Source: an uncultured Clostridia bacterium
Lineage (GTDB): Bacteria > Bacillota > Clostridia > Christensenellales > Borkfalkiaceae
Assembly (NCBI GenBank): GCA_944346885.1
Contig: CALVMR010000005.1
Location: 1-64,000, forward strand
Direction: 5' to 3'
DNA length: 64,000 nt
A program made the translations under genes and the position numbers. The notes beneath the pieces are model-generated. The model had not been told where the DNA came from and made no database searches. It worked only from the letters and a program-made list of their open reading frames with translations. The first letter of the stretch is position 1. Each line of letters opens with the position of its first letter. Below are positions 1 through 64,000 of this stretch, piece after piece.

Positions 1-295
1 ACACGGACGAATCGCCGTGCGGGTGGTATTTGCCCATGCACTCGCCCACGATGCGCGCGCTCTTTTTATGCGGCTTGTCGGGGGTGAGGCCCATGTCGTA
101 CATGGTATAGAGGATGCGCCGCTGGACAGGTTTGAGCCCGTCCTCCACGCGCGGCAGGGCGCGGTCCAAAATAACGTACTCCGCATACGGGAGCATGGAA
201 CCGGGCAGCACCTCTTCCAGCGGGGTCAGAAAGATCTCCCCTTTCTGCTCCTGCGGCAGGGCGTTCTCTTGGTTTTTCTCTCTTCGTTTTGCCAC
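1..295 (-). CDS. parC: DNA topoisomerase IV subunit A (ParC-type), 5' part only
   Basis: About 98 N-terminal residues, open to the window edge. The subunit cuts and rejoins DNA in the A2B2 type IIA topoisomerase with the ParE product upstream. Visible are the family landmarks [19 protein letters not shown] and [11 protein letters not shown]; the active tyrosine lies beyond the edge. The GTG start at 295 is preceded by AAAGGAGG, which overlaps the stop of parE 15 bases away, so the two are translated as one operon. The DRALP...GLKPVQRR form with HPHGDSS fits Firmicutes ParC better than GyrA, but the assignment rests on the N-terminus alone. Confidence 0.85.
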
Positions 296-310
296 GTTGC
301 CGCCCCTCCT

Positions 311-2284
311 TTACACGTTTACGCGGTCGATAAAGCTATCGACCTTGTTAAAGTTCGCATTCTGCGCCAAAAACTCTTTGCGCGCTTCCACGCGGTCGCC
401 CATGAGCGCGGTGACCATCTGCTCCGCTTCGGCGGCGTCCTCTATGTTCACTTGGATAAGGTTGCGCCGCGCGGGGTCCATCGTCGTTTCCCACAGCTGT
501 TCGGCGCTCATCTCGCCCAGCCCCTTGTAGCGCTGGATCTGGTACCCCTTGCCCACGATCTCGATCTTTTTTTGCAGCTCCGCATCGTCGTAGGCGTATT
601 CCACCACGTCCTTTTTATACACCTTGTACAGCGGCGGCATGCCGATGTACACGTTGCCGTTGTTGATAAGCTCGCGCATGTAGCGGAAAAAGAAGGTGAG
701 CAGGATGCAGCGGATGTGCATGCCGTCTTGGTCGGCGTCCGAAAGGATGATCACTTTGTGGAATTTTAAATCGTCGAACGCAAAATCGCTGCCGTACCCC
801 GCGCCCAGCGCCGAAATGATGGTGCGGATCTCCTCGTTGGCGAGCACCTGGTCGATGCGCTTTTTTTCCACGTTGAGCGGCTTGCCGCGCAGGGGCAGGA
901 TCGCTTGGTATTGGCGCACGCGCGCCTGCTTTGCGGTGCCGCCCGCCGAATCCCCCTCCACGATGAACAGCTCGTTCTGCTCCGGCTTTTTGCCCGTGCA
1001 GGAGGCGAGCTTGCCCACGAGTGTGAGGTTGTCGATGCTGTTTTTGGCGCGCGCCACTTCCTTTGCCTGCCGCGCCGCCAAACGCACCCTCGCCGCGCCC
1101 TGCGCCTTTTTTACGATCTCTTCGAACACGGGGCGCAGCGCCTTGTTTTCAAACAGTTTGGCAATGCCCTCCGTCGTCGCGCTCTCCACGGGCACGCGCG
1201 CTTCGGGGTTGCCGAGCTTGGTCTTGGTCTGCCCTTCGAACTGCACGTTTTTCATCTTGACGGAGAGGATCGCCGTCAGCCCTTCGCGGAAATCTTCGCC
1301 CAAGAGGTTCGCGTCCTTGTCTTTGAGCGCGCCGAGCGAGCGCGCCACGTCGTTCAAACTCTTCGTCAAACCCGTGCGGAACCCCGTTTCGTGGTACCCG
1401 CCCTCCGGTGTGGGGATGTTGTTGACGAACGAGAACAAACTCTCGGTAAACTCCGTCGTGTGCTGGATAACGAATTCGATGAGGATGCCGTCCCGCTCGG
1501 TCTTGTACCCGATGGGTTCGGCGTACAGCGGCGTCTTGCCTTCGTTGAGGTATTCGGCAAAATCGTGCAGCCCGCCGTCGAATTTATAATTGACGCAAAC
1601 GGGCGCCCTGCCCTCCGGCACGCGCTCGTCGTAGAGCGCGATCTCCAACCCCTTGTTGAGGAAGGCAAGCTCTTTGAGCCGCTTGGAAACGGCTTCAAAG
1701 TTGAACGTTACGTTTTCAAACACGCGCGCATCCGGCTTAAAGTGCACAAACGTGCCGCTCTTTTCCGTCTTTTGCTTTGTGTTTTCCAAATGCCCGTCCG
1801 GCACGCCGGAGAGGATCTTGCCCGTTGCGGGGTCCTCGTACGAACGGAACGCCATCTTGTACACGGTGCCGCGGTACACCTCCACCCGCAGCCATTCGGA
1901 AAGCGCGTTGGTGACCGACGCGCCCACGCCGTGCAGCCCGCCCGAAAAGGAATAGTTGTGCTCGTCGAACTTGCCGCCCGCATGCAGCTGGGTAAACACC
2001 ACTTCCACGCCCGAAACGCCCGTTTTCGGATGGATATCCGTCGGGATGCCCCGCCCGTTATCCTCCACGGAGGCGCTGCCGTCCTTGTACAGGCGCACTT
2101 CGATGCGGGTGGCAAACCCGTTTGCCGCCTCGTCGATGGCATTGTCTACGATCTCCCAAAGGATGTGGTGCAGCCCCTTTACGCCCGTCGAGCCGATGTA
2201 CATGCCGGGGCGCAGCCGCACCGCATCCAGCCCTTCGAGGATCTTTATATCCTCTGCGCTGTAACGGTTCTCTTTTTCCGCCAT
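311..2284 (-). CDS. parE: DNA topoisomerase IV subunit B (ParE/GyrB family)
   Basis: 657 residues, the usual length for ParE. The N-terminal GHKL ATPase is shown by EIVDNAIDEA, DNGRGIP and GGLHGVGASV; the Toprim domain by EGDSAGG, PLRGKPLNVEKKRIDQVL and DADQDG; the C-terminus has RYKGLGEM. It supplies ATP hydrolysis and magnesium-binding Toprim residues for strand passage. The ATG at 2284 was chosen because GGAGAGAGG lies just upstream and the family start (MAEKENRYSAEDI) matches; frames further upstream run into the promoter. GyrB is the alternative; adjacency to a ParC-like gene favours ParE. Confidence 0.9.
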   Translation of the reverse strand: MAEKENRYSAEDIKILEGLDAVRLRPGMYIGSTGVKGLHHILWEIVDNAIDEAANGFATRIEVRLYKDGSASVEDNGRGIPTDIHPKTGVSGVEVVFTQLHAGGKFDEHNYSFSGGLHGVGASVTNALSEWLRVEVYRGTVYKMAFRSYEDPATGKILSGVPDGHLENTKQKTEKSGTFVHFKPDARVFENVTFNFEAVSKRLKELAFLNKGLEIALYDERVPEGRAPVCVNYKFDGGLHDFAEYLNEGKTPLYAEPIGYKTERDGILIEFVIQHTTEFTESLFSFVNNIPTPEGGYHETGFRTGLTKSLNDVARSLGALKDKDANLLGEDFREGLTAILSVKMKNVQFEGQTKTKLGNPEARVPVESATTEGIAKLFENKALRPVFEEIVKKAQGAARVRLAARQAKEVARAKNSIDNLTLVGKLASCTGKKPEQNELFIVEGDSAGGTAKQARVRQYQAILPLRGKPLNVEKKRIDQVLANEEIRTIISALGAGYGSDFAFDDLKFHKVIILSDADQDGMHIRCILLTFFFRYMRELINNGNVYIGMPPLYKVYKKDVVEYAYDDAELQKKIEIVGKGYQIQRYKGLGEMSAEQLWETTMDPARRNLIQVNIEDAAEAEQMVTALMGDRVEARKEFLAQNANFNKVDSFIDRVNV

Positions 2285-2324
2285 AAAAACCTCTCTCCGC
2301 ACAAATTGCGTAGCGATATGTTGC

Positions 2325-2353
2325 ATTATACCATATTTTGCGGTTTTTTTCAA
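2325..2353 (-). promoter_or_regulatory. SigA-type promoter of parE
   Basis: TTGAAA at 2348-2353 and TATAAT at 2325-2330, separated by 17 bases, about 40 bases upstream of the parE start codon. Confidence 0.75.
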
Positions 2354-2703
2354 GGGAATCGGTGAACGAAATCTTATTTTGCCCGCAGGAAAGTTTTTAA
2401 GACCCGCCCCCCGAAAAACACGGCGCCGCGCCGAACGGAATAACGCTTTGCGCGCGGAAACCGCGCGCAAGGCAAACCGCCGCCTTTCCTCCGCATACAA
2501 AACGCCGCGCCGCGCAGGGAAAACCCTGCGCGGCTGTTTTTGGCTGCCTTTCCGCTCTTTCAGATCGGCTCCGCCCTTTCTTTCAGATCGGTGCCGCCCT
2601 TTTCCGAAATTTTACGGGACCTTTTTCCGCCTCCCCGCGCGCGGCGCTTGTACCGCTCCTCTGCCGCGCGCTTTTACGCCTTTTTTTGCCTTGGCGCTGC
2701 GTT

Positions 2704-2838
2704 TTACGCCACCGTAACGGTGCGCACCGTACCGTTTACAAAAACGACCGTCAGCACGTTCCCCTTGCGGGAGACCTTTGCCACCAACTCGTCTCGCAAA
2801 CAAACAGCAAGCACCTTTGCCAATTCTTCTGCCTGCAT
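2704..2838 (-). CDS. 44-residue micro-protein of unknown function
   Basis: Starts MQAEELAKVLAV and ends VRTVTVA. An AGGAGGTGAAAC ribosome binding site directly precedes the ATG at 2838, and a SigA-type promoter (2867-2895) lies in front, which makes it convincing despite its size. The second half is beta-strand-like and rich in valine; the first half is a predicted helix. It is divergent from the double-HTH regulator at 2944, with about 105 bases shared between them, so the pair may be co-regulated. No family recognised. Confidence 0.65.
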   Translation of the reverse strand: MQAEELAKVLAVCLRDELVAKVSRKGNVLTVVFVNGTVRTVTVA

Positions 2839-2866
2839 GTTTCACCTCCTCTTTCTTGTTGATACC

Positions 2867-2895
2867 ATTGTATACTTTCCCAAATTGGAAATCAA
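2867..2895 (-). promoter_or_regulatory. Promoter of the micro-protein with a palindromic operator candidate
   Basis: TTGATT at 2890-2895, 17-base spacer, TACAAT at 2867-2872. Between the two boxes sits an inverted repeat TTTCC-N6-GGAAA (2876-2891), well placed to be bound by the adjacent HTH protein. Confidence 0.5.
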
Positions 2896-2943
2896 GCAAA
2901 ATAGTGTCCCGATATGGAAAAATAAGAAAAGGAGGAGCAAGCT

Positions 2944-3390
2944 TTGGATATTTTTGCAAATTTTTACGATTCCTTAAAAGAATCCTTGACCGCTGCCGAC
3001 ATGACCGCGAGAGAATTTGCGGCAAAAGCAGGATTTGCCGAATCGGTCGTCTATTATTGGCTGAACCGCACGTACGCCCCCTCTACGCAAAATCTGCTCC
3101 GTTTTGCCGATTTTTTTGCGATCTCGGTGGACTATCTGTTCGGGCTCACCGACCGCAGCGCTTTCCGCAAAACGGAGCGCCCCGTACCGTTTGCAGAGCG
3201 CTTTCGCTTTCTGTTGCAAAAATCGGGCTATTCGCAATATTTTGTGGCAAAGTCCTGCAAGATCGGCTGTTCGGCGGTCTCCAAATGGCTGCACGGCGGA
3301 AAGCTCCCGAAAGCGGAAACGCTGTTAAAACTCGGCGAATTGTTCGGCTGCTCTTTGGATTACCTGCTCGGCAGAACGGATACGCCTTGA
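2944..3390 (+). CDS. XRE-family regulator with two tandem HTH domains
   Basis: 148 residues, TTG start at 2944 with AAAGGAGGAGC seven bases upstream. Two Cro/C1-type helix-turn-helix units follow each other: about residues 15-66 (REFAAKAGFAESVVYYWLNR, ending SVDYLFGLTD) and about 85-145 (YFVAKSCKIGCSAVSKWLHG, ending SLDYLLGRTD). There is no further ligand or peptidase domain. The repeated VDYLFG/LDYLLG ends show internal duplication. Such a protein could bind two half-sites as a monomer. It is followed by a strong terminator and is divergent from a micro-protein gene. The regulated target is not known. Confidence 0.8.
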   Translation: MDIFANFYDSLKESLTAADMTAREFAAKAGFAESVVYYWLNRTYAPSTQNLLRFADFFAISVDYLFGLTDRSAFRKTERPVPFAERFRFLLQKSGYSQYFVAKSCKIGCSAVSKWLHGGKLPKAETLLKLGELFGCSLDYLLGRTDTP

Positions 3391-3433
3391 CCCTCTCGCC
3401 GCCTGCGCCGCCGAAACACCTATATAAAACTGC

Positions 3434-3475
3434 GCCGCGCGCGCCTCTTTTTTAAAGAGGCGCGCGCGGCTTTTT
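3434..3475 (+). terminator. Intrinsic terminator after the double-HTH gene
   Basis: 17-bp stem GCCGCGCGCGCCTCTTT/AAAGAGGCGCGCGCGGC followed by TTTTT. It also lies at the end of the convergent hydrolase gene, so it may act on both. Confidence 0.85.
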
Positions 3476-3491
3476 GCGCAAACAACAAACC

Positions 3492-4400
3492 TTATTTTTC
3501 CGCCTTCGGGCGCACCTTGCAGCTTTCCAAAAATTCCGCAATGCGCGCGATGCCCTCTTCGCGGTGCTCTCTTTCGTTCAAAAATTCGTGGCGAGACCCT
3601 TCGATGAGCACTCGCTCCACCCGCTTGACGCCCTGCTTTTTGTAAAAAGCGTACAGCCGCCCGACGCCCTTTCTGCCGCCGACGGCGTCCTCCGCGCCCG
3701 CTATGAGCAACAGCGGCAGCTCTTTATCCAGCCCCGCGGCGTTTTTCTTTTTGTACAGCCCCTTCAACCCCTTAAAAAAGGAACGGTAAAAATTGTAGCT
3801 GCACACAAAACCGCAATAGGGGTCGGCATAATAGCGCTCGTTGTTCTCCTTATCCGTGCTCAAAAATTCCCCGTCGGCGAATTTTTTATCGTACCCGCCG
3901 AACACAAGTTTGTCGATGAGCTTAGCAGGCGCGCTCTCTCCCTTGAAGGCGCAGCCGATCGCGGCGACCGTGCCGCCCATGCGCACCGCTCCTCCCTTTT
4001 GCCGCGAACTGCCCGCAATGACCGCGCCGTCCAACAGCGCGGCGTGCCGTTCGATAAACGCCTGCGTCAAAAACGAGCCGTAGGAAAAGCCGAACAGCAC
4101 ATACGGCAGCCCCGCATACGCCTCGCGGTAATGCCGCGCGATGCCCGCCATATCCTCTACGGTGCAGGCAAACATATCCCCCTCCGCAAAGCCGAGCGTA
4201 TCGGGGTCGGTATCGCCGTGCCCGCGGTGATCGTCCGCCACGACCACATACCCCAAAGCGTTCAGCGCGCGCGCAAAGGCGTCGTACCTGCCCGCATGCT
4301 CCTCCATGCCGTGCGCGATCTGCACCACGCCCCGCGGCGACGGCACCTCCTTCCACTCGTACACATAGATCTTTTTTTGGTCGAACGACGTAACAAACAT
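3492..4400 (-). CDS. Alpha/beta hydrolase, monoacylglycerol lipase / lysophospholipase type
   Basis: 302 residues from the ATG at 4400; a TTG at 4433 would add 11 residues but lies in a repeated hairpin. The serine nucleophile is in GFSYGS (residues 104-109), the acid is likely in AGAEDAVGG and the histidine in GSRHEFLNE near the C-terminus, the order expected of the hydrolase_4/S33 group. HGMEEHAGRYD matches the oxyanion-side motif of lysophospholipases. No signal peptide, so the enzyme is cytoplasmic. Substrate not known. Its long leader holds two copies of a small hairpin (see 4414-4481). Confidence 0.8.
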   Translation of the reverse strand: MFVTSFDQKKIYVYEWKEVPSPRGVVQIAHGMEEHAGRYDAFARALNALGYVVVADDHRGHGDTDPDTLGFAEGDMFACTVEDMAGIARHYREAYAGLPYVLFGFSYGSFLTQAFIERHAALLDGAVIAGSSRQKGGAVRMGGTVAAIGCAFKGESAPAKLIDKLVFGGYDKKFADGEFLSTDKENNERYYADPYCGFVCSYNFYRSFFKGLKGLYKKKNAAGLDKELPLLLIAGAEDAVGGRKGVGRLYAFYKKQGVKRVERVLIEGSRHEFLNEREHREEGIARIAEFLESCKVRPKAEK

Positions 4401-4413
4401 CTCCCGCTCCCGC

Positions 4414-4481
4414 GGCGCAGCCTCCTGCGCCAATTTTTATTGTTATCGGCGCAGCCTCCTGCGCCCATTTTTATTGTTCCG
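4414..4481 (-). repeat. Two tandem 34-bp copies of a hairpin with an SD-like loop
   Basis: Each copy contains, on the minus strand, GGCGCAG-GAGG-CTGCGCC (7-bp stem, GAGG loop) followed by an AT-rich linker. They sit between the promoter and the start codon of the hydrolase gene. Confidence 0.75.
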
Positions 4482-4604
4482 GGCGTATTGTTCTCGGCGC
4501 GGCGCACGCGTCTCCGCCCTTTCGCCGCCCCGCATGCCGCGCGCTGCGTTTCCCGTTCGGGAGCGCGCACCCAAAATTTTGCGCCGTTTTGCCCTGCCGT
4601 ATCC

Positions 4605-4633
4605 AGTATACCGCATTTTACGCTTTTTGTAAA
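4605..4633 (-). promoter_or_regulatory. Promoter of the hydrolase gene
   Basis: TTTACA (4628-4633), 17-base spacer, TATACT (4605-4610). It implies a leader of roughly 200 nucleotides that includes the tandem hairpins at 4414-4481. Confidence 0.65.
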
Positions 4634-4716
4634 GCGTTTAACTAAATTTTTCCGAACGATTTGCGCGCGGCGGAGCGGCATGCAAATTCCGTGCCAGCCT
4701 GCCATATACTAAGGGT

Positions 4717-5763
4717 ATGAAAACGCTTATTTTGACGGGCGGCGGAAGCGCCGGGCACGTAACGCCGAATTTGGCGCTGCTGCCCGCCCTGCGCGCGCGC
4801 TTTTCGCTCGCCTACATCGGAACGGACGGCATCGAACGGGAACTGCTCCGCGGCGCGAAGATCCCCTACTATACCATCGCCTGCCCGAAATTTGTGCGCG
4901 GTTCGCTGCTCAAAAACGCCGCCCTGCCTTTCCGCCTGCACGCGGCGGTGCGGCAGGCAAAACACGCCCTGCAACAGGCGCATGCAGACGGTGTGTTCTG
5001 CGCGGGCGGGTACGTTTCCCTGCCCGTGGCGTATGCGGCAAAGGGGCTGGGGCTGCCCGTCTGCACGCACGAATCGGACAGCACGGCGGGGCTTGCCAAC
5101 CGCCTGATCGCCCGCTTTGCCGCCTCGGTCACGACCTCGTTCCCCTCCGCGGCACAGTCTTTGCGCGGCGGAGTCTGCTGCGGCGCGCCGCTGCGCGAAG
5201 AACTTTTTTGCGGCAGCCGCACCGCGGCGCGGAAGGCATACGGCTTTGCCGATACACTGCCCGTGCTGCTCGTATTCGGCGGCGGAAGCGGCAGCGCGGC
5301 GATCGGCGCCGCGCTGCAAGGGGCGCTGCCCGTTCTGCTGCGCTCCTTTCAGATCCTGCACCTGTACGGCAAGGGCGCCCCGCCCGCGGCGCGCAGCGGC
5401 TATGTGCCCCTCGCCTACGAAAAAAACATGGCGCAGGCGTATGCCGCGGCAGACTATGTGCTCGCCCGCGCGGGCGCAAACACGCTGTTTGAAGTGGCGG
5501 CTTTGAAAAAGCCCGCGCTCGTTATCCCGCTCGAAAACAGGCGCACCCGCGGCGACCAAGCAAAAAACGCCGCCCTGTTCGCCCAAAAAAAATGGGTGCG
5601 CGTTCTGCCCGAACGCGCCCTTTCGGCAGCGGCGCTGCCCGCCGCCCTCGCCGCCCTCGCCGGCGATACCGCCCTCGCCGCCGCCCTTGCCGCCGCGCCG
5701 CCGCTGTGCGGCAACCGTAAAATTTTGCAGCGCATCGACGCCGCCTTCGCCGCAGAACCGTGA
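4717..5763 (+). CDS. murG: MurG-type UDP-GlcNAc:undecaprenyl-PP-MurNAc-pentapeptide GlcNAc transferase
   Basis: 348 residues, GT28 fold. The N-terminal TGGGSAGHVTPN glycine loop and the C-terminal FGGGSGS plus RAGANTLFEVAAL donor-binding motifs are intact. It would complete lipid II at the inner face of the membrane. The usual HEQN motif is replaced by HESDSTAGLANR, seen in a second MurG group of Clostridia, so a paralogue with a related sugar-transfer role is possible. It stands alone, not in a dcw cluster, which also argues for a second copy. The start codon lies only six bases after a TATACT box, and only AAGGG is available as an SD. Confidence 0.85.
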   Translation: MKTLILTGGGSAGHVTPNLALLPALRARFSLAYIGTDGIERELLRGAKIPYYTIACPKFVRGSLLKNAALPFRLHAAVRQAKHALQQAHADGVFCAGGYVSLPVAYAAKGLGLPVCTHESDSTAGLANRLIARFAASVTTSFPSAAQSLRGGVCCGAPLREELFCGSRTAARKAYGFADTLPVLLVFGGGSGSAAIGAALQGALPVLLRSFQILHLYGKGAPPAARSGYVPLAYEKNMAQAYAAADYVLARAGANTLFEVAALKKPALVIPLENRRTRGDQAKNAALFAQKKWVRVLPERALSAAALPAALAALAGDTALAAALAAAPPLCGNRKILQRIDAAFAAEP

Positions 5764-5956
5764 CCGCCGCCGAAGGCTTTGCGGCGTGCGCCGCACCTGC
5801 GCAAAGCCGCCCGCACGCGCCGCACCCGTTTTCACGCCTGTTTCCGCGCTCGTTTCCGTGCCCGCCCTCTCTGCACCCGTTTCCGCTTCCGCGCACCTGC
5901 GCACCCGCGCATACCGCCATGCGAACACGTCGCCACATGAACACGCCGCCGCGCCC

Positions 5957-6032
5957 CGCGCGGCGGAACATTTTTTACGCGCAAAAGCCGCGCGGCGGAA
6001 CATTTTTTTCGCGCAAAAGCCGCGCGGCGGAA
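5957..6032. repeat. 32-bp tandem repeat between murG and dnaJ
   Basis: Two near-identical copies (5957-5988, 5989-6020) of a unit that begins CGCGCGGCGGAACATTTTTT, plus a partial third (6021-6032) that merges into the dnaJ terminator. The rest of the 357-base gap is GC-rich with no convincing gene. Confidence 0.7.
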
Positions 6033-6050
6033 AAACTCCGCCGCGCGGCT
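6018..6050 (-). terminator. Terminator of the heat-shock operon
   Basis: Perfect 13-bp stem AGCCGCGCGGCGG/CCGCCGCGCGGCT with a 7-base loop, followed on the minus strand by a short TTT run, 70 bases after the dnaJ stop. Confidence 0.6.
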
Positions 6051-6120
6051 CTCACAAACACGGCGGCGCCGCCGCTCTTTTTTCCGCGGCGGCGCTGCCC
6101 TCTTTTTTCTCCCGCTTCCC

Positions 6121-7266
6121 TTATTTTTTATACGGGTCGACGCCGTAAAGCGCCTGCACGTTGTCGCGGTAGGCGCGGATCTTCGCCGTCTGCCGCACAT
6201 CGACGCCCGCATCAAAGGTTTCCAGCGCCTGCTTTTGTTCGCGGGAAAGGCGCGCAGGCACCTCCACGTTGACGGTAATGTATAAATTCCCCGTGCCCGT
6301 GCGCGTTTTGATGCCCTTGCCGCGCACGCAAAACACCGTGCCGCTCTGCGTTCCCTCCGGGATCAGATACTCGAACGTTTCGTCGATGCCGGGCACCTGC
6401 ACCTTTCCGCCCAACGCCGCCGTAGCGAAGGAAACGGGCAGATCGATGTACAGATCTTTGTCTTTCCGTTTGAACAGCTTATGCGGTTCGACGCGGAACA
6501 CCACGATCAGATCGCCGGGTTCGCCGCCCTTGGGAGAAGCCTGCCCGTACCCGCGCTTGCGGATATAGCTGTTCGTATCCGCGCCCGCGGGGATGTTCAG
6601 CGTAACAACGGTCTCCTTGCGGGTATAGCCCTTGCCCTTGCAGTCCGGGCACACTTCGGTGATCTTCCTGCCCGTGCCGCCGCATGCGTCGCAGGTGGCA
6701 AGGCGGATGGTCCTGCCGAACAGAGAATCCTGCGCATACCGCACCTGCCCGGACCCCTTGCATTTATCGCAGGTCGTGTACGCCGTGCCGTTTTTGGCGC
6801 CCGTGCCTTTGCAGGAGGCGCAGGGCACGTTGCGCGTGTAGCGCAGCTCTTTGGTGCAGCCCTTGGCGGCATCGAGAAAGGAGAGCACCACTTCGCGCTG
6901 GATATCCTCCCCCTGCGCCGCGCCGCCCTGTGCCGCGCCGCCGCCCGAAAAGCCGGAAAAGAATTCGCTGAAAATATCGCCGAACCCCGAAAATCCCGAA
7001 AAACCGCCGCCCGAAAAGCCGGAAAAGCCGCTTCCGCCGCGCATGCCGGGGTGTTCCAGCTCGTAATCGTATTGGCGGCGCTTCTGCGGGTCGGAGAGCA
7101 CTTCGTGCGCCTCGTTCACCTCTTTAAATTTCGCCGCCGCCGTCGCATCGTTGGGGTGCAGGTCGGGATGGTACTGCTTGACCAGCTTGCGATATGCCGC
7201 CTTGATGTCCGCATCCGTCGCCTTTTTATCCACACCCAATATTTCGTAATAATTTTTATCCGCCAT
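6121..7266 (-). CDS. dnaJ: Chaperone protein DnaJ (Hsp40)
   Basis: 381 residues, full length. J domain with the HPD triad (residues 33-35), a Gly/Phe-rich segment with repeated GFSGF units, four zinc-binding CxxCxGxG repeats (CASCKGTG, CDKCKGSG, CDACGGTG, CPDCKGKG) and the C-terminal substrate-binding domain. It stimulates DnaK ATPase and delivers unfolded clients. Start supported by AAGGAG. Last gene of hrcA-grpE-dnaK-dnaJ. A perfect 11-bp hairpin (7406-7428) in the 208-base gap after dnaK may set relative mRNA levels. Confidence 0.97.
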   Translation of the reverse strand: MADKNYYEILGVDKKATDADIKAAYRKLVKQYHPDLHPNDATAAAKFKEVNEAHEVLSDPQKRRQYDYELEHPGMRGGSGFSGFSGGGFSGFSGFGDIFSEFFSGFSGGGAAQGGAAQGEDIQREVVLSFLDAAKGCTKELRYTRNVPCASCKGTGAKNGTAYTTCDKCKGSGQVRYAQDSLFGRTIRLATCDACGGTGRKITEVCPDCKGKGYTRKETVVTLNIPAGADTNSYIRKRGYGQASPKGGEPGDLIVVFRVEPHKLFKRKDKDLYIDLPVSFATAALGGKVQVPGIDETFEYLIPEGTQSGTVFCVRGKGIKTRTGTGNLYITVNVEVPARLSREQKQALETFDAGVDVRQTAKIRAYRDNVQALYGVDPYKK

Positions 7267-7405
7267 AAAAAGCTCCTTGCTTTAAGAACCTTTTTCAAAA
7301 ACGTTGAAAAACGTTCCGCGATCCGAACCGCTTTCTGCCCCGCCGAATACGCGCGCCCTCCGCGGTTTTCGAGCCTGCCGCGCGCAATGCCGCAAAACGC
7401 ACGCA

Positions 7406-7428
7406 ATGCCGCGAAAATTTCGCGGCAT
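7406..7428 (-). other. Intercistronic hairpin between dnaK and dnaJ
   Basis: ATGCCGCGAAA/TTTCGCGGCAT inverted repeat with almost no spacer and no U-tract, hence more likely a processing or stability element than a terminator. Confidence 0.45.
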
Positions 7429-7474
7429 GCACGCGCTGTTCATTCTGTTTTTTTGCGGTTTTGCCTGCGGGCGG

Positions 7475-9424
<1,950 letters not shown>

Positions 9425-10072
9425 TCAGGTTGTTACTTTTACCTGCGCATACCGCAACACCTTCTCCCCGCGTTTATACCCTTTGAGAAAAACTTCTTTT
9501 ACGTAACCGGGTTCAACGCCTTCGGCGGCGGGTTCGCTGAGGATCGCCTCGCAGAAGGCGGGGTCAAATTCTTCGTCTTTGGGGTCGATCGCCTCGATGC
9601 CCTCCTCTTCCAGCAATTTGTTGAAAGAGCGCAGCACCATTTCGATGCCCTTTTTGGTGTTTTCGTCCGCGCAGGTTTGCAGGGCGCGCTCCAAATTGTC
9701 GCCCACGGGCAAAACTTTCAGCAGGATATCCGCCTTCCCGTCCAAATAGGCGTTGCGGCGGGTCTGTTCGTTGCGCTTGCGGAAATTGTCGAACTCCGCA
9801 GCCGCGCGCATCCACTTATCCTTGTAATCGGCGGCTTCCGCGCGGGCGGCTTCCAATTCCTTTTCCCGCTTTTCGCGTTTATCGCACTTGCCGTGCTGCT
9901 CATGCTGCCCGCACTGCCCGTGCGCCTCCTGCGCGCCGCACTTGCCGTGCCCGCACTCCTTTTCCGCCTTCTGCCCGTGCCCGCAGCATGCCTGCTCTTC
10001 TTCCTGCCGCGCCTGCTCCGCCGCGGGCGCCGCCTCGCGTTCTTCTTCTACGGGCGTCTTTTCTTCATTCAT
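9425..10072 (-). CDS. grpE: Nucleotide exchange factor GrpE with a Cys/His-rich N-terminal tail
   Basis: 215 residues. From about residue 65 it is a normal GrpE: long coiled coil (KELEAARAEAADYKDKWMRA), FDNFRKRNEQTR, then the beta domain ending GEKVLRYAQVKV. It releases ADP from DnaK. The tail is unusual: residues 29-63 hold six cysteines and five histidines in CCGHG, CGHGKCG, HGQCGQHEQHGKC spacing, suggestive of metal binding. It overlaps the end of hrcA by eight bases, so it is translationally coupled. Confidence 0.95.
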   Translation of the reverse strand: MNEEKTPVEEEREAAPAAEQARQEEEQACCGHGQKAEKECGHGKCGAQEAHGQCGQHEQHGKCDKREKREKELEAARAEAADYKDKWMRAAAEFDNFRKRNEQTRRNAYLDGKADILLKVLPVGDNLERALQTCADENTKKGIEMVLRSFNKLLEEEGIEAIDPKDEEFDPAFCEAILSEPAAEGVEPGYVKEVFLKGYKRGEKVLRYAQVKVTT

Positions 10073-11117
10073 GGTCCTTTTCCTTCTTTTCTTTGTTTTT
10101 TCCGTTGACCAGCTCTTCCAGCACCTTGCCCACGTTTTCCAACACGGCGATGACCTTGGAATAGTCCATGCGGATGGGGCCGATGACCCCGTACGTGCCG
10201 AGATTTTTTCCGCCCGCCGAATACGTTGCGGTAACGACGGAGCAATCGTCCGGCATATCCTTATCTTCGGAGGAGCCGATCTTCACGTTGATCTGGATCT
10301 CGTCGTCCTCGTCTCCCACGATCTCCGCGATCTTATCTTTGCTCGATATAACGGAGAGGAAGTTTTTAACGTTGCCGATATCCTCGTATTCGGGATGGTT
10401 GAAAATCTTTTCCGCCCCCGCCAGCACGATATCCTCTTCGCGCGGGCGCGCATAGCTTTTGAGCGCCTCGATCACCTCCGCCATCACTTGGCGGTACTGC
10501 CCGAATTCGCCGAGCGCAGCGGTTTCGACCTCGCGCGCTTCGGAGAGCGCCTTGCCGCAAAACAGTTTGCACAGCATGGAAGAGGCGTTCCCCACGTCGG
10601 CATCGCTCATGGTTTCGGGGATCTCGATAAAGTTATCGCGCAAAATGCGCGAACCCGTGATGATGACGAGCAGCGCGCGCCCGTCTCCGCAGGGCAGCAG
10701 CGTCATGCTGCGGATGCGCTCCTCCTCCGCATTGGGCCCGACGGCAACGGAAGTGTAATCGGTCAGATCGCTGATGACGTTTGCCACGCTGCGGATCAGG
10801 TGCTCCACGTCCCCCGTTTTGTTGCTGAACGCCTCGCTGATATAATCGAGATCGGCGGAAGAGAGGTTGCCGCGCTGCATCAGCTCTTCGATGTAAAAAC
10901 GGTACGCCTGCGGAGAAGGCACCCTGCCGCCCGACGTGTGGAACTGCGTCAAATAGCCGAGCTCTTCCAGCGAAGCGAGCTCGTTGCGCACGGTGGCGGA
11001 GCTTACGTCCGTCAAATGCTTTTCGGTGATCGCCTTGCTCGAAACGGGAACGGCAGAATTGATATACTCGTCCACGACGATCTGCAAGATACGCTTTTTC
11101 CTGTCAGACATCTTCAT
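10065..11117 (-). CDS. hrcA: Heat-inducible transcription repressor HrcA
   Basis: 350 residues. N-terminal winged helix (RKKRILQIVVDEYINSAVPV, TVRNELASLEELGYL, HTSGGRVPS) and C-terminal GAF-like domain. It binds CIRCE and represses the heat-shock operon, with activity set by GroEL in the known systems. The ATG at 11117 has AAAGGAGGGG upstream, although spacing is long (about 12); a second in-frame ATG follows two codons later. It is the first gene behind its own operator at 11161-11189, which shows autoregulation. Confidence 0.96.
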   Translation of the reverse strand: MKMSDRKKRILQIVVDEYINSAVPVSSKAITEKHLTDVSSATVRNELASLEELGYLTQFHTSGGRVPSPQAYRFYIEELMQRGNLSSADLDYISEAFSNKTGDVEHLIRSVANVISDLTDYTSVAVGPNAEEERIRSMTLLPCGDGRALLVIITGSRILRDNFIEIPETMSDADVGNASSMLCKLFCGKALSEAREVETAALGEFGQYRQVMAEVIEALKSYARPREEDIVLAGAEKIFNHPEYEDIGNVKNFLSVISSKDKIAEIVGDEDDEIQINVKIGSSEDKDMPDDCSVVTATYSAGGKNLGTYGVIGPIRMDYSKVIAVLENVGKVLEELVNGKNKEKKEKDHE

Positions 11118-11160
11118 GGCTGCCGCTCGCCCCTCCTTTTGGCACTTTTGTTTTTACAAT

Positions 11161-11189
11161 GTTAGCACTCATTGCCTTCAAGTGCTAAC
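11161..11189 (-). promoter_or_regulatory. CIRCE operator
   Basis: TTAGCACTC-N9-AAGTGCTAA (11162-11188), one base from the canonical inverted repeat, extended by one further G/C pair. It covers the predicted transcription start of the hrcA promoter, the classical position for HrcA repression. Confidence 0.95.
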
Positions 11190-11192
11190 GAT

Positions 11193-11221
11193 ATTATATT
11201 CTTATTCCTGTGCATTGTCAA
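11193..11221 (-). promoter_or_regulatory. Consensus SigA promoter of the hrcA operon
   Basis: Exact TTGACA (11216-11221), 17-base spacer and exact TATAAT (11193-11198), immediately upstream of CIRCE. Confidence 0.95.
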
Positions 11222-11414
11222 GAGTTTTATGCCAAAATTTTCAGAATTTTTCCCGCCGCGCTCCCCCGCGCGCGCACACGGGCGCGCCGCTTTTTTCCGC
11301 CCGCGCAAAAGCGCTGCCCTCCGTAGCAGACAAACGCAAACCCTGCCCCGCCCCTCCTCCCGCAACAGGCGGACGCAAACCCTACCCCGCCCTGCAACAG
11401 GCGGGCGCGCGAAA

Positions 11415-11444
11415 GCGGCGTGCCGAATGCCCGGCACGCCGCTT
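11415..11444. other. GC-rich hairpin in the hrcA upstream gap
   Basis: 10-bp stem GCGGCGTGCC/GGCACGCCGC with an 8-base loop. The gap 11222-11574 otherwise shows no gene; a second small hairpin (GCGGCTTTTTAAGCCGC) lies at about 11488-11504. Confidence 0.4.
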
Positions 11445-11574
11445 CCGTATATCGGTAGGTCATTGTATGGATGTACGCCTCTTCGTGCGGCTTTTTAAGC
11501 CGCATCCTTGCCATTATCTTACACCGAATGCGCCCCGTTTGTCAAATAAAAATTAACCATAATTAACTAATTTT

Positions 11575-11606
11575 GAAAAAATACCCCGCCTTTCGCGGCG
11601 GGGTAT
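11575..11606 (-). terminator. Intrinsic terminator of the glycosyltransferase gene
   Basis: ATACCCCGCC/GGCGGGGTAT stem with a 6-base loop, then TTTTTTC on the minus strand, 25 bases after the stop codon. Confidence 0.9.
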
Positions 11607-11630
11607 TTTGCCGCCCGCTTGCGCGGCGCG

Positions 11631-13115
11631 TTATTTTTCCTGTTCTTCGGGCAAGGAAGCGGGCGCTTCGGCGCGCTCCTCCCCCGCCGCGCGCGGCGCA
11701 GGCTCTTCGCCCGCGGCGCCCGCCTGCGCTTTGCCCGCGCAAAGCGGTGCTTCTTCCGCCGGTTCCGCAAGCTCTTCCGCCGCGGCTGCCCGCTCTTTAT
11801 CCGAAAGCTCTTCGATCTTTACGTCGGCGGTGTGCGGGATGGGCTTCCACTCCACCTTTTTAAACAGCGCCACAAAGGCGATGGGCACGAACGTTGCCAT
11901 AAAGAGCGGAAAGGTAAACACAAAGGCGATCTTTTTTGCGGGGTGCCCCTTGATGTGCTTCCACTCCGTGATGCACACGAGGATGGCGATGACCAGCATC
12001 ATCCCCAGCAGCATCCCGACGGACTGCGCCGCCATGATCAGCGCCATGTACGCCGTTTGCGCCTCGCCGATGCACGCCGCCACGATCGCGCAGATCGGGA
12101 ACCCGATGAGCACGAGCAGCGTATACACGAGCGCGGGGAAGATGGTCGTTAAAATATCGTAGCAGGAATAGCTTTTTAAACAGCGCAGGATCAGTTTGCC
12201 GCCGTTGCGGGCAAACACTTGGTAAAACCCCTTGGACCAGCGCTCGCGCTGCCGCCAGGAGTGGATAAACTTTTCGGGCTGCTCGTCGTACAGTTCCGCC
12301 TTGGGCGCAAACCCGACCTTCCGCCCCGTGAGCGCGTAATTGGTGGAGCACTCAATGTCTTCGGTAAGGGTGAAAAACTTCCAGTTGTCGAACTCTTTTA
12401 CCACTTTGGAAGAGATGAGAAAGCCCGTTCCCGAAATGGCGCAGGAGAGATGGAACATCCTGCGGCAGTTGGAAAGGTGCCGCGCCTCGTGCAAAAACCA
12501 ATACCCGTACCCTGCCGAGATCCAGTTTTTGCAAAAATTTTTGGTGTTGCGGTAGGAGGTGACCATCTCGTACCCGCTGTCATAGGCGCGGTTCATCTCC
12601 GTAAAAAAGTTTGCCGTGAGCAGGTTATCCGCATCCACCACTATGTACGCTTCGGGGATGAGCGCGGCATACTGCGGGTCGGTATGCAGCTGCTCGAACA
12701 GCCAATGCAGCGCAAAGCCCTTGCCGACGTGCTCGGTATCGTGCCGTTCGAACACGGTGCAGCCGAGGTCGCGGCAGATCTGCGCGGTATCGTCCGTGCA
12801 GTTATCCGCGATCACGAAAATGCGCAGCTTTTCGCGCGGGTAGTCGTTTTTATAGATGCTTTGAATGAGGTTGCCGATCACTTTGCTCTCGTTGCGCGCG
12901 GAGATGACCACGCCCAAACTGTGCTGTTCCTTGGCAACGTGTTTATCCCGGAACGGAACGAAGGTGCCGACGATCAGGTAGATGACCTGATGCAGGTACA
13001 TCAAAATAAAGAGCAAGCTGAGCACCTGCGCTACGATCCAAACGACTTCGTAAAATACGCTCGGAAAGGCACCGAGCGTACCCCCCCCCGCGATCAGACG
13101 GATGATCAGATCCAT
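11631..13115 (-). CDS. Membrane glycosyltransferase, family 2 (processive GlcNAc-transferase type)
   Basis: 494 residues from the ATG at 13115. One N-terminal membrane segment (VVWIVAQVLSLLFILMYL), a cytoplasmic GT-A domain (VVISARNES, VVDADNLL, TEDIE and QRERWSKG, i.e. the D, DxD, ED and QxxRW residues of processive beta-transferases) and two or more C-terminal membrane segments. The last 60 residues are an Ala/Glu-rich low-complexity tail. Architecture is that of IcaA/NodC-like enzymes that build and export a polysaccharide, but no deacetylase or partner gene is adjacent. Monocistronic with its own terminator. Confidence 0.85.
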   Translation of the reverse strand: MDLIIRLIAGGGTLGAFPSVFYEVVWIVAQVLSLLFILMYLHQVIYLIVGTFVPFRDKHVAKEQHSLGVVISARNESKVIGNLIQSIYKNDYPREKLRIFVIADNCTDDTAQICRDLGCTVFERHDTEHVGKGFALHWLFEQLHTDPQYAALIPEAYIVVDADNLLTANFFTEMNRAYDSGYEMVTSYRNTKNFCKNWISAGYGYWFLHEARHLSNCRRMFHLSCAISGTGFLISSKVVKEFDNWKFFTLTEDIECSTNYALTGRKVGFAPKAELYDEQPEKFIHSWRQRERWSKGFYQVFARNGGKLILRCLKSYSCYDILTTIFPALVYTLLVLIGFPICAIVAACIGEAQTAYMALIMAAQSVGMLLGMMLVIAILVCITEWKHIKGHPAKKIAFVFTFPLFMATFVPIAFVALFKKVEWKPIPHTADVKIEELSDKERAAAAEELAEPAEEAPLCAGKAQAGAAGEEPAPRAAGEERAEAPASLPEEQEK

Positions 13116-13250
13116 TGTTCTCCCTCGTCCGCAGGCATATACCCTGCCCCGCGGCAAAAAGTTTTATGCGGCGGCATCCGCGCTCCGCACAGAGACGCAC
13201 TCATTATACAGAGCACGCGGCGGCTTGTCAACCGTATTGCCGCCCGAAAA

Positions 13251-14081
13251 TCAAGACTGCTTTTTCAGCTCTTCCGCGATGGCGCAGCCCGCGCTCGTTC
13301 CGATGCGCGTAGCGCCCGCGGCGGCAAGGCGGCGCACGTCCTCCGCCGTGCGGATCCCGCCCGACGCTTTTACGCCGCACTGCCCGCCCGCCAGCTTGCG
13401 CAGCGCCTCCACGTCCTCGACGGTGGCGCCCCCGCCGAAGTAGCCCGTGCTCGTTTTGAGGAACGCCGCCCCGCCGCCCTGTGCGGCGGCGGCGGCTTTG
13501 CGCATCTCCTCGCGGGTGAGCAAAGACGTTTCCAAGATCGCTTTGACGGGGCGCCCCTTCGCCGCTTTGACGACCTTTTTCACCTCGCGCTTCACATACC
13601 CGTAATTGCCGTTTTTGACGGCGGAGAGGCAGATGACCAGATCGATCTCGTTGGCGCCGTCTGCCACGGCGCGCTTTGTTTCAAACACCTTGGTCTCGGT
13701 TTTATTCTCCCCCATGGGGAAGCCGACGACGCAGGCGATCTTTACCGCGGGCGCGTTTTTTAAATACGAATAGCACGCGGAAACGTAAACGGGCTGCACG
13801 CAGACCGAATGGAAGCCGTATTCCGCCGCCTCTTTGCACAGCTTGCGGACCTCCTCTTTCGTCGCCGTTTGCCGCAGCAGCGTATGGTCGATCATGCCGA
13901 TGAGCCTGTGCAGCTCTTCCAGCTTTTTTTCCTTTTTATACGCTTCGAAGGCGCGGCGCTCTTCCTCCGCCGCCTCGGCTTGCTGTTTTGCGGGAGCCGC
14001 CTCGGCTTGCTGCTTTGCCGCCGTCTTTTCCGCGGCTTCCTCTTCCGCGCCCGCCGCTCCTTTCTTTTTTATTCCGAACAT
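13251..14081 (-). CDS. deoC: Deoxyribose-phosphate aldolase
   Basis: 276 residues; the enzyme proper begins near residue 58 (LHRLIGMIDHTLL). It splits 2-deoxyribose 5-phosphate to glyceraldehyde 3-phosphate and acetaldehyde. The Schiff-base lysine is in FLKTSTGYF and the second lysine in VKASGGIRT. The first 57 residues are an extra Ala/Glu/Gln-rich helical extension with the repeated AKQQAEAA unit, likely a coiled coil. The start overlaps the end of the upstream phosphorylase gene (GGAGGAAG within its last codons), so the two are translationally coupled in one salvage operon. Confidence 0.93.
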   Translation of the reverse strand: MFGIKKKGAAGAEEEAAEKTAAKQQAEAAPAKQQAEAAEEERRAFEAYKKEKKLEELHRLIGMIDHTLLRQTATKEEVRKLCKEAAEYGFHSVCVQPVYVSACYSYLKNAPAVKIACVVGFPMGENKTETKVFETKRAVADGANEIDLVICLSAVKNGNYGYVKREVKKVVKAAKGRPVKAILETSLLTREEMRKAAAAAQGGGAAFLKTSTGYFGGGATVEDVEALRKLAGGQCGVKASGGIRTAEDVRRLAAAGATRIGTSAGCAIAEELKKQS

Positions 14082-14083
14082 CT

Positions 14084-15382
14084 CTATACTTCCTCCGCTT
14101 TAAAATACCTGCCGATGCGCGCGGGCGGCGCGTACTCCGGCGGGTAAGAAAAGGCTTCCCGCACCCGTTCCAGCGCCTCGTCCGCCGCGCCGCGGCAGTA
14201 CACGCGCGCCACAGGCTCGCCCTCGCGCACGCGCTCTCCCGCGCGTTTTTGCAGCAAAATGCCCACGGTATGATCCACGGCGTCCTCCGCGCGCTGCCTG
14301 CCGCCGCCCAACAGCAGGCACGCCTCGCCGAGCTTTTTTGCCGCGATGCGGCATACGCCGCTGCCTGCCGCGCGCACCGTTACCTCGTTCGGCGCCAAGG
14401 GCAGCCGTTCGGGTTCGCGCACGGCGCGCGCGTCGCCGCCCTGCGCCGCCACGATCTGTTCGAGCTTGGCAAGCGCGGCGCCCGAATCCACCGCCGCGCG
14501 CACGCGCGCCTTCGCCTCCGCTTCGGGGAGAGAGAGCGCCTCTTCCAATATTTTTTGCGCCAAATACAGAGAGAGCGCCGCCAGATCGTTCTTTTTTCCG
14601 CCCAACACGGCGATCGCTTCGCGCACCTCCAAATTGCAGCCGACCGCATCGCCGAGCGGCGCGTCCATGTTGGTGACGACGGCGCACACCCGCCGCCCCG
14701 CGCGCTTGCCGATGCGCACCATCAGCCGCGCCAGCTCTTCCGCATCCGCCTCCGCGGGCAAAAAAGCGCCGTTCCCGTACTTTACGTCCAGCAGAACGAC
14801 GTCCGCAAAAGACGCCAGTTTTTTGCTCATGACCGAAGAGGCGATGAGCGGGATGCTGTCTATCGTTGCGGTCACGTCGCGCACGACGTACATGCGTTTG
14901 TCGGCGGGAACGGTGTGCGCGGTCTGCCCGGAGATCGCCCCGCCGATCTGCGCGATCTGCCGCGCAAACCGTTCGGCGGTAAGATCGACGCGAAAACCGG
15001 GAAAACTTTCCAACTTATCCAATGTGCCGCCCGTATGCCCCAGCCCCCTGCCCGAATACTTGGCGCACTTGACGCCGAGGCTGCACAATACGGGGACAAG
15101 GATAAGGGTGGTGGAATCGGAAACGCCGCCCGTGGAGTGCTTATCCGCAATGACCCCGCCCACGGGCGGGCGCGGCGGCACCTCGCCGCTTTGCGCCATC
15201 GCCTCGGTGAGCAAAAAACACTCCTCGTCCGTCATGCCGCGCAGCAGCACCGCCATGCAAAAGGCGGCGATCTGCGCGTCCGACGCGCCCCCGTCCGCCA
15301 CCGCGCGCACAAAAAAACGGATCTGCCGCGGCGTCAGTTCCGCGCCGCGCTTTTTCGCGTCGATGATCTCGTATACGGTCAT
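14084..15382 (-). CDS. pdp: Pyrimidine-nucleoside phosphorylase
   Basis: 432 residues, the family length. Contains KHSTGGVSDS, the family signature YSGRGLGHTGGTLDKLES and EAIAVLGG. It releases ribose or deoxyribose 1-phosphate from uridine and (deoxy)thymidine; DeoC, encoded next, uses the sugar after mutase action. The ATG at 15382 (GGAGGA ten bases upstream, MTVYEIIDAKKRG) was chosen over far upstream codons in the same frame that would cross a divergent gene. No mutase gene (deoB) is nearby. Confidence 0.94.
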   Translation of the reverse strand: MTVYEIIDAKKRGAELTPRQIRFFVRAVADGGASDAQIAAFCMAVLLRGMTDEECFLLTEAMAQSGEVPPRPPVGGVIADKHSTGGVSDSTTLILVPVLCSLGVKCAKYSGRGLGHTGGTLDKLESFPGFRVDLTAERFARQIAQIGGAISGQTAHTVPADKRMYVVRDVTATIDSIPLIASSVMSKKLASFADVVLLDVKYGNGAFLPAEADAEELARLMVRIGKRAGRRVCAVVTNMDAPLGDAVGCNLEVREAIAVLGGKKNDLAALSLYLAQKILEEALSLPEAEAKARVRAAVDSGAALAKLEQIVAAQGGDARAVREPERLPLAPNEVTVRAAGSGVCRIAAKKLGEACLLLGGGRQRAEDAVDHTVGILLQKRAGERVREGEPVARVYCRGAADEALERVREAFSYPPEYAPPARIGRYFKAEEV

Positions 15383-15439
15383 TTCGCGCAAATCCTCCGC
15401 AATACGGCAAACGCCGCGCCCGTTTTCCCCTCCCGCCGT

Positions 15440-15447
15440 GCTACAAT
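15440..15447 (+). promoter_or_regulatory. Extended -10 box in front of the small membrane protein
   Basis: TGCTACAAT 44 bases before the TTG at 15491. No clear -35 box. Confidence 0.35.
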
Positions 15448-15490
15448 GCACGCGCAGAGGCAAAACGCCTCCGCCGCGGAGGGACCGATC

Positions 15491-15751
15491 TTGGCACAAA
15501 ACCTGCTTGCTTCCACACTCATCGGAGGGCTGTACCTGCTTATCCTGCTCGCCCTCTGCTTTTTTGCGGTAACGGGGTACAAACTGCTGCGGCGCAGCCT
15601 TGCCGCGCGCAAAAAACCGAAGGAAGCGCCCCCGCCGCCGCCCGAACAAAAGGAGCCGCCGCAAAAGGTATACTACCTTGTCGAAAAAAAGCGGACCGTA
15701 AAGCGCCCGCAGGCACAGTACGAAAAGCCCAAACAGATCGACTTCCGCTGA
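15491..15751 (+). CDS. Small single-pass membrane protein, proline-rich, unknown function
   Basis: 86 residues from a TTG at 15491 with GCGGAGGGA seven bases upstream. Residues 8-30 form one hydrophobic helix (TLIGGLYLLILLALCFFAVT), then RRSLAARKK marks the cytoplasmic side, then a PPPPPEQKEPPQK stretch and a basic C-terminus. The reading frame continues far upstream antisense to the phosphorylase gene, so it is easily missed; the TTG with its ribosome binding site marks the real start. Divergent from pdp. No family recognised. Confidence 0.6.
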   Translation: MAQNLLASTLIGGLYLLILLALCFFAVTGYKLLRRSLAARKKPKEAPPPPPEQKEPPQKVYYLVEKKRTVKRPQAQYEKPKQIDFR

Positions 15752-15791
15752 GCCGCCCGCCCCGCCCTATGCCGCGAAAGCCCTTTCGCGC

Positions 15792-16139
15792 TCAGCCTTC
15801 GTAGCGGCGGATGTTCTCCCCTTCGTCCCACAGCCGTTCGAGATGATAAAAGAGGCGGCTTTCGTCGTTGAACACGTGCACGATCACGTCTCCGTAATCG
15901 AGCACGCCCCAGCGCCCGTCGCGCACGCCCTCGGTGCGCTGCGGCTGTTTGCCCGCCTTGGCAAGGTGCTCTTCCAAATTTTCGCACAGCGTGCGCACCT
16001 GCGTGGTGTTCCTGCCGCCCGCGATCACAAAATAATCGCACAGCGCCGTCCGCTCGCGCACGTCCGCGATAACGATGTCTTCCGCCTTTTTCGAAGAGAG
16101 AAAGGCACAGATCTCTTGTGTAAGCTGTTCGGCTTCCAT
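15792..16139 (-). CDS. rsfS: Ribosomal silencing factor RsfS
   Basis: 115 residues, the DUF143/Iojap family. Diagnostic segments: ALCDYFVIAGG, VRTLCENLEEHL, GRWGVLDYGDVIVHVF and YHLERLWDEG. It binds ribosomal protein L14 and blocks subunit joining in starvation. ATG at 16139 preceded by AAGGAAGG. It follows nadD-yqeK by 59 bases, the conserved order in Firmicutes. Confidence 0.95.
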   Translation of the reverse strand: MEAEQLTQEICAFLSSKKAEDIVIADVRERTALCDYFVIAGGRNTTQVRTLCENLEEHLAKAGKQPQRTEGVRDGRWGVLDYGDVIVHVFNDESRLFYHLERLWDEGENIRRYEG

Positions 16140-16198
16140 ACTTTCCTTCCTTTTCGGTATTTTATCCGCCGCACGAGCGCAAAGCGCGCCAAAGGCGT

Positions 16199-17335
16199 TC
16201 AGCGCTTTTTTTCGCGGTGCAGCCGCGCGTAGTATTCGTACGCCTGCACGGTGAGCGGGCAAATTTCGCCCTTTTCCTTTTTCAGGTAGCGCAGCTGGTG
16301 CGCCAGGCAGCGGTACATGCACTCGTCGAGATCGCCCAAACAGGCGCGCAGCTTTTTCACGTGCGGGAAGGTGCGCCCCTCTTCGAGCATGTCGGCAAGG
16401 AACACGATTTTTTCCGCCGTGCCCATGTTCGGCCTGCCCGTGGTGTGGTAGCGGATGGCGGCAAGCACTTCCGCATCCCGCACGCCGAACGTGTGTTCGG
16501 CAAGGTACGCGCCCGAAAATTGGTGCAGCACGGGCGCGGGCACGCCCTGCGGCGGCACAAACCCCGCAAGCTCCGGCGCGGAGAGGGGCAAACTTTTCGC
16601 CGCGTCGTGCAAAGCCGCCGCCTGTACGATCTTCCCCTCCGCGCAGCCGTTTTGCCGCGCCAGCTCCGCCGCCAGCAGCGCCACGCGCACGGTGTGCTTT
16701 TTGCGGGCGGGCTTTAAATACCCCATCGCCGCCTTGACGCCCTCGATGCGGTACAGCTGCCGCGCTTCGATGTAGTCGATCACGCTTTCGGGCAGATAGG
16801 GGCGCACGTCCTCGCCCAGCGCGCACAGCACCCGCGCCTTGGTGGAGGAGATGTTCCGCCCCGTGTACGGCAGCTGGCGGAAACGTTTTTTAAACTTTAC
16901 GGCAAAGCGGAGCTGCTCCCCTTTGAGCGGCGCGTCTCCCTCGCGGTAACACACCACGAGCTCGGCAAGCGAGAGGATGGTCTCCGGTTCGCGCCAGCTA
17001 TAAAAATCGTGCAGCATATCCGAGCCGAGCAGCAAAAAAAGCTCCGCGTCGGGATAGCGCCGATGAAAGTACCCCAGCGTGCGGACGGTATAGCTGACGC
17101 CGCCCGCGTTGCACTCGTACGCGCTCACTTCGCAGTTTTTCAAGCCCGAAAAGGCGAGGCGCGCCATTTCCAGCCGGTCTTCGGCGCCTGCCGCCGCCCC
17201 GTGCTTGTGCGGCGCGAGAAAGGCGGGCACCACGATCAGCTTATCCGCGCCGAGCGCCTCCCCCGCGGCGCGCGCCATATTCACATGTTCGGCATGAACG
17301 GGATCGAACGACCCCCCGAAAATTGCGATCTTCAT
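16199..17335 (-). CDS. nadD: Fusion: nicotinate-nucleotide adenylyltransferase NadD with YqeK HD phosphohydrolase
   Basis: 378 residues in two domains. Residues 1 to about 195 are NadD (FGGSFDPVHAEHV nucleotidyl-transfer motif; GRNISSTKAR), making deamido-NAD. From about residue 200 (KHTVRVALLAAELARQ) it is a YqeK-type HD domain with the second metal motif LHDAAKSLPL, YHTTGRPNM and FLADMLEEGR, a group that hydrolyses Ap4A. In most Firmicutes these are two adjacent genes; here one reading frame carries both. No strong SD precedes the ATG. Promoter at 17553-17581. Confidence 0.93.
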   Translation of the reverse strand: MKIAIFGGSFDPVHAEHVNMARAAGEALGADKLIVVPAFLAPHKHGAAAGAEDRLEMARLAFSGLKNCEVSAYECNAGGVSYTVRTLGYFHRRYPDAELFLLLGSDMLHDFYSWREPETILSLAELVVCYREGDAPLKGEQLRFAVKFKKRFRQLPYTGRNISSTKARVLCALGEDVRPYLPESVIDYIEARQLYRIEGVKAAMGYLKPARKKHTVRVALLAAELARQNGCAEGKIVQAAALHDAAKSLPLSAPELAGFVPPQGVPAPVLHQFSGAYLAEHTFGVRDAEVLAAIRYHTTGRPNMGTAEKIVFLADMLEEGRTFPHVKKLRACLGDLDECMYRCLAHQLRYLKKEKGEICPLTVQAYEYYARLHREKKR

Positions 17336-17552
17336 TCGGTTACGCTCTGTTTTGCTCTGTTATGGATAAAGCTGCGCCCGCGTATACGCGCGGCAAAGAG
17401 ATTTTTCCGCCCCGTATGCGCAAGCCCCCGCACACGCCGTGCAAGACCCCGCACACGCCGCGCGGAAAAATCTTGCATACAACACGACGCAGAAGGGCTT
17501 GCGCCGCGCCCTTATGCGCGGCTTTCTTTCTTTTTTACGACTTCCTGCATAC

Positions 17553-17581
17553 AGTATACCACAACTTTGCGCGGCAGGCAA
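17553..17581 (-). promoter_or_regulatory. Promoter for nadD-yqeK/rsfS
   Basis: TTGCCT (17576-17581), 17-base spacer, TATACT (17553-17558); leader about 210 nt. The 325-base gap 17336-17660 has no other convincing element. Confidence 0.6.
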
Positions 17582-17660
17582 GGTTTAAAAAGCGGCAAAG
17601 AAGGGAAAAATCCGAAAAGCGCCGCCGCAGGCGGCGCAAACCGCTTGCTCGGAGCATTTT

Positions 17661-18548
17661 ATGAAACGATTTGACCTGCCCCTTTGGTCTGACGCGCTCT
17701 GCCTGTTCCTCTGCCTCTTCCCCTTTTGTTTGGCGGTGTTCCGCTTTTCGCTGCCGCTGTGGGCGGCGCTTTGCCTCGCCCTCGCCGCGGCGGGCGCCGC
17801 GGCGGCGCTGCTCTTTTTGTTTTTGCGCGCGCGGCGGATCAAGCGGCACCAAACGGAACGAGAACGCACCGCCGCGCGCGGGCTTGCCTTTCACATGGCA
17901 ATGAGCCCGCCCGAACAAAACGCCGCCCTGCTCGCCCGCTGCCTCAACGCCGCATGCACGGCAAAAACGCCGCCCGCCGCCGACGATCCTTCTGAAACGC
18001 CGTCCGAACCCCCCTCCGCCGAACAAACCGCCGAAGCGCCGCCCGAAACGCCGCCTACCGCGCCCGCTTCCGCAGCGCCCGAAGCGCCCTCCGCGCCGTA
18101 CACCGCCGAGCGAGACCGCATCCTTTCCGAACGCGAAAACGGCTACGTCCGCTTCCGCTTTGAAAAGGTGACGGCAGACGAACTCTCCCCCATCCTCTGC
18201 GGCGGCGCGGCAGGCAAAACCGTATACGCAAACGCCTTCACCGACGAAGCAAAAACGCTTGCCGCCTCCTTCGGGCTGCGGCTGGTGGAGGGTGAAGAGG
18301 TGTACGCGCTCGTCAAAGAGAGCGGCTGCATGCCGAAAGAACTGATCGCCCCGCCCAAACATAAGGGCGGGCTGCGGCAGTTTTTGCAGGCGCACCTCCG
18401 CCGCAGGGCGTGGCGCGGCTATGCCTTTGCGGGGTGCTCGCTGCTGCTGTTTTCGGTTTTGACCGTCTTCCCCGTGTACTACATCGTTTCGGGGAGCCTG
18501 CTGCTGGCGCTCTCCCTGTTTTTGCGCTTTTTCGGAAAAAAGGAATAA
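17661..18548 (+). CDS. Four-helix membrane protein of unknown function
   Basis: 295 residues, ATG with CGGAGC upstream. Two N-terminal hydrophobic helices (about 10-29 and 32-56), a basic RARRIKRH stop, an Ala/Pro/Glu-rich linker (about 98-148), a mixed alpha/beta domain (YTAERDRILSERENGYVRF to LVKESGCMPKELI) and two C-terminal helices (about 250-290). The soluble part lies between two hairpins and so should face the cytoplasm. It runs on the plus strand in the middle of a cluster that is otherwise on the minus strand (obgE, yhbY, nadD), as an inserted gene would. No family recognised. Confidence 0.7.
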   Translation: MKRFDLPLWSDALCLFLCLFPFCLAVFRFSLPLWAALCLALAAAGAAAALLFLFLRARRIKRHQTERERTAARGLAFHMAMSPPEQNAALLARCLNAACTAKTPPAADDPSETPSEPPSAEQTAEAPPETPPTAPASAAPEAPSAPYTAERDRILSERENGYVRFRFEKVTADELSPILCGGAAGKTVYANAFTDEAKTLAASFGLRLVEGEEVYALVKESGCMPKELIAPPKHKGGLRQFLQAHLRRRAWRGYAFAGCSLLLFSVLTVFPVYYIVSGSLLLALSLFLRFFGKKE

Positions 18549-18577
18549 ACGGTGCGCCCAAACGCAGGCAAAAAGGA

Positions 18578-18607
18578 GGCGCGCGGCGGAACATTCCGCC
18601 GCGCGCC
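18578..18607. other. GC-rich hairpin after the membrane protein gene
   Basis: 14-bp stem GGCGCGCGGCGGAA/TTCCGCCGCGCGCC around CA. No U-tract; possibly a Rho-dependent or stability element at the end of the plus-strand gene. Confidence 0.4.
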
Positions 18608-18620
18608 CCCTTGCCTTTCC

Positions 18621-18691
18621 CGCAAGCGTTTCGCGCCTCCCCTTTTCCGCAAGCGTTTCGCGCCTCCCCTTTTCCGCAGGCGCTTTTCGCC
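18621..18691. repeat. 27-bp tandem repeat
   Basis: Two identical units starting CGCAAGCGTTTCGCGCCTCC (18621-18647, 18648-18674) and a degenerate third, between the convergent membrane protein and yhbY genes. Confidence 0.75.
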
Positions 18692-18699
18692 CCGCGCCT

Positions 18700-18990
18700 T
18701 TAAAATTCGATGTGCTTAAAATTTTTGCGCGAAGAGCGGCGGTACAAGATCACTTTCCTGCCGATGACGGCAACGCACTCCGCCGAAAGGCGGGCGGCAA
18801 GCTCGTCGCCGAGGTCCTTTGCGTCCTCCTCCGCGTTGGTGAGCACGTTGATCTTGATAAGTTCGCGCGCTTCCAGCGCGTCCGAAAAAGAGCGCAGCAT
18901 GTTTTCGCTCATGCCGCCCTTCCCCACCTGCCCGACGGGCGCAATGTTCGCCGCAAGACTCTTTAAATTGCTCCTTTGTTTGCTTGTCAT
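18700..18990 (-). CDS. yhbY: RNA-binding protein YhbY (CRS1-YhbY/CRM domain)
   Basis: 96 residues, one CRM domain: SNLKSLAANIAPVGQVGKGG with the GxGG RNA-binding loop, HNAL-equivalent ARELIKINVL, and AECVAVIGRKVILYRRS. The family is associated with pre-50S ribosome assembly. GGAGAGGAG precedes the ATG. It lies 111 bases downstream of obgE, a conserved pairing in Firmicutes. Confidence 0.93.
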   Translation of the reverse strand: MTSKQRSNLKSLAANIAPVGQVGKGGMSENMLRSFSDALEARELIKINVLTNAEEDAKDLGDELAARLSAECVAVIGRKVILYRRSSRKNFKHIEF

Positions 18991-19101
18991 GCTCCTCTCC
19001 TTGCTTTTTCTTCCGTTTCAGGCAGCGCCGCTTTTTGCTTTTCGGCGCGCCGTTCCTCGGCGCACGGCTCGCCGTTTTTTCCTCGGCGTACGGCGCGCTT
19101 T

Positions 19102-20364
19102 TTATTCCTTGAACTCAAACTCCACGCCGCCGATGACCACCACGTCGTTTTCGGCAACGCCGCGCTTTTTCAGCTCTTTGATGACCCCTTTATCGCGCAG
19201 CACTTTTTGGAAATACGCCATGGAATCGGGGTCGTTCAAAACGACGTTGCGTTCGAGCATATCCACCAGCCCGCCCGTAACGTACCAAACGTTTTCCTGC
19301 TCGTCTCTGCCGATAAAAAATTCGTCTACGGAAGGTTTTTCGTATTCGAACCCGTCGGCGGGAATCGGTTCGGCGGGCGGAAGCGTCTCCAACAGCTGCA
19401 AACATCCGTCGAGCAGCGCGCCCGTCCCCTCCCCCGTCACCGCCGTAACGGGATACACGGGCACGCGGCACTGCCTGCAAAACGCCTGCACGTTCTCGCT
19501 TGCGCCGGGCAGATCGCACTTGTTCAGCGCCACGATCTGCGGCAGGGCGGCGAGCTTTTCGCTGTATTCGGCAAGTTCCGCGTTGATGGTTTCGTAGTCG
19601 GCAACGGGGTCCCGCCCTTCGCTGCCCGAAACATCCACCACATGCACGAGCATGCGCGTGCGTTCAATGTGCCGCAAAAAGGAATGCCCCAGCCCCGCGC
19701 CCTTTGCCGCGCCTTCGATCAGCCCCGGTATGTCGGCGGCGATAAAGCTCTTATCGTACCGCGAAACGACGCCCAAATTGGGCGAAAGGGTGGTAAACGG
19801 ATACCCTGCGATCTTGGGGCGGGCGCCGCTGATCTTGGATAAAATGGTGCTTTTGCCCGCGTTGGGGAAGCCGATCAGCCCCACGTCTGCGATCACTTTC
19901 AGCTCCAACACAACGGTGTGCGGCTGCGTTTTTTCCCCTTTTTGCGCAAAGTGCGGGGCATGGCGGCGCGCCGTGGTAAACCGCACGTTTCCCTTGCCGC
20001 CGTTTCCGCCGCGCGCAAGCAGCTTTTTTTCGCCGTCGGCGTACACGTCGCACAAAACCTTCCCCGTTTCCTCGTCCCGCACGACGGTGCCGAGGGGCAC
20101 GGCGAACACTTTATCCGCCCCGCTCTTGCCGAAGCGGTTGTTCGTGCCGCCGCGCTCGCCGTTTTCCGCCGCAATCTTGGCGCCGAAGCGGAACTCGAAC
20201 AGATCGTTTTTATCCTTGTCTCCCACGACGTACACGCTGCCGCCCCTGCCGCCGTCTCCGCCGTCCGGCCCGCCGTTGGCAAACCCCTTAAAACTCTTAA
20301 AGGAGTTCATCCCGTCTCCGCCGTCTCCGGATTTGATGATGATCTTAACTTTATCGGTGAACAT
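19102..20364 (-). CDS. obgE: GTPase Obg (CgtA)
   Basis: 420 residues in three parts: glycine-rich Obg fold (1-158), G domain with GFPNAGKST (Walker A), DIPGLIEGA (G3), NKCDL (G4), and a C-terminal OCT domain (GFEYEKPS to VVVIGGVEFEF). It acts in late 50S assembly and stress control. The ATG at 20364 (GGAGGAGC upstream) gives the invariant MFTDKVKIIIKSGDGG start; the frame extends 19 codons further without a better signal. Confidence 0.97.
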   Translation of the reverse strand: MFTDKVKIIIKSGDGGDGMNSFKSFKGFANGGPDGGDGGRGGSVYVVGDKDKNDLFEFRFGAKIAAENGERGGTNNRFGKSGADKVFAVPLGTVVRDEETGKVLCDVYADGEKKLLARGGNGGKGNVRFTTARRHAPHFAQKGEKTQPHTVVLELKVIADVGLIGFPNAGKSTILSKISGARPKIAGYPFTTLSPNLGVVSRYDKSFIAADIPGLIEGAAKGAGLGHSFLRHIERTRMLVHVVDVSGSEGRDPVADYETINAELAEYSEKLAALPQIVALNKCDLPGASENVQAFCRQCRVPVYPVTAVTGEGTGALLDGCLQLLETLPPAEPIPADGFEYEKPSVDEFFIGRDEQENVWYVTGGLVDMLERNVVLNDPDSMAYFQKVLRDKGVIKELKKRGVAENDVVVIGGVEFEFKE

Positions 20365-20432
20365 CCGCTCCTCCCCTGCCGCTTTGCGCAAAGCGGCGTT
20401 TTGCCCGCCCCGAACAGGCATTCCCGCGCCCT

Positions 20433-20524
20433 CTTCGCCGCATTGTTACGGTGCGGGCTTGTCTGTACCGAAACGCCTTCTTCGCCGCATTGTTACGGCG
20501 CGGGCTTGTCTGCGCCGAAATGGT
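20433..20524. repeat. 47-bp tandem duplication of the 3' end of nth
   Basis: Copy 20480-20524 includes the last codons and stop of nth; copy 20433-20477 lies just downstream with five differences in 45 positions. The duplicate is outside the gene. Confidence 0.8.
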
Positions 20525-21134
20525 CGCAGCATTCCGCCAAAACGCAGTGCGCACAGTCCGGCTTTTGCGAATGGCATACCCTGCGCCCGTGCCAGATCAG
20601 CCAATGGTGCGCCTCCGACCACTGTTCCCGCGGGATCGCCTCCATCAAAGCGCGCTCCGTTTTTTCGGGCGTGTTCGCATGCGCCAACCCCAAACGGTTG
20701 GAAACGCGGAACACGTGCGTATCCACGGCGATGGCGTCCTTATGGAACCAAACCGCCGAAACGACGTTCGCCGTTTTGCGCCCCACCCCCGCCAGCGAAC
20801 AGAGCGCCTCGAACGCTTCGGGCACTTCTCCGCCGAATTTCTCCAAAATATCTTGCGAAGCGGAGAGGATGTGCGCCGCCTTGTTGCGGTAAAACCCGCA
20901 GGAAAAGATCTTTTGCTCCAACTGCTCTTGCGAAAGCGCGCACATCTTTGCGGGCGTATCGTACTCTTTGAACAGCTCGGCGGTAACTTTGTTCACCCGC
21001 TCGTCCGTACACTGCGCGGAGAGAATGACCGCCACCAGCAGTTCGTACGCGCTCTTAAAATGCAGCGCGGGGCGCGCATCCTTGTATTCGCGCGCCAACA
21101 ATTCCAGCGCACGTTTCCGCTTTTGTTCGTCCAT
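20493..21134 (-). CDS. nth: Endonuclease III
   Basis: 213 residues. Base-excision glycosylase/AP lyase for oxidised pyrimidines. Helix-hairpin-helix LAGVGRKTANVV carries the catalytic lysine, VDTHVFRVSNRL the catalytic aspartate, and the C-terminus has the 4Fe-4S ligands C-x6-C-x2-C-x5-C (in CHSQKPDCAHCVLAECC). Its own promoter (21141-21169) overlaps the start region closely, which suggests a very short leader. The last 45 bases are tandemly duplicated downstream. Confidence 0.96.
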   Translation of the reverse strand: MDEQKRKRALELLAREYKDARPALHFKSAYELLVAVILSAQCTDERVNKVTAELFKEYDTPAKMCALSQEQLEQKIFSCGFYRNKAAHILSASQDILEKFGGEVPEAFEALCSLAGVGRKTANVVSAVWFHKDAIAVDTHVFRVSNRLGLAHANTPEKTERALMEAIPREQWSEAHHWLIWHGRRVCHSQKPDCAHCVLAECCDHFGADKPAP

Positions 21135-21140
21135 GCCGCT

Positions 21141-21169
21141 ATTTTAGCATACTTTTCCCTTGTTTTCAA
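21141..21169 (-). promoter_or_regulatory. Promoter of nth
   Basis: TTGAAA (21164-21169), 17-base spacer, TAAAAT (21141-21146), directly in front of the nth start, leaving a leader of only a few bases. Confidence 0.6.
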
Positions 21170-21198
21170 CGCTTTTTGCACGGCAAGCGGCGCGCCCT

Positions 21199-21444
21199 TT
21201 AAAATTTTCCGACCGCGCCGCCGCGCACGCGCAAAAACCCCGCAAACGTCGCATACCCCGCCCGCGCCGTATAGGCGCGCACCCGCGGCAGGTCACGCTC
21301 TTCCACGCGCAACGAAAGCGAGCAGCCCGCGTTTGCCTCCCGCGGGGAGGAGACCGCCCGCGCCGCAACGCCGCGCGCCGCAAGCTGCGCCGCGCAGTCG
21401 AGCGCTTCCGTCCGCGAACGGAACACCGCATAGATCCAAGCCAT
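21199..21444 (-). CDS. DUF3343 protein (putative Se/S carrier-like)
   Basis: 81 residues, start MAWIYAVFRSRTEAL with CGGAGGAAAAA upstream. The order YAVFRSRTEAL, GVAARAVSSPRE, AGCSLSLRV is that of DUF3343, small proteins with a conserved cysteine often near selenium or sulfur metabolism genes. It stands 113 bases from a divergent class V aminotransferase/cysteine desulfurase gene, a context that fits sulfur or selenium transfer. The role is inferred from family and context. Confidence 0.7.
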   Translation of the reverse strand: MAWIYAVFRSRTEALDCAAQLAARGVAARAVSSPREANAGCSLSLRVEERDLPRVRAYTARAGYATFAGFLRVRGGAVGKF

Positions 21445-21556
21445 TTTTTCCTCCGTTTTTCCGCCGCGGCAACCTTTGCGCGCCTACGGCATATAGTAAA
21501 AAGGGATCTGTTTCAATATATGAAACGGCAGCAAAAACGGTCAAAAGGAGGCGCCC

Positions 21557-22708
21557 TTGCTGTATTTTGACAACGCCGCCACGGGCGGCAGAAAGCCGGA
21601 CTGCGTTTGCCGCGCCGTACGCGCGTGCGTCGAGGGCAGCTGCGCCAACCCCGGCAGAGGCGGGCACGCCGCCGCCTTGGCGCAGGCGGAAAACGTGCTG
21701 CGGGCGCGCGGTCTACTGTGCCGCTTTTTCGGCGCGGAACGGGCGGAGCGCGTCATTTTTACCAAAAACTGCACCGAAGCGCTGAACATGGCGCTGTTCG
21801 GCGCCGTGCGCGCCTATGCGCACAGGTACACCCGCGCACGCCCGCACATCGTGACCACGGCAATGGAGCACAATTCCGTTTTGCGCCCTCTCTTTGCCAT
21901 GCAGCGTGCGGGAGAAATTTCGCTGACCGTTCTCCCCTTATCGGACGGAACGGTGCCGCCCGAACGCATCGCCGCCGCCGTAAACGCGCAAACGCTGCTC
22001 GTTGCCTGCACGCTCGCCTCCAACGTGACGGGCGCGGCGATCGACGCCGCCGCCCTGCGCCGCCTGCTGCCCGAACGGGTGTTTTTGGTCGCCGACGGCG
22101 CGCAGGCGTGCGGGCACCTGCCCGTCGATATGCAAAAGGCGGGCATCGACGCGCTCTGCGTGGCGGGGCACAAGGGCATGCAGGGCATCCAAGGCGCGGG
22201 GGCGCTGCTGCTCTCCTCCCGCTTCGATCCCGCCCCCTTTGCCTACGGCGGCACGGGCAGCATGAGCTTTGACGAGAACATGCCTCCCTTTTTCCCCGAC
22301 CGTTTGGAGGCGGGCACCCTCTCCTGCCCGGCGATCGCCTCGCTTGCCGAAGGCGCCCTGTACCTGCTGCCCCGCCGAAAGCGCATCGCGCAGCACCTGC
22401 TCTCTCTTACGGCGTGCCTGAAAACGGGCTTGGAACAGATCGGCGGCGTCCGCGTGTACGGGCAGCCGAACGCCTGCGGCATCCTCTCCTTTTCGGCGGA
22501 AAACATGCAGTCCGACCTGTTTGCGCAGGCGCTTTCGGACGAATACGGCATCGCGGTGCGCGGCGGGCTGCACTGCGCGCCGCTCATGCATAAGGGGCTG
22601 GGCACGGCGGAGTGCGGGCTGGTGCGCGCCGGGCTGAGCGAATACGAAACCGAAGCAGATATACACGTTTTCCTCTCTGCCGTACGCGCCCTTGCGGGGC
22701 GCGGCTGA
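21557..22708 (+). CDS. Cysteine desulfurase-like class V aminotransferase
   Basis: 383 residues from a TTG at 21557 with AAAGGAGG upstream. PLP fold type I: YFDNAATGGRKP start, MEHNSVLRPL, ADGAQACGHLPVDM, the PLP lysine in VAGHKGMQGIQGAGAL, and a C-terminal RGGLHCAPLMHKGLGT with the persulfide-forming cysteine. This is the SufS-like subgroup annotated as 'aminotransferase class V, cysteine desulfurase family' and found beside DUF3343 genes. It would remove sulfur (or selenium) from cysteine (or selenocysteine). No iscU/sufU gene follows. Confidence 0.88.
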   Translation: MLYFDNAATGGRKPDCVCRAVRACVEGSCANPGRGGHAAALAQAENVLRARGLLCRFFGAERAERVIFTKNCTEALNMALFGAVRAYAHRYTRARPHIVTTAMEHNSVLRPLFAMQRAGEISLTVLPLSDGTVPPERIAAAVNAQTLLVACTLASNVTGAAIDAAALRRLLPERVFLVADGAQACGHLPVDMQKAGIDALCVAGHKGMQGIQGAGALLLSSRFDPAPFAYGGTGSMSFDENMPPFFPDRLEAGTLSCPAIASLAEGALYLLPRRKRIAQHLLSLTACLKTGLEQIGGVRVYGQPNACGILSFSAENMQSDLFAQALSDEYGIAVRGGLHCAPLMHKGLGTAECGLVRAGLSEYETEADIHVFLSAVRALAGRG

Positions 22709-22900
22709 AACGGACGGCGGCGGGCGCTCTTCGCGCGCTACACCGCTCTTTTGTTGCCGCGCCGCTCTCCGCGCGCCGACGCCGCACCTCTCCTTTGCCG
22801 CACTGCAAACCGTTTGCGCCCGCCGCTCCGCCGCCCGCTGCGGCGACAGAGAGCATAGCCGCCTCCCACCGCTCGCCGCGCGCCGCCGCACGCGAAAAAA

Positions 22901-22923
22901 GGGCGGTGCAGACCGCACCGCCC
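22901..22923 (-). terminator. Intrinsic terminator of the 95-residue gene
   Basis: GGGCGGTGC/GCACCGCCC stem, then TTTTTTCG on the minus strand (22895-22900), 38 bases after the stop. Confidence 0.85.
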
Positions 22924-22961
22924 CGCGCGCCCCTCCTTGCGGCAAGGCAAGGTCGGTTGTT

Positions 22962-23249
22962 TTACATACTTTTCAGCTTTCGGACGATCTGTTCCAGCTT
23001 TTTCCGCTTGCCCGCGTCGAGCAGGGGCGCGATCGCCGCCGAAAAGCGATCCAACTCCTCATCGGTGAGCGTGCCCGCTTTTCTGCCGCGCTCCGCCTCT
23101 TTGTAGATGGCGCGGAGGATATCCGCCTCTCCCTTCCCCGCCAAAGCCCGTGCAAGCTGCTGCGCGAGCGCATCGCTCTTTGCTTCTTCCCTCGCCGCCT
23201 GCGCGGCGACCTTTTTCCCCTCGTTTGCATAGGCGTTAAAATCCTGCAT
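22962..23249 (-). CDS. 95-residue helical protein, unknown function
   Basis: Start MQDFNAYANEGKKV with GGAGGTGTGCG upstream; ends EQIVRKLKSM. Entirely helical and highly charged (KSDALAQQLARALAGKG, TDEELDRFSAAIAPLLDAGK), cytoplasmic, no membrane segment. It is divergent from the 141-residue protein at 23322 with only 72 bases between the starts, so the two may share control. Good start signal and its own terminator argue that it is real; no family recognised. Confidence 0.65.
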   Translation of the reverse strand: MQDFNAYANEGKKVAAQAAREEAKSDALAQQLARALAGKGEADILRAIYKEAERGRKAGTLTDEELDRFSAAIAPLLDAGKRKKLEQIVRKLKSM

Positions 23250-23321
23250 CGCACACCTCCGATAAGTTGTTCAATCATGTATATGCGGCGGCGGCGCGAT
23301 ATGTCCGCCGAGGAGGATACC

Positions 23322-23747
23322 ATGGAACTTTTACCGCTGTTGCTGCTGTTGGCAGCCGCGGCAGGCGAAAAGCGGGAGGGCCTTACCGCGCTCTCGTCTC
23401 TGCTCAAAACCGAGCCGCTCCGCTCCCTTTTTTGCGCCGCGCCCGAACTGCAAAGCGCCGCCGAGCGCCTTGTGCGCGCCGCGCCCGCGCTGCGCGCGCT
23501 TGCCGAGGGAAAAGCGGACCCCGCCGCCCTGCTTCGCCTGTTTGCGGAAATTGGCGCCGCCCCGAACAAAGAAGCGCATAAAGAGGCAAAGGAGGCGGCT
23601 CCTTTTTTGCAGGCGCTGCAATTTGCGTTTGCGCCGCCCGAACAAAGCGCCCAGCAGGCGGAAAGGGAGAACGGCAGCCCGCTTGCCCCCATCGCGCCCT
23701 TTGCGCCCGCCGAATTTGTTTGCGCGCTGAATCGCTGCTTTGCCTGA
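23322..23747 (+). CDS. 141-residue Ala/Leu-rich protein, unknown function
   Basis: ATG at 23322 preceded by GAGGAGGATACC. Starts MELLPLLLLLAAAAGEKREG, which could be a short hydrophobic helix but lacks a positive N-terminus, then amphipathic helices and a Pro/Ala-rich end with FVCALNRCFA. The last 33 bases, including the stop, are part of a 39-bp unit repeated once downstream. Pair partner is the divergent gene at 22962-23249. No family recognised. Confidence 0.55.
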   Translation: MELLPLLLLLAAAAGEKREGLTALSSLLKTEPLRSLFCAAPELQSAAERLVRAAPALRALAEGKADPAALLRLFAEIGAAPNKEAHKEAKEAAPFLQALQFAFAPPEQSAQQAERENGSPLAPIAPFAPAEFVCALNRCFA

Positions 23748-23792
23748 AAACGCTTTGTTTGCGCGCCGGATCGCCGCTTTGCCTGAAAGCGC
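23715..23792. repeat. 39-bp tandem duplication of a gene 3' end
   Basis: Units 23715-23753 and 23754-23792 differ at four or five positions. The first contains the stop codon of the 141-residue gene. A second, shorter A-rich repeat (ACATAAAAAAAGCGC) follows at about 23812-23856. Confidence 0.75.
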
Positions 23793-23846
23793 TTCGCCGC
23801 ACAAAAAAACCACATAAAAAAAGCGCGCCGCTCAAAAAAAACACAT

Positions 23847-23875
23847 AAAAAAGCGCCCCGGACGGAGCGCTTTTT
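23847..23875. terminator. Bidirectional terminator
   Basis: AAAAAGCGC/GCGCTTTTT arms around a GC-rich loop, between the convergent genes ending at 23747 and 23939; A-run and T-run allow use in both directions. Confidence 0.75.
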
Positions 23876-23938
23876 CCGCATGATAACAAACAACTTTTAA
23901 GCCGTGCAAAAAACTTTGCCGCGCCGGGCGGAAAGGAT

Positions 23939-24334
23939 TTACCGCACAAACAAAATGAGCACGACGGCGACGGCGATGAGCACGACAAACGCAAGCACCG
24001 CCAGCACGATCGCCGCAATGTTTTTGCCGCGCTCCTCCGGGGTATCGTCCTTTGCCGCACAGACGATGAGCGCGATCTGGATCACAACGCCGTGCAAAAA
24101 GCAGACCACAAAGGAAAGCGCGCACACAACGATGCCGAACGCCGCAAGCGCCCCCACCAAAATGTTGTCTTCAAAAATGCCGCCGATGTGCGCGCACAGC
24201 CAATATGTGCCGTACGCCGCCGCAATGGCGAGCGCGATCAAAAATACGTTCCCCAGCGCGTACGCAACGCGCTTGCCGCCGCTTGCGCTGCCGATCTTAT
24301 CGACGCGCCGAAAGAGCTGAAACAAACGCAACAT
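23939..24334 (-). CDS. Three-helix membrane protein, unknown function
   Basis: 131 residues. Hydrophobic helices at about 28-48, 57-92 (probably two, with GVVIQIALIVCA) and 104-129, joined by short charged loops (AAKDDTPEERGKN). Start at 24334 with AAGGGCA upstream, 18 bases after the stop of the lipoprotein gene, so they form an operon. No family recognised. Confidence 0.65.
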   Translation of the reverse strand: MLRLFQLFRRVDKIGSASGGKRVAYALGNVFLIALAIAAAYGTYWLCAHIGGIFEDNILVGALAAFGIVVCALSFVVCFLHGVVIQIALIVCAAKDDTPEERGKNIAAIVLAVLAFVVLIAVAVVLILFVR

Positions 24335-24352
24335 TGCCCTTCCCCCTTACGG

Positions 24353-25105
24353 TCACGCTTTTTTCACCGTGAACGCGCGGTACACGAAGAGCGCGCCGAG
24401 CGGCTGCACGCCATCCGAACCGAAAAACTGGATCTGTGCCGTAGTTTCCAAATACCCGCTGTCTTGCTCGCCCGTCAGTTCGCTCACCTGCGTCCCCGTA
24501 AGCTGTAAACTCGCGCCGTATTTGTGCGTCGTAGAGCCGACGTAGCTGAGCGTAAACATGGATGTTTCCGGTTCCGCTCCGAACAGCGCCTGCGTGCCGT
24601 TTGCAGTGATCGTGGCGGGAAAGGTTTTTTCCGCCGCTTCGCCGTGCGTTACCGCCGCGGGAAGATAGATCGTGATCGTCCCTTCGGCTTCGCCGCCGAC
24701 GGTGACGCGCGCCCCTTCCCATTTATCCTGCTCGCTAAACGCTTCGACCATCCGGTCGAAGAACGCAACGATCGCGTCGGTATCCGTCGTATCCACTTCT
24801 TCCATGGGCACCGTATTCAAAACCGTGCCCGTTAAATTCTCCTGCACGTTCTGCCAATCGATCTCCCCTTTCAGGCGATCGATCGCGGCGCGGGGCGAAA
24901 TGTTCTCGCTCTGATCCTCCCACAAAACGAACTGCCAGCCGCCCTTATCGTCCCACTCGATCGGCTGAAAACCGCCGCTGTACGTGTATTCGGTGCCGTA
25001 CAGCGCGTCGGGCTTCCAGCTGCACCCCGCAAACAGGGCAACGCCCGCAACCAGGGCGGCGCACAGCAAAGCCAACGCGCAGCGTTTCAATCCTTTTTTC
25101 TCCAT
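24353..25105 (-). CDS. Lipoprotein of unknown function
   Basis: 250 residues. Basic n-region MEKKGLKR, hydrophobic stretch and lipobox LFAGC (cysteine 28), so it is anchored outside the membrane. The mature part is acidic, beta-rich (GTVLNTVPMEEVDTTDTDAI, GTITIYLPAAVTHGE) and ends with FVYRAFTVKKA. The ATG at 25105 was chosen for GGGAGAGAAGG and the normal signal peptide. First gene of an operon with the small membrane protein downstream. No family recognised. Confidence 0.75.
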   Translation of the reverse strand: MEKKGLKRCALALLCAALVAGVALFAGCSWKPDALYGTEYTYSGGFQPIEWDDKGGWQFVLWEDQSENISPRAAIDRLKGEIDWQNVQENLTGTVLNTVPMEEVDTTDTDAIVAFFDRMVEAFSEQDKWEGARVTVGGEAEGTITIYLPAAVTHGEAAEKTFPATITANGTQALFGAEPETSMFTLSYVGSTTHKYGASLQLTGTQVSELTGEQDSGYLETTAQIQFFGSDGVQPLGALFVYRAFTVKKA

Positions 25106-25165
25106 CCTTCTCTCCCTCTTCCGCGAAGCGGAAAATTTTTTTACAGAGCATCCTCTGTCAATATG

Positions 25166-25195
25166 ATTATACCACCCCCCCTGTCGAAAAAGCAA
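25166..25195 (-). promoter_or_regulatory. Promoter of the lipoprotein operon
   Basis: TTGCTT (25190-25195), 18-base spacer that includes GGGGGGG, TATAAT (25166-25171). Confidence 0.6.
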
Positions 25196-25344
25196 GTGTT
25201 TACATAAAATTTTTTAAAAAAGCCGAACCATGCGCCGCTTTTACCGATCAAAACCCCGATCCCGCCGGCAGAAGTCCCGCCCCCGCAAGCGGCAAACCCG
25301 ACCGCACCGGCGGCGCCCCACGCCCCCCCCGCAAGCGGCAAAAT

Positions 25345-25373
25345 GCGGGCGGCGGAAAAATTCCGCCGCCCGC
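25345..25373 (-). terminator. Terminator of the DUF1858 gene
   Basis: 13-bp stem GCGGGCGGCGGAA/TTCCGCCGCCCGC with an AAA loop, followed on the minus strand by ATTTTG, 22 bases after the stop. Confidence 0.7.
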
Positions 25374-25395
25374 AAACCGCTTTTTGTGTTTTTGT

Positions 25396-25596
25396 TTACT
25401 CTTCCACGCCCTCGTTGAGCTTTGCCAGCAGCTCGTCGAGATCCTTGCCGTGCGCGTTCACCGCCTCCGCAATGGTCTCGCCGTGCGCCAGCGCGCAGCC
25501 GAGGCAGTGCATGCCGTACGACATGAGCACCGAAGCCGCATCGGGGTTATACTTCAAGCAATCCGCAATGAGCGTATCCGCCGTGATCTTTGCCAT
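25396..25596 (-). CDS. DUF1858 protein (hybrid-cluster-associated redox disulfide domain)
   Basis: 66 residues, a single domain: MAKITADTLIADCLKYNP, then YGMHCLGCALAHGETIAEA with the CxxC pair at 31-34. This matches the family also known as prismane-associated disulfide domain, thought to take part in redox or metal chemistry. No hybrid-cluster gene is near. The gene has its own promoter (25663-25691) and terminator. Confidence 0.88.
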   Translation of the reverse strand: MAKITADTLIADCLKYNPDAASVLMSYGMHCLGCALAHGETIAEAVNAHGKDLDELLAKLNEGVEE

Positions 25597-25662
25597 GATT
25601 TTTCACCTCTTTTTTTATTTTGTACGGGGCGGGCGCGCCTATACGCCCGCCCCGCAGCATAC

Positions 25663-25691
25663 AGTATACCATCCGCGCAAAAAAATGACAA
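25663..25691 (-). promoter_or_regulatory. Promoter of the DUF1858 gene
   Basis: TTGTCA (25686-25691), 17-base spacer, TATACT (25663-25668). Confidence 0.65.
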
Positions 25692-25753
25692 CTCTTTCGG
25701 CGGGATAAATCCCCTATAAACGCGGCGGAAAAATTGCGCGGCGCCTCTGCGCT

Positions 25754-25865
25754 TTGCCCACAAACTGTGCATAACCGCTGTGCACAACCGCAAATCAGGC
25801 TGAAATCGAAGCGATTGTGCAAAACTTCGTAAAAGTTATCCACAATTTATGCACAGCGATCCACA
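25754..25865. promoter_or_regulatory. Cluster of DnaA boxes
   Basis: Three exact TTATNCACA boxes: TTATGCACA on the minus strand (25766-25774), TTATCCACA (25836-25844) and TTATGCACA (25847-25855) on the plus strand. One near match, TTGTGCACA, is at 25779-25787 (minus), and weaker ones are at 25754-25762 and 25857-25865. An AT-rich stretch (about 25895-25955) follows. The rest of the gap up to the tRNA, 25960-26230, is strongly strand-biased and pyrimidine-rich, with no gene seen. Confidence 0.65.
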
Positions 25866-26234
25866 AATCCGCCAAATTTCGACGCGATTCGCGCTTTTTT
25901 TATCGATTGAACGGGCTTGTTAAAAAATTTTATCAACAAAAATACAAACATCTGTTCTTTCCTCTGCCCGCCTTTGCCTTCCTCGCCGCCGTGTAACCGC
26001 CCGCACGCCGAACTCCCGCGTCCGCCGTGCCGCCGCCCGAACAGACGCGCCCCGCCCGCCACCATGCCGCCGCCCGCACAGCCGCCTCTGCCGCGCGCCC
26101 GGCCTTGTCTGCCTTTATCCGCCTTTCCCCTCCTTTCCTCGCCTTTGCCGCGCACCTCTTCCGCCGAGGCAATTTTCTCCCCCGCGCGCCCGTTTTGGCG
26201 CTTGGAAAAAATTGTGCGCGCACGGCAAAAATTA

Positions 26235-26262
26235 TTGACAAATCCGAAAAATCTGTTATACT
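26235..26262 (+). promoter_or_regulatory. Promoter of tRNA-Arg(ACG)
   Basis: TTGACA (26235-26240), 16-base spacer, TATACT (26257-26262), 41 bases upstream of the tRNA. Confidence 0.75.
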
Positions 26263-26303
26263 AATATGGCATGCTGCAAACAGGGTGCGTTTGCAGCCGC
26301 CGT

Positions 26304-26380
26304 GCGCCCTTAGCTCAATTGGATAGAGCGTTGGTCTACGGAACCAAAGGTTAGGGATTCGAGCTCCTTAGGGCGCGCCA
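26304..26380 (+). tRNA. tRNA-Arg, anticodon ACG
   Basis: Acceptor stem GCGCCCT/AGGGCGC, D arm GCTC...GAGC, anticodon arm TTGGT-CTACGGA-ACCAA, T arm AGGGA-TTCGAGC-TCCTT with one G-U pair, and encoded CCA. Reads CGU after deamination to inosine. Its 3' end is copied twice downstream (26502-26515, 26648-26661). Confidence 0.95.
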
Positions 26381-26381
26381 C

Positions 26382-26415
26382 AAAAACAGCACAGACTTTT
26401 GTCTGTGCTGTTTTT
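26382..26415 (+). terminator. Terminator of tRNA-Arg(ACG)
   Basis: AAAAACAGCACAGAC/GTCTGTGCTGTTTTT stem with a TTTT loop, ending in the T-run. Confidence 0.95.
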
Positions 26416-26435
26416 GTTATGCACCCATGGCAGAC

Positions 26436-26519
26436 CAAATTGGTTGCGCCGAAGGCGCAAGCTATTCGTGCACGAAGTGCTTTGCGGCGCAAGCCGCAAG
26501 CCTCCTTAGGGCGCGTGCC
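26436..26519 (+). repeat. Hairpin repeat R1 ending in the tRNA-Arg 3' sequence
   Basis: 84-bp unit, nearly identical to 26582-26665. It consists of three small hairpins in a row (TTGCGCC-GAA-GGCGCAA, GCAC-GAA-GTGC, TTGCGGC-GCAA-GCCGCAA) and then CTCCTTAGGGCGCG (26502-26515), identical to the tRNA-Arg end at 26364-26377. A further terminator-like hairpin AAAACCTGC/GCGGGTTTT follows at about 26538-26560. Confidence 0.8.
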
Positions 26520-26581
26520 CGCCCCTTCGCTCCGCCGCAAAACCTGCCTTTGCGGGTTTTGTTGTGTGTCGTCAAAGCGCT

Positions 26582-26665
26582 CAAATCGGTTGCGCCGAAG
26601 GCGCAAGCTATTCGTGCACGGAGTGCTTTGCGGCGCATGCCGCAAGCCTCCTTAGGGCGCGTGCC
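26582..26665 (+). repeat. Hairpin repeat R2 ending in the tRNA-Arg 3' sequence
   Basis: Second copy, 146 bases after R1, with three substitutions (T/C, A/G and A/T). It again ends with CTCCTTAGGGCGCG (26648-26661), directly before the methyltransferase promoter. Confidence 0.8.
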
Positions 26666-26700
26666 GTTTGTATGCAAAGGGGATTGTATCTAACAAACGA

Positions 26701-26729
26701 TTGCGAAAACCGCCCGTATATGCTATAAT
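26701..26729 (+). promoter_or_regulatory. Promoter of the methyltransferase gene
   Basis: TTGCGA (26701-26706), 17-base spacer, TATAAT (26724-26729). The predicted start of transcription lies about six bases before the ATG at 26742, so the message would be nearly leaderless; no SD is present. Confidence 0.65.
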
Positions 26730-26741
26730 TACAATACAGCG

Positions 26742-28208
26742 ATGGAAACAAAAATGCAAACAACTTCCGCCGAAAAATTAAACGGGCGTTTTTATACGCT
26801 GGAATTTATCGTTGACAACGTGCTTGACCTTGCAAGTTACCATGGTCAAACGATTTTAAAAAAACACGTCATCGACAACAGCTGCGGAGATGGCGCATTT
26901 TTGGTTGCCGCCGTAACCCGATACTGTAAAGAATTTTTAAAACATAATTCTGATCGGCAAATCCTCTCCCAAGAACTGTCCTGTTACATTCACGGCATTG
27001 AAATTGACGAAACAGCATGCCGGATGTGTCTCGAACGTTTAAATTGCGTCGTGCAAAACTACGGCATCGAATATGTAGATTGGGATATAACCTGCACCGA
27101 CACATTGACCGTTGAAAAATACAACGGAAAAATGGATTATGTTGTGGGAAATCCGCCTTACGTCCGCATCCACAACTTAGAAAATGCTTGCACCATCAAA
27201 AATTTTTCCTTTACGCAGACCGGCATGACCGATTTATATATCGCCTTTTTCGAAATCGGGTTGAGAATGTTGAACAATAACGGCACATTAGGCTATATTA
27301 CGCCAAGTTCCTATTTCAACAGTCTTGCGGGAAAGCGTCTTCGCTCTTATTTCGTCCAACATAATCTATTGGATAAAATCGTCGATTTAAAACATTTTCA
27401 AGCATTTTCCGCAACCACTTATACTGCAATCACCGTTTTAAAAAAGAACCGCTCTAAAAAAACAACCGATTATTTTCAATTTAATAATAAGAACAACTTT
27501 CCCTATTTTGTAGACGCACTACATGCCAAAGACTATTATATCAAAGATAGCTTTTATTTTTCCAAGAAAGAGAGTCTTGAAAAATTAAATGCACTTTTAC
27601 AGTTTGTTCCCAAAAAAGAGCATTTCTCCGTTAAAAACGGTTTTGCTACTCTTGCCGATAATTTTTTCATTGGCGATTTTGATTTTGATGACTTTACGAT
27701 CCCGATTATAAAAGCATCGACGGGAAAACGCAGCAAATGTCTCTTCCCCTATACAAACGGTAAATTGATACCTTATCAAGACTTGACCGATAAATCTTGT
27801 ATTCGAAATTATTTTGAATCTCATAAAGATATGCTACAGCGGCGAAGTTTGGAACGCAACGGCGTTTGGTACGGATTCGGGCGTTCACAGGGTATTAAAG
27901 ATGTTTATCGATGTAAATACGCCATTAACACGCTGCTGCGAACACCTTCTGACCTCAAACTTATCAAGTGCGATAAAGGCGTAGGCGTTTACAGCGGACT
28001 TTATATTATGACGGATATAGAAGAAAACGAACTCCGTGAAATTTTGTATAACGAAGATTTTATCACTTATATATCTCTTTTGGGAAAATATAAAAGCGGC
28101 GGCTATTATACCTTTTCCTCAAAAGATTTAAAAATTTATCTTGAATACAGCTACACACAGAGGAAAAAATTTAATTATGAACAACGCACAATTTCTGACG
28201 GTTCTTAA
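26742..28208 (+). CDS. Gamma-class DNA adenine-N6 methyltransferase (Eco57I/TaqI type) of a restriction-modification system
   Basis: 488 residues. AdoMet motif I is DNSCGDGAFL (45-54), the acidic motif II IHGIEIDE (83-90) and the catalytic motif IV NPPY (137-140); order I-IV and a large C-terminal target-recognition part (about 230-480) mark the gamma class. It methylates adenine to protect host DNA. Base and codon use is far more AT-rich than in the flanking genes, a sign of transfer. It overlaps the next gene by 32 bases. No SD; a second ATG is four codons in. Confidence 0.88.
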   Translation: METKMQTTSAEKLNGRFYTLEFIVDNVLDLASYHGQTILKKHVIDNSCGDGAFLVAAVTRYCKEFLKHNSDRQILSQELSCYIHGIEIDETACRMCLERLNCVVQNYGIEYVDWDITCTDTLTVEKYNGKMDYVVGNPPYVRIHNLENACTIKNFSFTQTGMTDLYIAFFEIGLRMLNNNGTLGYITPSSYFNSLAGKRLRSYFVQHNLLDKIVDLKHFQAFSATTYTAITVLKKNRSKKTTDYFQFNNKNNFPYFVDALHAKDYYIKDSFYFSKKESLEKLNALLQFVPKKEHFSVKNGFATLADNFFIGDFDFDDFTIPIIKASTGKRSKCLFPYTNGKLIPYQDLTDKSCIRNYFESHKDMLQRRSLERNGVWYGFGRSQGIKDVYRCKYAINTLLRTPSDLKLIKCDKGVGVYSGLYIMTDIEENELREILYNEDFITYISLLGKYKSGGYYTFSSKDLKIYLEYSYTQRKKFNYEQRTISDGS

Positions 28209-28887
28209 ACGTTCTTTTATCACCTATTTGCAAACCGGCGCCCAAAGCAACAAAAAGCTGGAAGTTTTACACGGAGCCATTGCAGAGGATCTAAACCAAA
28301 GATTAAACAATAAAAACTATACAATCTTTTCACTTGGTTACGAAAGCGGAAAGGAAAAGAAAATAACGGGACGATACGTCGATAAAACCGTTGATATAAC
28401 AATTGCCGAAAAGAATAAGCCGGTCGCCGGAATTGCCGTAAAATATATTATGAGCAATTACAAACAGAACTCAAATAATTATTTTGAAAATATGCTCGGC
28501 GAAACAGCAAATCTTCGCTCCGCGCAAATCCCGTATTTTCAAATTTTCATCATTCCCGACAGTATTCCATACTTTAAAAAAGAAGGAGAAATTGCCAAGC
28601 CTGAAAAAATCAGCGAACACGATATTAAAAAATACATGGCGCTTTCTCATGACAATCCTTACGAATTTTTACATACCCCGCTAAAAACCTTAGTCTTTAT
28701 CGTGCATATTAAGAGCGACGGTGAAAACCATTCTTTTGCCGACAAAGAAGAATACAAGAATTTTTATTTATCGCATCCTTTTGAAATAAACTTATCTTCT
28801 TTACAATTTACATTTGGAAATACCATAGTATACAACGATTACGATACTTTTTTGGAAAAAGTTTCCCATACGATCAAAGGACTTTAA
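28177..28887 (+). CDS. Probable type II restriction endonuclease
   Basis: 236 residues from the ATG at 28177 inside the end of the methyltransferase gene (overlap 32 bases), hence coupled. I do not recognise a named family. A PD-(D/E)xK-like core is plausible: the aspartate in YVDKTVDITIAEKNK (about residue 80), then VAGIAVKYIMSNYKQN where the ExK position reads AVK, followed by FENMLGETANLRSA, a pattern common in restriction enzymes. Position, strand, overlap and the same AT-rich composition as the methyltransferase support the call; substrate site unknown. Confidence 0.7.
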   Translation: MNNAQFLTVLKRSFITYLQTGAQSNKKLEVLHGAIAEDLNQRLNNKNYTIFSLGYESGKEKKITGRYVDKTVDITIAEKNKPVAGIAVKYIMSNYKQNSNNYFENMLGETANLRSAQIPYFQIFIIPDSIPYFKKEGEIAKPEKISEHDIKKYMALSHDNPYEFLHTPLKTLVFIVHIKSDGENHSFADKEEYKNFYLSHPFEINLSSLQFTFGNTIVYNDYDTFLEKVSHTIKGL

Positions 28888-28910
28888 TTCTATATAACCA
28901 ATATCGTACA

Positions 28911-28953
28911 AACAAACGACCGCCGCAAAACCCGTCTGCGGCGGTCGTTTGTT
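28911..28953. terminator. Bidirectional terminator between the RM genes and rarA
   Basis: 17-bp arms around AAACCCGTC, containing CGACCGCCGCA/TGCGGCGGTCG and ending in TTTGTT. Confidence 0.75.
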
Positions 28954-28960
28954 CTCCCCT

Positions 28961-30289
28961 TTATTTTTCTTCGTTCTCTTTTTTCCAACGCTTGATCTCG
29001 GCAAGGCGCGCCGCATACTTCGCCTCCAACCCCTCTTCGGTCGGCGTATAATACGCCCGCCCCAAAAGCGAATCGGGCAGGCACTGCATGGAAGTCAGCT
29101 TTTCCGCCGCGTCGTGCGCGTATTGGTAGCCTTTGCCGTAATCCAGCTCTTTCATCAGCTTTGTGGGCGCGTTGCGGATGACCAGCGGCACGGGCTCGGC
29201 AAGCTGTTCGAGCGCGTCCTTTTTTGCCCGCCCGTAAGCGACGTACAGCGCGTTCGACTTGGGCGCCATCGCCATGTAGACGACTGCCTGCGTCAAATGC
29301 ACGGTGCATTCGGGCATGCCGATAAAGTGGCACGCGTGGTAAGCGGCGACGGCGATCTCCAACGCGCGCGGATCGGCAAGCCCCACGTCTTCCGAAGCAA
29401 AGCGCGTCACCCGCCGCGCAACGTACAGCGGGTCCTCCCCCGCTTCGAGCATGCGCGCCAGCCAGTACACGGCGGCGTCCGGGTCGGAATTGCGCATAGA
29501 CTTGTGCAGCGCGGAGATAAGGTTGTAATGCTCCTCGCCCGTTTTATCGTACAGCAGCGATTTTTTGGAGGTGATGCCCTCGATGGTCTCGCGGGTGACG
29601 GCAACCGACCCGTCCGCCCCCATATCGCCGTTGAGCACCGCCATTTCCAGCGTGGAAAGAGCGCTGCGCGCGTCCCCGTTGGCGAACGCCGCGATCGCTT
29701 CGAGCAGATCGTCTGCGATCTCTATCTTTTGCCCGCCGAACCCGCGCGGATCGTGCAGGGCGTGTTTTAAAAGGGAAACCAGCTCTTCGGTTTTGAGCGC
29801 CTGCAACACAAATACCTTGCAGCGGGAGAGCAATGCCCCGTTCACTTCAAAAGACGGGTTTTCGGTGGTCGCGCCGATCAAAATGATGCTCCCCTTTTCC
29901 ACAAAGGGCAAAAACGCATCCTGCTGCGCCTTGTTAAAGCGGTGGATCTCATCGACGAAGAGTATGGTCTTTTCGCCGAAGCGGCGGTTTTTCTCCGCCT
30001 GTTCCATCACCTGTTTGATCTCTTTGATGCCGCTCGTCACCGCCGAAAAATCAATAAACTTTGCGCGCGTGCGGTTGGCGATGATGCGCGCAAGCGTCGT
30101 TTTTCCCACGCCGGGCGGGCCCCAAAAGATCATGGAACCCACTTTATCGCCCTCGATGATGCGGCGCAGCACCTTCCCTTCTCCCAAAAGGTGTTTTTGC
30201 CCCGCAAACTCGTCCAGCGTGCGCGGGCGCAGCCGCGCCGCAAGCGGCAGGCTCGCCTCGCTTTCAAACATGTTCATCTGTTCGCTCAT
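28961..30289 (-). CDS. rarA: Replication-associated recombination protein RarA (MgsA) AAA+ ATPase
   Basis: 442 residues. Clamp-loader-like ATPase: Walker A GPPGVGKTTL, Walker B ILFVDEIHRFNKAQQDAFLP, sensor 1 GATTENPSFEVN, arginine finger region LLSRCKVF, then the MgsA C-terminal domain (DYGKGYQYAHD, CLPDSLLGRAYYTPTEEG). Acts at stalled forks with SSB. The ATG at 30289 has GGAGGGAGAGCG upstream and lies within the last codons of the upstream membrane protein gene (26-base overlap), so the two are co-translated. Confidence 0.96.
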   Translation of the reverse strand: MSEQMNMFESEASLPLAARLRPRTLDEFAGQKHLLGEGKVLRRIIEGDKVGSMIFWGPPGVGKTTLARIIANRTRAKFIDFSAVTSGIKEIKQVMEQAEKNRRFGEKTILFVDEIHRFNKAQQDAFLPFVEKGSIILIGATTENPSFEVNGALLSRCKVFVLQALKTEELVSLLKHALHDPRGFGGQKIEIADDLLEAIAAFANGDARSALSTLEMAVLNGDMGADGSVAVTRETIEGITSKKSLLYDKTGEEHYNLISALHKSMRNSDPDAAVYWLARMLEAGEDPLYVARRVTRFASEDVGLADPRALEIAVAAYHACHFIGMPECTVHLTQAVVYMAMAPKSNALYVAYGRAKKDALEQLAEPVPLVIRNAPTKLMKELDYGKGYQYAHDAAEKLTSMQCLPDSLLGRAYYTPTEEGLEAKYAARLAEIKRWKKENEEK

Positions 30290-32567
30290 CGCTCTCCCTC
30301 CGCGCTCCGCGCGTTTTCCGCCGCAAAAACAGCGGCACGCCCGCACAGGCGGCGGCAAACAGCACCGTTCCCGCAACGGATACGGCGTTCGCCGCCGTGA
30401 TGTACACGGGCGCAAAGCGCACGTACAGCGTGCCGCTTCCCTGCACCGCCGCCTCGATGAACCCGTTTTCTCCGTGCACGGGTTTAAGCGCCGTGCGCTG
30501 CCCGTTCTCCTCCCATATCAGTTCGTACCCCTTGTAATAGAGGGTGGGCAATTCGACGACCGCGCCCTCTTCCGCCGCGATCTCCACCGAATAGGTAAAC
30601 GTGTTCTGTTTTACAAACTTTGAAAACGCCGCCGTTCCGCTCTTTACCACAAACGCAAAGGGATGCTCCTCCAAATATTCACCGAGCGCCGCGTTTTGCG
30701 AATAATCGATGACGACGAGCGCTTCGCCCTGCACCCCCGAAAGCTCGATGCGAAGGTACTCCTCTCCCTCCGCGAGGGCGCCGCGCACCTGCGGCTGCAC
30801 GCTCGTATTCGGGTAGCGGGTACGGTTGACGGAATAGGCGCAGCCCTGCGCCGCGGCGTACGGGATGTTCAGCGTTACAAAGCCGTGCGCCGCGTCTTTT
30901 ACCAAAAAGACGACTTGGCTGCGCGAAGGGTAATGCGAAAATTCCAGCACCTCGGTATCCGCCTCCAAAACGGCGGCGCCGTTCACCCGCGTAGAGGTGT
31001 ATTCGTAGTAATCCCACACGCCGATGCTCGGAAAATAATCGCCGGATTTGCTCCCGCCCAGCCCCTCGTAATGGCTCACATAATCTGCCGAAAGCGCAGA
31101 GCGGTCATACTCGACGTGCCCCGCCACGGGGAAACAGACCGCCCGCAGCACGAACGCCGCGGCAGCCAACAGCGCGGCGCCCGCCAGCGCGAGGCGGCGC
31201 CAAAGCGCCCGATCCGCATATTTTAAAACGTACCCGAACATAAACACGGATACCGCCCCGTCGATCGCAAGCAGCCGCCATGAAAATTGGATCATGTTGA
31301 AGGGCGCAAAACCGAGCGCCACCCACGGAAACGCGGGCGTTGCCAACAGCAGCGTGCCCGTAAACAGCCAAAAATACTTGCGGAAAGGCCGCCGCGCCGC
31401 CTTGTCCCGCTTCAAATGCACAAAGCAAAAGAGTGCATAGAGCAGCAGCAAGAGCACCGTGGAAGGGAGCAGGTCTCCGCTTCGGAACAGATCCAGCGAA
31501 GTTGCCCAGATCGAGATCCCCGTCCGCGAAAGGCTGTCTGCCCGCGTTGCGCCGATGTTGCAGAGCATGGGAACGGTAAACCCCGCCGTGATCAGCAGCA
31601 CCAAACCCGCCGACAAGAGAAAGGGGATCCATGCCCCGCGCGAAAAAAACTTTTTGAAATTGAGGCAGATGTATGCCGCCACGAAAAAGGTAAGGTACAT
31701 CGTAAGCGTCAGATGGCTGAGAACGCCGAGGCTGTACCCCGTTGTAAACAGCAGCAGGAACCGAATGTAACTGCGCCGTTCAACAAGTTCGTATATGCCC
31801 CAAAGCACGAGCGGAAGAACGAGCGTCATCACGCTCTCGCTGAACGCAAACCGAACGTACAAATTCGTCAAATAATACGGAAAGAGCACGTAAAACAGCG
31901 CGCAGGGCAGCGCTATGCTACTCTTTTTGAACACGCGCAGGCAAAACCCGTACATGCAAAGCCCGCCGAGCGCAAACAGCAAAAAATAAAACAGCGCGGC
32001 AGCCCCCGCCACGTCCAGCCCGAACGCCCGCATGAACAGCACCGTTGCGCCCGCGGGCAGCGCCGAATAAAACAGCCCCGTGCCGTACCCGTAATCGGAA
32101 CAGATCAACGAATAGATCTTGCTCGTAAAGGTGCCGTTTTCCCACGCCTCGTTCAATGCCAAGATCGAATCGAGATGGTACGGAAAATCGTGCCCGCCGA
32201 AGGTGGCGGAACAGGCGAACGGCAGCACCGCCACAAGGCTCAAAAGCACAACGGCAGCCGCGCACACCGCCCTTTCCAAGCGCCGATCCGCAAAAAGAGC
32301 GTCCGCACCGCCCTTTGCGCCGCACCCCGCCGTCTGCGCCGTACCTTGCGCGCATCCTTCTTCTTGCGCGCGTCCTGCTACTTTCCGCTCCGCCGTGCAA
32401 ACTGTTTTGCCGCCTATCGCCGTTTCGGTATCCGCCGCACGCGCCTCTTGCAGAGAAAAAGAGCACCGCGCGTCCGCCGCGCAAACGGTTTTGCCATCTG
32501 CCGCCAAACGCGCCTCCCGCCCCGAAGCGCCGCCCTGTTTTTCCGCTTTTTGCCCGATCATCCGCAT
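30264..32567 (-). CDS. Polytopic membrane protein, PTPS-related / YfhO-like
   Basis: 767 residues. After a 95-residue cytoplasmic extension with a repeated GKTVC...EARAADTETAIGGKTVC pattern come about 12 hydrophobic helices. Segments GGHDFPYHLDSILALNEAWE, SDYGYGTGLFYSALPAGATVLF and FYVLFPYYLTNLYVRFAFSES match the '6-pyruvoyl-tetrahydropterin synthase-related' membrane family, which resembles polyprenyl-phosphate-dependent glycosyltransferases of GT-C type. A beta-rich exported domain (residues 490-720) precedes a last helix. It likely modifies a surface glycan with a lipid-linked sugar; this is inference. Overlaps rarA. Confidence 0.75.
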   Translation of the reverse strand: MRMIGQKAEKQGGASGREARLAADGKTVCAADARCSFSLQEARAADTETAIGGKTVCTAERKVAGRAQEEGCAQGTAQTAGCGAKGGADALFADRRLERAVCAAAVVLLSLVAVLPFACSATFGGHDFPYHLDSILALNEAWENGTFTSKIYSLICSDYGYGTGLFYSALPAGATVLFMRAFGLDVAGAAALFYFLLFALGGLCMYGFCLRVFKKSSIALPCALFYVLFPYYLTNLYVRFAFSESVMTLVLPLVLWGIYELVERRSYIRFLLLFTTGYSLGVLSHLTLTMYLTFFVAAYICLNFKKFFSRGAWIPFLLSAGLVLLITAGFTVPMLCNIGATRADSLSRTGISIWATSLDLFRSGDLLPSTVLLLLLYALFCFVHLKRDKAARRPFRKYFWLFTGTLLLATPAFPWVALGFAPFNMIQFSWRLLAIDGAVSVFMFGYVLKYADRALWRRLALAGAALLAAAAFVLRAVCFPVAGHVEYDRSALSADYVSHYEGLGGSKSGDYFPSIGVWDYYEYTSTRVNGAAVLEADTEVLEFSHYPSRSQVVFLVKDAAHGFVTLNIPYAAAQGCAYSVNRTRYPNTSVQPQVRGALAEGEEYLRIELSGVQGEALVVIDYSQNAALGEYLEEHPFAFVVKSGTAAFSKFVKQNTFTYSVEIAAEEGAVVELPTLYYKGYELIWEENGQRTALKPVHGENGFIEAAVQGSGTLYVRFAPVYITAANAVSVAGTVLFAAACAGVPLFLRRKTRGARRESDERTDEHV

Positions 32568-32652
32568 CTTCCGCTCCCTGCCCTATTCCGCCGCAAAACC
32601 ATGCCCGCGCCGCTTTTTACGGGCGAAAACCGCCCGCCGTTTTGCTACGCAA

Positions 32653-32681
32653 ATCATACCATCTTTGCCGCAAATTGTCAA
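32653..32681 (-). promoter_or_regulatory. Promoter of the PTPS-related/rarA operon
   Basis: TTGACA (32676-32681), 17-base spacer, TATGAT (32653-32658). Confidence 0.7.
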
Positions 32682-32845
32682 CTTTTCCGAAAGATCTGCC
32701 CGCCGACAAAGCCCTGCGCTTCGGCAAGCCGCCTTATCCTACCGCGCGCCCCGCGCTTCGGCAAACAAACGCCCCGCCGCCAAAGCCCCGCACCGCTTTT
32801 ACAGGCGAAAGCCGCCCCGAAGCGATCGCTTCGGGGCGGCACGGC

Positions 32846-32921
32846 TGGTGCGCCTGCCGAGACTCGAACTCGGAACGTAGCCGTCGGAGGGCTATGTTTT
32901 ATCCAATTAGACTACAAGCGC
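32846..32921 (-). tRNA. tRNA-Arg, anticodon CCG
   Basis: Acceptor GCGCTTG/CAGGCGC with one G-U pair, anticodon arm TAGCC-CTCCGAC-GGCTA, T arm CCGAG-TTCGAGT-CTCGG, discriminator A and encoded CCA. Reads CGG. Confidence 0.93.
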
Positions 32922-32990
32922 ATGCGGCTACGCAGAGATCGCCGCCCGCAAAAGGGCGCGGCGCGCTCCTGTTTTCTTCCGCGCTTTCCT

Positions 32991-33018
32991 ATTATAGCAA
33001 ATCAAAGGGAAAAAGCAA
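32991..33018 (-). promoter_or_regulatory. Promoter of tRNA-Arg(CCG)
   Basis: TTGCTT (33013-33018), 16-base spacer, TATAAT (32991-32996). Confidence 0.6.
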
Positions 33019-33109
33019 AGAAGATTCGCCGCACATTCCCGAAAATTTTTGCATAATTTGTAGAAGACAGGCTTTCCTGCCCAAACCTGCACAAAAGAGG
33101 TTTTTACCG

Positions 33110-34339
33110 ATGACGCTTGCCCTGTGCATGATCGTAAAAAACGAAGAGGCGAACCTTGGGCGCTGCCTCAAAAGCGCGGAAGGCGTGTTCGACGAGATCG
33201 TTATCGCCGATACGGGTTCCGCCGACGGGACCAAAGCCGTTGCGGCGCAGTTTACGGAAAACATCTACGATTTCCCGTGGGAAGACGATTTTGCCGCCGC
33301 ACGCAATTTCTCCTTTTCCAAAGCGCAGGCAGACTACCTCATGTGGCTGGACGCAGACGACGTCCTCAAAAAAGAGGACCGCGCCGCCCTGCTCGCCCTC
33401 AAAGCGCGTTTGGACGGCAGCATCGACGCCTACTACCTGCGCTATGACGCGGCGGAAGACGAATACGGCAGACCCGCCCTGCAATTTTACCGCGAACGCA
33501 TCGTGCGCCGCGCCTGCAATTTTACGTGGCAGGGCGCCGTGCACGAGGCGCTGTGCGTCGGCGGAAACGTGCAGCGGGAGGAGATCGCCGTCACGCACAG
33601 GCGGGGCAAAAACAAGGAGCGCGGGCGCAACCTGCGCATTTTTTTGCGCGGGCTGCTTGCGGGGAACACGCCGTGCGGGCGCAGCGCATATTATTTTGCG
33701 CGCGAACTGTTTGACAACGGGCTGGATTCGGTTGCCGCAAACGTTTTTACCGCCTTTTTGCGCGGCGAAGGGTGCGCCGAAGACAAGATCGGCGCCTGCC
33801 TCGCCCTGGCGGAGATCTTCCGCAGGCAAAACAAACCGCGCTTGCGGCACAGCGCACTGCTGCACAGCTTTTGCTACGGCGCGCCGCGCCCCGCCGCCTG
33901 CTGCGCCCTCGGCGAACTGTTTTTGGAGCAGGGCGACCCCGCCACGGCGGTCTTTTGGTTCAAACTCGCCGTCAATGAGGGGAAAAACAGCGAAAAACAG
34001 GGCTTTTTTTGCCCGGATCTCTGCGGCTACCGTCCCTGCATTTGGCTGTGCGTGTGTTACGACAGGCTCGGCGATCACCGCCGCGCCGCCCTCTGGAACG
34101 AACGCGCGGGCGCTTTTAAACCGAACGACGCAAGCTACCTCTATAACCGCGCCTATTTTGCGCGTTTGAACGGCACACATCTCTGCCCCTGCCCGAATGC
34201 GGAGCAAAAGGAGAATCGCACCTTCCCCTGCCCGAACGCGGAGCGGAAGGGGGAAAGCGCCTTCCCCGACACGAATACAGAACTGAAAACGGAGTGCGCT
34301 TCCCCCTGTTCGACGAATGCGAAACAGAAAGCGGAATGA
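33110..34339 (+). CDS. Family 2 glycosyltransferase with C-terminal TPR-like region
   Basis: 409 residues from the ATG at 33110 (AAGAGG upstream). GT-A domain: LALCMIVKNEEANLGRCL, DEIVIADTGSADGT, DYLMWLDADDVL (DxD), and FTWQGAVHEAL, the pattern of SunS-like and spore-surface glycosyltransferases. Residues 195-350 form helical repeats with GELFLEQGDPATAVFWFKLA. The last about 50 residues are encoded by 39-bp tandem repeats (FPCPNAERKGESA type) that continue beyond the stop. Position just upstream of a collagen-like Thr-rich protein suggests it glycosylates that protein. Confidence 0.82.
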   Translation: MTLALCMIVKNEEANLGRCLKSAEGVFDEIVIADTGSADGTKAVAAQFTENIYDFPWEDDFAAARNFSFSKAQADYLMWLDADDVLKKEDRAALLALKARLDGSIDAYYLRYDAAEDEYGRPALQFYRERIVRRACNFTWQGAVHEALCVGGNVQREEIAVTHRRGKNKERGRNLRIFLRGLLAGNTPCGRSAYYFARELFDNGLDSVAANVFTAFLRGEGCAEDKIGACLALAEIFRRQNKPRLRHSALLHSFCYGAPRPAACCALGELFLEQGDPATAVFWFKLAVNEGKNSEKQGFFCPDLCGYRPCIWLCVCYDRLGDHRRAALWNERAGAFKPNDASYLYNRAYFARLNGTHLCPCPNAEQKENRTFPCPNAERKGESAFPDTNTELKTECASPCSTNAKQKAE

Positions 34340-34421
34340 GCCTTCCTCTACCCGAACGCGGAGCCGAAAGAGAAGCATGCCTCCCCCTGCCCGAATGCGG
34401 AGCGCCCCGCGGAATGAACCG
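34181..34421 (+). repeat. 39-bp minisatellite over the glycosyltransferase 3' end
   Basis: About six degenerate units of 39 bases (one of 42), typified by CTTCCCCTGCCCGAACGCGG. Four lie in frame in the coding sequence (13-residue repeats such as FPCPNAERKGESA), two lie after the stop. Confidence 0.75.
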
Positions 34422-34510
34422 ACGCAAACGCGGGCGCACGCACAGGAACACGGAAAAACGGCATATACAGGAATAGGGCATATTGCCTTTAACCAAGGAG
34501 AAACGAACCA

Positions 34511-35878
34511 ATGGATGAACGTATCTTTTTTACTGGCGGATGCGGATGCGAGTGTTCCCCCTGCCGTTGCTGCTGCCATTCGAACACGGCGCAAGTGACC
34601 GTTTTGCGCGGCACCATGGGGCCGATCGGTCCCACGGGTCCGCAGGGCCCCGCAGGGCAAACCGGTCCCGCGGGTGCGACGGGAGCGACGGGTCCGCAGG
34701 GTCCCGCAGGTGCAGACGGCGCAACGGGTCCGACGGGTGCGACGGGCGCAACGGGAGCAGACGGTACGGCGGCGACGATTACCGTCGGCACGGTGACAAC
34801 GGGCGCCCCGGATACGCAAGCAACCGTGACCAACACAGGCACCCCTGCCGCCGCCGTTTTTAATTTTGTTATCCCGCAAGGCGCAACGGGTCCGCAGGGT
34901 CCCGCAGGCGCGGACGGTGCAACGGGCGCGACGGGAGCGACAGGTACGACAGGTCCGCAGGGTCCCGCGGGCACAAACGGCGCAACGGGCGCAACAGGTA
35001 CGACAGGTCCGCAGGGTCCCGCGGGCACGAACGGTGCAACAGGCGCGACGGGTGCAACAGGTCCGCAAGGCCCCGCAGGCGCGGACGGCGTAACGGGTCC
35101 GACGGGAGCGACGGGCGCAACGGGTGCGACGGGTACAGACGGCGCGGCGGCGACGGTTACCGTCGGCACAGTGACAACGGGCGCCCCGGATACGCAGGCA
35201 ACCGTGACCAACACAGGCACCCCTGCCGCCGCCGTATTTGATTTTGTTATCCCGCAAGGCGCAACGGGTGCAACAGGCGCGACAGGCGCGACGGGAGCAA
35301 CGGGTCCGCAGGGTCCCGCAGGCGCAGACGGTGCCACGGGAGCAACGGGTCCGCAAGGTCCCGCGGGCACAAACGGCGCAACGGGTGCAACAGGCGCGAC
35401 AGGCGCAACGGGAGCAACAGGTCCGCAGGGTCCCACAGGCGCGACGGGAGCAACGGGTGCCTACCCCGCCGAGGCGCTGACGGCGTATTCAACGCCCGCG
35501 GCGGCGGTGACCAGCGGGCAGCCGCTCGTGTTCGACCGCACGGCAACACAGCTGGGCACGGCGATCACGCACGCAGACAATTCTGCCGACGTTGTAATCG
35601 GGGAAGCGGGCACCTACTATGTTTCGTACAGCGGCACGGCAGCCCCGCAGACGGGCGCAACGTACCCGGAGACCAACCTCATCACCTTTACACTGAACGG
35701 TACGACGCTCGGCGGCACCGCCGCCCAGCACACCTTTACGGCAGACGGGCAAACTTCGGCGCAGTCGGCGGCACAGCTGATCACCGTAAGCGACGCGCCC
35801 GCAACGCTGCAAGTAAATGCAAGCGGAGGAGATTTCCTCTACTCCAACACGACGCTCAACGTGATCAAAGTCGGATAA
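34511..35878 (+). CDS. Collagen-like (GXY repeat) surface protein, BclA type
   Basis: 455 residues. N-terminus [25 protein letters not shown] is cysteine-rich, without a signal peptide. Residues 34-315 are GXY triplets, mostly GAT, GPQ, GPA and GAD, so Thr-rich and suited to O-glycosylation. Two 33-residue non-collagen inserts ([20 protein letters not shown] and [20 protein letters not shown] copies near 85 and 215) split the collagen region. The C-terminal about 135 residues resemble the trimerising jelly-roll head of BclA-like exosporium filaments. Start codon has AAGGAG ten bases upstream. The glycosyltransferase gene directly upstream is the likely modifier. Confidence 0.88.
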
Positions 35879-35904
35879 AGCCTCTGCCACGGCTTTTTGT
35901 TTCG

Positions 35905-35940
35905 GCGCCGCGCAGCTGCCCTGCGCGGCGCATTTTTTCT
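35905..35940 (+). terminator. Terminator of the collagen-like gene
   Basis: 11-bp stem GCGCCGCGCAG/CTGCGCGGCGC followed by ATTTTTTCT. A smaller AAAGCC/GGCTTTTT hairpin (35876-35898) lies just before it. Confidence 0.9.
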
Positions 35941-36101
35941 ACCCCCGCTGCCTTCCCCCTCTCTTTCCGAAGCCGTTCCCCTCCTCCGCCGCAAAAAGCC
36001 TTCCGCCGCAGCCGAAACGCCGTTTTTTGCGGCGTTTTTTCACAAAAATCCCCTTCGGCAAAAAAATTTTTTCCGTACTGTCAAAAACCGTCACTGCCGT
36101 T

Positions 36102-36110
36102 TGCTATAAT
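36102..36110 (+). promoter_or_regulatory. Extended -10 promoter of the lipoprotein pair
   Basis: TGCTATAAT without a good -35 box, about 22 bases before the GTG start at 36132. Confidence 0.5.
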
Positions 36111-36131
36111 AAAGGCAAGGAGGAAAAAACC

Positions 36132-37127
36132 GTGCATACACTGTTCAAACGCTGCGCGGCGGCTTTGGCGCTGACGCTTGCCGCGCTTTCCTGCGCCGCA
36201 CTTTGCGGGTGCGACGCCGCGCCCGAAGGGTTTACCATCCGCCGCGGCGTGCTTACCGATTACGACGGCGACGCCATCAACGTCGTGATCCCGAAAACAG
36301 TAAAAGAGATCGGAAGAAAGGCGTTTTACAACACCGAAATCGTATCCGTCTCCTTTGAAGAGGGCTGCTGCTTCGAACGAATCGGCGAATCCGCCTTTGC
36401 ACACTGCGACGCGCTGACCACCGTATTTTTGCCGGACAGCGTGACCGAATGGGGCGAATCCGCCTTTGCGGGGTGCGACCTGCTCGACACCGTGGAGGTG
36501 CCCGCCTCCCTGCAAACCATCGGCGATTGCGCATTCAGCAAAAGCACGTCTCTCCAATCGCTCGACCTCTCCGCCTGTACGCAGCTGCGCTCCATCGGAA
36601 AAGAGGCGTTTTGGGAGGCGCACGATCTGACAAAAGTAACGCTGCCCGAAGGGCTGCAAACGATAGGAAACAGAGCCTTTGCGTTCAGCGGCGTGCGGGA
36701 GATGACCCTCCCCGCCTCTCTTACGCAGGCGGGATACGGGCTCTTTTACAAGAGCGACCTGAAAAAGCTGACCGTCCGCACGCGCTTTAAAGAGCTGCCG
36801 GAATCGCTGTGCTACGACTGCACCCTGCTCGAAGAGATCGCGCTCCCCGACTCGGTGGAAACGGTTCAGGGCTTTTCCGGCTGCACCTCGCTGCGCAGCG
36901 TCGTGCTGCCCGCCTCCGTGAAAACCGTGAGCAGCAATGCCTTTTCAGACTGCACTTCGCTGCAAACCATTACCCTGAAAAGCACCGCGCCGCCCGAACT
37001 TTCCGGCTCGGCGCTGGAAGATTGCGCGGCGCTCGCGCAGATCTTCGTGCCCGCCCAAAGCGTGCTCGATTACAAAACGGCGCAGGGATGGATCCGCTTT
37101 TCTTCCCTGATCGCCCCGGAGGAATAG
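36132..37127 (+). CDS. Lipoprotein with BspA-type leucine-rich repeats
   Basis: 331 residues from a GTG at 36132 with AAGGAGGAAAAAA upstream. Signal peptide with lipobox LCGC (cysteine about 27). The rest is LRR_5 repeats: VVIPKTVKEIGRKAFYN, FEEGCCFERIGESAFAHCD, VFLPDSVTEWGESAFAGCD and others, a parallel beta-strand surface. BspA-type proteins bind host or matrix partners at the cell surface; the partner here is unknown. The stop overlaps the ribosome binding site of the next lipoprotein gene. Confidence 0.88.
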   Translation: MHTLFKRCAAALALTLAALSCAALCGCDAAPEGFTIRRGVLTDYDGDAINVVIPKTVKEIGRKAFYNTEIVSVSFEEGCCFERIGESAFAHCDALTTVFLPDSVTEWGESAFAGCDLLDTVEVPASLQTIGDCAFSKSTSLQSLDLSACTQLRSIGKEAFWEAHDLTKVTLPEGLQTIGNRAFAFSGVREMTLPASLTQAGYGLFYKSDLKKLTVRTRFKELPESLCYDCTLLEEIALPDSVETVQGFSGCTSLRSVVLPASVKTVSSNAFSDCTSLQTITLKSTAPPELSGSALEDCAALAQIFVPAQSVLDYKTAQGWIRFSSLIAPEE

Positions 37128-37130
37128 ACC

Positions 37131-38534
37131 GTGAAAAAGCTGTTTCCGCGCGCGCTCGGCGCGCTGCTGCTCCTGTTTGCGGCATGCCTGTTTGCCGCCG
37201 TTTTCGCCGCCTGCGGCGGCGGAAACGCGCCGGACGAAGACGAGGAACAAGATCTTACTTATGTAAAATACCGCGTCGCGTTTTTTGTGGACGGCGACCT
37301 GTACGACGAGCAATACGTCTACTACCGCCGCACGGTAACGCCGCCCGCCGAACCTTCCAAACCGGGCTACACCTTTACAGGATGGTCTACATGGACGGGC
37401 AACCCGCAGATGTTTGACCTCTCCACGCCCATCACTTCGGAGATCTCACTGTTTGCGCAGTGGGAGGAAAAAACGGTGCAGGTGCGCACGGCAAAAGATC
37501 TTTTGCAGCTGCAAGAGGACTGCGTTTCCGACTACGAACTCTTAAACGACATCGATTTCGGCGGGCAGCTGTGGGAAGCGCCGTCGTCGGGCTTTGAAGG
37601 CACCTTTTCGGGGAACGGGCATACCATCCGCAACATTCGCTTCGGCAGCAGCTTTATCGGCTCCATGAAGCAGGGAAGCATGATAAAAGATCTCTCCGTC
37701 GAATACACCGTTGCGGCAACGGACGACGAAGTTTCCGCCGTGGCGGGGTTGGTCGGCAACATGGAGAGCGGCTGTTCGCTCCGCAACTGTTCGGCGGAGG
37801 GCACCGTTACGATCACGCCCGTCGAAGGGAACGGCGGATACGGCTCTCTGCTGATCGGCGGGCTGGTGGCGTACAATCACCGCGGTACCATCGATTACTG
37901 CGCCGCAAAGGTCTCCATCGACGTGCATACGGACCTGAACAAGCGCCCCGTTGTCGGCGGGCTGGTGGGAGAACACCTCGGCACGATCTCCAACAGCTAT
38001 GCCGTGGGGACCATCCGCGCGGCAACGACCAACACCCTCGGCAACTATGTGGAAACTTGGGCGGGCGGACTGATCGGCTGGGATAAATCCTCCCTTTCGA
38101 GCTCCTCCACCATTACAAACTGCTATGCAGACGTAGATATCGTTGCCGAAGGGGGCGAAGAATGCGACGCGGGCGGCTTTATCGGCCGCGGCTGGGCGGC
38201 TTCTTCGGCGGAGCGCGCCACCTACATCAACTGCTTTTCCCTCGGCAACGTTTCCGCCTCCACCCGCTTTTCCGGGAGCATCGGGGTCGGCGCCTTCTGC
38301 GGGAGCATCGGCTCTTATTTGCAGCGGCAAAACTGCTACGCCTCCTCGGACGCGGTCATATTGCGCGATGGCGAACCCTCCCAATACGGGCAGGGCGATA
38401 CGCCGCGGGCGACGCTGCTCTCCGAATCTTTTTTGTATGAAACGTTGCTCTTTGACGAATACATTTGGAAAACCGTAAACGGCATGCCCTGCCTGTTTTG
38501 GCAAAACGCGCCCCTGCAAAAGGACGCAACCTAA
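37131..38534 (+). CDS. Lipoprotein with InlB-type and GLUG-like repeats
   Basis: 467 residues from a GTG at 37131; GGAGGAATAG lies in the stop region of the preceding gene, so they are coupled. Signal peptide with lipobox near VFAAC (cysteine about 28). Then one Listeria/Bacteroides (Flg_new) repeat, VAFFVDGDLYDEQ to LFAQW, followed by GLUG-type beta-helix repeats (GTFSGNGHTIRNI, GLVGNMESGCSLRNCSAEG, GGLVGEHLGTISNSYAVG). Typical of adhesin or polysaccharide-binding surface proteins in gut Firmicutes. Confidence 0.85.
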   Translation: MKKLFPRALGALLLLFAACLFAAVFAACGGGNAPDEDEEQDLTYVKYRVAFFVDGDLYDEQYVYYRRTVTPPAEPSKPGYTFTGWSTWTGNPQMFDLSTPITSEISLFAQWEEKTVQVRTAKDLLQLQEDCVSDYELLNDIDFGGQLWEAPSSGFEGTFSGNGHTIRNIRFGSSFIGSMKQGSMIKDLSVEYTVAATDDEVSAVAGLVGNMESGCSLRNCSAEGTVTITPVEGNGGYGSLLIGGLVAYNHRGTIDYCAAKVSIDVHTDLNKRPVVGGLVGEHLGTISNSYAVGTIRAATTNTLGNYVETWAGGLIGWDKSSLSSSSTITNCYADVDIVAEGGEECDAGGFIGRGWAASSAERATYINCFSLGNVSASTRFSGSIGVGAFCGSIGSYLQRQNCYASSDAVILRDGEPSQYGQGDTPRATLLSESFLYETLLFDEYIWKTVNGMPCLFWQNAPLQKDAT

Positions 38535-38797
38535 ACCCCGCGGAAGGCGAGAGCGCGCCCGCCGCAACAGGGCGCAAAGCGCAAAGGCGCGCTCCTTGCC
38601 CGCCCGCAGGCGGGCAAGCGCAAATCCCGCAAAACAGCGCGCGCAAACCATATGCCGGCGAAAAGCCCCGCAAACCATATGCCCGCGCGCGCATGCGGCG
38701 TACTTTTGCCGCAAAAAAGCGCATGCCTGCGCGCGCAAACACATGTGCGCGCACGCACCCGCGCACAGAATACCCGACAAAACAAAGAGCACGCAAA

Positions 38798-38831
38798 ACG
38801 GGCGGCTGCGGAACATTCCGCAGCCGCCCGT
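38798..38831 (-). terminator. Terminator of alaS
   Basis: 16-bp stem ACGGGCGGCTGCGGAA/TTCCGCAGCCGCCCGT around CA, followed on the minus strand by TTTTGCG. The 337-base gap 38535-38871 otherwise shows only GC-rich short repeats (CGCAAACCATATGCC twice). Confidence 0.7.
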
Positions 38832-38871
38832 ATCCTGTTTTTCGGCAAGGCGAACGCCCGCCTCTTTCCGT

Positions 38872-40701
38872 TTACTCCAAAATCGCTTTGATGCGGCGGA
38901 TGCCGCTCGCGGAAGACTGTTCCTTGACGATCTTAAAATGCCCCAGCTCGCCCGTGCGCGCCGCATGCGGGCCGCCGCACATTTCGCGCGAAAAGGTGCC
39001 GATGGAATACGTTTTGACCACATCGCCGTATTTGTTGTCGAACACGCCGACGACGCCTTCGGCGCGCGCCTTGTCGTACGGCATCTCTTCAAACACAACG
39101 GGGATATCCTCTTTTATCTTTTCGTTGACGAGCGTTTCCACCGCCGCGATCTCCTCCGCGGTCATGGGGCGGGGGAAATTGAAGTCGAACCGCAGCCGTT
39201 CGGGCGTGATATTGCTGCCCTTTTGGTTGCAATCGGGCGAAAGCACGGCTTTGAGCGCCGCGTTCAGCAGGTGCGTTGCGGTGTGCAGGCGAGTGGTGAG
39301 CACCCCCGTATCGGCAAGCCCGCCCTTAAACTCGCCCGCCGCCTGGGCGTGGCTCTTTTCCTGATGCTCTTTAAACGCCGCGGCAAAGCCCTCCTCGTCC
39401 ACCGCAAAGCCGCGCTCCGCGGCAAGCTCTACCGTAAGTTCGAGCGGAAAACCGTAGGTATCGTACAGTTTGAACGCCGCCTTGCCGCCGATCGCCCTTT
39501 CGGGAACGTAAGCGGGATCCTGCTTTGCCATAAACTCGTTTTTGCGCGCAATGCCCGCAAGCGTTTTTTCAAACTCCTTGATCCCCTTTTCGAGGGTGGC
39601 TTCAAAGCGGTCGATCTCCCGCCCGATCTCGGATAAAATGTACGCCTCCTTTTCGGGCAGCAGCGGATACGCCTCGTTGTACACCTCTTCGATGAACACT
39701 TTGGCAACGCCGAGCATCTCCTTTCCGTCGATGCCGAGGCTGCGGCACCAGCGGACGGCGCGGCGCATCAGCCTGCGCAGGATATACCCCGCGCCCGTAT
39801 TCGAAGGCAGGATGCCGTTCACGTCGCCGATGAGCATGACGGCGGTGCGGGTATGGTCGGCAACGATGCGCATGGCTTTTTGCGCCTCGCCCCCGTCGTC
39901 GTACCGCTTGCCAGAAACCCGTTCCAGATAGGCGATCGCCCCCGCGAACAGGTCCGTTTTGTATCCGTCCGTCAAACCGTTCAAAAAGGCGAGCATGCGG
40001 TCCAGCCCGAAGCCCGTATCCACGTTTTTGTTTTCCAGCGCGGCGTATCCGTCCGCCGTCTTTTTGTACTGCATGTACACGTCGTTTCCGATCTCGACGT
40101 ACCTGCCGCACGGGCAGTTGATGTCGCACGGCGTGCGCCCGCACTCCTCGTCGGTAACGGGGTAAAACCATTCGTTATCCGGCCCGCAGGGAGTGCCCAC
40201 GGTGCCTTCCAGCTCCCACCAGTTGTTCGACTTGTCCAAATAATAGATGTGTTCGGGCTTGATGCCGAGCCCGATCAACAGCTGTGCCGTTTCCTCGTCG
40301 CGCGGGGCGGATTCGTTGCCCGCAAACACGGTGGAGCAGATCTTATCTTTATCCAGCCCGAATACCTCGGTCAAAAGTTCGAAGCTCCACGCCGTTTTTT
40401 CCTTTTTGAAATAATCGCCCAGCGACCAGTTGCCCATCATCTCAAAAAAGGTGAAGTGCGAAGCGTCGCCGACGGATTCGATATCGACGGTGCGCACGCA
40501 GCCCTGCACGTTGCAAAGGCGCTTGCCCGCAGGGTGCGGCTGCCCCAAAAGATAGGGCATGAGCGGCTGCATGCCCGCCACGTTGAACATGACGCCCGTC
40601 GTTCCGTCTCCGATGAGCGAAACGCCGCCGATGTTCACATGCCCCTTGCTCTCGTAAAACTTGATCCACGCGTTGCGCAGTTCTTTGGATGTGATCTTCA
40701 T
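38872..40701 (-). CDS. alaS: Alanine--tRNA ligase, short form without the C-terminal C-Ala domain
   Basis: 609 residues against about 870 in most bacteria. Catalytic core (MKITSKELRNAWIKFYESKGH, GDASHFTFFEMMGNWSLGDYF, NVDTGFGLDRMLAFL, ADHTRTAVMLIGD) and the editing domain with HTATHLLNAAL and MCGGPHAARTGELG are complete. The protein ends at FKIVKEQSSASGIRRIKAIL, the end of the tRNA_SAD domain, so the dimerising and C-Ala parts are absent. The stop is followed by a proper terminator, so this is not a sequencing truncation. Start is four bases after cysE. Confidence 0.93.
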   Translation of the reverse strand: MKITSKELRNAWIKFYESKGHVNIGGVSLIGDGTTGVMFNVAGMQPLMPYLLGQPHPAGKRLCNVQGCVRTVDIESVGDASHFTFFEMMGNWSLGDYFKKEKTAWSFELLTEVFGLDKDKICSTVFAGNESAPRDEETAQLLIGLGIKPEHIYYLDKSNNWWELEGTVGTPCGPDNEWFYPVTDEECGRTPCDINCPCGRYVEIGNDVYMQYKKTADGYAALENKNVDTGFGLDRMLAFLNGLTDGYKTDLFAGAIAYLERVSGKRYDDGGEAQKAMRIVADHTRTAVMLIGDVNGILPSNTGAGYILRRLMRRAVRWCRSLGIDGKEMLGVAKVFIEEVYNEAYPLLPEKEAYILSEIGREIDRFEATLEKGIKEFEKTLAGIARKNEFMAKQDPAYVPERAIGGKAAFKLYDTYGFPLELTVELAAERGFAVDEEGFAAAFKEHQEKSHAQAAGEFKGGLADTGVLTTRLHTATHLLNAALKAVLSPDCNQKGSNITPERLRFDFNFPRPMTAEEIAAVETLVNEKIKEDIPVVFEEMPYDKARAEGVVGVFDNKYGDVVKTYSIGTFSREMCGGPHAARTGELGHFKIVKEQSSASGIRRIKAILE

Positions 40702-40705
40702 CGTA

Positions 40706-41542
40706 TTACTCCTTTTGCTCCTTCCCGTCATTTTCCTCCGCGTCCGCCGCAGGCGGCTCCGCTCCTTGCACCGCAGGCGGCTCCGCTTCTTGCGCCGCAG
40801 GCTGCGCCGCTTCTTCCTCCGCAAGCTGCGCCGACTCTTCTTCCGCAGGCGCGGCGTCTTCAAAGAGCGGTGCGCCCGCCACGGGGAACAGCTCCTCTTC
40901 GCTGCATGCAAAACTTTCGCCCGTCAGCTTTTCCAGCGCGGCTTCGAGTTTATGCATCCTGCATTTGAGCGCGCGGATCTCTTCGGCGTTGGGGTCCACT
41001 TTTTCCTGTAAAAGATCGGGCTTTTCGCCGCGGATGCGCACCACGCGCGCAGGAACGCCCACGACCGTTGCGTGCGGCGGCACCTCTTTGAGCACAACGG
41101 CGCCCGCGCCGATCTTGGCGCCCTCCCCCACGGTAAAGCCGCCCAAAACCTTCGCGCCCGAACTGATCACAACATCCTTTTCGATGGTCGGGTGGCGCTT
41201 GCCCTTTTCCTTGCCCGTGCCGCCGAGCGTTACGCCTTGGTAGATGACCACCCCGCTTTTGACCTCCGCCGTCTCTCCGATGACGACGCCCGCGCCGTGG
41301 TCGATGAACACGCCGCCCTCGATCTTGGCGGCGGGATGGATCTCGATGCCCGTCAAAAACTTGGCAAACTGGCTGGTGATGCGCGCCAAAAGTTTTAAAT
41401 GCATGCGGTACAGCCTGTTCGCCCAGCGGTGCCATGACAAAGCATGCACACCCGAATAGGTGAGCCAGATCTCGAACTTATTGCGCGCGGCGGGGTCGTT
41501 CCGCTTCGCCGCGTTGATGTCTGCTCGCAGGCGTTTAAACAT
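40706..41542 (-). CDS. cysE: Serine O-acetyltransferase
   Basis: 278 residues from the ATG at 41542. Left-handed beta-helix hexapeptide repeats with IEIHPAAKIEGGVFIDHGAG, VVIYQGVTLGGTGKEKGKRHP and VGVPARVV, characteristic of CysE. It makes O-acetylserine for CysK (44611-45537). The N-terminal helical part is shorter than in enterobacteria, and the last 80 residues are an acidic Glu/Ala/Pro-rich tail with repeated AEPPAVQGAEPPAA, not part of the enzyme fold. Upstream stop is 59 bases away; operon with alaS. Confidence 0.94.
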   Translation of the reverse strand: MFKRLRADINAAKRNDPAARNKFEIWLTYSGVHALSWHRWANRLYRMHLKLLARITSQFAKFLTGIEIHPAAKIEGGVFIDHGAGVVIGETAEVKSGVVIYQGVTLGGTGKEKGKRHPTIEKDVVISSGAKVLGGFTVGEGAKIGAGAVVLKEVPPHATVVGVPARVVRIRGEKPDLLQEKVDPNAEEIRALKCRMHKLEAALEKLTGESFACSEEELFPVAGAPLFEDAAPAEEESAQLAEEEAAQPAAQEAEPPAVQGAEPPAADAEENDGKEQKE

Positions 41543-41601
41543 GTTACACCTCTTGCACGGAAGCGCAAAAAAGCCCCTCCCCTCTCCTTGCAAAAACTTT
41601 T

Positions 41602-42228
41602 TTACAAAATTTTATTCAAATTGAACGCTTCGAACGCCGCGTCGATCATATCGCGGTTGAACACGCGGTAATCGATGAGGTAGCGGACCACAACGTCGCG
41701 CGCGTCCGCAAAATCATAATATGCGCCGAACGTTTTGAGCAGTGCCAAACTCTCCTTTTGCCGCACGCCCAGCAGCAGGCACAGTTTAAACAGCAGCACC
41801 TTTTCGGGCAAAAAACTGCCGCGCACGATCTTTTTCCACACATAGGCGGAAACGCCGAGCTTTTCGGGCACGGAAGCGGCGTCCTCCCCGTAACTTGCGA
41901 TCGTTTTCAGCAACAGCGCCCCGCCCCTGCTGCGGCGGCGAAACAGCGCCGCAAAGCGCTCGCGCGCGGGCGCCACGCGGAAAGAATAGGTAAAACTTCC
42001 GTCCACAAAACGCTCTTTGAACTCTTGCAAAAGTTTTTCGCACTGCGGCTGGTAGCACAGTTTGCGCCGTTCGCTGACGCCGTTTTCCCCTTCGGTGACG
42101 CGGTTTCCGCTGCGCAGCAGCATGGCAACGGTCACGGGCTCGTACGAGGGCAGCGCGCAGATAAGGTCAAAATTGCTGTAATTTTTGCAAAAATACGCAT
42201 CGAGATCGGCGAGAAACCCTTCGCTCAT
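41602..42228 (-). CDS. Protein with a C-terminal HTH-like domain of the macro-domain-associated type
   Basis: 208 residues, start MSEGFLADLDAYF with GGGAGGCAGG upstream. The first half is not recognised (LLRSGNRVTEGENGVSERRK). The second half (FAALFRRRSRGGALLLKTIA, KLGVSAYVWKKIVRGSFLPE, KLCLLLGVRQKESLALLKTF, VVRYLIDYRVFNRDMIDAAF) resembles the divergent helix-turn-helix segment that follows macro domains and kinases in many Clostridia. It may be a nucleic-acid or protein-binding module. First gene before cysE-alaS. Confidence 0.55.
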   Translation of the reverse strand: MSEGFLADLDAYFCKNYSNFDLICALPSYEPVTVAMLLRSGNRVTEGENGVSERRKLCYQPQCEKLLQEFKERFVDGSFTYSFRVAPARERFAALFRRRSRGGALLLKTIASYGEDAASVPEKLGVSAYVWKKIVRGSFLPEKVLLFKLCLLLGVRQKESLALLKTFGAYYDFADARDVVVRYLIDYRVFNRDMIDAAFEAFNLNKIL

Positions 42229-42264
42229 GTGCCTGCCTCCCAAAAGAGAAGTTTTATCCATACC

Positions 42265-42292
42265 ATTATACAATATTTGCCCGAAAATTCAA
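42265..42292 (-). promoter_or_regulatory. Promoter of the 41602-cysE-alaS operon
   Basis: TTGAAT (42287-42292), 16-base spacer, TATAAT (42265-42270). Confidence 0.6.
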
Positions 42293-42362
42293 CGCATTTT
42301 GCGGCGGCGCAAAAATTTTTTTGGGATGATTGTAAAATCTTTACAGGAAATGTATCTTTTTG

Positions 42363-42391
42363 TTGCTATTTTTTGTGAAATATGTTATACT
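42363..42391 (+). promoter_or_regulatory. Promoter of the DeoR-family gene
   Basis: TTGCTA (42363-42368), 17-base spacer, TATACT (42386-42391); transcription would begin near 42398, after the only upstream ATG of the gene. Confidence 0.6.
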
Positions 42392-43182
42392 GTCTCTGTA
42401 AAAAGTTTGCGGAGGGCACGGCTACGAAACACGCACGTATCGAAGAGATCGCTTTGCTGATCGAAAAAAACGGAAAAATGAGTTTGGAGGAGCTGGCAAA
42501 GCAGTTCCCCGATGTATCCGACATGACGCTTCGGCGCGATCTGTTGGAGCTGGAAAAGGAAAACAAGGTCATCCGCGTACGCGGCGGCGCCATGTCTGTA
42601 CTCGAAGTGCAAAAGCGCTCCGGCGAGGCATACGCGCAAAAGAGCACCATCAACACAGACGCGAAAAAAGTGATCGCCAAAAAGGCGGTATCGCTTATCG
42701 ACGACGGGGTGAGCCTGTTCCTCGACGGCGGCACCACGGCGCTCGCCCTTGCCAAGGAACTGCCCGATAAACCCTGCCACATCTTCACCAACGGGTTGGT
42801 GGTCGCCGAAGAGCTGGCGCACAAAAAACAGCCCGAAGTTATCCTTGTGGGCGGTTCTCTGATCAAAGAAAACCTCTCCACCGCCTCGCCCTATTCCAAG
42901 GTGTTTTTGGAGAACTCGAACTTTGAACTTGCCATCATCTCCGCCTCGGCGTTCTCCTTTGAACAGGGCTTTTCCTGCATTTCGCAGGTGGAGAGCGAAC
43001 TGCTGAAATTTATCCTCGCCCGCGCCAAGATGGTATACATGATGCTGGATACTTCCAAGATCGGCAAGATCATGCCCTACACCTTTGCCACGGCGGAAAA
43101 CATCGACGTGCTCATCACGGACGACAATTTCCCCGCGGACGTGAAAGAGCGCTTTGAAGCGCACAACATCGTCGTCATTTAA
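42382..43182 (+). CDS. DeoR/GlpR-family transcriptional regulator
   Basis: N-terminal DeoR helix-turn-helix (HARIEEIALLIEKNGKMSLE, DMTLRRDLLELEKENKV) and a sugar-phosphate-sensing DeoRC domain (DGVSLFLDGGTTALALAKEL, ILVGGSLIKENLSTASP). It likely represses a sugar operon elsewhere. The start is uncertain. The ATG at 42382 lies inside the promoter's -10 region and has no SD. GGAGGG at 42411-42416 is ideally placed for codon 42424, but that codon is ACG (reading KHARIEEI, the expected N-terminus). The outer ATG is given as a limit. Confidence 0.85.
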   Translation: MLYCLCKKFAEGTATKHARIEEIALLIEKNGKMSLEELAKQFPDVSDMTLRRDLLELEKENKVIRVRGGAMSVLEVQKRSGEAYAQKSTINTDAKKVIAKKAVSLIDDGVSLFLDGGTTALALAKELPDKPCHIFTNGLVVAEELAHKKQPEVILVGGSLIKENLSTASPYSKVFLENSNFELAIISASAFSFEQGFSCISQVESELLKFILARAKMVYMMLDTSKIGKIMPYTFATAENIDVLITDDNFPADVKERFEAHNIVVI

Positions 43183-43213
43183 ACATGCGGCATTTTTACC
43201 GCACCGCGCAAAA

Positions 43214-43247
43214 GGCAGCGCCCGCAGGCGCTGCCTTTCTTTTTTTA
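43214..43247 (+). terminator. Terminator of the DeoR-family gene
   Basis: GGCAGCGCC-CGCA-GGCGCTGCC followed by TTTCTTTTTTT; on the other strand TTTT follows, so it can also serve the convergent gene ending at 43283. Confidence 0.92.
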
Positions 43248-43282
43248 TGTATACATGCCGAAAACCACCGGCAAATCCCCGT

Positions 43283-43813
43283 TTATGCGTATGCGCCGAA
43301 CATCATTTGGAAGTACTCGGCGGCATAGACCCCGACGATCACGCCGAACAGGACGGAGAGGCCCAAAAACACCGCGGAAAGAATGATGCCCGTGCGCGAA
43401 AAATTTTGGCTGCGCAGGTCGTTTTCGTTCTTGGCGTTGTTGTATGCCACGATGGAGAGGATCAGCCCGACCAAACTCATGACGAACGCAAACACAAACC
43501 CGACGATGGAGAGCGTGCTCAGCGGCGTTTGCGCGGGCTGCGGCGGGTAATAGGGCGGCTGCCCGTTGTAACCGTTGTATTGCCCGTTTTGATACGCCCC
43601 GTACTGCCCGTTATAACCGTTGTATTGCCCGTTTTGATACGCCCCGTACTGCCCGTTGTAGCCGTTGTATTGCCCGTTTTGATACGCCCCGTTGTAACCG
43701 CTGTTCGGCGGGGTCGGCTGCCCTTGCTGCCCGCCGTAACCGTTGTTCGGCGGGGTCGGCTGCCCTTGCTGCCCGTTCTGCGGCGTTGCGCCGCGGTCGT
43801 TTTGCTCTTCCAT
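43283..43813 (-). CDS. DUF4190-type membrane protein with Gly/Asn/Tyr/Gln repeats
   Basis: 176 residues, GGAGGAGAAT before the ATG. The first 95 residues are low complexity: QQGQPTPPN units and three 15-residue repeats (YQNGQYNGYNGQYGA). Then two membrane helices: STLSIVGFVFAFVMSLVGLI with a cytoplasmic AYNNAKNENDLRSQNFSRTG loop, and GIILSAVFLGLSVLFGVIVG. This is the DUF4190 arrangement, common in Firmicutes and of unknown role. Own promoter at 43840-43868. Confidence 0.8.
   Translation of the reverse strand: MEEQNDRGATPQNGQQGQPTPPNNGYGGQQGQPTPPNSGYNGAYQNGQYNGYNGQYGAYQNGQYNGYNGQYGAYQNGQYNGYNGQPPYYPPQPAQTPLSTLSIVGFVFAFVMSLVGLILSIVAYNNAKNENDLRSQNFSRTGIILSAVFLGLSVLFGVIVGVYAAEYFQMMFGAYA
43571..43705 (-). 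repeat. Three 45-bp tandem repeats in the DUF4190-type gene
   Basis: Units begin near 43571, 43616 and 43661 and encode the 15-residue YQNGQYNGYNGQYGA motif. Confidence 0.85.
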
Positions 43814-43839
43814 ATTCTCCTCCTCGTTTTCTTGTATCC

Positions 43840-43868
43840 ATTGTATTCGCTGCGGTGCGTTTTGTCAA
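43840..43868 (-). promoter_or_regulatory. Promoter of the DUF4190-type gene
   Basis: TTGACA (43863-43868), 17-base spacer, TACAAT (43840-43845). The -35 box overlaps the stop of the upstream gene. Confidence 0.65.
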
Positions 43869-44575
43869 CCCTCTGCGCCGTTTTTTTGCCGCAGGGGAAC
43901 AAAAGCATAAAAACCGCACCTTGCGGGGTGATCGAGCAACAGCGCGCCCCTGCCCGCCCCCAACGCGCGGAAGGCGGTAAGCAGGTCCGCCCCCGCCGCG
44001 ATACAGCCGAACGCCCCCGCTGCCAGTGCCGCCAAACACCCCGTGGCAATGCCCGCCGCCGAAAGCGCCGCGCCGCATACCGCAAAGGGCGCCAGCGCGG
44101 CAAACGCATACGCCGCCCTGCCCGAAGCACGCGCGCAAAAACACTGCGGCGCCCCGCATACGCGCAGGCGTATGCCCGAAAACGTACCGTGCACCGCCGC
44201 CCACGCCAGCGCATGCACCCCCTCGTGCAGGGGCACGACGGCGATGAGCGCCGCCGCCGCAACCAGCGGCTCCCACACGAGGCTGCCCGTCAAAAACAGG
44301 AGCCGCGGCGAAAAAAAGCAGTACAGCAGCACCGCCGCCGCGGCAAAGGGCAGCGATGCGAGCACGCCGCAGACCCCCGCGCGGCGCGGCGGCACGGTGC
44401 AGTCTTTCTGCTCTCTGCCCGCCGCACGCAACAGGGCGGCATACCGCAAAAACCGCCGCAGCGCCCGCGCCTCCCGTTCGTTTCTTCGCGCAGCGCATTC
44501 GCTTTCACGCGCCGTCCGTTCGCTTTCACGCACCGTCCGCCCGCTTTTGCGCGCCTGTTGTTCGACTTTTTGCAT
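43865..44575 (-). CDS. DUF3267-type membrane zinc metalloprotease-like protein
   Basis: 236 residues from the ATG at 44575. A basic N-terminal segment with repeated RESERTARESE precedes four or more hydrophobic helices. VVPLHEGVHALAWA contains HExxH inside the membrane region, as in the DUF3267 'putative zincin' group, and a later FAALAPFAVCGAAL helix could carry the third ligand region. Substrate unknown. It lies 35 bases after cysK, so it is in that transcription unit; the SD is weak (GGCGGA). Confidence 0.65.
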   Translation of the reverse strand: MQKVEQQARKSGRTVRESERTARESECAARRNEREARALRRFLRYAALLRAAGREQKDCTVPPRRAGVCGVLASLPFAAAAVLLYCFFSPRLLFLTGSLVWEPLVAAAALIAVVPLHEGVHALAWAAVHGTFSGIRLRVCGAPQCFCARASGRAAYAFAALAPFAVCGAALSAAGIATGCLAALAAGAFGCIAAGADLLTAFRALGAGRGALLLDHPARCGFYAFVPLRQKNGAEG

Positions 44576-44610
44576 GGCGTCCGCCTGCCGCAAACGCCGC
44601 TTCCGCCCCT

Positions 44611-45537
44611 TCACTGCGCCGAAAACACTTCGCCTGAGAGGTAACGCGCGCCCGTATCGGGCAAAATGACGGCAATGCGCTTGCCCGCGTATTCGGTGCG
44701 CAGCGCCAGGCGCACCGCCGCCCAGACCGCCGCCCCCGCCGTGATGCCCGCAAACACGCCGTCCTTTTGCGCGAGCAGGCGGCACATGGAAAAGGCGTCC
44801 GCATCGGCAACGGGGATCACCTCGTCGATCAAAGAAGTATCCAGCACTTTGGGCACAAACCCCGCGCCGATCCCCTGCAACCCGTGCGCGCCCGCCTTTC
44901 CTCCCGAAAGCACGGGCGAGCCCTGCGGCTCCACCGCCACGGCGCGCAGGGCGGGATTTTTTTCTTTAAGGTACCGCGCGCAGCCCGTAAACGTACCGCC
45001 CGTGCCGACGCCCGCCACAAAAACATCCAACCGTCCTTCGGCGTCCGCCCAAAGTTCTGGCGCGGTGGAAGCGTAATGCGCCGCGGGGTTGGCAGGGTTT
45101 TCAAACTGCCCCGCGATCACGCTGCCCGGCGTGTTTTGGCGGATGCGTTCCGCCTCTTCGATGGCGCCGCGCATCCCCGCCGCCCCCGGCGTGAGCACGA
45201 TTTTCGCACCGTAGGCGGCGATCAGTTTGCGCCGCTCCTCGCTCATCGTCTCCGGCATGGTCAAGATCAAGGTATACCCCTTTACCGCGCAGACGGCGGC
45301 AAGCCCGATGCCCGTATTGCCGCTGGTCGGCTCGATGACGGTGCCGCCCGCTTTGAGCACGCCGCGCCGCTCCATATCCTCCACCATGGCAAGGGCGACC
45401 CGATCCTTTACGCTGCCCGTGGGGTTGTACGATTCGAGTTTGCCCAAAATTTGCGCCCTCGCCCCGCAGGCACGCTCCACGCCCGCCAGCCGCAAGAGCG
45501 GCGTTTTTCCGATCAATTCATTGAAGCTGCCGACCAT
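44611..45537 (-). CDS. cysK: Cysteine synthase A (O-acetylserine sulfhydrylase)
   Basis: 308 residues. PLP lysine in KLESYNPTGSVKDR, substrate loop PTSGNTGIGLA, phosphate-binding GVGTGGTFTG, C-terminal PDTGARYLSGEVF. It makes cysteine from O-acetylserine (from CysE, encoded 3 kb away) and sulfide. ATG at 45537 preceded by AAGGAG; own promoter 45627-45655. Confidence 0.96.
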   Translation of the reverse strand: MVGSFNELIGKTPLLRLAGVERACGARAQILGKLESYNPTGSVKDRVALAMVEDMERRGVLKAGGTVIEPTSGNTGIGLAAVCAVKGYTLILTMPETMSEERRKLIAAYGAKIVLTPGAAGMRGAIEEAERIRQNTPGSVIAGQFENPANPAAHYASTAPELWADAEGRLDVFVAGVGTGGTFTGCARYLKEKNPALRAVAVEPQGSPVLSGGKAGAHGLQGIGAGFVPKVLDTSLIDEVIPVADADAFSMCRLLAQKDGVFAGITAGAAVWAAVRLALRTEYAGKRIAVILPDTGARYLSGEVFSAQ

Positions 45538-45626
45538 TCTTTTTTTCTCCTTTTCGAACGCGCCCCGTTTGCAGACCCGTGCGCTCCGCCGCATACGAAC
45601 GGAAAGACAAAAGTTTTTTCTCCTCT

Positions 45627-45655
45627 ATTATACATGCCGCGCCGCACACTTGCAA
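45627..45655 (-). promoter_or_regulatory. Promoter of cysK
   Basis: TTGCAA (45650-45655), 17-base spacer, TATAAT (45627-45632). Leader about 85 nt without an evident T-box or riboswitch fold. Confidence 0.75.
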
Positions 45656-45834
45656 GCAAATGGGCAAAAACGCCCGCCGCACGCAAAAATTTGTTTGCGC
45701 CGCAAAAACGCCCGCCGCACGCAAAAATTTATCTTTCCCGCAAAAGAACGCCGCCGCGCGCTTCGGGGCGGAACCTTTTTTCGGTTCGTTTTAAAAATGC
45801 GCAAAAACCCGCCCCGCCATACAAAAAAAGCGGC

Positions 45835-45975
45835 CCGCCGATTGCCGCCCCGCCGAACACCGCTCCGCCGAATATCGTCCCGCCGATTGCCACCCCGCCG
45901 AATATCGCTCCGCCAAGCAAGAAGCCCGTTCCCCGAACATCGCTCCGCCAAACGTCACTCCGCCGATCGCCGTAA
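45835..45975. repeat. 15-bp degenerate tandem repeat
   Basis: Units such as CCGCCGAATATCGCT and CCGCCGATTGCCACC repeat at least five times exactly in register and then more loosely. In one minus-strand frame they read as pentapeptides (AIFGG, VAIGG, TIFGG, AVFGG, AAIGG), but no ribosome binding site or good start is seen, so no gene is called. The region 45660-46228 has no other convincing gene. Confidence 0.6.
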
Positions 45976-46138
45976 TACCGTAACGCCAGCCAAACAAAAG
46001 CCCGCCCAACCGAAAACACGCCCCGCCGAACAAAAACCCTGTTTGAGAGCGCAAAAGAAAGGCCGCCTGCCGAAGCAAACAGCCCTTCGTTCTGCCCTGC
46101 CCTGTCGGATTTTCCTCCTCTTGCGGGAGGGAAAGCAA

Positions 46139-46168
46139 GGCGGCGCTGCATAGCGCCGCCCCGTTTTT
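46139..46168 (+). terminator. Orphan terminator-like hairpin
   Basis: GGCGGCGCT-GCAT-AGCGCCGCC followed by CCGTTTTT; no supported plus-strand gene ends before it. Confidence 0.45.
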
Positions 46169-46228
46169 CTGCTCGGTTTTCTGCTGCCCGCAAACGGATA
46201 TTCCAAAAAGTTTTCCGCCCCCGGACCG

Positions 46229-46318
46229 CTACTTACGCTCTTTGATCTTTTTCGGCACCCTGCCGATCAAAATACGGTCCGCGAAAATTTTCTTTTTTTT
46301 TACCGCTGTTGCCGCCAT
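46229..46318 (-). CDS. Short basic open frame at the end of an orphan transcription unit (doubtful)
   Basis: 29 codons from ATG: MAATAVKKKKIFADRILIGR then VPKKIKERK. The frame is open for about 90 codons in total (from about 46500) but has no start codon before this ATG, so it may be the remnant of a longer gene. It lies about 570 bases downstream of the strong promoter at 46894-46921. No family recognised. Confidence 0.25.
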   Translation of the reverse strand: MAATAVKKKKIFADRILIGRVPKKIKERK

Positions 46319-46893
46319 CTCGTTTGAATACCACTCTTCGGATAAATCAATCTTATCAACGGATGATCGATCTGTGTGTGATTCTGTTCGGCAATGCCTT
46401 GCATTGCTCCCGGATGTGCTGCGCTGCCTTAATTCGGTCTTACAAATTTTTTTACGCCAAAGTGTATGGTTTTGCGCAAATTCATGAAACCCGATTACGA
46501 CGTTTTACGCTCTGCGGCACTTTTTTTCGGCTGCACAAAACTTTGCAGCAAACAGTTCCTCTCCTCTTCTCCGGTTCCGCTTCCGAAATGCCCGCCGCCT
46601 CTCCTTACGGTTTGGCAACGTTCGCAGTACGGCATCCTATCCGCTTGCACGGCGCTGCGGCTTCGGCTGCTTCCGCACCCTCCGCAGGCTCCTTTTCCGT
46701 TTGAGAAATTTTTTCCGTTCGGCTTGCTTTCCGTTTACCGCTGAGACTCCGATAAAGAGAAAACCCTGTACAGATTTTGCCTTGCGAAAATCCTTTCTTT
46801 CCGCTTCCGATTTGCCTGCGGCGAGCGGCAGCGGCTTATTCCGCCCCGTCTTGCCGACCCCTTCGGTTTTGGGGATTTCCTGTTTGTACCTCT

Positions 46894-46921
46894 ATTATAG
46901 CACAGATTTTCGGTTTGTCAA
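46894..46921 (-). promoter_or_regulatory. Strong orphan promoter
   Basis: Exact TTGACA (46916-46921), 16-base spacer, exact TATAAT (46894-46899). Downstream, 46230-46890 on the minus strand has no frame of 60 codons with a start. Only a 49-codon frame starting MPYCERCQTV with a CxxC pair and the short frame at 46229 are seen. The region is less GC-rich than its surroundings. Confidence 0.7.
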
Positions 46922-47169
46922 TACCTTTTTTGAAAAAAATTAAAATTTTTTGTTTATAGTTCTCATGCGGGACGGAACCACAATATCTTGTGGCGCAGCC
47001 GCCCGCCGCCCGCCTGTTTGCCGCGTCCTCTCCCCCGAAAGCCGCCGAAGCGCTAAAACGCCGCCGCAGCGCTAAAAAAAGAACGGCGCCGCAAAAGCAG
47101 CCCGTTCCGCCTTTTAAAAGCGGCTCCTCCTTCTTATTATTTGAAAAAAGCGCCCGCCTTAAACCCGCC

Positions 47170-47904
47170 TTAAAAACTTTTTGCCGCGCATGCCTCCAAA
47201 CAGCGGTTGATGGCGGGGAAGTCGGAAGGGGTAAGCACCAAAAGCGCCTTTTCGCCCAGCCGCCCGTTTTCGGTCACGATCACGGCGTAGAGGTCCTTTT
47301 TTTCTTCAAAGGCGGCAAACACGTCGAACACGGTCGCTTCGCCGGAGAGAAACTCGTAATGCGCAAGCTGCCTTTCGTCCAGCACGTCGCCGCAGAGCGT
47401 GTTCTGCAAAAACTCCGTCACGTTTTCGCCGCGCGCGGCGCGCTCGGCAAGCAGGTGCAGCAAATAATAGGTATTGAGCACGCCCGCCGTTTTTCCGTGG
47501 TCGTACACGACGAGAGACTTTTTTTTGGTCGCGGCAAATTCTTCCGCGGCGGTCAAAAGCGGTTTATCCGCAAACACTTTGGCAAGGCTCTTTACCTTAA
47601 ACGCGTCCGTGATGCGCGGCGGGTCGCACAGCTGCCGTTCGATAAACTCGATGTTCTCCACCACCTCGTCGGAGGGGTTGGCGATGAACAGCTCCTCCGT
47701 GCCCGTGCGGTGCACGATGGCATTGCGCAGCTTTCCGTAATCCACCAGCTCGTTTTCGTAGCGGCGCACGGTCAGGTTCCGATCGGTGCACCGCCGCACA
47801 AGGTCGGTAAAATTTTGCGTCGGGCGTTCGTTGTACAATAATTTGAGCTGGCTTTCGATCTTGTTGTAGCTCTTTAAAAACCGCGCGGCGTTGCCGTAAT
47901 CCAT
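47170..47904 (-). CDS. CBS-domain-like protein with a helical N-terminus
   Basis: 244 residues from the ATG at 47904 (GGGGGAAC upstream). Residues 1-95 are helical (ARFLKSYNKIESQLKLLYNE, KLRNAIVHRTGTEELFIANP) and resemble a HEPN fold with an RNAIVH motif. Residues 105-235 look like a tandem CBS pair (SLAKVFADKPLLTAAEEFAA, KKSLVVYDHGKTAGVLNTYY; second half GEATVFDVFAAFEEKKDLYA, VLTPSDFPAINRCLE). CBS pairs bind adenosyl ligands. A regulator or RNA-linked function is possible; no partner gene is adjacent. Confidence 0.6.
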   Translation of the reverse strand: MDYGNAARFLKSYNKIESQLKLLYNERPTQNFTDLVRRCTDRNLTVRRYENELVDYGKLRNAIVHRTGTEELFIANPSDEVVENIEFIERQLCDPPRITDAFKVKSLAKVFADKPLLTAAEEFAATKKKSLVVYDHGKTAGVLNTYYLLHLLAERAARGENVTEFLQNTLCGDVLDERQLAHYEFLSGEATVFDVFAAFEEKKDLYAVIVTENGRLGEKALLVLTPSDFPAINRCLEACAAKSF

Positions 47905-47952
47905 CGGTGCGTTCCCCCGTTCGTGCGGCGCCGCGGCGCGGCGCTTTTTTTT

Positions 47953-47981
47953 ATTATACCACAATACTTTGTGTGCGGCAA
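47953..47981 (-). promoter_or_regulatory. Promoter of the CBS-like gene
   Basis: TTGCCG (47976-47981), 17-base spacer, TATAAT (47953-47958). Confidence 0.65.
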
Positions 47982-48123
47982 GGGCTCTTGCGCAAATTGT
48001 TGTGACTTTTTTGCTTTCCGCAAAAAACGCGGCAAAAAATTGCGGAAAAAGAGCGCGGCGGCACATTCCGGAACATATGTCATAAATTTACATGACAAAA
48101 TACACATTTGTACCGAACTTCCC

Positions 48124-48152
48124 TTGCATTTTTAAAAACGGCATGGTATACT
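48124..48152 (+). promoter_or_regulatory. Promoter of the epimerase-EFR1 operon
   Basis: TTGCAT (48124-48129), 17-base spacer, TATACT (48147-48152). It places the transcription start near 48159, downstream of the first in-frame ATGs of the epimerase. Confidence 0.65.
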
Positions 48153-48211
48153 GTACATACAGGCGGCAAAGTATGCAGCCGAATGCAAAAGCGGAGAAAA
48201 CAAAAGAGAAG

Positions 48212-49786
48212 ATGAAAAAAGAATGGACCGTTGCCGTGACGGGCGTTACGGGCAACATGGGGCAGGCGGTACTCGAACAGCTTGCCGCCTCGCCCTTGCA
48301 GCCGAAGGTGCGCGCGCTCATCCTGCCTTCGGATAAAAAGCGGGAAAAGCGGCTGCGCAAAACCTATGCCGCGCTTTGCAAAAGCGGCAGGCTGCACATC
48401 GTGCGGGGCAATTTGGCGGACCTTGCGGCGGTGCGCGAGCTGATCGCGGGCGCCGATTACGTCGTCAACTTGGCGGCGGTGATCCCCCCTCTTTCGGACA
48501 AGCGGCCGGAGCTTGCCGTCGAATGCAACCAAACGGGGGTGCAAACGCTGGTGGCGGCGATCGAAGCCGCCCGCCCGCAGCCCAAACTCATCCACATCAG
48601 CACCGTGGCGCTGTACGGCAACCGCGACGAAAAGCACCTTTGGGCGAGAGTGGGCGATCCGCTGCTCGTCAGCCCGTACGATATCTATTCGGCAACCAAA
48701 CTGCGCGGCGAATTTTGCGTGCTCGAATCCTCCGTTTCCGCCTGGGCGGTGCTGCGGCAGAGCGCGATGCTGCACAAAAACATGCTTGCCGACAACATGA
48801 AGGACGGGCTGATGTTCCACACCTGCTTCAACGCGCCCCTCGAATGGGTGACCGCGCACGACAGCGGCGTGCTCATTGCGCATATCCTCGAAAAGGACGC
48901 CGCGGGCGAAGCGGGAGAGGCGTTTTGGAAGCATGTGTTCAACATAGGCTCGCTCGCCCAAAACCGCATCACGGGCTACGACACCTTTAACGAGGGGTTC
49001 CGCCTCATCGGCGGCAGCGGCAAAAACTTTTTCCGCCCCGGCATGAACGCGGTGCGCAACTTCCACGGCGTATGGTTTGCGGACGGGCACAAGCTCGAAG
49101 AGATGTTTTCGTACCAAACGCAGTCTACCGCGCAGTACTGGGCGGAGATCGCGCGCACACACCGCTATTACGCGCTGGCAAAGCTCGTGCCGAAGGCGCT
49201 CATCCGCAAAGCCGCGATCCAACGGCTGGAAAAGGATGAAAACGCCCCCGCCTATTGGAACAGACACGGCGACATCGGCAAGCTGACCGCCTTTTTCGGC
49301 GGGCAGGAACAATACAACGCCTTGCAGAAGGCCGATTGGGATGCCTTTCCCCTCCTGTGCGAAGGGAAAAACGCAAAGGGAGAGCCCGTCGATCTCGCCG
49401 CGCTCAAAGACGAAAAAAACGCCGCTCTCCTCTCGCACGGGTTCGAAAGCGAAAAAGCGGATAAAGACATCTCCGCCGCCGACCTGCGCGCCGTTGCCGC
49501 GGCGCACGGCGGGGCGCTGCTGAGCGAACGGTTTACGACGGGCGACGTATACACGCCCGTACGCTGGCGCACGCAGGACGGAGAGGAATTTTCCGCCCGC
49601 CCGTACAGCGTGCTGCGCGCGGGGCACTGGTTCAACCGCACCTATACCCAAAACGTATGGGAGTTTGACCGCCTCGCCCGCAAGGACAGCCTGTACGCGC
49701 AGCTTTGGTACGATACGCACGCGCAGAACGAAGCGTTCGTCTATTCGATGGACGAAAATTTACAGACGAAATTTGAGAGAGAATGA
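48212..49786 (+). CDS. NAD(P)-dependent epimerase/dehydratase-like protein with a C-terminal extension
   Basis: 524 residues. Extended SDR fold: TVAVTGVTGNMGQAVLEQL, DYVVNLAAVIPPL, STVALYG and the YxxxK pair in SPYDIYSATKLRGEF. From about residue 290 a region of 230 residues unknown to me follows (FSYQTQSTAQYWAEIARTHR, WNRHGDIGKLTAFFGGQEQY, LLSERFTTGDVYTPVRWRTQ). Start is uncertain: the ATG at 48212 gives the normal SDR N-terminus, while 48173 has a weak SD and also lies in the transcript. Four bases separate it from the EFR1 gene, so they act together. Confidence 0.75.
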   Translation: MKKEWTVAVTGVTGNMGQAVLEQLAASPLQPKVRALILPSDKKREKRLRKTYAALCKSGRLHIVRGNLADLAAVRELIAGADYVVNLAAVIPPLSDKRPELAVECNQTGVQTLVAAIEAARPQPKLIHISTVALYGNRDEKHLWARVGDPLLVSPYDIYSATKLRGEFCVLESSVSAWAVLRQSAMLHKNMLADNMKDGLMFHTCFNAPLEWVTAHDSGVLIAHILEKDAAGEAGEAFWKHVFNIGSLAQNRITGYDTFNEGFRLIGGSGKNFFRPGMNAVRNFHGVWFADGHKLEEMFSYQTQSTAQYWAEIARTHRYYALAKLVPKALIRKAAIQRLEKDENAPAYWNRHGDIGKLTAFFGGQEQYNALQKADWDAFPLLCEGKNAKGEPVDLAALKDEKNAALLSHGFESEKADKDISAADLRAVAAAHGGALLSERFTTGDVYTPVRWRTQDGEEFSARPYSVLRAGHWFNRTYTQNVWEFDRLARKDSLYAQLWYDTHAQNEAFVYSMDENLQTKFERE

Positions 49787-49790
49787 AAAA

Positions 49791-50732
49791 ATGAAGACGG
49801 TCATCTATTACTTTTCGGGCACGGGAAACACCCGCAAAGTTGTGGAAAAGGCGGCGGACGCCCTGCAACAACTCGGCTGGGAGGCAAGCTGCCGCGCCAT
49901 GGAACAGGTGCAAAGCCCCGCCGAGGAGATCGCCGCGTGCGGCTATATCGGCATCGGCTACCCCGTGCACGCCTTCAACGCGCCCGCAAGCGTGCTGCGC
50001 TTTTGCGAAGCGCTGCCCGCGCAAACCAAAGAGGCGCCCAAACCCTTTTATATCTTTAAAACGTCGGGCGAGCCGCTGGCTTTGAACAATATTTCCTCCT
50101 TGAAGCTGCGCGCCGTGCTCGAAAAAAAGAACTATACCTTTTGCGGCGAATACCACTACGTGATGCCGTACAACATCATTTTCCGCCATTCGGACGCGAT
50201 GGCGTACCGCATGTGGGAGACGGCGAAGCGGCTCATCCCGCTGGACTGCGCCGACCTTGCCGCGGGGCGCGTTCCGCCCGAAAAAAAATTCCCCCTCGGC
50301 GGGGCGCTGGCATGGATCATGCGCGTGGAACACTGGGGCGGGCGCTGGAACGGAAAAAAATACAGCGTGGAAGAGAGCTGCATCCACTGCATGAAGTGCG
50401 TAAAAACCTGCCCCGTGCACAACATCTCGTACGAAAACGGCGCTTTCCGCTTCGGAAAAAGCTGCTTAATGTGCATGCGCTGCGCCTTCCAATGCCCCCA
50501 AAACGCCATCCGCATCGGGCTGTTCAACAAGTGGAAAGTGAACGGGGCGTATTCCTTTTTGCCGCCCGCAGAGGAGGAAAAAGAGCAGCACAAGCGGTAC
50601 TGTAAAAATTCGTACGCGCGCTACTTTGCCGCCGCGCGCGAGCGCGTGCTGCAATGCGGCGGCGAATTTCCCGAAGAGCTTTTGACGGCGGAAGAAGCCG
50701 AAGAAGAGCTCCCCGCACGCTCCGCCGAATAA
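49791..50732 (+). CDS. EFR1-family flavodoxin/ferredoxin protein
   Basis: 313 residues. N-terminal flavodoxin-like FMN site (YYFSGTGNTRKVVEKAADAL, GIGYPVHAFNAP), then two 4Fe-4S motifs, CIHCMKCVKTCP and CLMCMRCAFQCP. EFRodoxin/EFR1 proteins are anaerobic electron carriers, often encoded beside an oxidoreductase. Here the partner is the SDR-type protein upstream, so it may feed electrons to that reaction; this is inference. Ends in a Glu/Ala-rich tail; terminator follows. Confidence 0.9.
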   Translation: MKTVIYYFSGTGNTRKVVEKAADALQQLGWEASCRAMEQVQSPAEEIAACGYIGIGYPVHAFNAPASVLRFCEALPAQTKEAPKPFYIFKTSGEPLALNNISSLKLRAVLEKKNYTFCGEYHYVMPYNIIFRHSDAMAYRMWETAKRLIPLDCADLAAGRVPPEKKFPLGGALAWIMRVEHWGGRWNGKKYSVEESCIHCMKCVKTCPVHNISYENGAFRFGKSCLMCMRCAFQCPQNAIRIGLFNKWKVNGAYSFLPPAEEEKEQHKRYCKNSYARYFAAARERVLQCGGEFPEELLTAEEAEEELPARSAE

Positions 50733-50784
50733 GGGCGGCGGGCAAACGCAAAACAGCCCGCAAGGGCAAACAACAAAAAATCGG

Positions 50785-50824
50785 CAGGGCGCCGCCTCTT
50801 TGAAAGAGGCGGCGCCCTGTTTTT
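50785..50824 (+). terminator. Terminator of the epimerase-EFR1 operon
   Basis: 15-bp GC-rich stem (GGGCGCCGCCTCT/AGAGGCGGCGCCC core) followed by TGTTTTTG. Confidence 0.92.
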
Positions 50825-50885
50825 GCTCTGCTTTTATTCTGTTCTTGCTCTGTTTTTGCTCTGTTTTTACGCTGTTTTTGCCCTG
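50817..50885. repeat. T-rich short tandem repeat
   Basis: Five or six units of CTGTTTTTGCT type right after the terminator. The rest of the gap to 51014 is GC-rich with small inverted repeats and no gene. Confidence 0.6.
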
Positions 50886-51014
50886 CGCTTTCCTTGTTTC
50901 ACGCTCCGCACGCGCGCCGCCCGTTCGGGCGGCTTTGCGCCCCGCTCGGCGCGGCGGCTTTCCACCCCGCCGCCCCGTTCCGTGCGGCAACTTTCCGACC
51001 CTCTGCCCCGCCGC

Positions 51015-51518
51015 TCAACGCGGCAGCGTGTATTCGTAAATATAGTCGTCCATCACGTACCCGCCGCCGATATCGGTCACGGCGCTTGCGGCGCGCACGA
51101 ACCCGAACCGCTCATAGGCGCGGATGGCACGCGCGTTGCCCTTGTTGACGGTCAGGTACACTCTCTTCAACCCCAGCCGCCGCGCGCACTCCGCCACTTC
51201 CGCCAAAGCGCGCTGCCCCAGCCCCCTGCCGCGGAATTTTTCCGAAAGGTACAATTTGGAGAGGAACAGCTTTTCCCCCTCCAATTTCAAAGCGCAGTAC
51301 CCCGCGCGCGCCCCTTCGAAAAACAGAAAAAAGTAGATATAGTTCTCCTCTTCGATCTGGCGGCGGATGGTCTTTTCGCTCTGCACCGTTTGCATCATAT
51401 AATCGACCTGCCCGCTGCCGAGCAGCCCGTCGTACGCGTCGTGCCACAGCTCGCCCGCAAAGCGGGAGAGCTGCCCCTCCTCGCCGGGGCGCATCAACAC
51501 CATCATCCTGCTTGCCAT
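51015..51518 (-). CDS. GNAT-family N-acetyltransferase
   Basis: 167 residues. Acetyl-CoA loop in LSEKFRGRGLGQRAL (RxGxG), flanked by LFLSKLYL and the NKGNARAIRAYERFGFVRAA segment, ending with YVMDDYIYEY. Substrate unknown; the sequence type is close to small-molecule or amine acetyltransferases of the Acetyltransf_1 group. GGAGGCTGTT precedes the ATG. Single gene with its own promoter. Confidence 0.88.
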   Translation of the reverse strand: MASRMMVLMRPGEEGQLSRFAGELWHDAYDGLLGSGQVDYMMQTVQSEKTIRRQIEEENYIYFFLFFEGARAGYCALKLEGEKLFLSKLYLSEKFRGRGLGQRALAEVAECARRLGLKRVYLTVNKGNARAIRAYERFGFVRAASAVTDIGGGYVMDDYIYEYTLPR

Positions 51519-51542
51519 AACAGCCTCCGCATCTCCTCTTCT

Positions 51543-51571
51543 ATCATAGCACAGGCGGGCAAAAATGTCAA
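51543..51571 (-). promoter_or_regulatory. Promoter of the GNAT gene
   Basis: TTGACA (51566-51571), 17-base spacer, TATGAT (51543-51548). Confidence 0.7.
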
Positions 51572-51624
51572 TCCCGCAGAAAAATTCGCCACGATCCGCA
51601 CACTTTCGCCGCCGCGGGCGAGCA

Positions 51625-51654
51625 TTGCCGCCGCCGCGGGCGCATAGCTATACT
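51625..51654 (+). promoter_or_regulatory. Promoter of the PRC-barrel gene
   Basis: TTGCCG (51625-51630), 18-base spacer, TATACT (51649-51654). Confidence 0.5.
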
Positions 51655-51695
51655 GCGTAAAAAAAACGGTGCGCCGCACCGCAAAAGGAGAGAGA

Positions 51696-52517
51696 ATGTA
51701 CAAAACCGTGACCGAACTGATTGGAAAACCGCTGCTCACGCGCGGCGGAGCGTACCTCGGCTGCGTACGCAGCGTTCAAACGGATACGCGCCTGCGGCAG
51801 ATCCGCAATTTGGAATGCTTTGACAAGGACGAAGAGGAATTTCTGCTGCCCGTTACCGCCGCCGAACAATACGGCAGCGACGCCGTGATCGTGCGCGGCG
51901 GCGCGCGGCGGGCATACAAAAACTGCATCCCCCTCCCCCTCAAATGCGCCGTGTTTTCGCAAGAGGGAAAAGAACTCGGAAAGCTGGACGACTTTGTGTG
52001 CGACGAGCTGCGCCTTACGCACGTGGTACTCTCCGACGGCAGCCGCTACGAAACCGAGCGGCTGGCGCGCGTGGCGGACGCCGCCGTGCTGGACCTCTCC
52101 GCGCCCCTCCCTCCCGCAAACCGCCCCGCCGCACGGCAAAGGCGGACGGCAGCGCCCGCCGAAGCGGAACAGGAAAATAAGCGCAGCGCCGAAACAGAAC
52201 CGGCAGAGAGGCGCGCCGCCGCGGCAGAACGGGCGGCAGGACCCGCCGCCAAACCCGCCGAACAAACCGCCGCGGCACGGGCAGCCGAACCCGCCGCGCA
52301 AACCGCCCCTGCCGCCGCAAAAACGAACGCGCGGCAAAGCGAGCCGCGCGCGGGCAGCGCCCTGCTGACGGGCAAGATCCTGCCTGCCGACCTGTTGGAC
52401 GCTTACGGCAACGTGCTTGCGCCCGCGGGCACGCGCGTGACCGAACAGGTCATCCGCCGCGCCTTGGCGCACAACAAGCTGTTTGCGCTCACGCTGCTGT
52501 GCGGCAGCCGCCGCTGA
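51696..52517 (+). CDS. PRC-barrel-like protein with an alanine-rich linker
   Basis: 273 residues, AAAGGAGAGAG before the ATG. Residues 1-70 and 75-130 look like two PRC-barrel units (TELIGKPLLTRGGAYLGCVR, FSQEGKELGKLDDFVCDELR), as in YlmC/YmxH and photosystem H-subunit-type domains. Then comes a 100-residue Ala/Glu/Pro linker, and a C-terminal part (GSALLTGKILPADLLDAYGN, VTEQVIRRALAHNKLFAL) that resembles a small barrel. It could be an adaptor bound to RNA or membrane proteins; function unknown. Confidence 0.7.
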   Translation: MYKTVTELIGKPLLTRGGAYLGCVRSVQTDTRLRQIRNLECFDKDEEEFLLPVTAAEQYGSDAVIVRGGARRAYKNCIPLPLKCAVFSQEGKELGKLDDFVCDELRLTHVVLSDGSRYETERLARVADAAVLDLSAPLPPANRPAARQRRTAAPAEAEQENKRSAETEPAERRAAAAERAAGPAAKPAEQTAAARAAEPAAQTAPAAAKTNARQSEPRAGSALLTGKILPADLLDAYGNVLAPAGTRVTEQVIRRALAHNKLFALTLLCGSRR

Positions 52518-52619
52518 CACAGCCCGCACCCGCCGCATGCCCCTGCGGCGCCCCGCTCTTTCCGCCCTTTTTACGCCCGCGGCGAGCAGTTTTTGTTTTG
52601 CGTTTGCGGGGGCGCTTCG

Positions 52620-52835
52620 TTACGGAGCGCCCTCCTGCCGCACGGGCGCGGCAAGCAGCGAGGTAAGCAGGTTCCCCCGCCCGATCAGGCGCATATCCCT
52701 GTCGTACGTCTTATCCGTGGCGGGATAATAATAGCCGAGGATGCCGTAATCGGAATCGTACAGCACCTGCCGCTGCGCCCCCGAAACGGAGAGATACCCC
52801 AAAAGGCGCGCGTCGGAATCGTATAATTTTTGCAT
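52620..52835 (-). CDS. 71-residue protein of YDxDxxxxGY repeats
   Basis: ATG at 52835 preceded by GGAGGAAAAAAGC. Three repeats of about 18 residues: KLYDSDARLLGYLSV, VLYDSDYGILGYYYP, KTYDRDMRLIGRGNL, then a short tail. The pattern resembles small '4-fold beta flower' proteins, in which each blade is one such strand pair. The frame runs further upstream through low-complexity sequence, which I exclude because of the excellent SD here. Confidence 0.6.
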   Translation of the reverse strand: MQKLYDSDARLLGYLSVSGAQRQVLYDSDYGILGYYYPATDKTYDRDMRLIGRGNLLTSLLAAPVRQEGAP

Positions 52836-52894
52836 GCTTTTTTCCTCCGCTTCCATCATACACCCGCGGCAGCCCGCCGCGCAAGGATCCCTGC

Positions 52895-53060
52895 CATTTC
52901 CGTACGGCAAAAAGCCGCCCCGCGATCCGTGTTTCGCGCTCCGAAAAGCCGCCCCCGTGCTTTGCGCCCCGAAAAGCCGCCCCGCCGGCGACCCGTCCCG
53001 CGCCCCACCCGCACCGCAGAAAAGCCGCCCCGCTCCGCAGAAAAACCGCCCCGCTCCGCA
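52895..53060. repeat. GC-rich degenerate repeats
   Basis: Several copies of GAAAAGCCGCCCCGCTCCGC-like units between the 71-residue gene and the terminator at 53046-53076; no gene seen. Confidence 0.55.
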
Positions 53061-53076
53061 CGGCGGAGCGGGGCGG
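53041..53076 (-). terminator. Terminator of the phospholipase-C-like gene
   Basis: 14-bp stem CCGCCCCGCTCCGC/GCGGAGCGGGGCGG with ACG loop (53046-53076), then TTTTT on the minus strand. Confidence 0.88.
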
Positions 53077-53100
53077 AGCATGCGCGTTTGCAAAAACCCG

Positions 53101-54267
53101 CTATCGTTTCTCCCTGCTCTCTTTTCCTTTTTTCAAAGAAGGGTTTACAAAGGGGACTTTTTCCTCCGCGCCCGTCAAAAAGTGTTTGTTGAAGTCCGCT
53201 TCGGGCAGCGGCGCGCCGCTTTGCAGGGCGGCAAAAAAGACACCGATCAGCCGCACCCCCTCGGATACGGCGCGCGCAAAGAGCTCTTCCGCCCCTTCGC
53301 GCGAACAAAACTGCGGCACGGACGGGTTGCGCCAAAGGGCGTGCTCCGCATTGACGCAGCGCGCGTCCTCCTCCTTGCGGCGGCATTGCGCCGAAGCAAG
53401 GTGCGGCAAAAAAAACACCTTTTCTATGGCGTAAAGCGCTCCGCGCTTGCGGTAGGTGCGGTCACGGAAGGTGCGCACGTAGCGGGAAAAACGGCGGAAA
53501 GAACGGCGGAACGCCCGCCGCCCGAAAGGCACGCCGCTCGCCGCGCACACGACAGGGTGCAACGCTTGCAGCGAAGCGGCACAGGACGGCAAAACGTAAT
53601 CGGAAACGGCAAGCCCCTTTTTTGCCCGCACGAAATAGGTATCCAGATCGCTTTCGACGTACGAATGCAAACTGACGCGGGCAAGACCCTTTTCGCCCGC
53701 CTTTGCCGCGGCGATCAGCTTTTCCTGCATGCCGTACACGAAGGGATGGAACACCGTATCGGCGGCATAATGCGCAATGTAACCCGCCACATACGAAAAA
53801 ATTGCCGTCTCCTCAAAACCGCGCCCCGCGTCCGCCGCACCGCCTATTTTGCTTCTTTTTTCCGCACGCACGGCACGCGCGTCCTTTTTTTCCTCTTTCG
53901 CCGCGCGTTCCTCTTCCGCCGAACGCTCTTTTTCCGCCGCGCGCTCTTCTTCCGCCGCGGCGAGCGGCGCTCCCTCTTTTTCCTCTTTCGCCGCGCGTTC
54001 CTCTTCCGCCGAACGCTCTTTTTCCGCCGCGCGCTCTTCTTCCGCCGCGGCGAGCAGGGCGCAAAAAGAGGCATAGATCCCGCTGCGGTGCAGCCGCCTG
54101 CCGATGTTTTTTTCCGCATCCCGCGTCAGGCGCAAAAAAAAGAAAATATCCCCGCCCTGCGCGCCCGCGTAATAATCGCAAAGCGAACGGATCTGCCCGC
54201 GCACGGGCGGAGGTAGCGCCTGCAAAATGTGCTCCGCCACGATCGCGTGCGTATATTGTGAAGGCAT
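53101..54267 (-). CDS. Zinc-dependent phospholipase C-like protein
   Basis: 388 residues from the ATG at 54267 (GAGGAAA upstream). MPSQYTHAIVAEHIL, GAQGGDIFFF and YVAGYIAHYAADTVFHPF give the histidine/aspartate pattern of the Zn_dep_PLPC family, and SLHSYVESDLDTYFV fits its later helices. No signal peptide, as in the cytoplasmic branch common in Clostridia. Between the first and second motif groups is an inserted Ala/Glu/Arg-rich helix made of two 30-residue repeats (LAAAEEERAAEKERSAEEER type). True substrate unknown. Confidence 0.8.
   Translation of the reverse strand: MPSQYTHAIVAEHILQALPPPVRGQIRSLCDYYAGAQGGDIFFFLRLTRDAEKNIGRRLHRSGIYASFCALLAAAEEERAAEKERSAEEERAAKEEKEGAPLAAAEEERAAEKERSAEEERAAKEEKKDARAVRAEKRSKIGGAADAGRGFEETAIFSYVAGYIAHYAADTVFHPFVYGMQEKLIAAAKAGEKGLARVSLHSYVESDLDTYFVRAKKGLAVSDYVLPSCAASLQALHPVVCAASGVPFGRRAFRRSFRRFSRYVRTFRDRTYRKRGALYAIEKVFFLPHLASAQCRRKEEDARCVNAEHALWRNPSVPQFCSREGAEELFARAVSEGVRLIGVFFAALQSGAPLPEADFNKHFLTGAEEKVPFVNPSLKKGKESREKR
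53888..54057 (-). repeat. 90-bp tandem duplication inside the phospholipase-C-like gene
   Basis: Two nearly identical units offset by 90 bases encode the AAAEEERAAEKERSAEEER repeat pair. Confidence 0.85.
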
Positions 54268-54336
54268 TTTCCTCTCCCTCCCGCCCACGCACGGCGCAGG
54301 CACTGCGGCGAAAGCACCTCGGTTCCGCTCCTATAC

Positions 54337-54366
54337 AGTATACGGCAAAAGGCGTTTTTTGTGCAA
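54337..54366 (-). promoter_or_regulatory. Promoter of the phospholipase-C-like gene
   Basis: TTGCAC (54361-54366), 18-base spacer, TATACT (54337-54342). Confidence 0.55.
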
Positions 54367-54430
54367 CGATCCCGCGCAAAGTCCGCAAAAAAGAATCGGA
54401 AAATTTTTTCGGAAAATTACATAAAAATAC

Positions 54431-54459
54431 TTGCCAAGACCATTTGTTTTTGGTATAGT
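54431..54459 (+). promoter_or_regulatory. Promoter of the tRNA cluster
   Basis: TTGCCA (54431-54436), 17-base spacer, TATAGT (54454-54459), 18 bases before tRNA-Val. Confidence 0.65.
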
Positions 54460-54476
54460 ATATAGGCGGTTCGGAC

Positions 54477-54552
54477 GGAAGTTTAGCTCAGTTGGGAGAG
54501 CACCTGCCTTACAAGCAGGGGGTCATAGGTTCGAGCCCTATAACTTCCACCA
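54477..54552 (+). tRNA. tRNA-Val, anticodon TAC
   Basis: Acceptor GGAAGTT/AACTTCC, anticodon arm CCTGC-CTTACAA-GCAGG, T arm ATAGG-TTCGAGC-CCTAT, encoded CCA. Confidence 0.96.
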
Positions 54553-54584
54553 ATTTCTTATGCGAAATACAGTGCGGAATTTAT

Positions 54585-54659
54585 GCGGGAATAGCTCAGG
54601 GGTAGAGCGCTACCTTGCCAAGGTAGATGTCGCGAGTCCGAATCTCGTTTCCCGCTCCA
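54585..54659 (+). tRNA. tRNA-Gly, anticodon GCC
   Basis: Acceptor GCGGGAA/TTCCCGC, anticodon arm CTACC-TTGCCAA-GGTAG, T arm CGAGT-CCGAATC-TCG region, encoded CCA. Confidence 0.96.
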
Positions 54660-54679
54660 TCATTCCGCACTTATTTTTT

Positions 54680-54754
54680 GGTGCTATAGCCAAGTGGTAA
54701 GGCAAGGGTCTGCAAAACCCTGATTCCCCGGTTCAAATCCGGGTAGCACCTCCA
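54680..54754 (+). tRNA. tRNA-Cys, anticodon GCA
   Basis: Acceptor GGTGCTA/TAGCACC, anticodon arm AGGGT-CTGCAAA-ACCCT, T arm CCCGG-TTCAAAT-CCGGG, U discriminator and encoded CCA. Confidence 0.96.
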
Positions 54755-54872
54755 AAAACGCCGCCTCCGCTTCTGTGAAACGGGGGCGGCTCCCCTATCG
54801 AGGTGCACGCTTCGCCGCATCGGGGCGCCGCTTCACTGCATCGAAAACACGCGGCAGCGCGGACGGTCCGTC

Positions 54873-55415
54873 ATGAACATCGTATTGCAGACAAAGCGCC
54901 TTATTTTACGCGAATTGGAAGAGGCAGACCTGCCCTCCCTTTGCCGCACTTTGCAGGACGAGGAGGCGATGTACGCCTATGAACATGCCTTTTCAAACAA
55001 GGAAGCGCGGGCATGGCTGTTGAACCAACTGCGGCGTTACCGCGAGGACGGGTTCGGACTATGGGGCGTTCTCCGCAAAAAAGACGGGCGGTTTATCGGG
55101 CAGTGCGGGCTGACGTGGCAGCCGCTCGGAAACGGCGCGCGCGGCATAGAGGTCGGGTATCTTTTTGAGCGGACGTATTGGCACAACGGGTACGCAACGG
55201 AGGCGGCAGCCGCCTGCATGGCGTACGCGTTTGCGCACGGCGCCGAAAAGGTCTACTCCGTCATCCGCGAAAACAACGCCGCCTCCCGCCGCGTTGCCGA
55301 ACGAAACGGCATGCGCGTCTGCGGCGGGCTCGTAAAAAAATATTACGACATGGAAATGCCGCACCTGATCTATTGCGCAGAAAAGCCCCGCGCGGAAACC
55401 CGCCGTACGGAATAA
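54873..55415 (+). CDS. GNAT acetyltransferase, RimJ/RimL type
   Basis: 180 residues. Acetyltransf_3 signature: QTKRLILRELEEADLPSLCR start, RFIGQCGLTWQPLG, the Y-x-N-G-Y/A loop in FERTYWHNGYATEAAAACMA and NNAASRRVAERNGMRVCGGL. Close relatives acetylate amines or ribosomal-protein N-termini. The SD is poor (GGACGG). It lies between tRNA-Cys and tRNA-Leu on the same strand and may be read through from the tRNA promoter. Confidence 0.88.
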   Translation: MNIVLQTKRLILRELEEADLPSLCRTLQDEEAMYAYEHAFSNKEARAWLLNQLRRYREDGFGLWGVLRKKDGRFIGQCGLTWQPLGNGARGIEVGYLFERTYWHNGYATEAAAACMAYAFAHGAEKVYSVIRENNAASRRVAERNGMRVCGGLVKKYYDMEMPHLIYCAEKPRAETRRTE

Positions 55416-55502
55416 TTTTGCGCATAACGCAGCCGAACGGATACATTTTGCACATAACACAACCGCACGGATACATTTTGCGCAAAAAACAGCCGCGCAC
55501 AG
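55415..55502. repeat. 30-bp tandem repeat after the RimJ-type gene
   Basis: Units at 55415-55444, 55445-55474 and 55475-55502, starting ATTTTGCGCATAACGCAGCC, the third degenerate. Confidence 0.75.
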
Positions 55503-55541
55503 GCGCCGCAAACCAAACGGGCACCAAAATCACCTAAATAC

Positions 55542-55628
55542 GCGAGTATGGCGAAACAGGCAGACGCAAGGGACTTAAAATCCCTCGCCCGCGAGGGCGT
55601 ATCGGTTCAAATCCGATTACTCGCACCA
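55542..55628 (+). tRNA. tRNA-Leu, anticodon TAA
   Basis: Acceptor GCGAGTA/TACTCGC, anticodon arm AGGGA-CTTAAAA-TCCCT, long variable arm CGCCCGCGAGGGCG, T arm TCGG-TTCAAAT-CCGA, encoded CCA. Confidence 0.96.
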
Positions 55629-55631
55629 TAC

Positions 55632-55676
55632 AAAAAAACACGGACCGAGGCAATAAGCCTCGGTCCGTGTTTTTTT
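55632..55676 (+). terminator. Terminator of the tRNA cluster
   Basis: 20-bp stem ending in GGACCGAGGC/GCCTCGGTCC with AATAA loop and a TTTTTTT tail. Confidence 0.96.
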
Positions 55677-55768
55677 ACTTAACCTTTCGTTCGCCTGCCG
55701 ATTGCAGGATAACGTCTGCGCTTTTGCGCCCGTCGGCGGTGCAAGCCCGCCGCAACATGTTATTGCGG
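55671..55768. repeat. 98-bp direct repeat, left copy, flanking HTH-MntA/HepT
   Basis: Matches 56783-56880 at 85 of 98 aligned positions with no gaps. It contains small inverted repeats (CCTGC...GCAGG, CGGCGG...CCGCCG) and the core GCAGGATAACGTCTGC. It begins in the T-run of the tRNA-Leu terminator. Confidence 0.85.
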
Positions 55769-55787
55769 TGCGTTCCTCCTGTTTTGA

Positions 55788-56144
55788 TCAGTCCTCCCCG
55801 CCTGCTGCATTACGAGAATTTTTCAATAACCCATACATTTCAGGGATGCCGTGCATCACCGTATCGTAAACGATCGTTAAATCGATAAAACCGTAATCGT
55901 GGACGATGCGGTTTCTCATGCCTTTGATCTCCCGCCACGGCAAACCCTTATGTTCCTCTTTGTATGACGGGGTAAGTTTGTCGCTATTCTCCGCGATCTG
56001 TATCAAGCGAAACAGAATGCAATCTATCAGCACGGGATCGGATTCGACCTCGCCGTACGTTTTTCCCTCGGTATGCTCCACCAAAAACTGCAAATCTGCC
56101 AATATTTTACCGAGATAATATTTGTCGTTTTTTACGTTATCCAT
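55788..56144 (-). CDS. hepT: HepT-type toxin, HEPN ribonuclease (DUF86)
   Basis: 118 residues. The HEPN RNase motif Rx4HxY is exact in RNRIVHDY, within WREIKGMRNRIVHDYGFIDL. In known pairs HepT cuts RNA and the antitoxin MntA transfers AMP groups to the tyrosine of this motif. The gene overlaps the end of the HTH-MntA gene by eight bases, so the antitoxin is made first from a shared message. AT-richer than neighbouring genes. Confidence 0.9.
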   Translation of the reverse strand: MDNVKNDKYYLGKILADLQFLVEHTEGKTYGEVESDPVLIDCILFRLIQIAENSDKLTPSYKEEHKGLPWREIKGMRNRIVHDYGFIDLTIVYDTVMHGIPEMYGLLKNSRNAAGGED

Positions 56145-56607
56145 AGATCTTTATTCCGTCCCTTAATATCTCCTGCACAAGCGCCGCATTATGATCGAGT
56201 TGAGCAACATCGAGCACATCGACTTTTTTCTTCAATTCTTCTCTGAGCGTTTCCACAAGCCCGAAGAATTTAAGTCCGTTTAGCGGCATTGCCACAAGCA
56301 GATCCACGTCGCTCTTTTCCGTTGCCTTCCCCTTCGCATAAGAACCGAACAGATAACCATATTCCACGCCGTATTCTTCAAACACGCGGGAACACGCCTC
56401 TCTGATCCTATCGATCGTCAGCAGACCGTGTTCTTCATCAATGCGCCCGTACTCTTCCAACGTCCTGCACAAGAAATTATATTTGACTTCCGGCAAATTT
56501 GCTTCACCGTTTTCATACTTGATATACGTCCTTCGGCTGACTCCCAATATCTGTGCGGCACAAACCTGCGTCAGCCCTTTCGATATTCTGATATTTTTCA
56601 GTTCCAT
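56137..56607 (-). CDS. mntA: MntA-type nucleotidyltransferase antitoxin fused to an XRE HTH domain
   Basis: 156 residues. Residues 1-52 are a Cro/C1 helix-turn-helix (NIRISKGLTQVCAAQILGVS, RRTYIKYENGEANLP). Residues 70-156 are a minimal nucleotidyltransferase with the exact GSx10DxD motif GSYAKGKATEKSDVDLLV. Classical MntA has only the latter domain; the fusion would allow one protein to repress the operon and AMPylate HepT. The ATG at 56607 has GGGAGG seven bases upstream; an ATG two codons earlier is too close to it. Two palindromes lie upstream. Confidence 0.9.
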   Translation of the reverse strand: MELKNIRISKGLTQVCAAQILGVSRRTYIKYENGEANLPEVKYNFLCRTLEEYGRIDEEHGLLTIDRIREACSRVFEEYGVEYGYLFGSYAKGKATEKSDVDLLVAMPLNGLKFFGLVETLREELKKKVDVLDVAQLDHNAALVQEILRDGIKIYG

Positions 56608-56624
56608 ATACATACCTCCCTTGC

Positions 56625-56653
56625 AGTATACCACAATGCACCGTCTAAGTCAA
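56625..56653 (-). promoter_or_regulatory. Promoter of HTH-mntA/hepT
   Basis: TTGACT (56648-56653), 17-base spacer, TATACT (56625-56630); short leader. Confidence 0.75.
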
Positions 56654-56660
56654 TCGATAA

Positions 56661-56708
56661 GTGCAGAAATTGCACATGCTTGAAATTTAAAATGTGCAGA
56701 TTTTGCAC
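56661..56708 (-). promoter_or_regulatory. Two palindromic operator candidates upstream of HTH-mntA
   Basis: GTGCAGAAATTGCAC (56661-56675) and GTGCAGATTTTGCAC (56694-56708), centres 33 bp apart (three helical turns), just upstream of the -35 box. The shared GTGCARAWWTTGCAC pattern fits binding by the HTH part of the adjacent protein. Confidence 0.65.
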
Positions 56709-56782
56709 ACATCTCAAATGAAATTCGGCTGCTTCTTGAACACCAAAAATAACGCAAGCCGAACCATGTTCAACTTGCGTTA

Positions 56783-56880
56783 TTTTTTACCTTACCTTTT
56801 GTTTGCCTGCCGCTCGCAGGATAACGTCTGCACTTTTGCACCAGTCGGCGGTGCAAGCCCGCCGCGGCGCGTTATTGCGG
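56783..56880. repeat. 98-bp direct repeat, right copy, flanking HTH-MntA/HepT
   Basis: Partner of 55671-55768 in the same orientation; 1112 bp offset, so the toxin-antitoxin pair with its control region lies exactly between the copies. A related short sequence GTTATTGCGGCAC recurs up to about 56930. Confidence 0.85.
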
Positions 56881-56923
56881 CACACCGTTGCGGCACGCTG
56901 TTGCAGCGCAATGTTGCCGCGCG

Positions 56924-58549
56924 TTATTCCGTAAGCGTTTTATCCTCGTGCGGCACGTTTTGCTTGATGAGGCGGATAAAGGTTTCGGGATTGACGACGA
57001 CCACATCCTCATCCAAAAGAGAGACCATCTCCACCACGTCGTTATAATCCATCGACCAAACGTGCAGGTTCACATAGGTGTAGCCCTCGATGGTCGTGGC
57101 GTCGGCGGGATAGGCATTGATCTGCTCGGCGATCCCCCGCGCCGTGGCGTTCCACATGGTGGCGCGGCAGGTCACGAACGGTTTGCCGTTTTCAGACCAA
57201 TAGACGGAGCCGTGTTCCCCCACATAGCTGTCTGCATAAGTGCAGAACAAAAATCCTTCCGCATTTTCCATTTCGGAATAATACCGAATGGTGTTTTCGG
57301 ATAGCCCGCTGTCCAAGATCTTTACGACGGAGAGATCGGTCGCATCCAAATACGTATCGAGCACGGCGCAATACCGTTCGAGCCCCTCCGCAGTATACGA
57401 CTGCGGATACGTGTACCCCAGCCCGGATACGCTGCACACAAAGGTATCCCCGATCTGCGCCCTGCGGAAGGTGCGCGAAAGGATGTTGGGTCCCAAGCTG
57501 TACAGCGCGGGGCTGACCGACCAGCCCATTTCAAAATTCCCGCGGGATGCGCCCATATACTTATCCTGTTCGAACGTACCGCCGTACCAGCACTGCAAAT
57601 TGTCTCCGTCGCTGTTGACGATGGTGATGTAGTGCTTATCGGTGGAATACGCCGAAAGGTCTGTATCCGTCTCGTTGGGCTGCGTAAACTGCTCCTCCCC
57701 GAAAAACTCTGTGCAGGAGAAAACCGTCATGTTGTAGCAATAGTCCGAAGCCAGCGTAAAACTGCCGTACGTAGAGCTGAACCCGACGTCCGTCCCCTCG
57801 TCCAGCGGGCACCAGCCGTACACGGCGCAGCCCGCGCACCATTTTTGCACCTCGCCGCGGAATTGCAGCGCGCGCACGTTGTTGTCGGTGATGAAATAGC
57901 AGTAATACTTATTGGCGATCGCCCAGTCCGTAAGCTGGATCAGCCCGCCGTCTTGCTGCACCAGCCCGGAAGGGTCGAGCTTATCTTTATAGGTCTCGAA
58001 GCACTCTTCCGCCGACATCTGCGTCGCATCTGCCTTCTGTTCCAGCCCGTTTTCGTCCGCCCAGTCTTTGAGGGAAGCATCGACCATGGCGACGCCCTCC
58101 GCCCCGGCGATCGTGCGGGCGCAGTTCGTCGATTCTCCGTCCGCCGCGTTGTACAGCACGTACCCCGTGCCGATGTTCGCCTTATAATCTTCCAGCATTT
58201 CGGCAAGGGTGACGTTGCGGCTGCCCTTGCCGTACACCGTTTCCAGCTCGCTCAGCCATGTTTCGTACTGCCCCGAAACATGGTGGTAATACTTCGATTC
58301 TCCCTTCTGTGCAAACAGCCCCTGCACGGATTCGGCAAAAAACTGCTGCTCTTTGCTCAGGCTTTCGCTCTTTCCGTAAACGAGCAGGTCCTCGTCCGTC
58401 ATCGTAAACGAACGGAAATACCCCTCCGCTTCCTGCGTATCGTCCTCTTCGCCGTCCGGCTTTCCGCACGCCGCAAAGGCGAACAGCGCAAAAGCGCCCA
58501 GCAAAACCGCCAGCAGCAGCGCCGCCGCTTTCGTAAACCGTACTTTCAT
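56924..58549 (-). CDS. Exported GxGYxYP-family lipoprotein
   Basis: 541 residues with signal peptide and lipobox FAAC (cysteine about 28). Contains the family signature GLGYTYPQSY near residue 376 and the long alpha/beta domain typical of the GxGYxYP putative glycoside-hydrolase family, including HYITIVNSDGDNLQCWYGG, ISENTIR-like helices and HVWSMDYNDVVEMVSLLDED. Enzyme activity not shown here. Follows a larger paralogue and a sugar ABC transporter in one operon, so a role in surface glycan processing is likely. SD AAGGAG. Confidence 0.82.
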   Translation of the reverse strand: MKVRFTKAAALLLAVLLGAFALFAFAACGKPDGEEDDTQEAEGYFRSFTMTDEDLLVYGKSESLSKEQQFFAESVQGLFAQKGESKYYHHVSGQYETWLSELETVYGKGSRNVTLAEMLEDYKANIGTGYVLYNAADGESTNCARTIAGAEGVAMVDASLKDWADENGLEQKADATQMSAEECFETYKDKLDPSGLVQQDGGLIQLTDWAIANKYYCYFITDNNVRALQFRGEVQKWCAGCAVYGWCPLDEGTDVGFSSTYGSFTLASDYCYNMTVFSCTEFFGEEQFTQPNETDTDLSAYSTDKHYITIVNSDGDNLQCWYGGTFEQDKYMGASRGNFEMGWSVSPALYSLGPNILSRTFRRAQIGDTFVCSVSGLGYTYPQSYTAEGLERYCAVLDTYLDATDLSVVKILDSGLSENTIRYYSEMENAEGFLFCTYADSYVGEHGSVYWSENGKPFVTCRATMWNATARGIAEQINAYPADATTIEGYTYVNLHVWSMDYNDVVEMVSLLDEDVVVVNPETFIRLIKQNVPHEDKTLTE

Positions 58550-58597
58550 GCCACGATCTCCTTATTTCTTTTTTCCGCCGCGCAGAGCGCAGCGAAA

Positions 58598-58622
58598 GCG
58601 GCGCGCGCCGTGCGCGCGCCGC
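58598..58622 (-). other. Intercistronic hairpin between the two GxGYxYP genes
   Basis: 11-bp stem GCGGCGCGCGC/GCGCGCGCCGC followed on the minus strand by only TTT; likely a partial terminator or mRNA stabiliser. Confidence 0.4.
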
Positions 58623-58639
58623 CATGCTTCTTCGTTGTT

Positions 58640-61600
58640 TCAGGCGCTCTCTTTTCCCGCCCAGTTGATGCGGAAATAATCGAGGTTGTAATCCTGCCCG
58701 ACGCCGTTGTCGTCCGAAGCGTTGTCACGCACTTCGTACACGAACGTGACCTGCTTGCCCGCCAGGCTCGCGCTTTGATCGCCCGCCGCGTCGCGGTATG
58801 CCTGCGTCAAACTGACTTCCTTTGCGCCGAGCGTGCTCGACGTTGCCCACTCCTGCAACACGATATAGTAACCGTCTACATACATGGCAAGTTTGCACTT
58901 GGCGCCGCCGCCGATGCTTGTGGCAAGCGTCAGTTCGTCCTGCGTATCCGGCATGGCAATGCACTTGGCGAACCATACGTTTGTATTTCCGTTGCGCTTT
59001 TCGTTGCCGCCGCCATCGGAAGCGTCAACTTGCAGCTGCCCCTTCGGCTGCATGGATTCGCGGTCGATCGCCGCCCAGTGATAATACTGGCTGGTCTGCC
59101 ACTGATCGCCGAGCATCCAGTCTTCGGTGGAGCCGCCTTCAAACTCGTTGGAATACGGGTCCGCGCATACCGTCGTATCCCCTTCCACGATATAGCGGTC
59201 GGTAACTTGGAACATATCCAGTTTGATGCCTGTGCTGCCCGTCACTTTGATGGTCACGCTCGCCTGCTTGTTCTTGTAATCGGGGAAATACTGCGCCAGC
59301 GGGAAGGCAAACGCCTGCCAGCCGTCGCCCGTAACGGTCGCGCTGTTCGTGCCCGAAACCCCTTTGAGCGAGGCGGATGCAATGACCGTCTTTTCGGCGC
59401 CGTCTACCGTCATCGAAACGGAGAAAGCCGTCGTATCGGAGGCGTTCGTGCTGTTGGCGCGCGCATAGAAGCTGATCCACACGTCGTCAACGTTGGGCAG
59501 CGTGAACGCCTTTTTGTTCGCCGTTCCGTTGCCGGAAATGCCGATGTTCGTCTTAAAGGTCGGATACACGTCGCTGGTCGCGTCGTCGTTCGAATAATAG
59601 GTCACGTCGCCCGTCCAGTCCTCCTGCCAGAGCAGGAAGTCGTTTTCCAGCGGGTCGGTCGGGATGACGGAAGGATCCTCTTTCAGGTGATCCTCGGTGA
59701 TCGTCCAGCCCGAACCGCTTTCGGGCAGTTCAAACGCATCGGAATCGCTCCGATCCGCCACGTTGCCGCGCATCATTGCGACGATGCGGTCCAGCGAAAC
59801 CACTTCCACATTGTCGTTGAGCATGCCGACGATGGTGCGGATATCCTCATAATTGTGCGACCAAGGGTGCACGTTGATGACCGAATACGCGTCGATGTTG
59901 GTGGGGTCGGTGCCCGTTTCGGTCGAAGAATACATATTGATCCTGGCTGCGATGTACGCGGGCGTGGTGCTCCACAGCGAATCGCGCGGAACAATGAACG
60001 GTTTGCCGTTTTTCCAATACACGCCGCCCGAATACGCGCCGCCGAAGTACTTGTTGCCGTTGAGCACGAGCCCGCCTTCCAGCGAATCGACGGAGGCGTA
60101 CGCATCCAGCGTGCCGTAAATGCCGCCGCTGTAATTTTCGGCGCCGATGATGGTGGTAACGCGCAGGTCGGAGCGCTGCAAATAGGTATCGAGATTGCCG
60201 AGGAAGGTGTTCATGTACGCCGCGCCGGCGTTATAGAAGTTGCCCGCGTCGATGTACCCCTGCCCCGAAACGGGCGCGCAGAAGTAATCGTACTCGGTGG
60301 TGATATCCCCGTTGTACGCGGCGTCCATGACCAACGGCATGAGCTCGGCAATGGAGGGCGAAATGGACCAAGTGACGGCGAAGTCGTCGTCCGCGCGCCC
60401 CGTTGCGTTCATGTAGCTGGTGGAAAAGATCGCCGTGTTCTGCCAGTACTGCGCGTTATCGCCGTCCGAAACGACGAACGCAACGTAGTGCTTGCCCTGT
60501 TCGGCGGGCTGCTCCCGATCGCTGTTCGGCTGCGTGAACCCGTCCGCATGGCGGAACTCTTCCGCCACATGGAAGGTGATGTTCATGGAATAGTCGGTCG
60601 GCACGAGGAACTGCCCGTATTGGCTGAACAGCGCCACGTCCTGCGTTTCGTTGAAAGCATAGCCCAAAATGGGGATGTTTTTATCGAGGAAGCTGTGGAT
60701 CTGGCTGCGCAGCGAGGAGGGCGCGGTCGTCGCGCTGTCGTAATACACATACAGATACTTGTTCATGACGCCGTAGTCGCGCACATAGTAATTGGTCAGC
60801 GCGTTCTGCGTGTAGTTTTGGTGGATCAGCCCGCCCGAAGAGAGCTCGGTCATGCAGGCGTTGAACACCCAGTAATAGTCGTACAGCGTGCTGGTGACGT
60901 CCATCTTTTCCACCAGACCCATCGCGTCGTACTTTTCGGTATCCTCTTCGGAGACGGGCAAAAATCCCGTGATGCCCGCCAGCGTGCTGGCAACGTTGAC
61001 GGAGAACTCGCCGGGGCGGTACACGATATAGCCGGGCGAATTATACCCCGCTTCCGCCGAGCTTCGGTCCGCCTCCGTGTAGGCGCTGTATGCGCCCGAA
61101 TCGTCGTTGAAGCCCGTGGCGAGATCGATCCCGCTGCCCCAAACGCCCGCTTCGACCATCTCGTCCCAGCTGTCGATGTACATTTGCACCGCTTCTTCCA
61201 GCGAAGATTCTTCGGCGATCACGCCGTATTTTTCCTCCGCTTCGCTCATATAGTATTGATCCGCGTTGGTGCCGTTGGTCAGGTACTTGCCGTCGATGTA
61301 AAAGGTGACGGCTTCCCGCGCGAACAAGCCCTGGATCGCCGAAGCGGTGTTGAGGTCGTCGTTGTCCATCGAACCGTCGTAGTTGAGCGTGTAGACCGTT
61401 TTATCGCTCCGCAGGTTCGTCGTATCGTAGTACGAAAAGGTCTCGTCTCCGCCGGGCTCGTCTCCGCCGCCCGGTTCGTCTCCGCCGCCCGGTTCATAAT
61501 CGGGGTCGGCTTCACCGCAGATGGTGCAATACCCGTTTTCATAATTGTGCGTGTGCGTGCCGCCGCCCGGTTCGTCGCCCTTTGCGCAAGCCGCCGCAAA

Positions 61601-61660
61601 AGAGAACAGCATTGCCAGCGCGAGCACAACGCTCAGGATCTTTGCAAGATGTTTTTTCAT
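58640..61660 (-). CDS. Large exported GxGYxYP-type protein with C-terminal carbohydrate-binding-like region
   Basis: 1006 residues. Signal peptide with lipobox AAAC (cysteine about 25), then a linker with four EPGGGD repeats after HNYENGYCTICGEAD. Residues 95-670 match the smaller paralogue downstream (HYVAFVVSDGDNAQYWQNTA, FAVTWSISPSIAELMPLVMD, NVHPWSHNYEDIRTIVGMLN), but the signature reads GQGYIDAG instead of GxGYxYP. Residues 710-1000 form two beta-sandwich-like modules (DEDWTGDV-type start, STGIKLDMFQV; DEWMLGDQW, FVYEVRDNASDDNG) typical of sugar-binding domains. Likely acts on or binds polysaccharide outside the cell. Confidence 0.75.
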   Translation of the reverse strand: MKKHLAKILSVVLALAMLFSFAAACAKGDEPGGGTHTHNYENGYCTICGEADPDYEPGGGDEPGGGDEPGGDETFSYYDTTNLRSDKTVYTLNYDGSMDNDDLNTASAIQGLFAREAVTFYIDGKYLTNGTNADQYYMSEAEEKYGVIAEESSLEEAVQMYIDSWDEMVEAGVWGSGIDLATGFNDDSGAYSAYTEADRSSAEAGYNSPGYIVYRPGEFSVNVASTLAGITGFLPVSEEDTEKYDAMGLVEKMDVTSTLYDYYWVFNACMTELSSGGLIHQNYTQNALTNYYVRDYGVMNKYLYVYYDSATTAPSSLRSQIHSFLDKNIPILGYAFNETQDVALFSQYGQFLVPTDYSMNITFHVAEEFRHADGFTQPNSDREQPAEQGKHYVAFVVSDGDNAQYWQNTAIFSTSYMNATGRADDDFAVTWSISPSIAELMPLVMDAAYNGDITTEYDYFCAPVSGQGYIDAGNFYNAGAAYMNTFLGNLDTYLQRSDLRVTTIIGAENYSGGIYGTLDAYASVDSLEGGLVLNGNKYFGGAYSGGVYWKNGKPFIVPRDSLWSTTPAYIAARINMYSSTETGTDPTNIDAYSVINVHPWSHNYEDIRTIVGMLNDNVEVVSLDRIVAMMRGNVADRSDSDAFELPESGSGWTITEDHLKEDPSVIPTDPLENDFLLWQEDWTGDVTYYSNDDATSDVYPTFKTNIGISGNGTANKKAFTLPNVDDVWISFYARANSTNASDTTAFSVSMTVDGAEKTVIASASLKGVSGTNSATVTGDGWQAFAFPLAQYFPDYKNKQASVTIKVTGSTGIKLDMFQVTDRYIVEGDTTVCADPYSNEFEGGSTEDWMLGDQWQTSQYYHWAAIDRESMQPKGQLQVDASDGGGNEKRNGNTNVWFAKCIAMPDTQDELTLATSIGGGAKCKLAMYVDGYYIVLQEWATSSTLGAKEVSLTQAYRDAAGDQSASLAGKQVTFVYEVRDNASDDNGVGQDYNLDYFRINWAGKESA

Positions 61661-61684
61661 CTCTTTCCGTTTCCTCCTGTTTTT

Positions 61685-62572
61685 TTATTTCAACCCTGCA
61701 ATGTTGCTTTGGTTGAGGATGTATTTTTGGAATACGATGTACATGATGATGATCGGCACCGTGATGAGGATCATGCCCGCCGAACGGACGTAGGTATCCG
61801 CATTGCCGCCGAAGTTGGGATAAAAGCTCTGCATCGCCAGCTGCAAGGTATACAGCGAATCCGACCCCGACGTCGAATACAGGATCATCGGGAAGAGGTA
61901 TTCGTTCCAAGTGCCGATAAACGTGATGATGACGTACGTCATGATGATGGGCACCGACATGGGCACCACGATCGTAACGATCTTTTTCAGTTCGCCGCAG
62001 CCGTCGATATCGGCGGCTTCGAGCACGCTGTCCGGCACGGACGCCATGTACTGTTTGACGAGGAAGATGCCGAACACGTTTACGATACCGGGGAGAATGA
62101 TACCGAGGATGTTTTTGTTGATGCCGAAAAAGATGGTTATTTGGTAGTTTGCCGAAAGCAGCACCTCGCCCGGAATCATCAGCGTTGCCAAAAGCAACAT
62201 GCTGACGACGCCTCTGCCGCGGAATTTGATCTTGGCGAGCACATAGCCGACGACCATGACGACGCACAGGCTCAAAAGCGTAAAGCCGCAGGTGTGCGCC
62301 AAACTCACGCCGAGCGCCAGATACAGCCTAGCCGATTCGATGACCGTCCAAAAGTTTTCCAGCGTGAACGCTTCAAACCAGAGGTACACCTTGCCCACTT
62401 CGGGCAAAAAATCCGGGCTGTGCGTCGCGTCGATGAGCTTGAGCCAGAAAGGCATCAGCTGCACGATCGCCACGATGGAGAGGAACACGATGCTGATGAC
62501 GTTGAATTGGATCTCCTGCCGCCGCAAACTTGCGCGCGTTTGCAGTTTTTTTACCGAAATCGCCTCACTCAA
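61685..62572 (-). CDS. Carbohydrate ABC transporter permease, MalG type (CUT1)
   Basis: 295 residues from a TTG at 62572, which has GGAGG nine bases upstream and overlaps the stop of the other permease. Six membrane helices; the EAA loop EAADIDGCGELKKIVTIVVP contacts the ATPase. Imports an oligosaccharide with the partner permease and the binding protein; the ATPase subunit is not in the window, and CUT1 systems often share a distant MsmK-type ATPase. Confidence 0.9.
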   Translation of the reverse strand: MSEAISVKKLQTRASLRRQEIQFNVISIVFLSIVAIVQLMPFWLKLIDATHSPDFLPEVGKVYLWFEAFTLENFWTVIESARLYLALGVSLAHTCGFTLLSLCVVMVVGYVLAKIKFRGRGVVSMLLLATLMIPGEVLLSANYQITIFFGINKNILGIILPGIVNVFGIFLVKQYMASVPDSVLEAADIDGCGELKKIVTIVVPMSVPIIMTYVIITFIGTWNEYLFPMILYSTSGSDSLYTLQLAMQSFYPNFGGNADTYVRSAGMILITVPIIIMYIVFQKYILNQSNIAGLK

Positions 62573-63587
62573 TGTTCGATTCCTCCTTCCCCGCAAGGAG
62601 CTTTTGGAATACGGATACGATCAGGATAAACAGGAACAGCACAAACGCATACGCGCATCCCTGCCCGATGCGGGCGGGCGCATTGAACACCGATTTGTAG
62701 ATGAGCAGCATGACAGACTGCGTGCTGTTTGCGGGCCCGCCGTCCGTGACCAGCTGCATGGGGCCCAAGATCTTGAATCCGTCTATGATGGAGAGCAGCG
62801 TGTTCAGCACCAGCGCGTTTTTCATCAGAGGGAAGATCACGCGGAGAAAGATGCGGAAGCGGCTTGACGTTTCCAAGCTGGCTGCCTCCTCGTACGTTTC
62901 CGGTATGGAGACGAGCGTGGAATAATAGATGAGCATCTTTTGGCAGAACCCGAAGAAAAACGGCACCACCATCAGCGCCCAGATCGCCGTGTTCGGATCT
63001 TCGAACCATGCAACGGGCGAACCGCCGCAGGCAATGATGAGCTGGTTGACGACGCCCGTGTTATCCGATTGGAACAGCGTGCTCGTGATATCCGCGCCCA
63101 CGACCGCCGAAACCAGCGAGGGCCAGAACAGCAGCGCCAAAAAGAGCTTGCCGCCGCGGCGGATCGCCTTGATGAGAAAGGCGCACAAAATGCCCATCAG
63201 GTTGTTGCCGACCATCATGACGGCGGTCCAGATCACGGTCACTTTCATGCCGTTCCAAAAGGCTTCCGCCTGCGAACTGCCCACCGTAAAAATGTTTATG
63301 TAATTATCGAAACTGATGTTGTGCACGAAATCGAAGCCGTAGCCGCCGCGCATATCGGTAAAGCTCGTGGCAAACGCCCACAGCAGCGCCACCACAAAAA
63401 AGACGCACCACCAGATCAGCGGGATGCCGATCAGCGAATAAGCCAAGATCTCCTTTTTATAGCGCTGGCGGAAGGGCTTTTTTTTCGGCTTTCCCTCCGC
63501 TCCCCGCACGGGCGCGGCGCCGATCGGCTCCGCCGAGGCGTTTTCCGCAGCAAGGTCTTCCCGTTCGAGGCTCTCGTTGTTTTGCAT
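62565..63587 (-). CDS. Carbohydrate ABC transporter permease, MalF/UgpA type (CUT1)
   Basis: 340 residues. A 45-residue charged N-terminus precedes six helices (LAYSLIGIPLIWWCVFFVVA first). EAA loop EEAASLETSSRFRIFLRVIFP is present. ATG at 63587 with AAAGGGGG upstream. It overlaps the MalG-type gene by eight bases. Confidence 0.9.
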   Translation of the reverse strand: MQNNESLEREDLAAENASAEPIGAAPVRGAEGKPKKKPFRQRYKKEILAYSLIGIPLIWWCVFFVVALLWAFATSFTDMRGGYGFDFVHNISFDNYINIFTVGSSQAEAFWNGMKVTVIWTAVMMVGNNLMGILCAFLIKAIRRGGKLFLALLFWPSLVSAVVGADITSTLFQSDNTGVVNQLIIACGGSPVAWFEDPNTAIWALMVVPFFFGFCQKMLIYYSTLVSIPETYEEAASLETSSRFRIFLRVIFPLMKNALVLNTLLSIIDGFKILGPMQLVTDGGPANSTQSVMLLIYKSVFNAPARIGQGCAYAFVLFLFILIVSVFQKLLAGKEESNIE

Positions 63588-63603
63588 ACTGCCCCCTTTT
63601 TTT

Positions 63604-63632
63604 CGCGCGGGGCGGCGCAGCCGCCCCGCGCG
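63604..63632 (-). other. Stable hairpin between the binding-protein and permease genes
   Basis: 13-bp stem CGCGCGGGGCGGC/GCCGCCCCGCGCG with GCA loop and no U-tract. In ABC operons such hairpins usually protect the 3' end of the binding-protein message and keep permease expression lower. Confidence 0.6.
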
Positions 63633-63641
63633 GTTCTATGC

Positions 63642-64000
63642 TCAGTAGATGTCGTTGAGCGCAAGCTTTATGCGGTTGTTCAGCGCCGTGCACTCCAAAT
63701 CGATCTCCTCACTGCTAACTTTTTGCTGCACGAGGTTGGTCAAAAAGGTGCCGAGCTCCGTTTCGATATCCGTCCAAATAGGCGAACCGGGGCGGACGAC
63801 CGCATCGTCCAGCTGATCGATGAACACCTGCCACACGTCGCCCGAATAGAACTCGTCTTCCAAAGCGGTAACGGTGGTCGGGATCAGGTTCTGCGGCGTG
63901 GAAAACGCCAGCTGGTAAGTATCGTTTGCAGTGATAAAGGAGACGAAATCCGCCGCCAAAGCGGAATCGGCGTTGTTGGTCACCACGAGGCTGTACAGCC
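63642..64000 (-). CDS. Extracellular sugar-binding protein, C-terminal part
   Basis: About 119 C-terminal residues; the gene continues past the window edge. LYSLVVTNNADSALAADFVSF, then QLAFSTPQNLIPTTVTALED, and a final helical segment with FIDQLDDAVVRPGSPIWTDI match the end of CUT1 solute-binding lipoproteins (SBP_bac_1/8). It captures the sugar for the two permeases encoded next. Confidence 0.85.
   Translation of the reverse strand, partial: LYSLVVTNNADSALAADFVSFITANDTYQLAFSTPQNLIPTTVTALEDEFYSGDVWQVFIDQLDDAVVRPGSPIWTDIETELGTFLTNLVQQKVSSEEIDLECTALNNRIKLALNDIY

What the first reader, a model, noticed from the sequence alone, without database searches (positions are those of the whole stretch)
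26304..28953. AT-rich restriction-modification island beside tRNA-Arg
A gamma-class adenine methyltransferase and an overlapping, unrecognised nuclease-like protein sit between a tRNA gene and rarA, with base composition clearly different from both sides. tRNA 3' ends are classical integration targets, and copies of that end precede the island.
Basis: partly seen in the sequence, partly recalled or inferred. Interest (0 to 1): 0.58.

Follow-up and report, generated by a model that had tools for sequence, protein, structure and literature searches.

The report
Restriction island beside tRNA-tailed repeats
A two-gene restriction-modification system was acquired next to a tRNA gene, and the 'copies of the tRNA end' in front of it turn out to be a conserved, folded repeat family that sits behind many different tRNA genes of this genus, each copy usually carrying the last bases of its own tRNA.

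Summary
A gamma-class adenine methyltransferase (26742-28208) and an overlapping 235-aa protein (28180-28887), GC about 36% against about 60%, lie between tRNA-Arg(ACG) and rarA. The second protein belongs to a widespread unnamed family (141 relatives; methyltransferase beside it in 78 of 80 loci, fused in 4). Its confident model is a PD-(D/E)XK fold with invariant E59-D72-K88-E103, the relocated-glutamate layout of NgoMIV. So this is a type II restriction-modification pair, probably acquired: 2 of 40 genus genomes have it, at different loci, and relatives G008 and G029 lack it at this place. The tRNA-end copies are not its scars: they occur at sites without it. They belong to a ~100-nt structured repeat. 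A core-only model without tail found 150 listed copies in 32 of 40 genus genomes; where a tRNA lies upstream, 69 of 85 copies end in that tRNA's own 3' tail (12 anticodon kinds; chance 0.4%), edge at position 61; three hairpins covary strongly. Serine recombinases lie near these repeats ten times more often than expected, but this genome has none. The pair is a new member of a known kind; the tRNA-tailed repeats matched no known family in my searches and are the surprise.

The parts
26304..26380 (+). tRNA-Arg(ACG) gene
   Evidence: ARAGORN; Rfam tRNA 61.4 bits
26381..26424 (+). intrinsic-terminator-like hairpin behind the tRNA
   Evidence: inverted repeat I1; followed by a T run
26413..26514 (+). 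tRNA-tailed structured repeat, unit 1 (core 26430-26502, then tRNA-Arg tail)
   Evidence: R1 and R2 matches; tail 12 of 12
26559..26660 (+). tRNA-tailed structured repeat, unit 2 (core 26576-26648, then tRNA-Arg tail)
   Evidence: R1 and R2 matches; tail 12 of 12
26667..28960 (.). AT-rich insert, approximate edges; absent between repeats and rarA in G008 and G029
26701..26729 (+). promoter-like TTGCGA-17 nt-TATAAT before the methyltransferase
   Evidence: read by eye; not tested
26742..28208 (+). gamma-class N6-adenine DNA methyltransferase, 488 aa
28180..28887 (+). predicted PD-(D/E)XK type II restriction endonuclease, 235 aa, unnamed family
28911..28953 (.). perfect 17-nt inverted repeat, terminator-like, between the endonuclease and rarA (convergent)
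   Evidence: I5
28961..30289 (-). rarA (host gene, right neighbour)
   Evidence: 40 of 40 genus genomes have a match, 30 of the listed best ones are close orthologues

Best explanation
The island is a compact, self-contained type II restriction-modification pair acquired horizontally and inserted between a pre-existing array of tRNA-tailed repeats and rarA. The methyltransferase puts N6-methyladenine on its site; the small endonuclease, started inside the end of the methyltransferase gene, cuts the same site when unmethylated, with a PD-(D/E)XK centre whose second carboxylate sits on the following helix (E103). Shown: anatomy, families, co-occurrence and fusion of the two genes, predicted fold, sporadic presence, sites without it. 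Inferred: the activities, the shared target, the defence role. The tRNA-end copies are not its att sites. They are the 3' tails of a conserved structured repeat of this genus (three covarying hairpins) that sits behind many tRNA genes, each copy usually ending in positions 61 onward of its own tRNA. Its mechanism is open; I think most likely (about 0.45) that it works at the DNA level as a hairpin-forming site copied or inserted at tRNA 3' ends with duplication of the target's tail.
For: RM pair: families; methyltransferase upstream in 78 of 80 loci; overlap in 46 of 52 complete pairs and 4 single-frame fusions; invariant E59/D72/K88/E103 in 76 sequences; model pLDDT 95.6 matching restriction-type nucleases. 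Acquisition: 2 of 40 genus genomes, different loci, sites without it, AT-richer than flanks in 67 of 68 loci. Repeats: present without the island; 69 of 85 tails match own tRNA, others 0.43%; sharp edge and orientation; 109 double-change cells against 32.1 shuffled and at most 30 slid. DNA-level lean: GNA loops in 79 of 106 and 74 of 136 hairpins; about 4 G-U among about 565 paired cells.
Against: No activity is shown. Structural Z of 9-10 is only modestly above the level of common folds and Foldseek on the PDB is weak (7.7e-3). 16 of 85 tails do not match and 65 of 150 copies have no tRNA in the held stretch. The 5' strand complementary to the tail is only partly supported (41 of 69 above the other-tRNA mean). 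Array copies are not independent (41 genome-by-tRNA combinations). No motor for the repeats was found: this genome has neither PF07508 nor PF01797.
Confidence: 0.8

Rival explanations
1. One reading: the island integrated into the tRNA-Arg 3' end by site-specific recombination, and the tRNA-end copies are its attachment-site duplications.
For: Position, composition, sporadic presence. Large serine recombinases lie within 5 kb of repeat clusters 13 times against 1.2 expected, so tRNA ends are used by other elements of the genus; the insert begins just behind a tail copy.
Against: The copies are there without the island (G008, G029). No copy at the right edge. No PF07508 match in this genome. 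The recombinase elements seen elsewhere lie upstream of the repeats, between tRNA and repeats, whereas here the array is still joined to the tRNA.
Confidence: 0.12
2. The repeats act as RNA: a tRNA-like trailer that competes for, or exchanges with, the 3' end of the tRNA in front of it (the tail is identical to tRNA positions 61-76 and could pair with the tRNA's 5' strands).
For: Same strand as the tRNA in 84 cases against 1; first unit usually about 50 nt behind the tRNA; consensus fold with closing stem and three arms; strong covariation.
Against: A terminator-like hairpin stands between tRNA and repeat; G-U pairs nearly absent in the hairpins; no Rfam family; no expression data.
Confidence: 0.3
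3. The repeats are only accumulated scars (attL/attR remains) of many past integrations at tRNA ends, with no function of their own.
For: Tail duplications are what tRNA integrations leave; copies within one genome are nearly identical; some arrays break off inside a unit; recombinases lie nearby.
Against: Scars of unrelated elements would not share one core behind 12 tRNA kinds, nor keep hairpins by compensatory change.
Confidence: 0.2
4. The second protein is not the partner endonuclease but an unrelated PD-(D/E)XK protein, and the methyltransferase is an orphan or epigenetic regulator like CamA.
For: CamA-type enzymes are among the methyltransferase's solved relatives; no activity known.
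Against: Near-constant adjacency, overlap and four fusions; invariant catalytic-type residues.
Confidence: 0.08

Closest known systems
Type II restriction-modification systems with gamma-class m6A methyltransferases (M.TaqI and HincII are named as such in PMC4081073, passages read)
   Same: Gamma-class methyltransferase beside a small separate PD-(D/E)XK protein; overlapping genes; sporadic, AT-rich
   Different: The endonuclease family is in none of Pfam, NCBIfam or PADLOC at useful scores (2 of 76 members hit PADLOC PDLC03558 weakly, best 2.7e-5); four members are methyltransferase-first fusions
NgoMIV/Cfr10I/Bse634I group of restriction endonucleases (PD-XXK-E active site, PMC551604 passages)
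   Same: Predicted fold (VIA Z 9.2 to NgoMIV) and a glutamate on the helix after the lysine strand (K88 to E103)
   Different: No recognisable sequence similarity; the arginine recognition motif of the CCGG group (recalled) is absent from the invariant columns; target unknown
NucC, cyclic-trinucleotide-activated nuclease
   Same: Best structural score (Z 10.4)
   Different: Partner here is a DNA methyltransferase, not a cyclase; 11% identity; scores of the restriction enzymes are within about 1
tRNA-targeted integrative elements with large serine recombinases (seen in this genus); tycheposons (search listing only)
   Same: tRNA 3' end as target; duplicated tail
   Different: The repeats here are about 100 nt, carry no genes, and occur without any recombinase in the genome
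REP/RAYT and integron attC hairpin repeats (recalled)
   Same: Short, folded, sometimes tandem repeats
   Different: Each copy ends in the tail of the tRNA in front of it; no Y1 transposase in 16 of the 32 genomes with repeats

Membership tests
Type II restriction-modification system | DNA methyltransferase with SAM and NPP(Y/F/W) motifs | tested here: met
Type II restriction-modification system | separate adjacent gene with an endonuclease fold and conserved catalytic residues | tested here: met
   In silico only:
Type II restriction-modification system | both enzymes act on the same specific sequence | not testable with these tools
   Needs methylome and cleavage assay
NgoMIV/Cfr10I (CCGG) group | PD-(D/E)XK fold with the second carboxylate relocated to the next helix | tested here: met
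   Sequence and model: D72, K88, E103; motif described in PMC551604
NgoMIV/Cfr10I (CCGG) group | arginine-containing recognition motif near the relocated glutamate (recalled) | tested here: not met
   Columns 89-103 hold invariant N, Y, Q, S, F and E, no invariant Arg
NgoMIV/Cfr10I (CCGG) group | detectable sequence relationship | tested here: inconclusive
   No PDB sequence matched the profile up to E 10; such enzymes are often too diverged
tRNA-integrated genomic island | next to a tRNA 3' end, atypical composition, sporadic | tested here: met
tRNA-integrated genomic island | tRNA 3'-end repeat bounding both sides of the island | tested here: not met
   Copies on the left only, and present without the island
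tRNA-integrated genomic island | integrase gene on the island | tested here: not met
   Only two genes in the insert; no PF07508 match in the genome; tyrosine recombinases were not searched genome-wide
REP/RAYT or IS200-like repeats (for the tRNA-tailed repeats) | Y1 transposase in the genome | tested here: not met
   PF01797 absent from this genome and from 16 of 32 genomes with repeats
Integron cassette array (for the tRNA-tailed repeats) | integron integrase and attC consensus | not tested
   No genome search left
Known Rfam RNA family (for the tRNA-tailed repeats) | match to a covariance model | tested here: not met
   Only the tRNA reaches its gathering score in 26200-29000; the rest are chance-level rows

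The most novel reading that the evidence does not exclude
The tRNA-tailed repeats are an undescribed class of dispersed element: a hairpin site, probably acting as single-stranded or cruciform DNA, that is copied to many tRNA genes, each time acquiring a tailored duplicate of tRNA positions 61-76, and that supplies spare integration sites around which mobile cargo such as this restriction pair, Avs5-like and SIR2 genes gathers.
Probability: 0.35. Interest if true: 0.85.

Novelty: new variant of a known kind. Interest (0 to 1): 0.58.

Why it matters
The restriction pair adds a widespread endonuclease family that no curated library used here names. More important, the tRNA-end copies, which a reader would file as integration scars, are a structured repeat family that matches its tail to the tRNA in front of it at a dozen tRNA kinds. 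That asks how an element acquires a target-specific tail and bears on how integrative elements recognise tRNA genes; both are testable in the genus and in the laboratory. (The novelty grade is a compromise: the pair alone is a new member of a known kind; the repeats alone matched no known kind in the tests made.)

Tried and rejected
RNA family search over the repeats: nothing but the tRNA. Sequence search of the endonuclease against solved structures, single and profile: nothing. Relatives on plasmids and phages and in viral contigs: none. The methyltransferase gave only generic adenine methyltransferases on plasmids. Y1 transposase as motor of the repeats: rejected, absent from 16 of 32 genomes with repeats. 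AT-rich cargo behind the repeats as a rule: not general; the first 500 nt after the last repeat are below 45% GC in 11 of 28 sites. tRNA proximity of the pair elsewhere: 8 loci have a tRNA within about 2 kb of the pair; no control was made and I claim nothing. 5' complement of the tail: only partial. The single hit of the core model outside the family (G470) lies in what looks like coding sequence and I take it as chance. Literature: (search listings only; passages read only of PMC4081073 and PMC551604) gave nothing like the tRNA-tailed repeats; that is only as wide as those terms and that library.

Rows dropped: from the endonuclease alignment five of 80 loci with interrupted or partial frames (L007, L027, L061, L067, L081) and the G014 copy (L002); the methyltransferase alignment holds 30 sequences, a selection. 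From the tail test nothing was dropped: all 150 listed matches were scored (the match list was itself cut at the 150 or so best), 65 had no tRNA in the held stretch. The 85 are not independent: the 69 matching copies stand for 41 genome-by-tRNA combinations. The chance figure (0.43%) uses tails of other amino acids only. The core model was built from copies first found with an Arg-tailed model, so kinds of repeat without such a core are not covered.
Full report
1. The observation. Between tRNA-Arg(ACG) (26304-26380) and rarA (28961-30289, minus strand) lie two overlapping genes on the plus strand, 26742-28208 and 28180-28887. GC drops from about 0.60 to 0.35-0.43 over them. The tRNA 3' end CTCCTTAGGGCGCG recurs at 26502 and 26648, inside an 84-nt direct repeat. 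All of this is as reported. The AT-rich part begins after the second repeat, near 26667.

2. What the genes are. The first is a gamma-class N6-adenine methyltransferase (Pfam N6_Mtase and Eco57I, about 1e-24; PADLOC type II methyltransferase model, 7e-142), with the NPPY motif invariant and CGxG(A)F conserved. Solved relatives by sequence include site-specific adenine methyltransferases and BseCI. The second had no family in Pfam, NCBIfam or PADLOC, only a weak PHROG match of unknown function (2.4e-6). A scan of genome contigs found 141 relatives, 80 kept, by record title in Clostridia, Bacteroidales, Proteobacteria and others; the closest is Pumilibacter muris (71%). A methyltransferase relative lies directly upstream in 78 of 80 loci (some cut by contig ends). 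The two genes overlap in 46 of 52 pairs complete on both sides, and in 4 loci (L012, L019, L058, L078) they are one open frame with the nuclease part last.

3. The endonuclease. In 76 aligned sequences E59, D72, K88 and E103 are invariant, with the signature NYxQNSNNYFENMLGET. The AlphaFold model is confident (pLDDT 95.6, pTM 0.92): D72 stands at the start of strand 73-77, K88 lies in strand 80-89, E103 in helix 94-113. [quoted passage not shown] Structure comparison gives NucC Z 10.4, BsaWI 9.3, NgoMIV 9.2, AgeI 9.0. Foldseek on the PDB lists mostly restriction enzymes at the top, but weakly (best 7.7e-3); the viral library gives a phage 'restriction endonuclease' at 8.6e-10. Z of 9-10 is only modestly above the level seen for common folds, so the fold class is the claim, not a particular relative. 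The arginine recognition motif of the CCGG group (recalled) is absent, so I do not file it there. The Asn-rich helix would suit an A/T-containing target; that is a guess.

4. Acquisition. In the genus, 2 of 40 genomes have the endonuclease: this one and G014. The G014 copy is 47-52% identical, lies between other genes and is also AT-rich (about 0.48 against 0.63). At family level 9 of 301 genomes and 5 of 18 genera have it. Across 68 loci with enough flank, the pair is more AT-rich than its flanks in 67, by more than 5 points in 55. I read the stretch behind rarA in 28 other genus genomes. The interval is syntenic in G008, G007 and, as far as its contig goes, G029. G008 has tRNA-Arg, three repeats and rarA with 497 bp between tRNA and rarA and no pair. 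G029 has the repeats abutting rarA without the pair (its contig begins inside the array). G007 has other, host-like genes there. In the other 25, tRNA-Arg(ACG) was not beside rarA in the stretch held, some of which are short. Genomes are incomplete, so absences are approximate.

5. The tRNA-end copies. They are there at sites without the island, so they are not its scars. A strict pattern found the repeat in 7 of 40 genus genomes, and a core pattern with up to two mismatches in 17 of 301 genomes, all 17 in the own genus. Where the contig reached far enough it was mostly right behind tRNA-Arg(ACG). A covariance model (R1) found further copies in 24 of 201 genomes, 21 of the own genus and 3 of two other genera. 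Copies at other loci sat behind tRNA-Ala(GGC), Ala(CGC), Glu(TTC), Val(GAC), Lys(CTT) and Leu(TAA), each ending in the 3' end of that tRNA, besides stretches with no tRNA in view.

6. Test of the tail. To avoid circularity I built a core-only model without tail (R2) and searched the 40 genus genomes: matches in 32, of which 150 places were used as listed. All 150 were held as loci and scored. 85 had a same-strand tRNA upstream in the held stretch. In 69 of 85 the 12 nt after the core match positions 61-72 of that tRNA at 10 of 12 or better (mean over the 85, 10.6). For tRNAs of other amino acids the mean is 6.2 and 0.43% reach 10. The 69 cover 12 anticodon kinds and 41 genome-by-tRNA combinations. 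The left edge is sharp: 67 of 69 show at most one extra identical base before position 61. 84 copies have a same-strand tRNA upstream within 400 nt and 1 has an opposite-strand tRNA nearby. Misses: 16 of 85 do not match, some of them units that break off; 65 of 150 have no tRNA in view.

7. Structure of the repeat. RNAalifold on 31 Arg-type units gives a closing stem plus three hairpins, 7 of 27 pairs with compensatory changes. On 35 diverse cores the three hairpins are paired in 97.6% of 579 cells (shuffled 76.3%), with 109 double-change cells against 32.1 in shuffles (0 of 500 reach it) and at most 30 in slid controls; 11 of 17 pairs change on both sides. Shuffles do not remove relatedness, but the slid controls do not approach it either. 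G-U pairs are nearly absent (4 of about 565 paired cells, counted). Loops are GNA triplets in 79 of 106 second hairpins, 74 of 136 third hairpins and 31 of 91 first hairpins, with a C-G closing pair in 134 of 136 third hairpins. d(GNA) triloops closed by C-G are known as unusually stable DNA hairpins (recalled), so I lean to a DNA-level role; the RNA reading stays open.

8. Mobile elements near the repeats. Large serine recombinases (PF07508) lie within 5 kb of the 94 repeat clusters 13 times against 1.2 expected; in 11 of 13 the recombinase is upstream (8 clusters), and in those clusters no tRNA was found next to the repeats. In G003, G010, G022 and G039 a recombinase C-terminus runs up to the tRNA tail in front of the repeats (named from its sequence). 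Cargo near such repeats includes an Avs5-like SIR2 protein, another SIR2 protein, a KAP ATPase and a type I specificity subunit (hand-picked proteins, not a census). So tRNA 3' ends are integration sites in this genus. But this genome has no PF07508 match and its array is still joined to the tRNA, so the restriction pair itself is not shown to have come that way.

9. Verdict. The pair is an ordinary, well-formed type II restriction-modification system with an unnamed endonuclease family, most likely acquired horizontally. I found no description of it in the searches listed, which is a limited check.

Noticed in passing
window 26413-26514 and 26559-26660; family-wide in L154-L157, L168-L196, L227-L246, L277-L336: Structured repeats with three covarying hairpins behind many tRNA genes of the genus, each copy usually ending in the 3' tail of its own tRNA.
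   Followed up: yes
own genome: L246 (C18, behind tRNA-Val), L298 (C42, behind tRNA-Asn), L306 (C25, contig start): This genome carries further, more degenerate copies of the repeat behind other tRNAs; the C25 ones have a tail close to that of tRNA-Glu(CTC).
   Followed up: partly
L338 4010-5806; L337 32-3812: Two copies of the repeat with the same tRNA tail enclose other genes (an AT-rich 358-aa frame between Glu-tailed copies; several frames between Asn-tailed copies), which looks cassette-like.
   Followed up: partly
L341 1354-6118; L351 4029-8204 and 10631-13301: Defence-type genes (Avs5-like SIR2, another SIR2, KAP ATPase, type I specificity subunit) and large serine recombinases beside tRNA-tailed repeats.
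   Followed up: partly
L012, L019, L058, L078: Natural fusions of the methyltransferase and the endonuclease in one frame, nuclease last, the reverse of the usual order in combined enzymes.
   Followed up: no
G000:C1:25245-26489: A second rarA-like gene, about 42% identical, in this genome; similar ones in most genus genomes.
   Followed up: no
window 55500-57000 and 41500-43000: Two further GC dips (0.47-0.51), the first beside tRNA-Leu(TAA).
   Followed up: no
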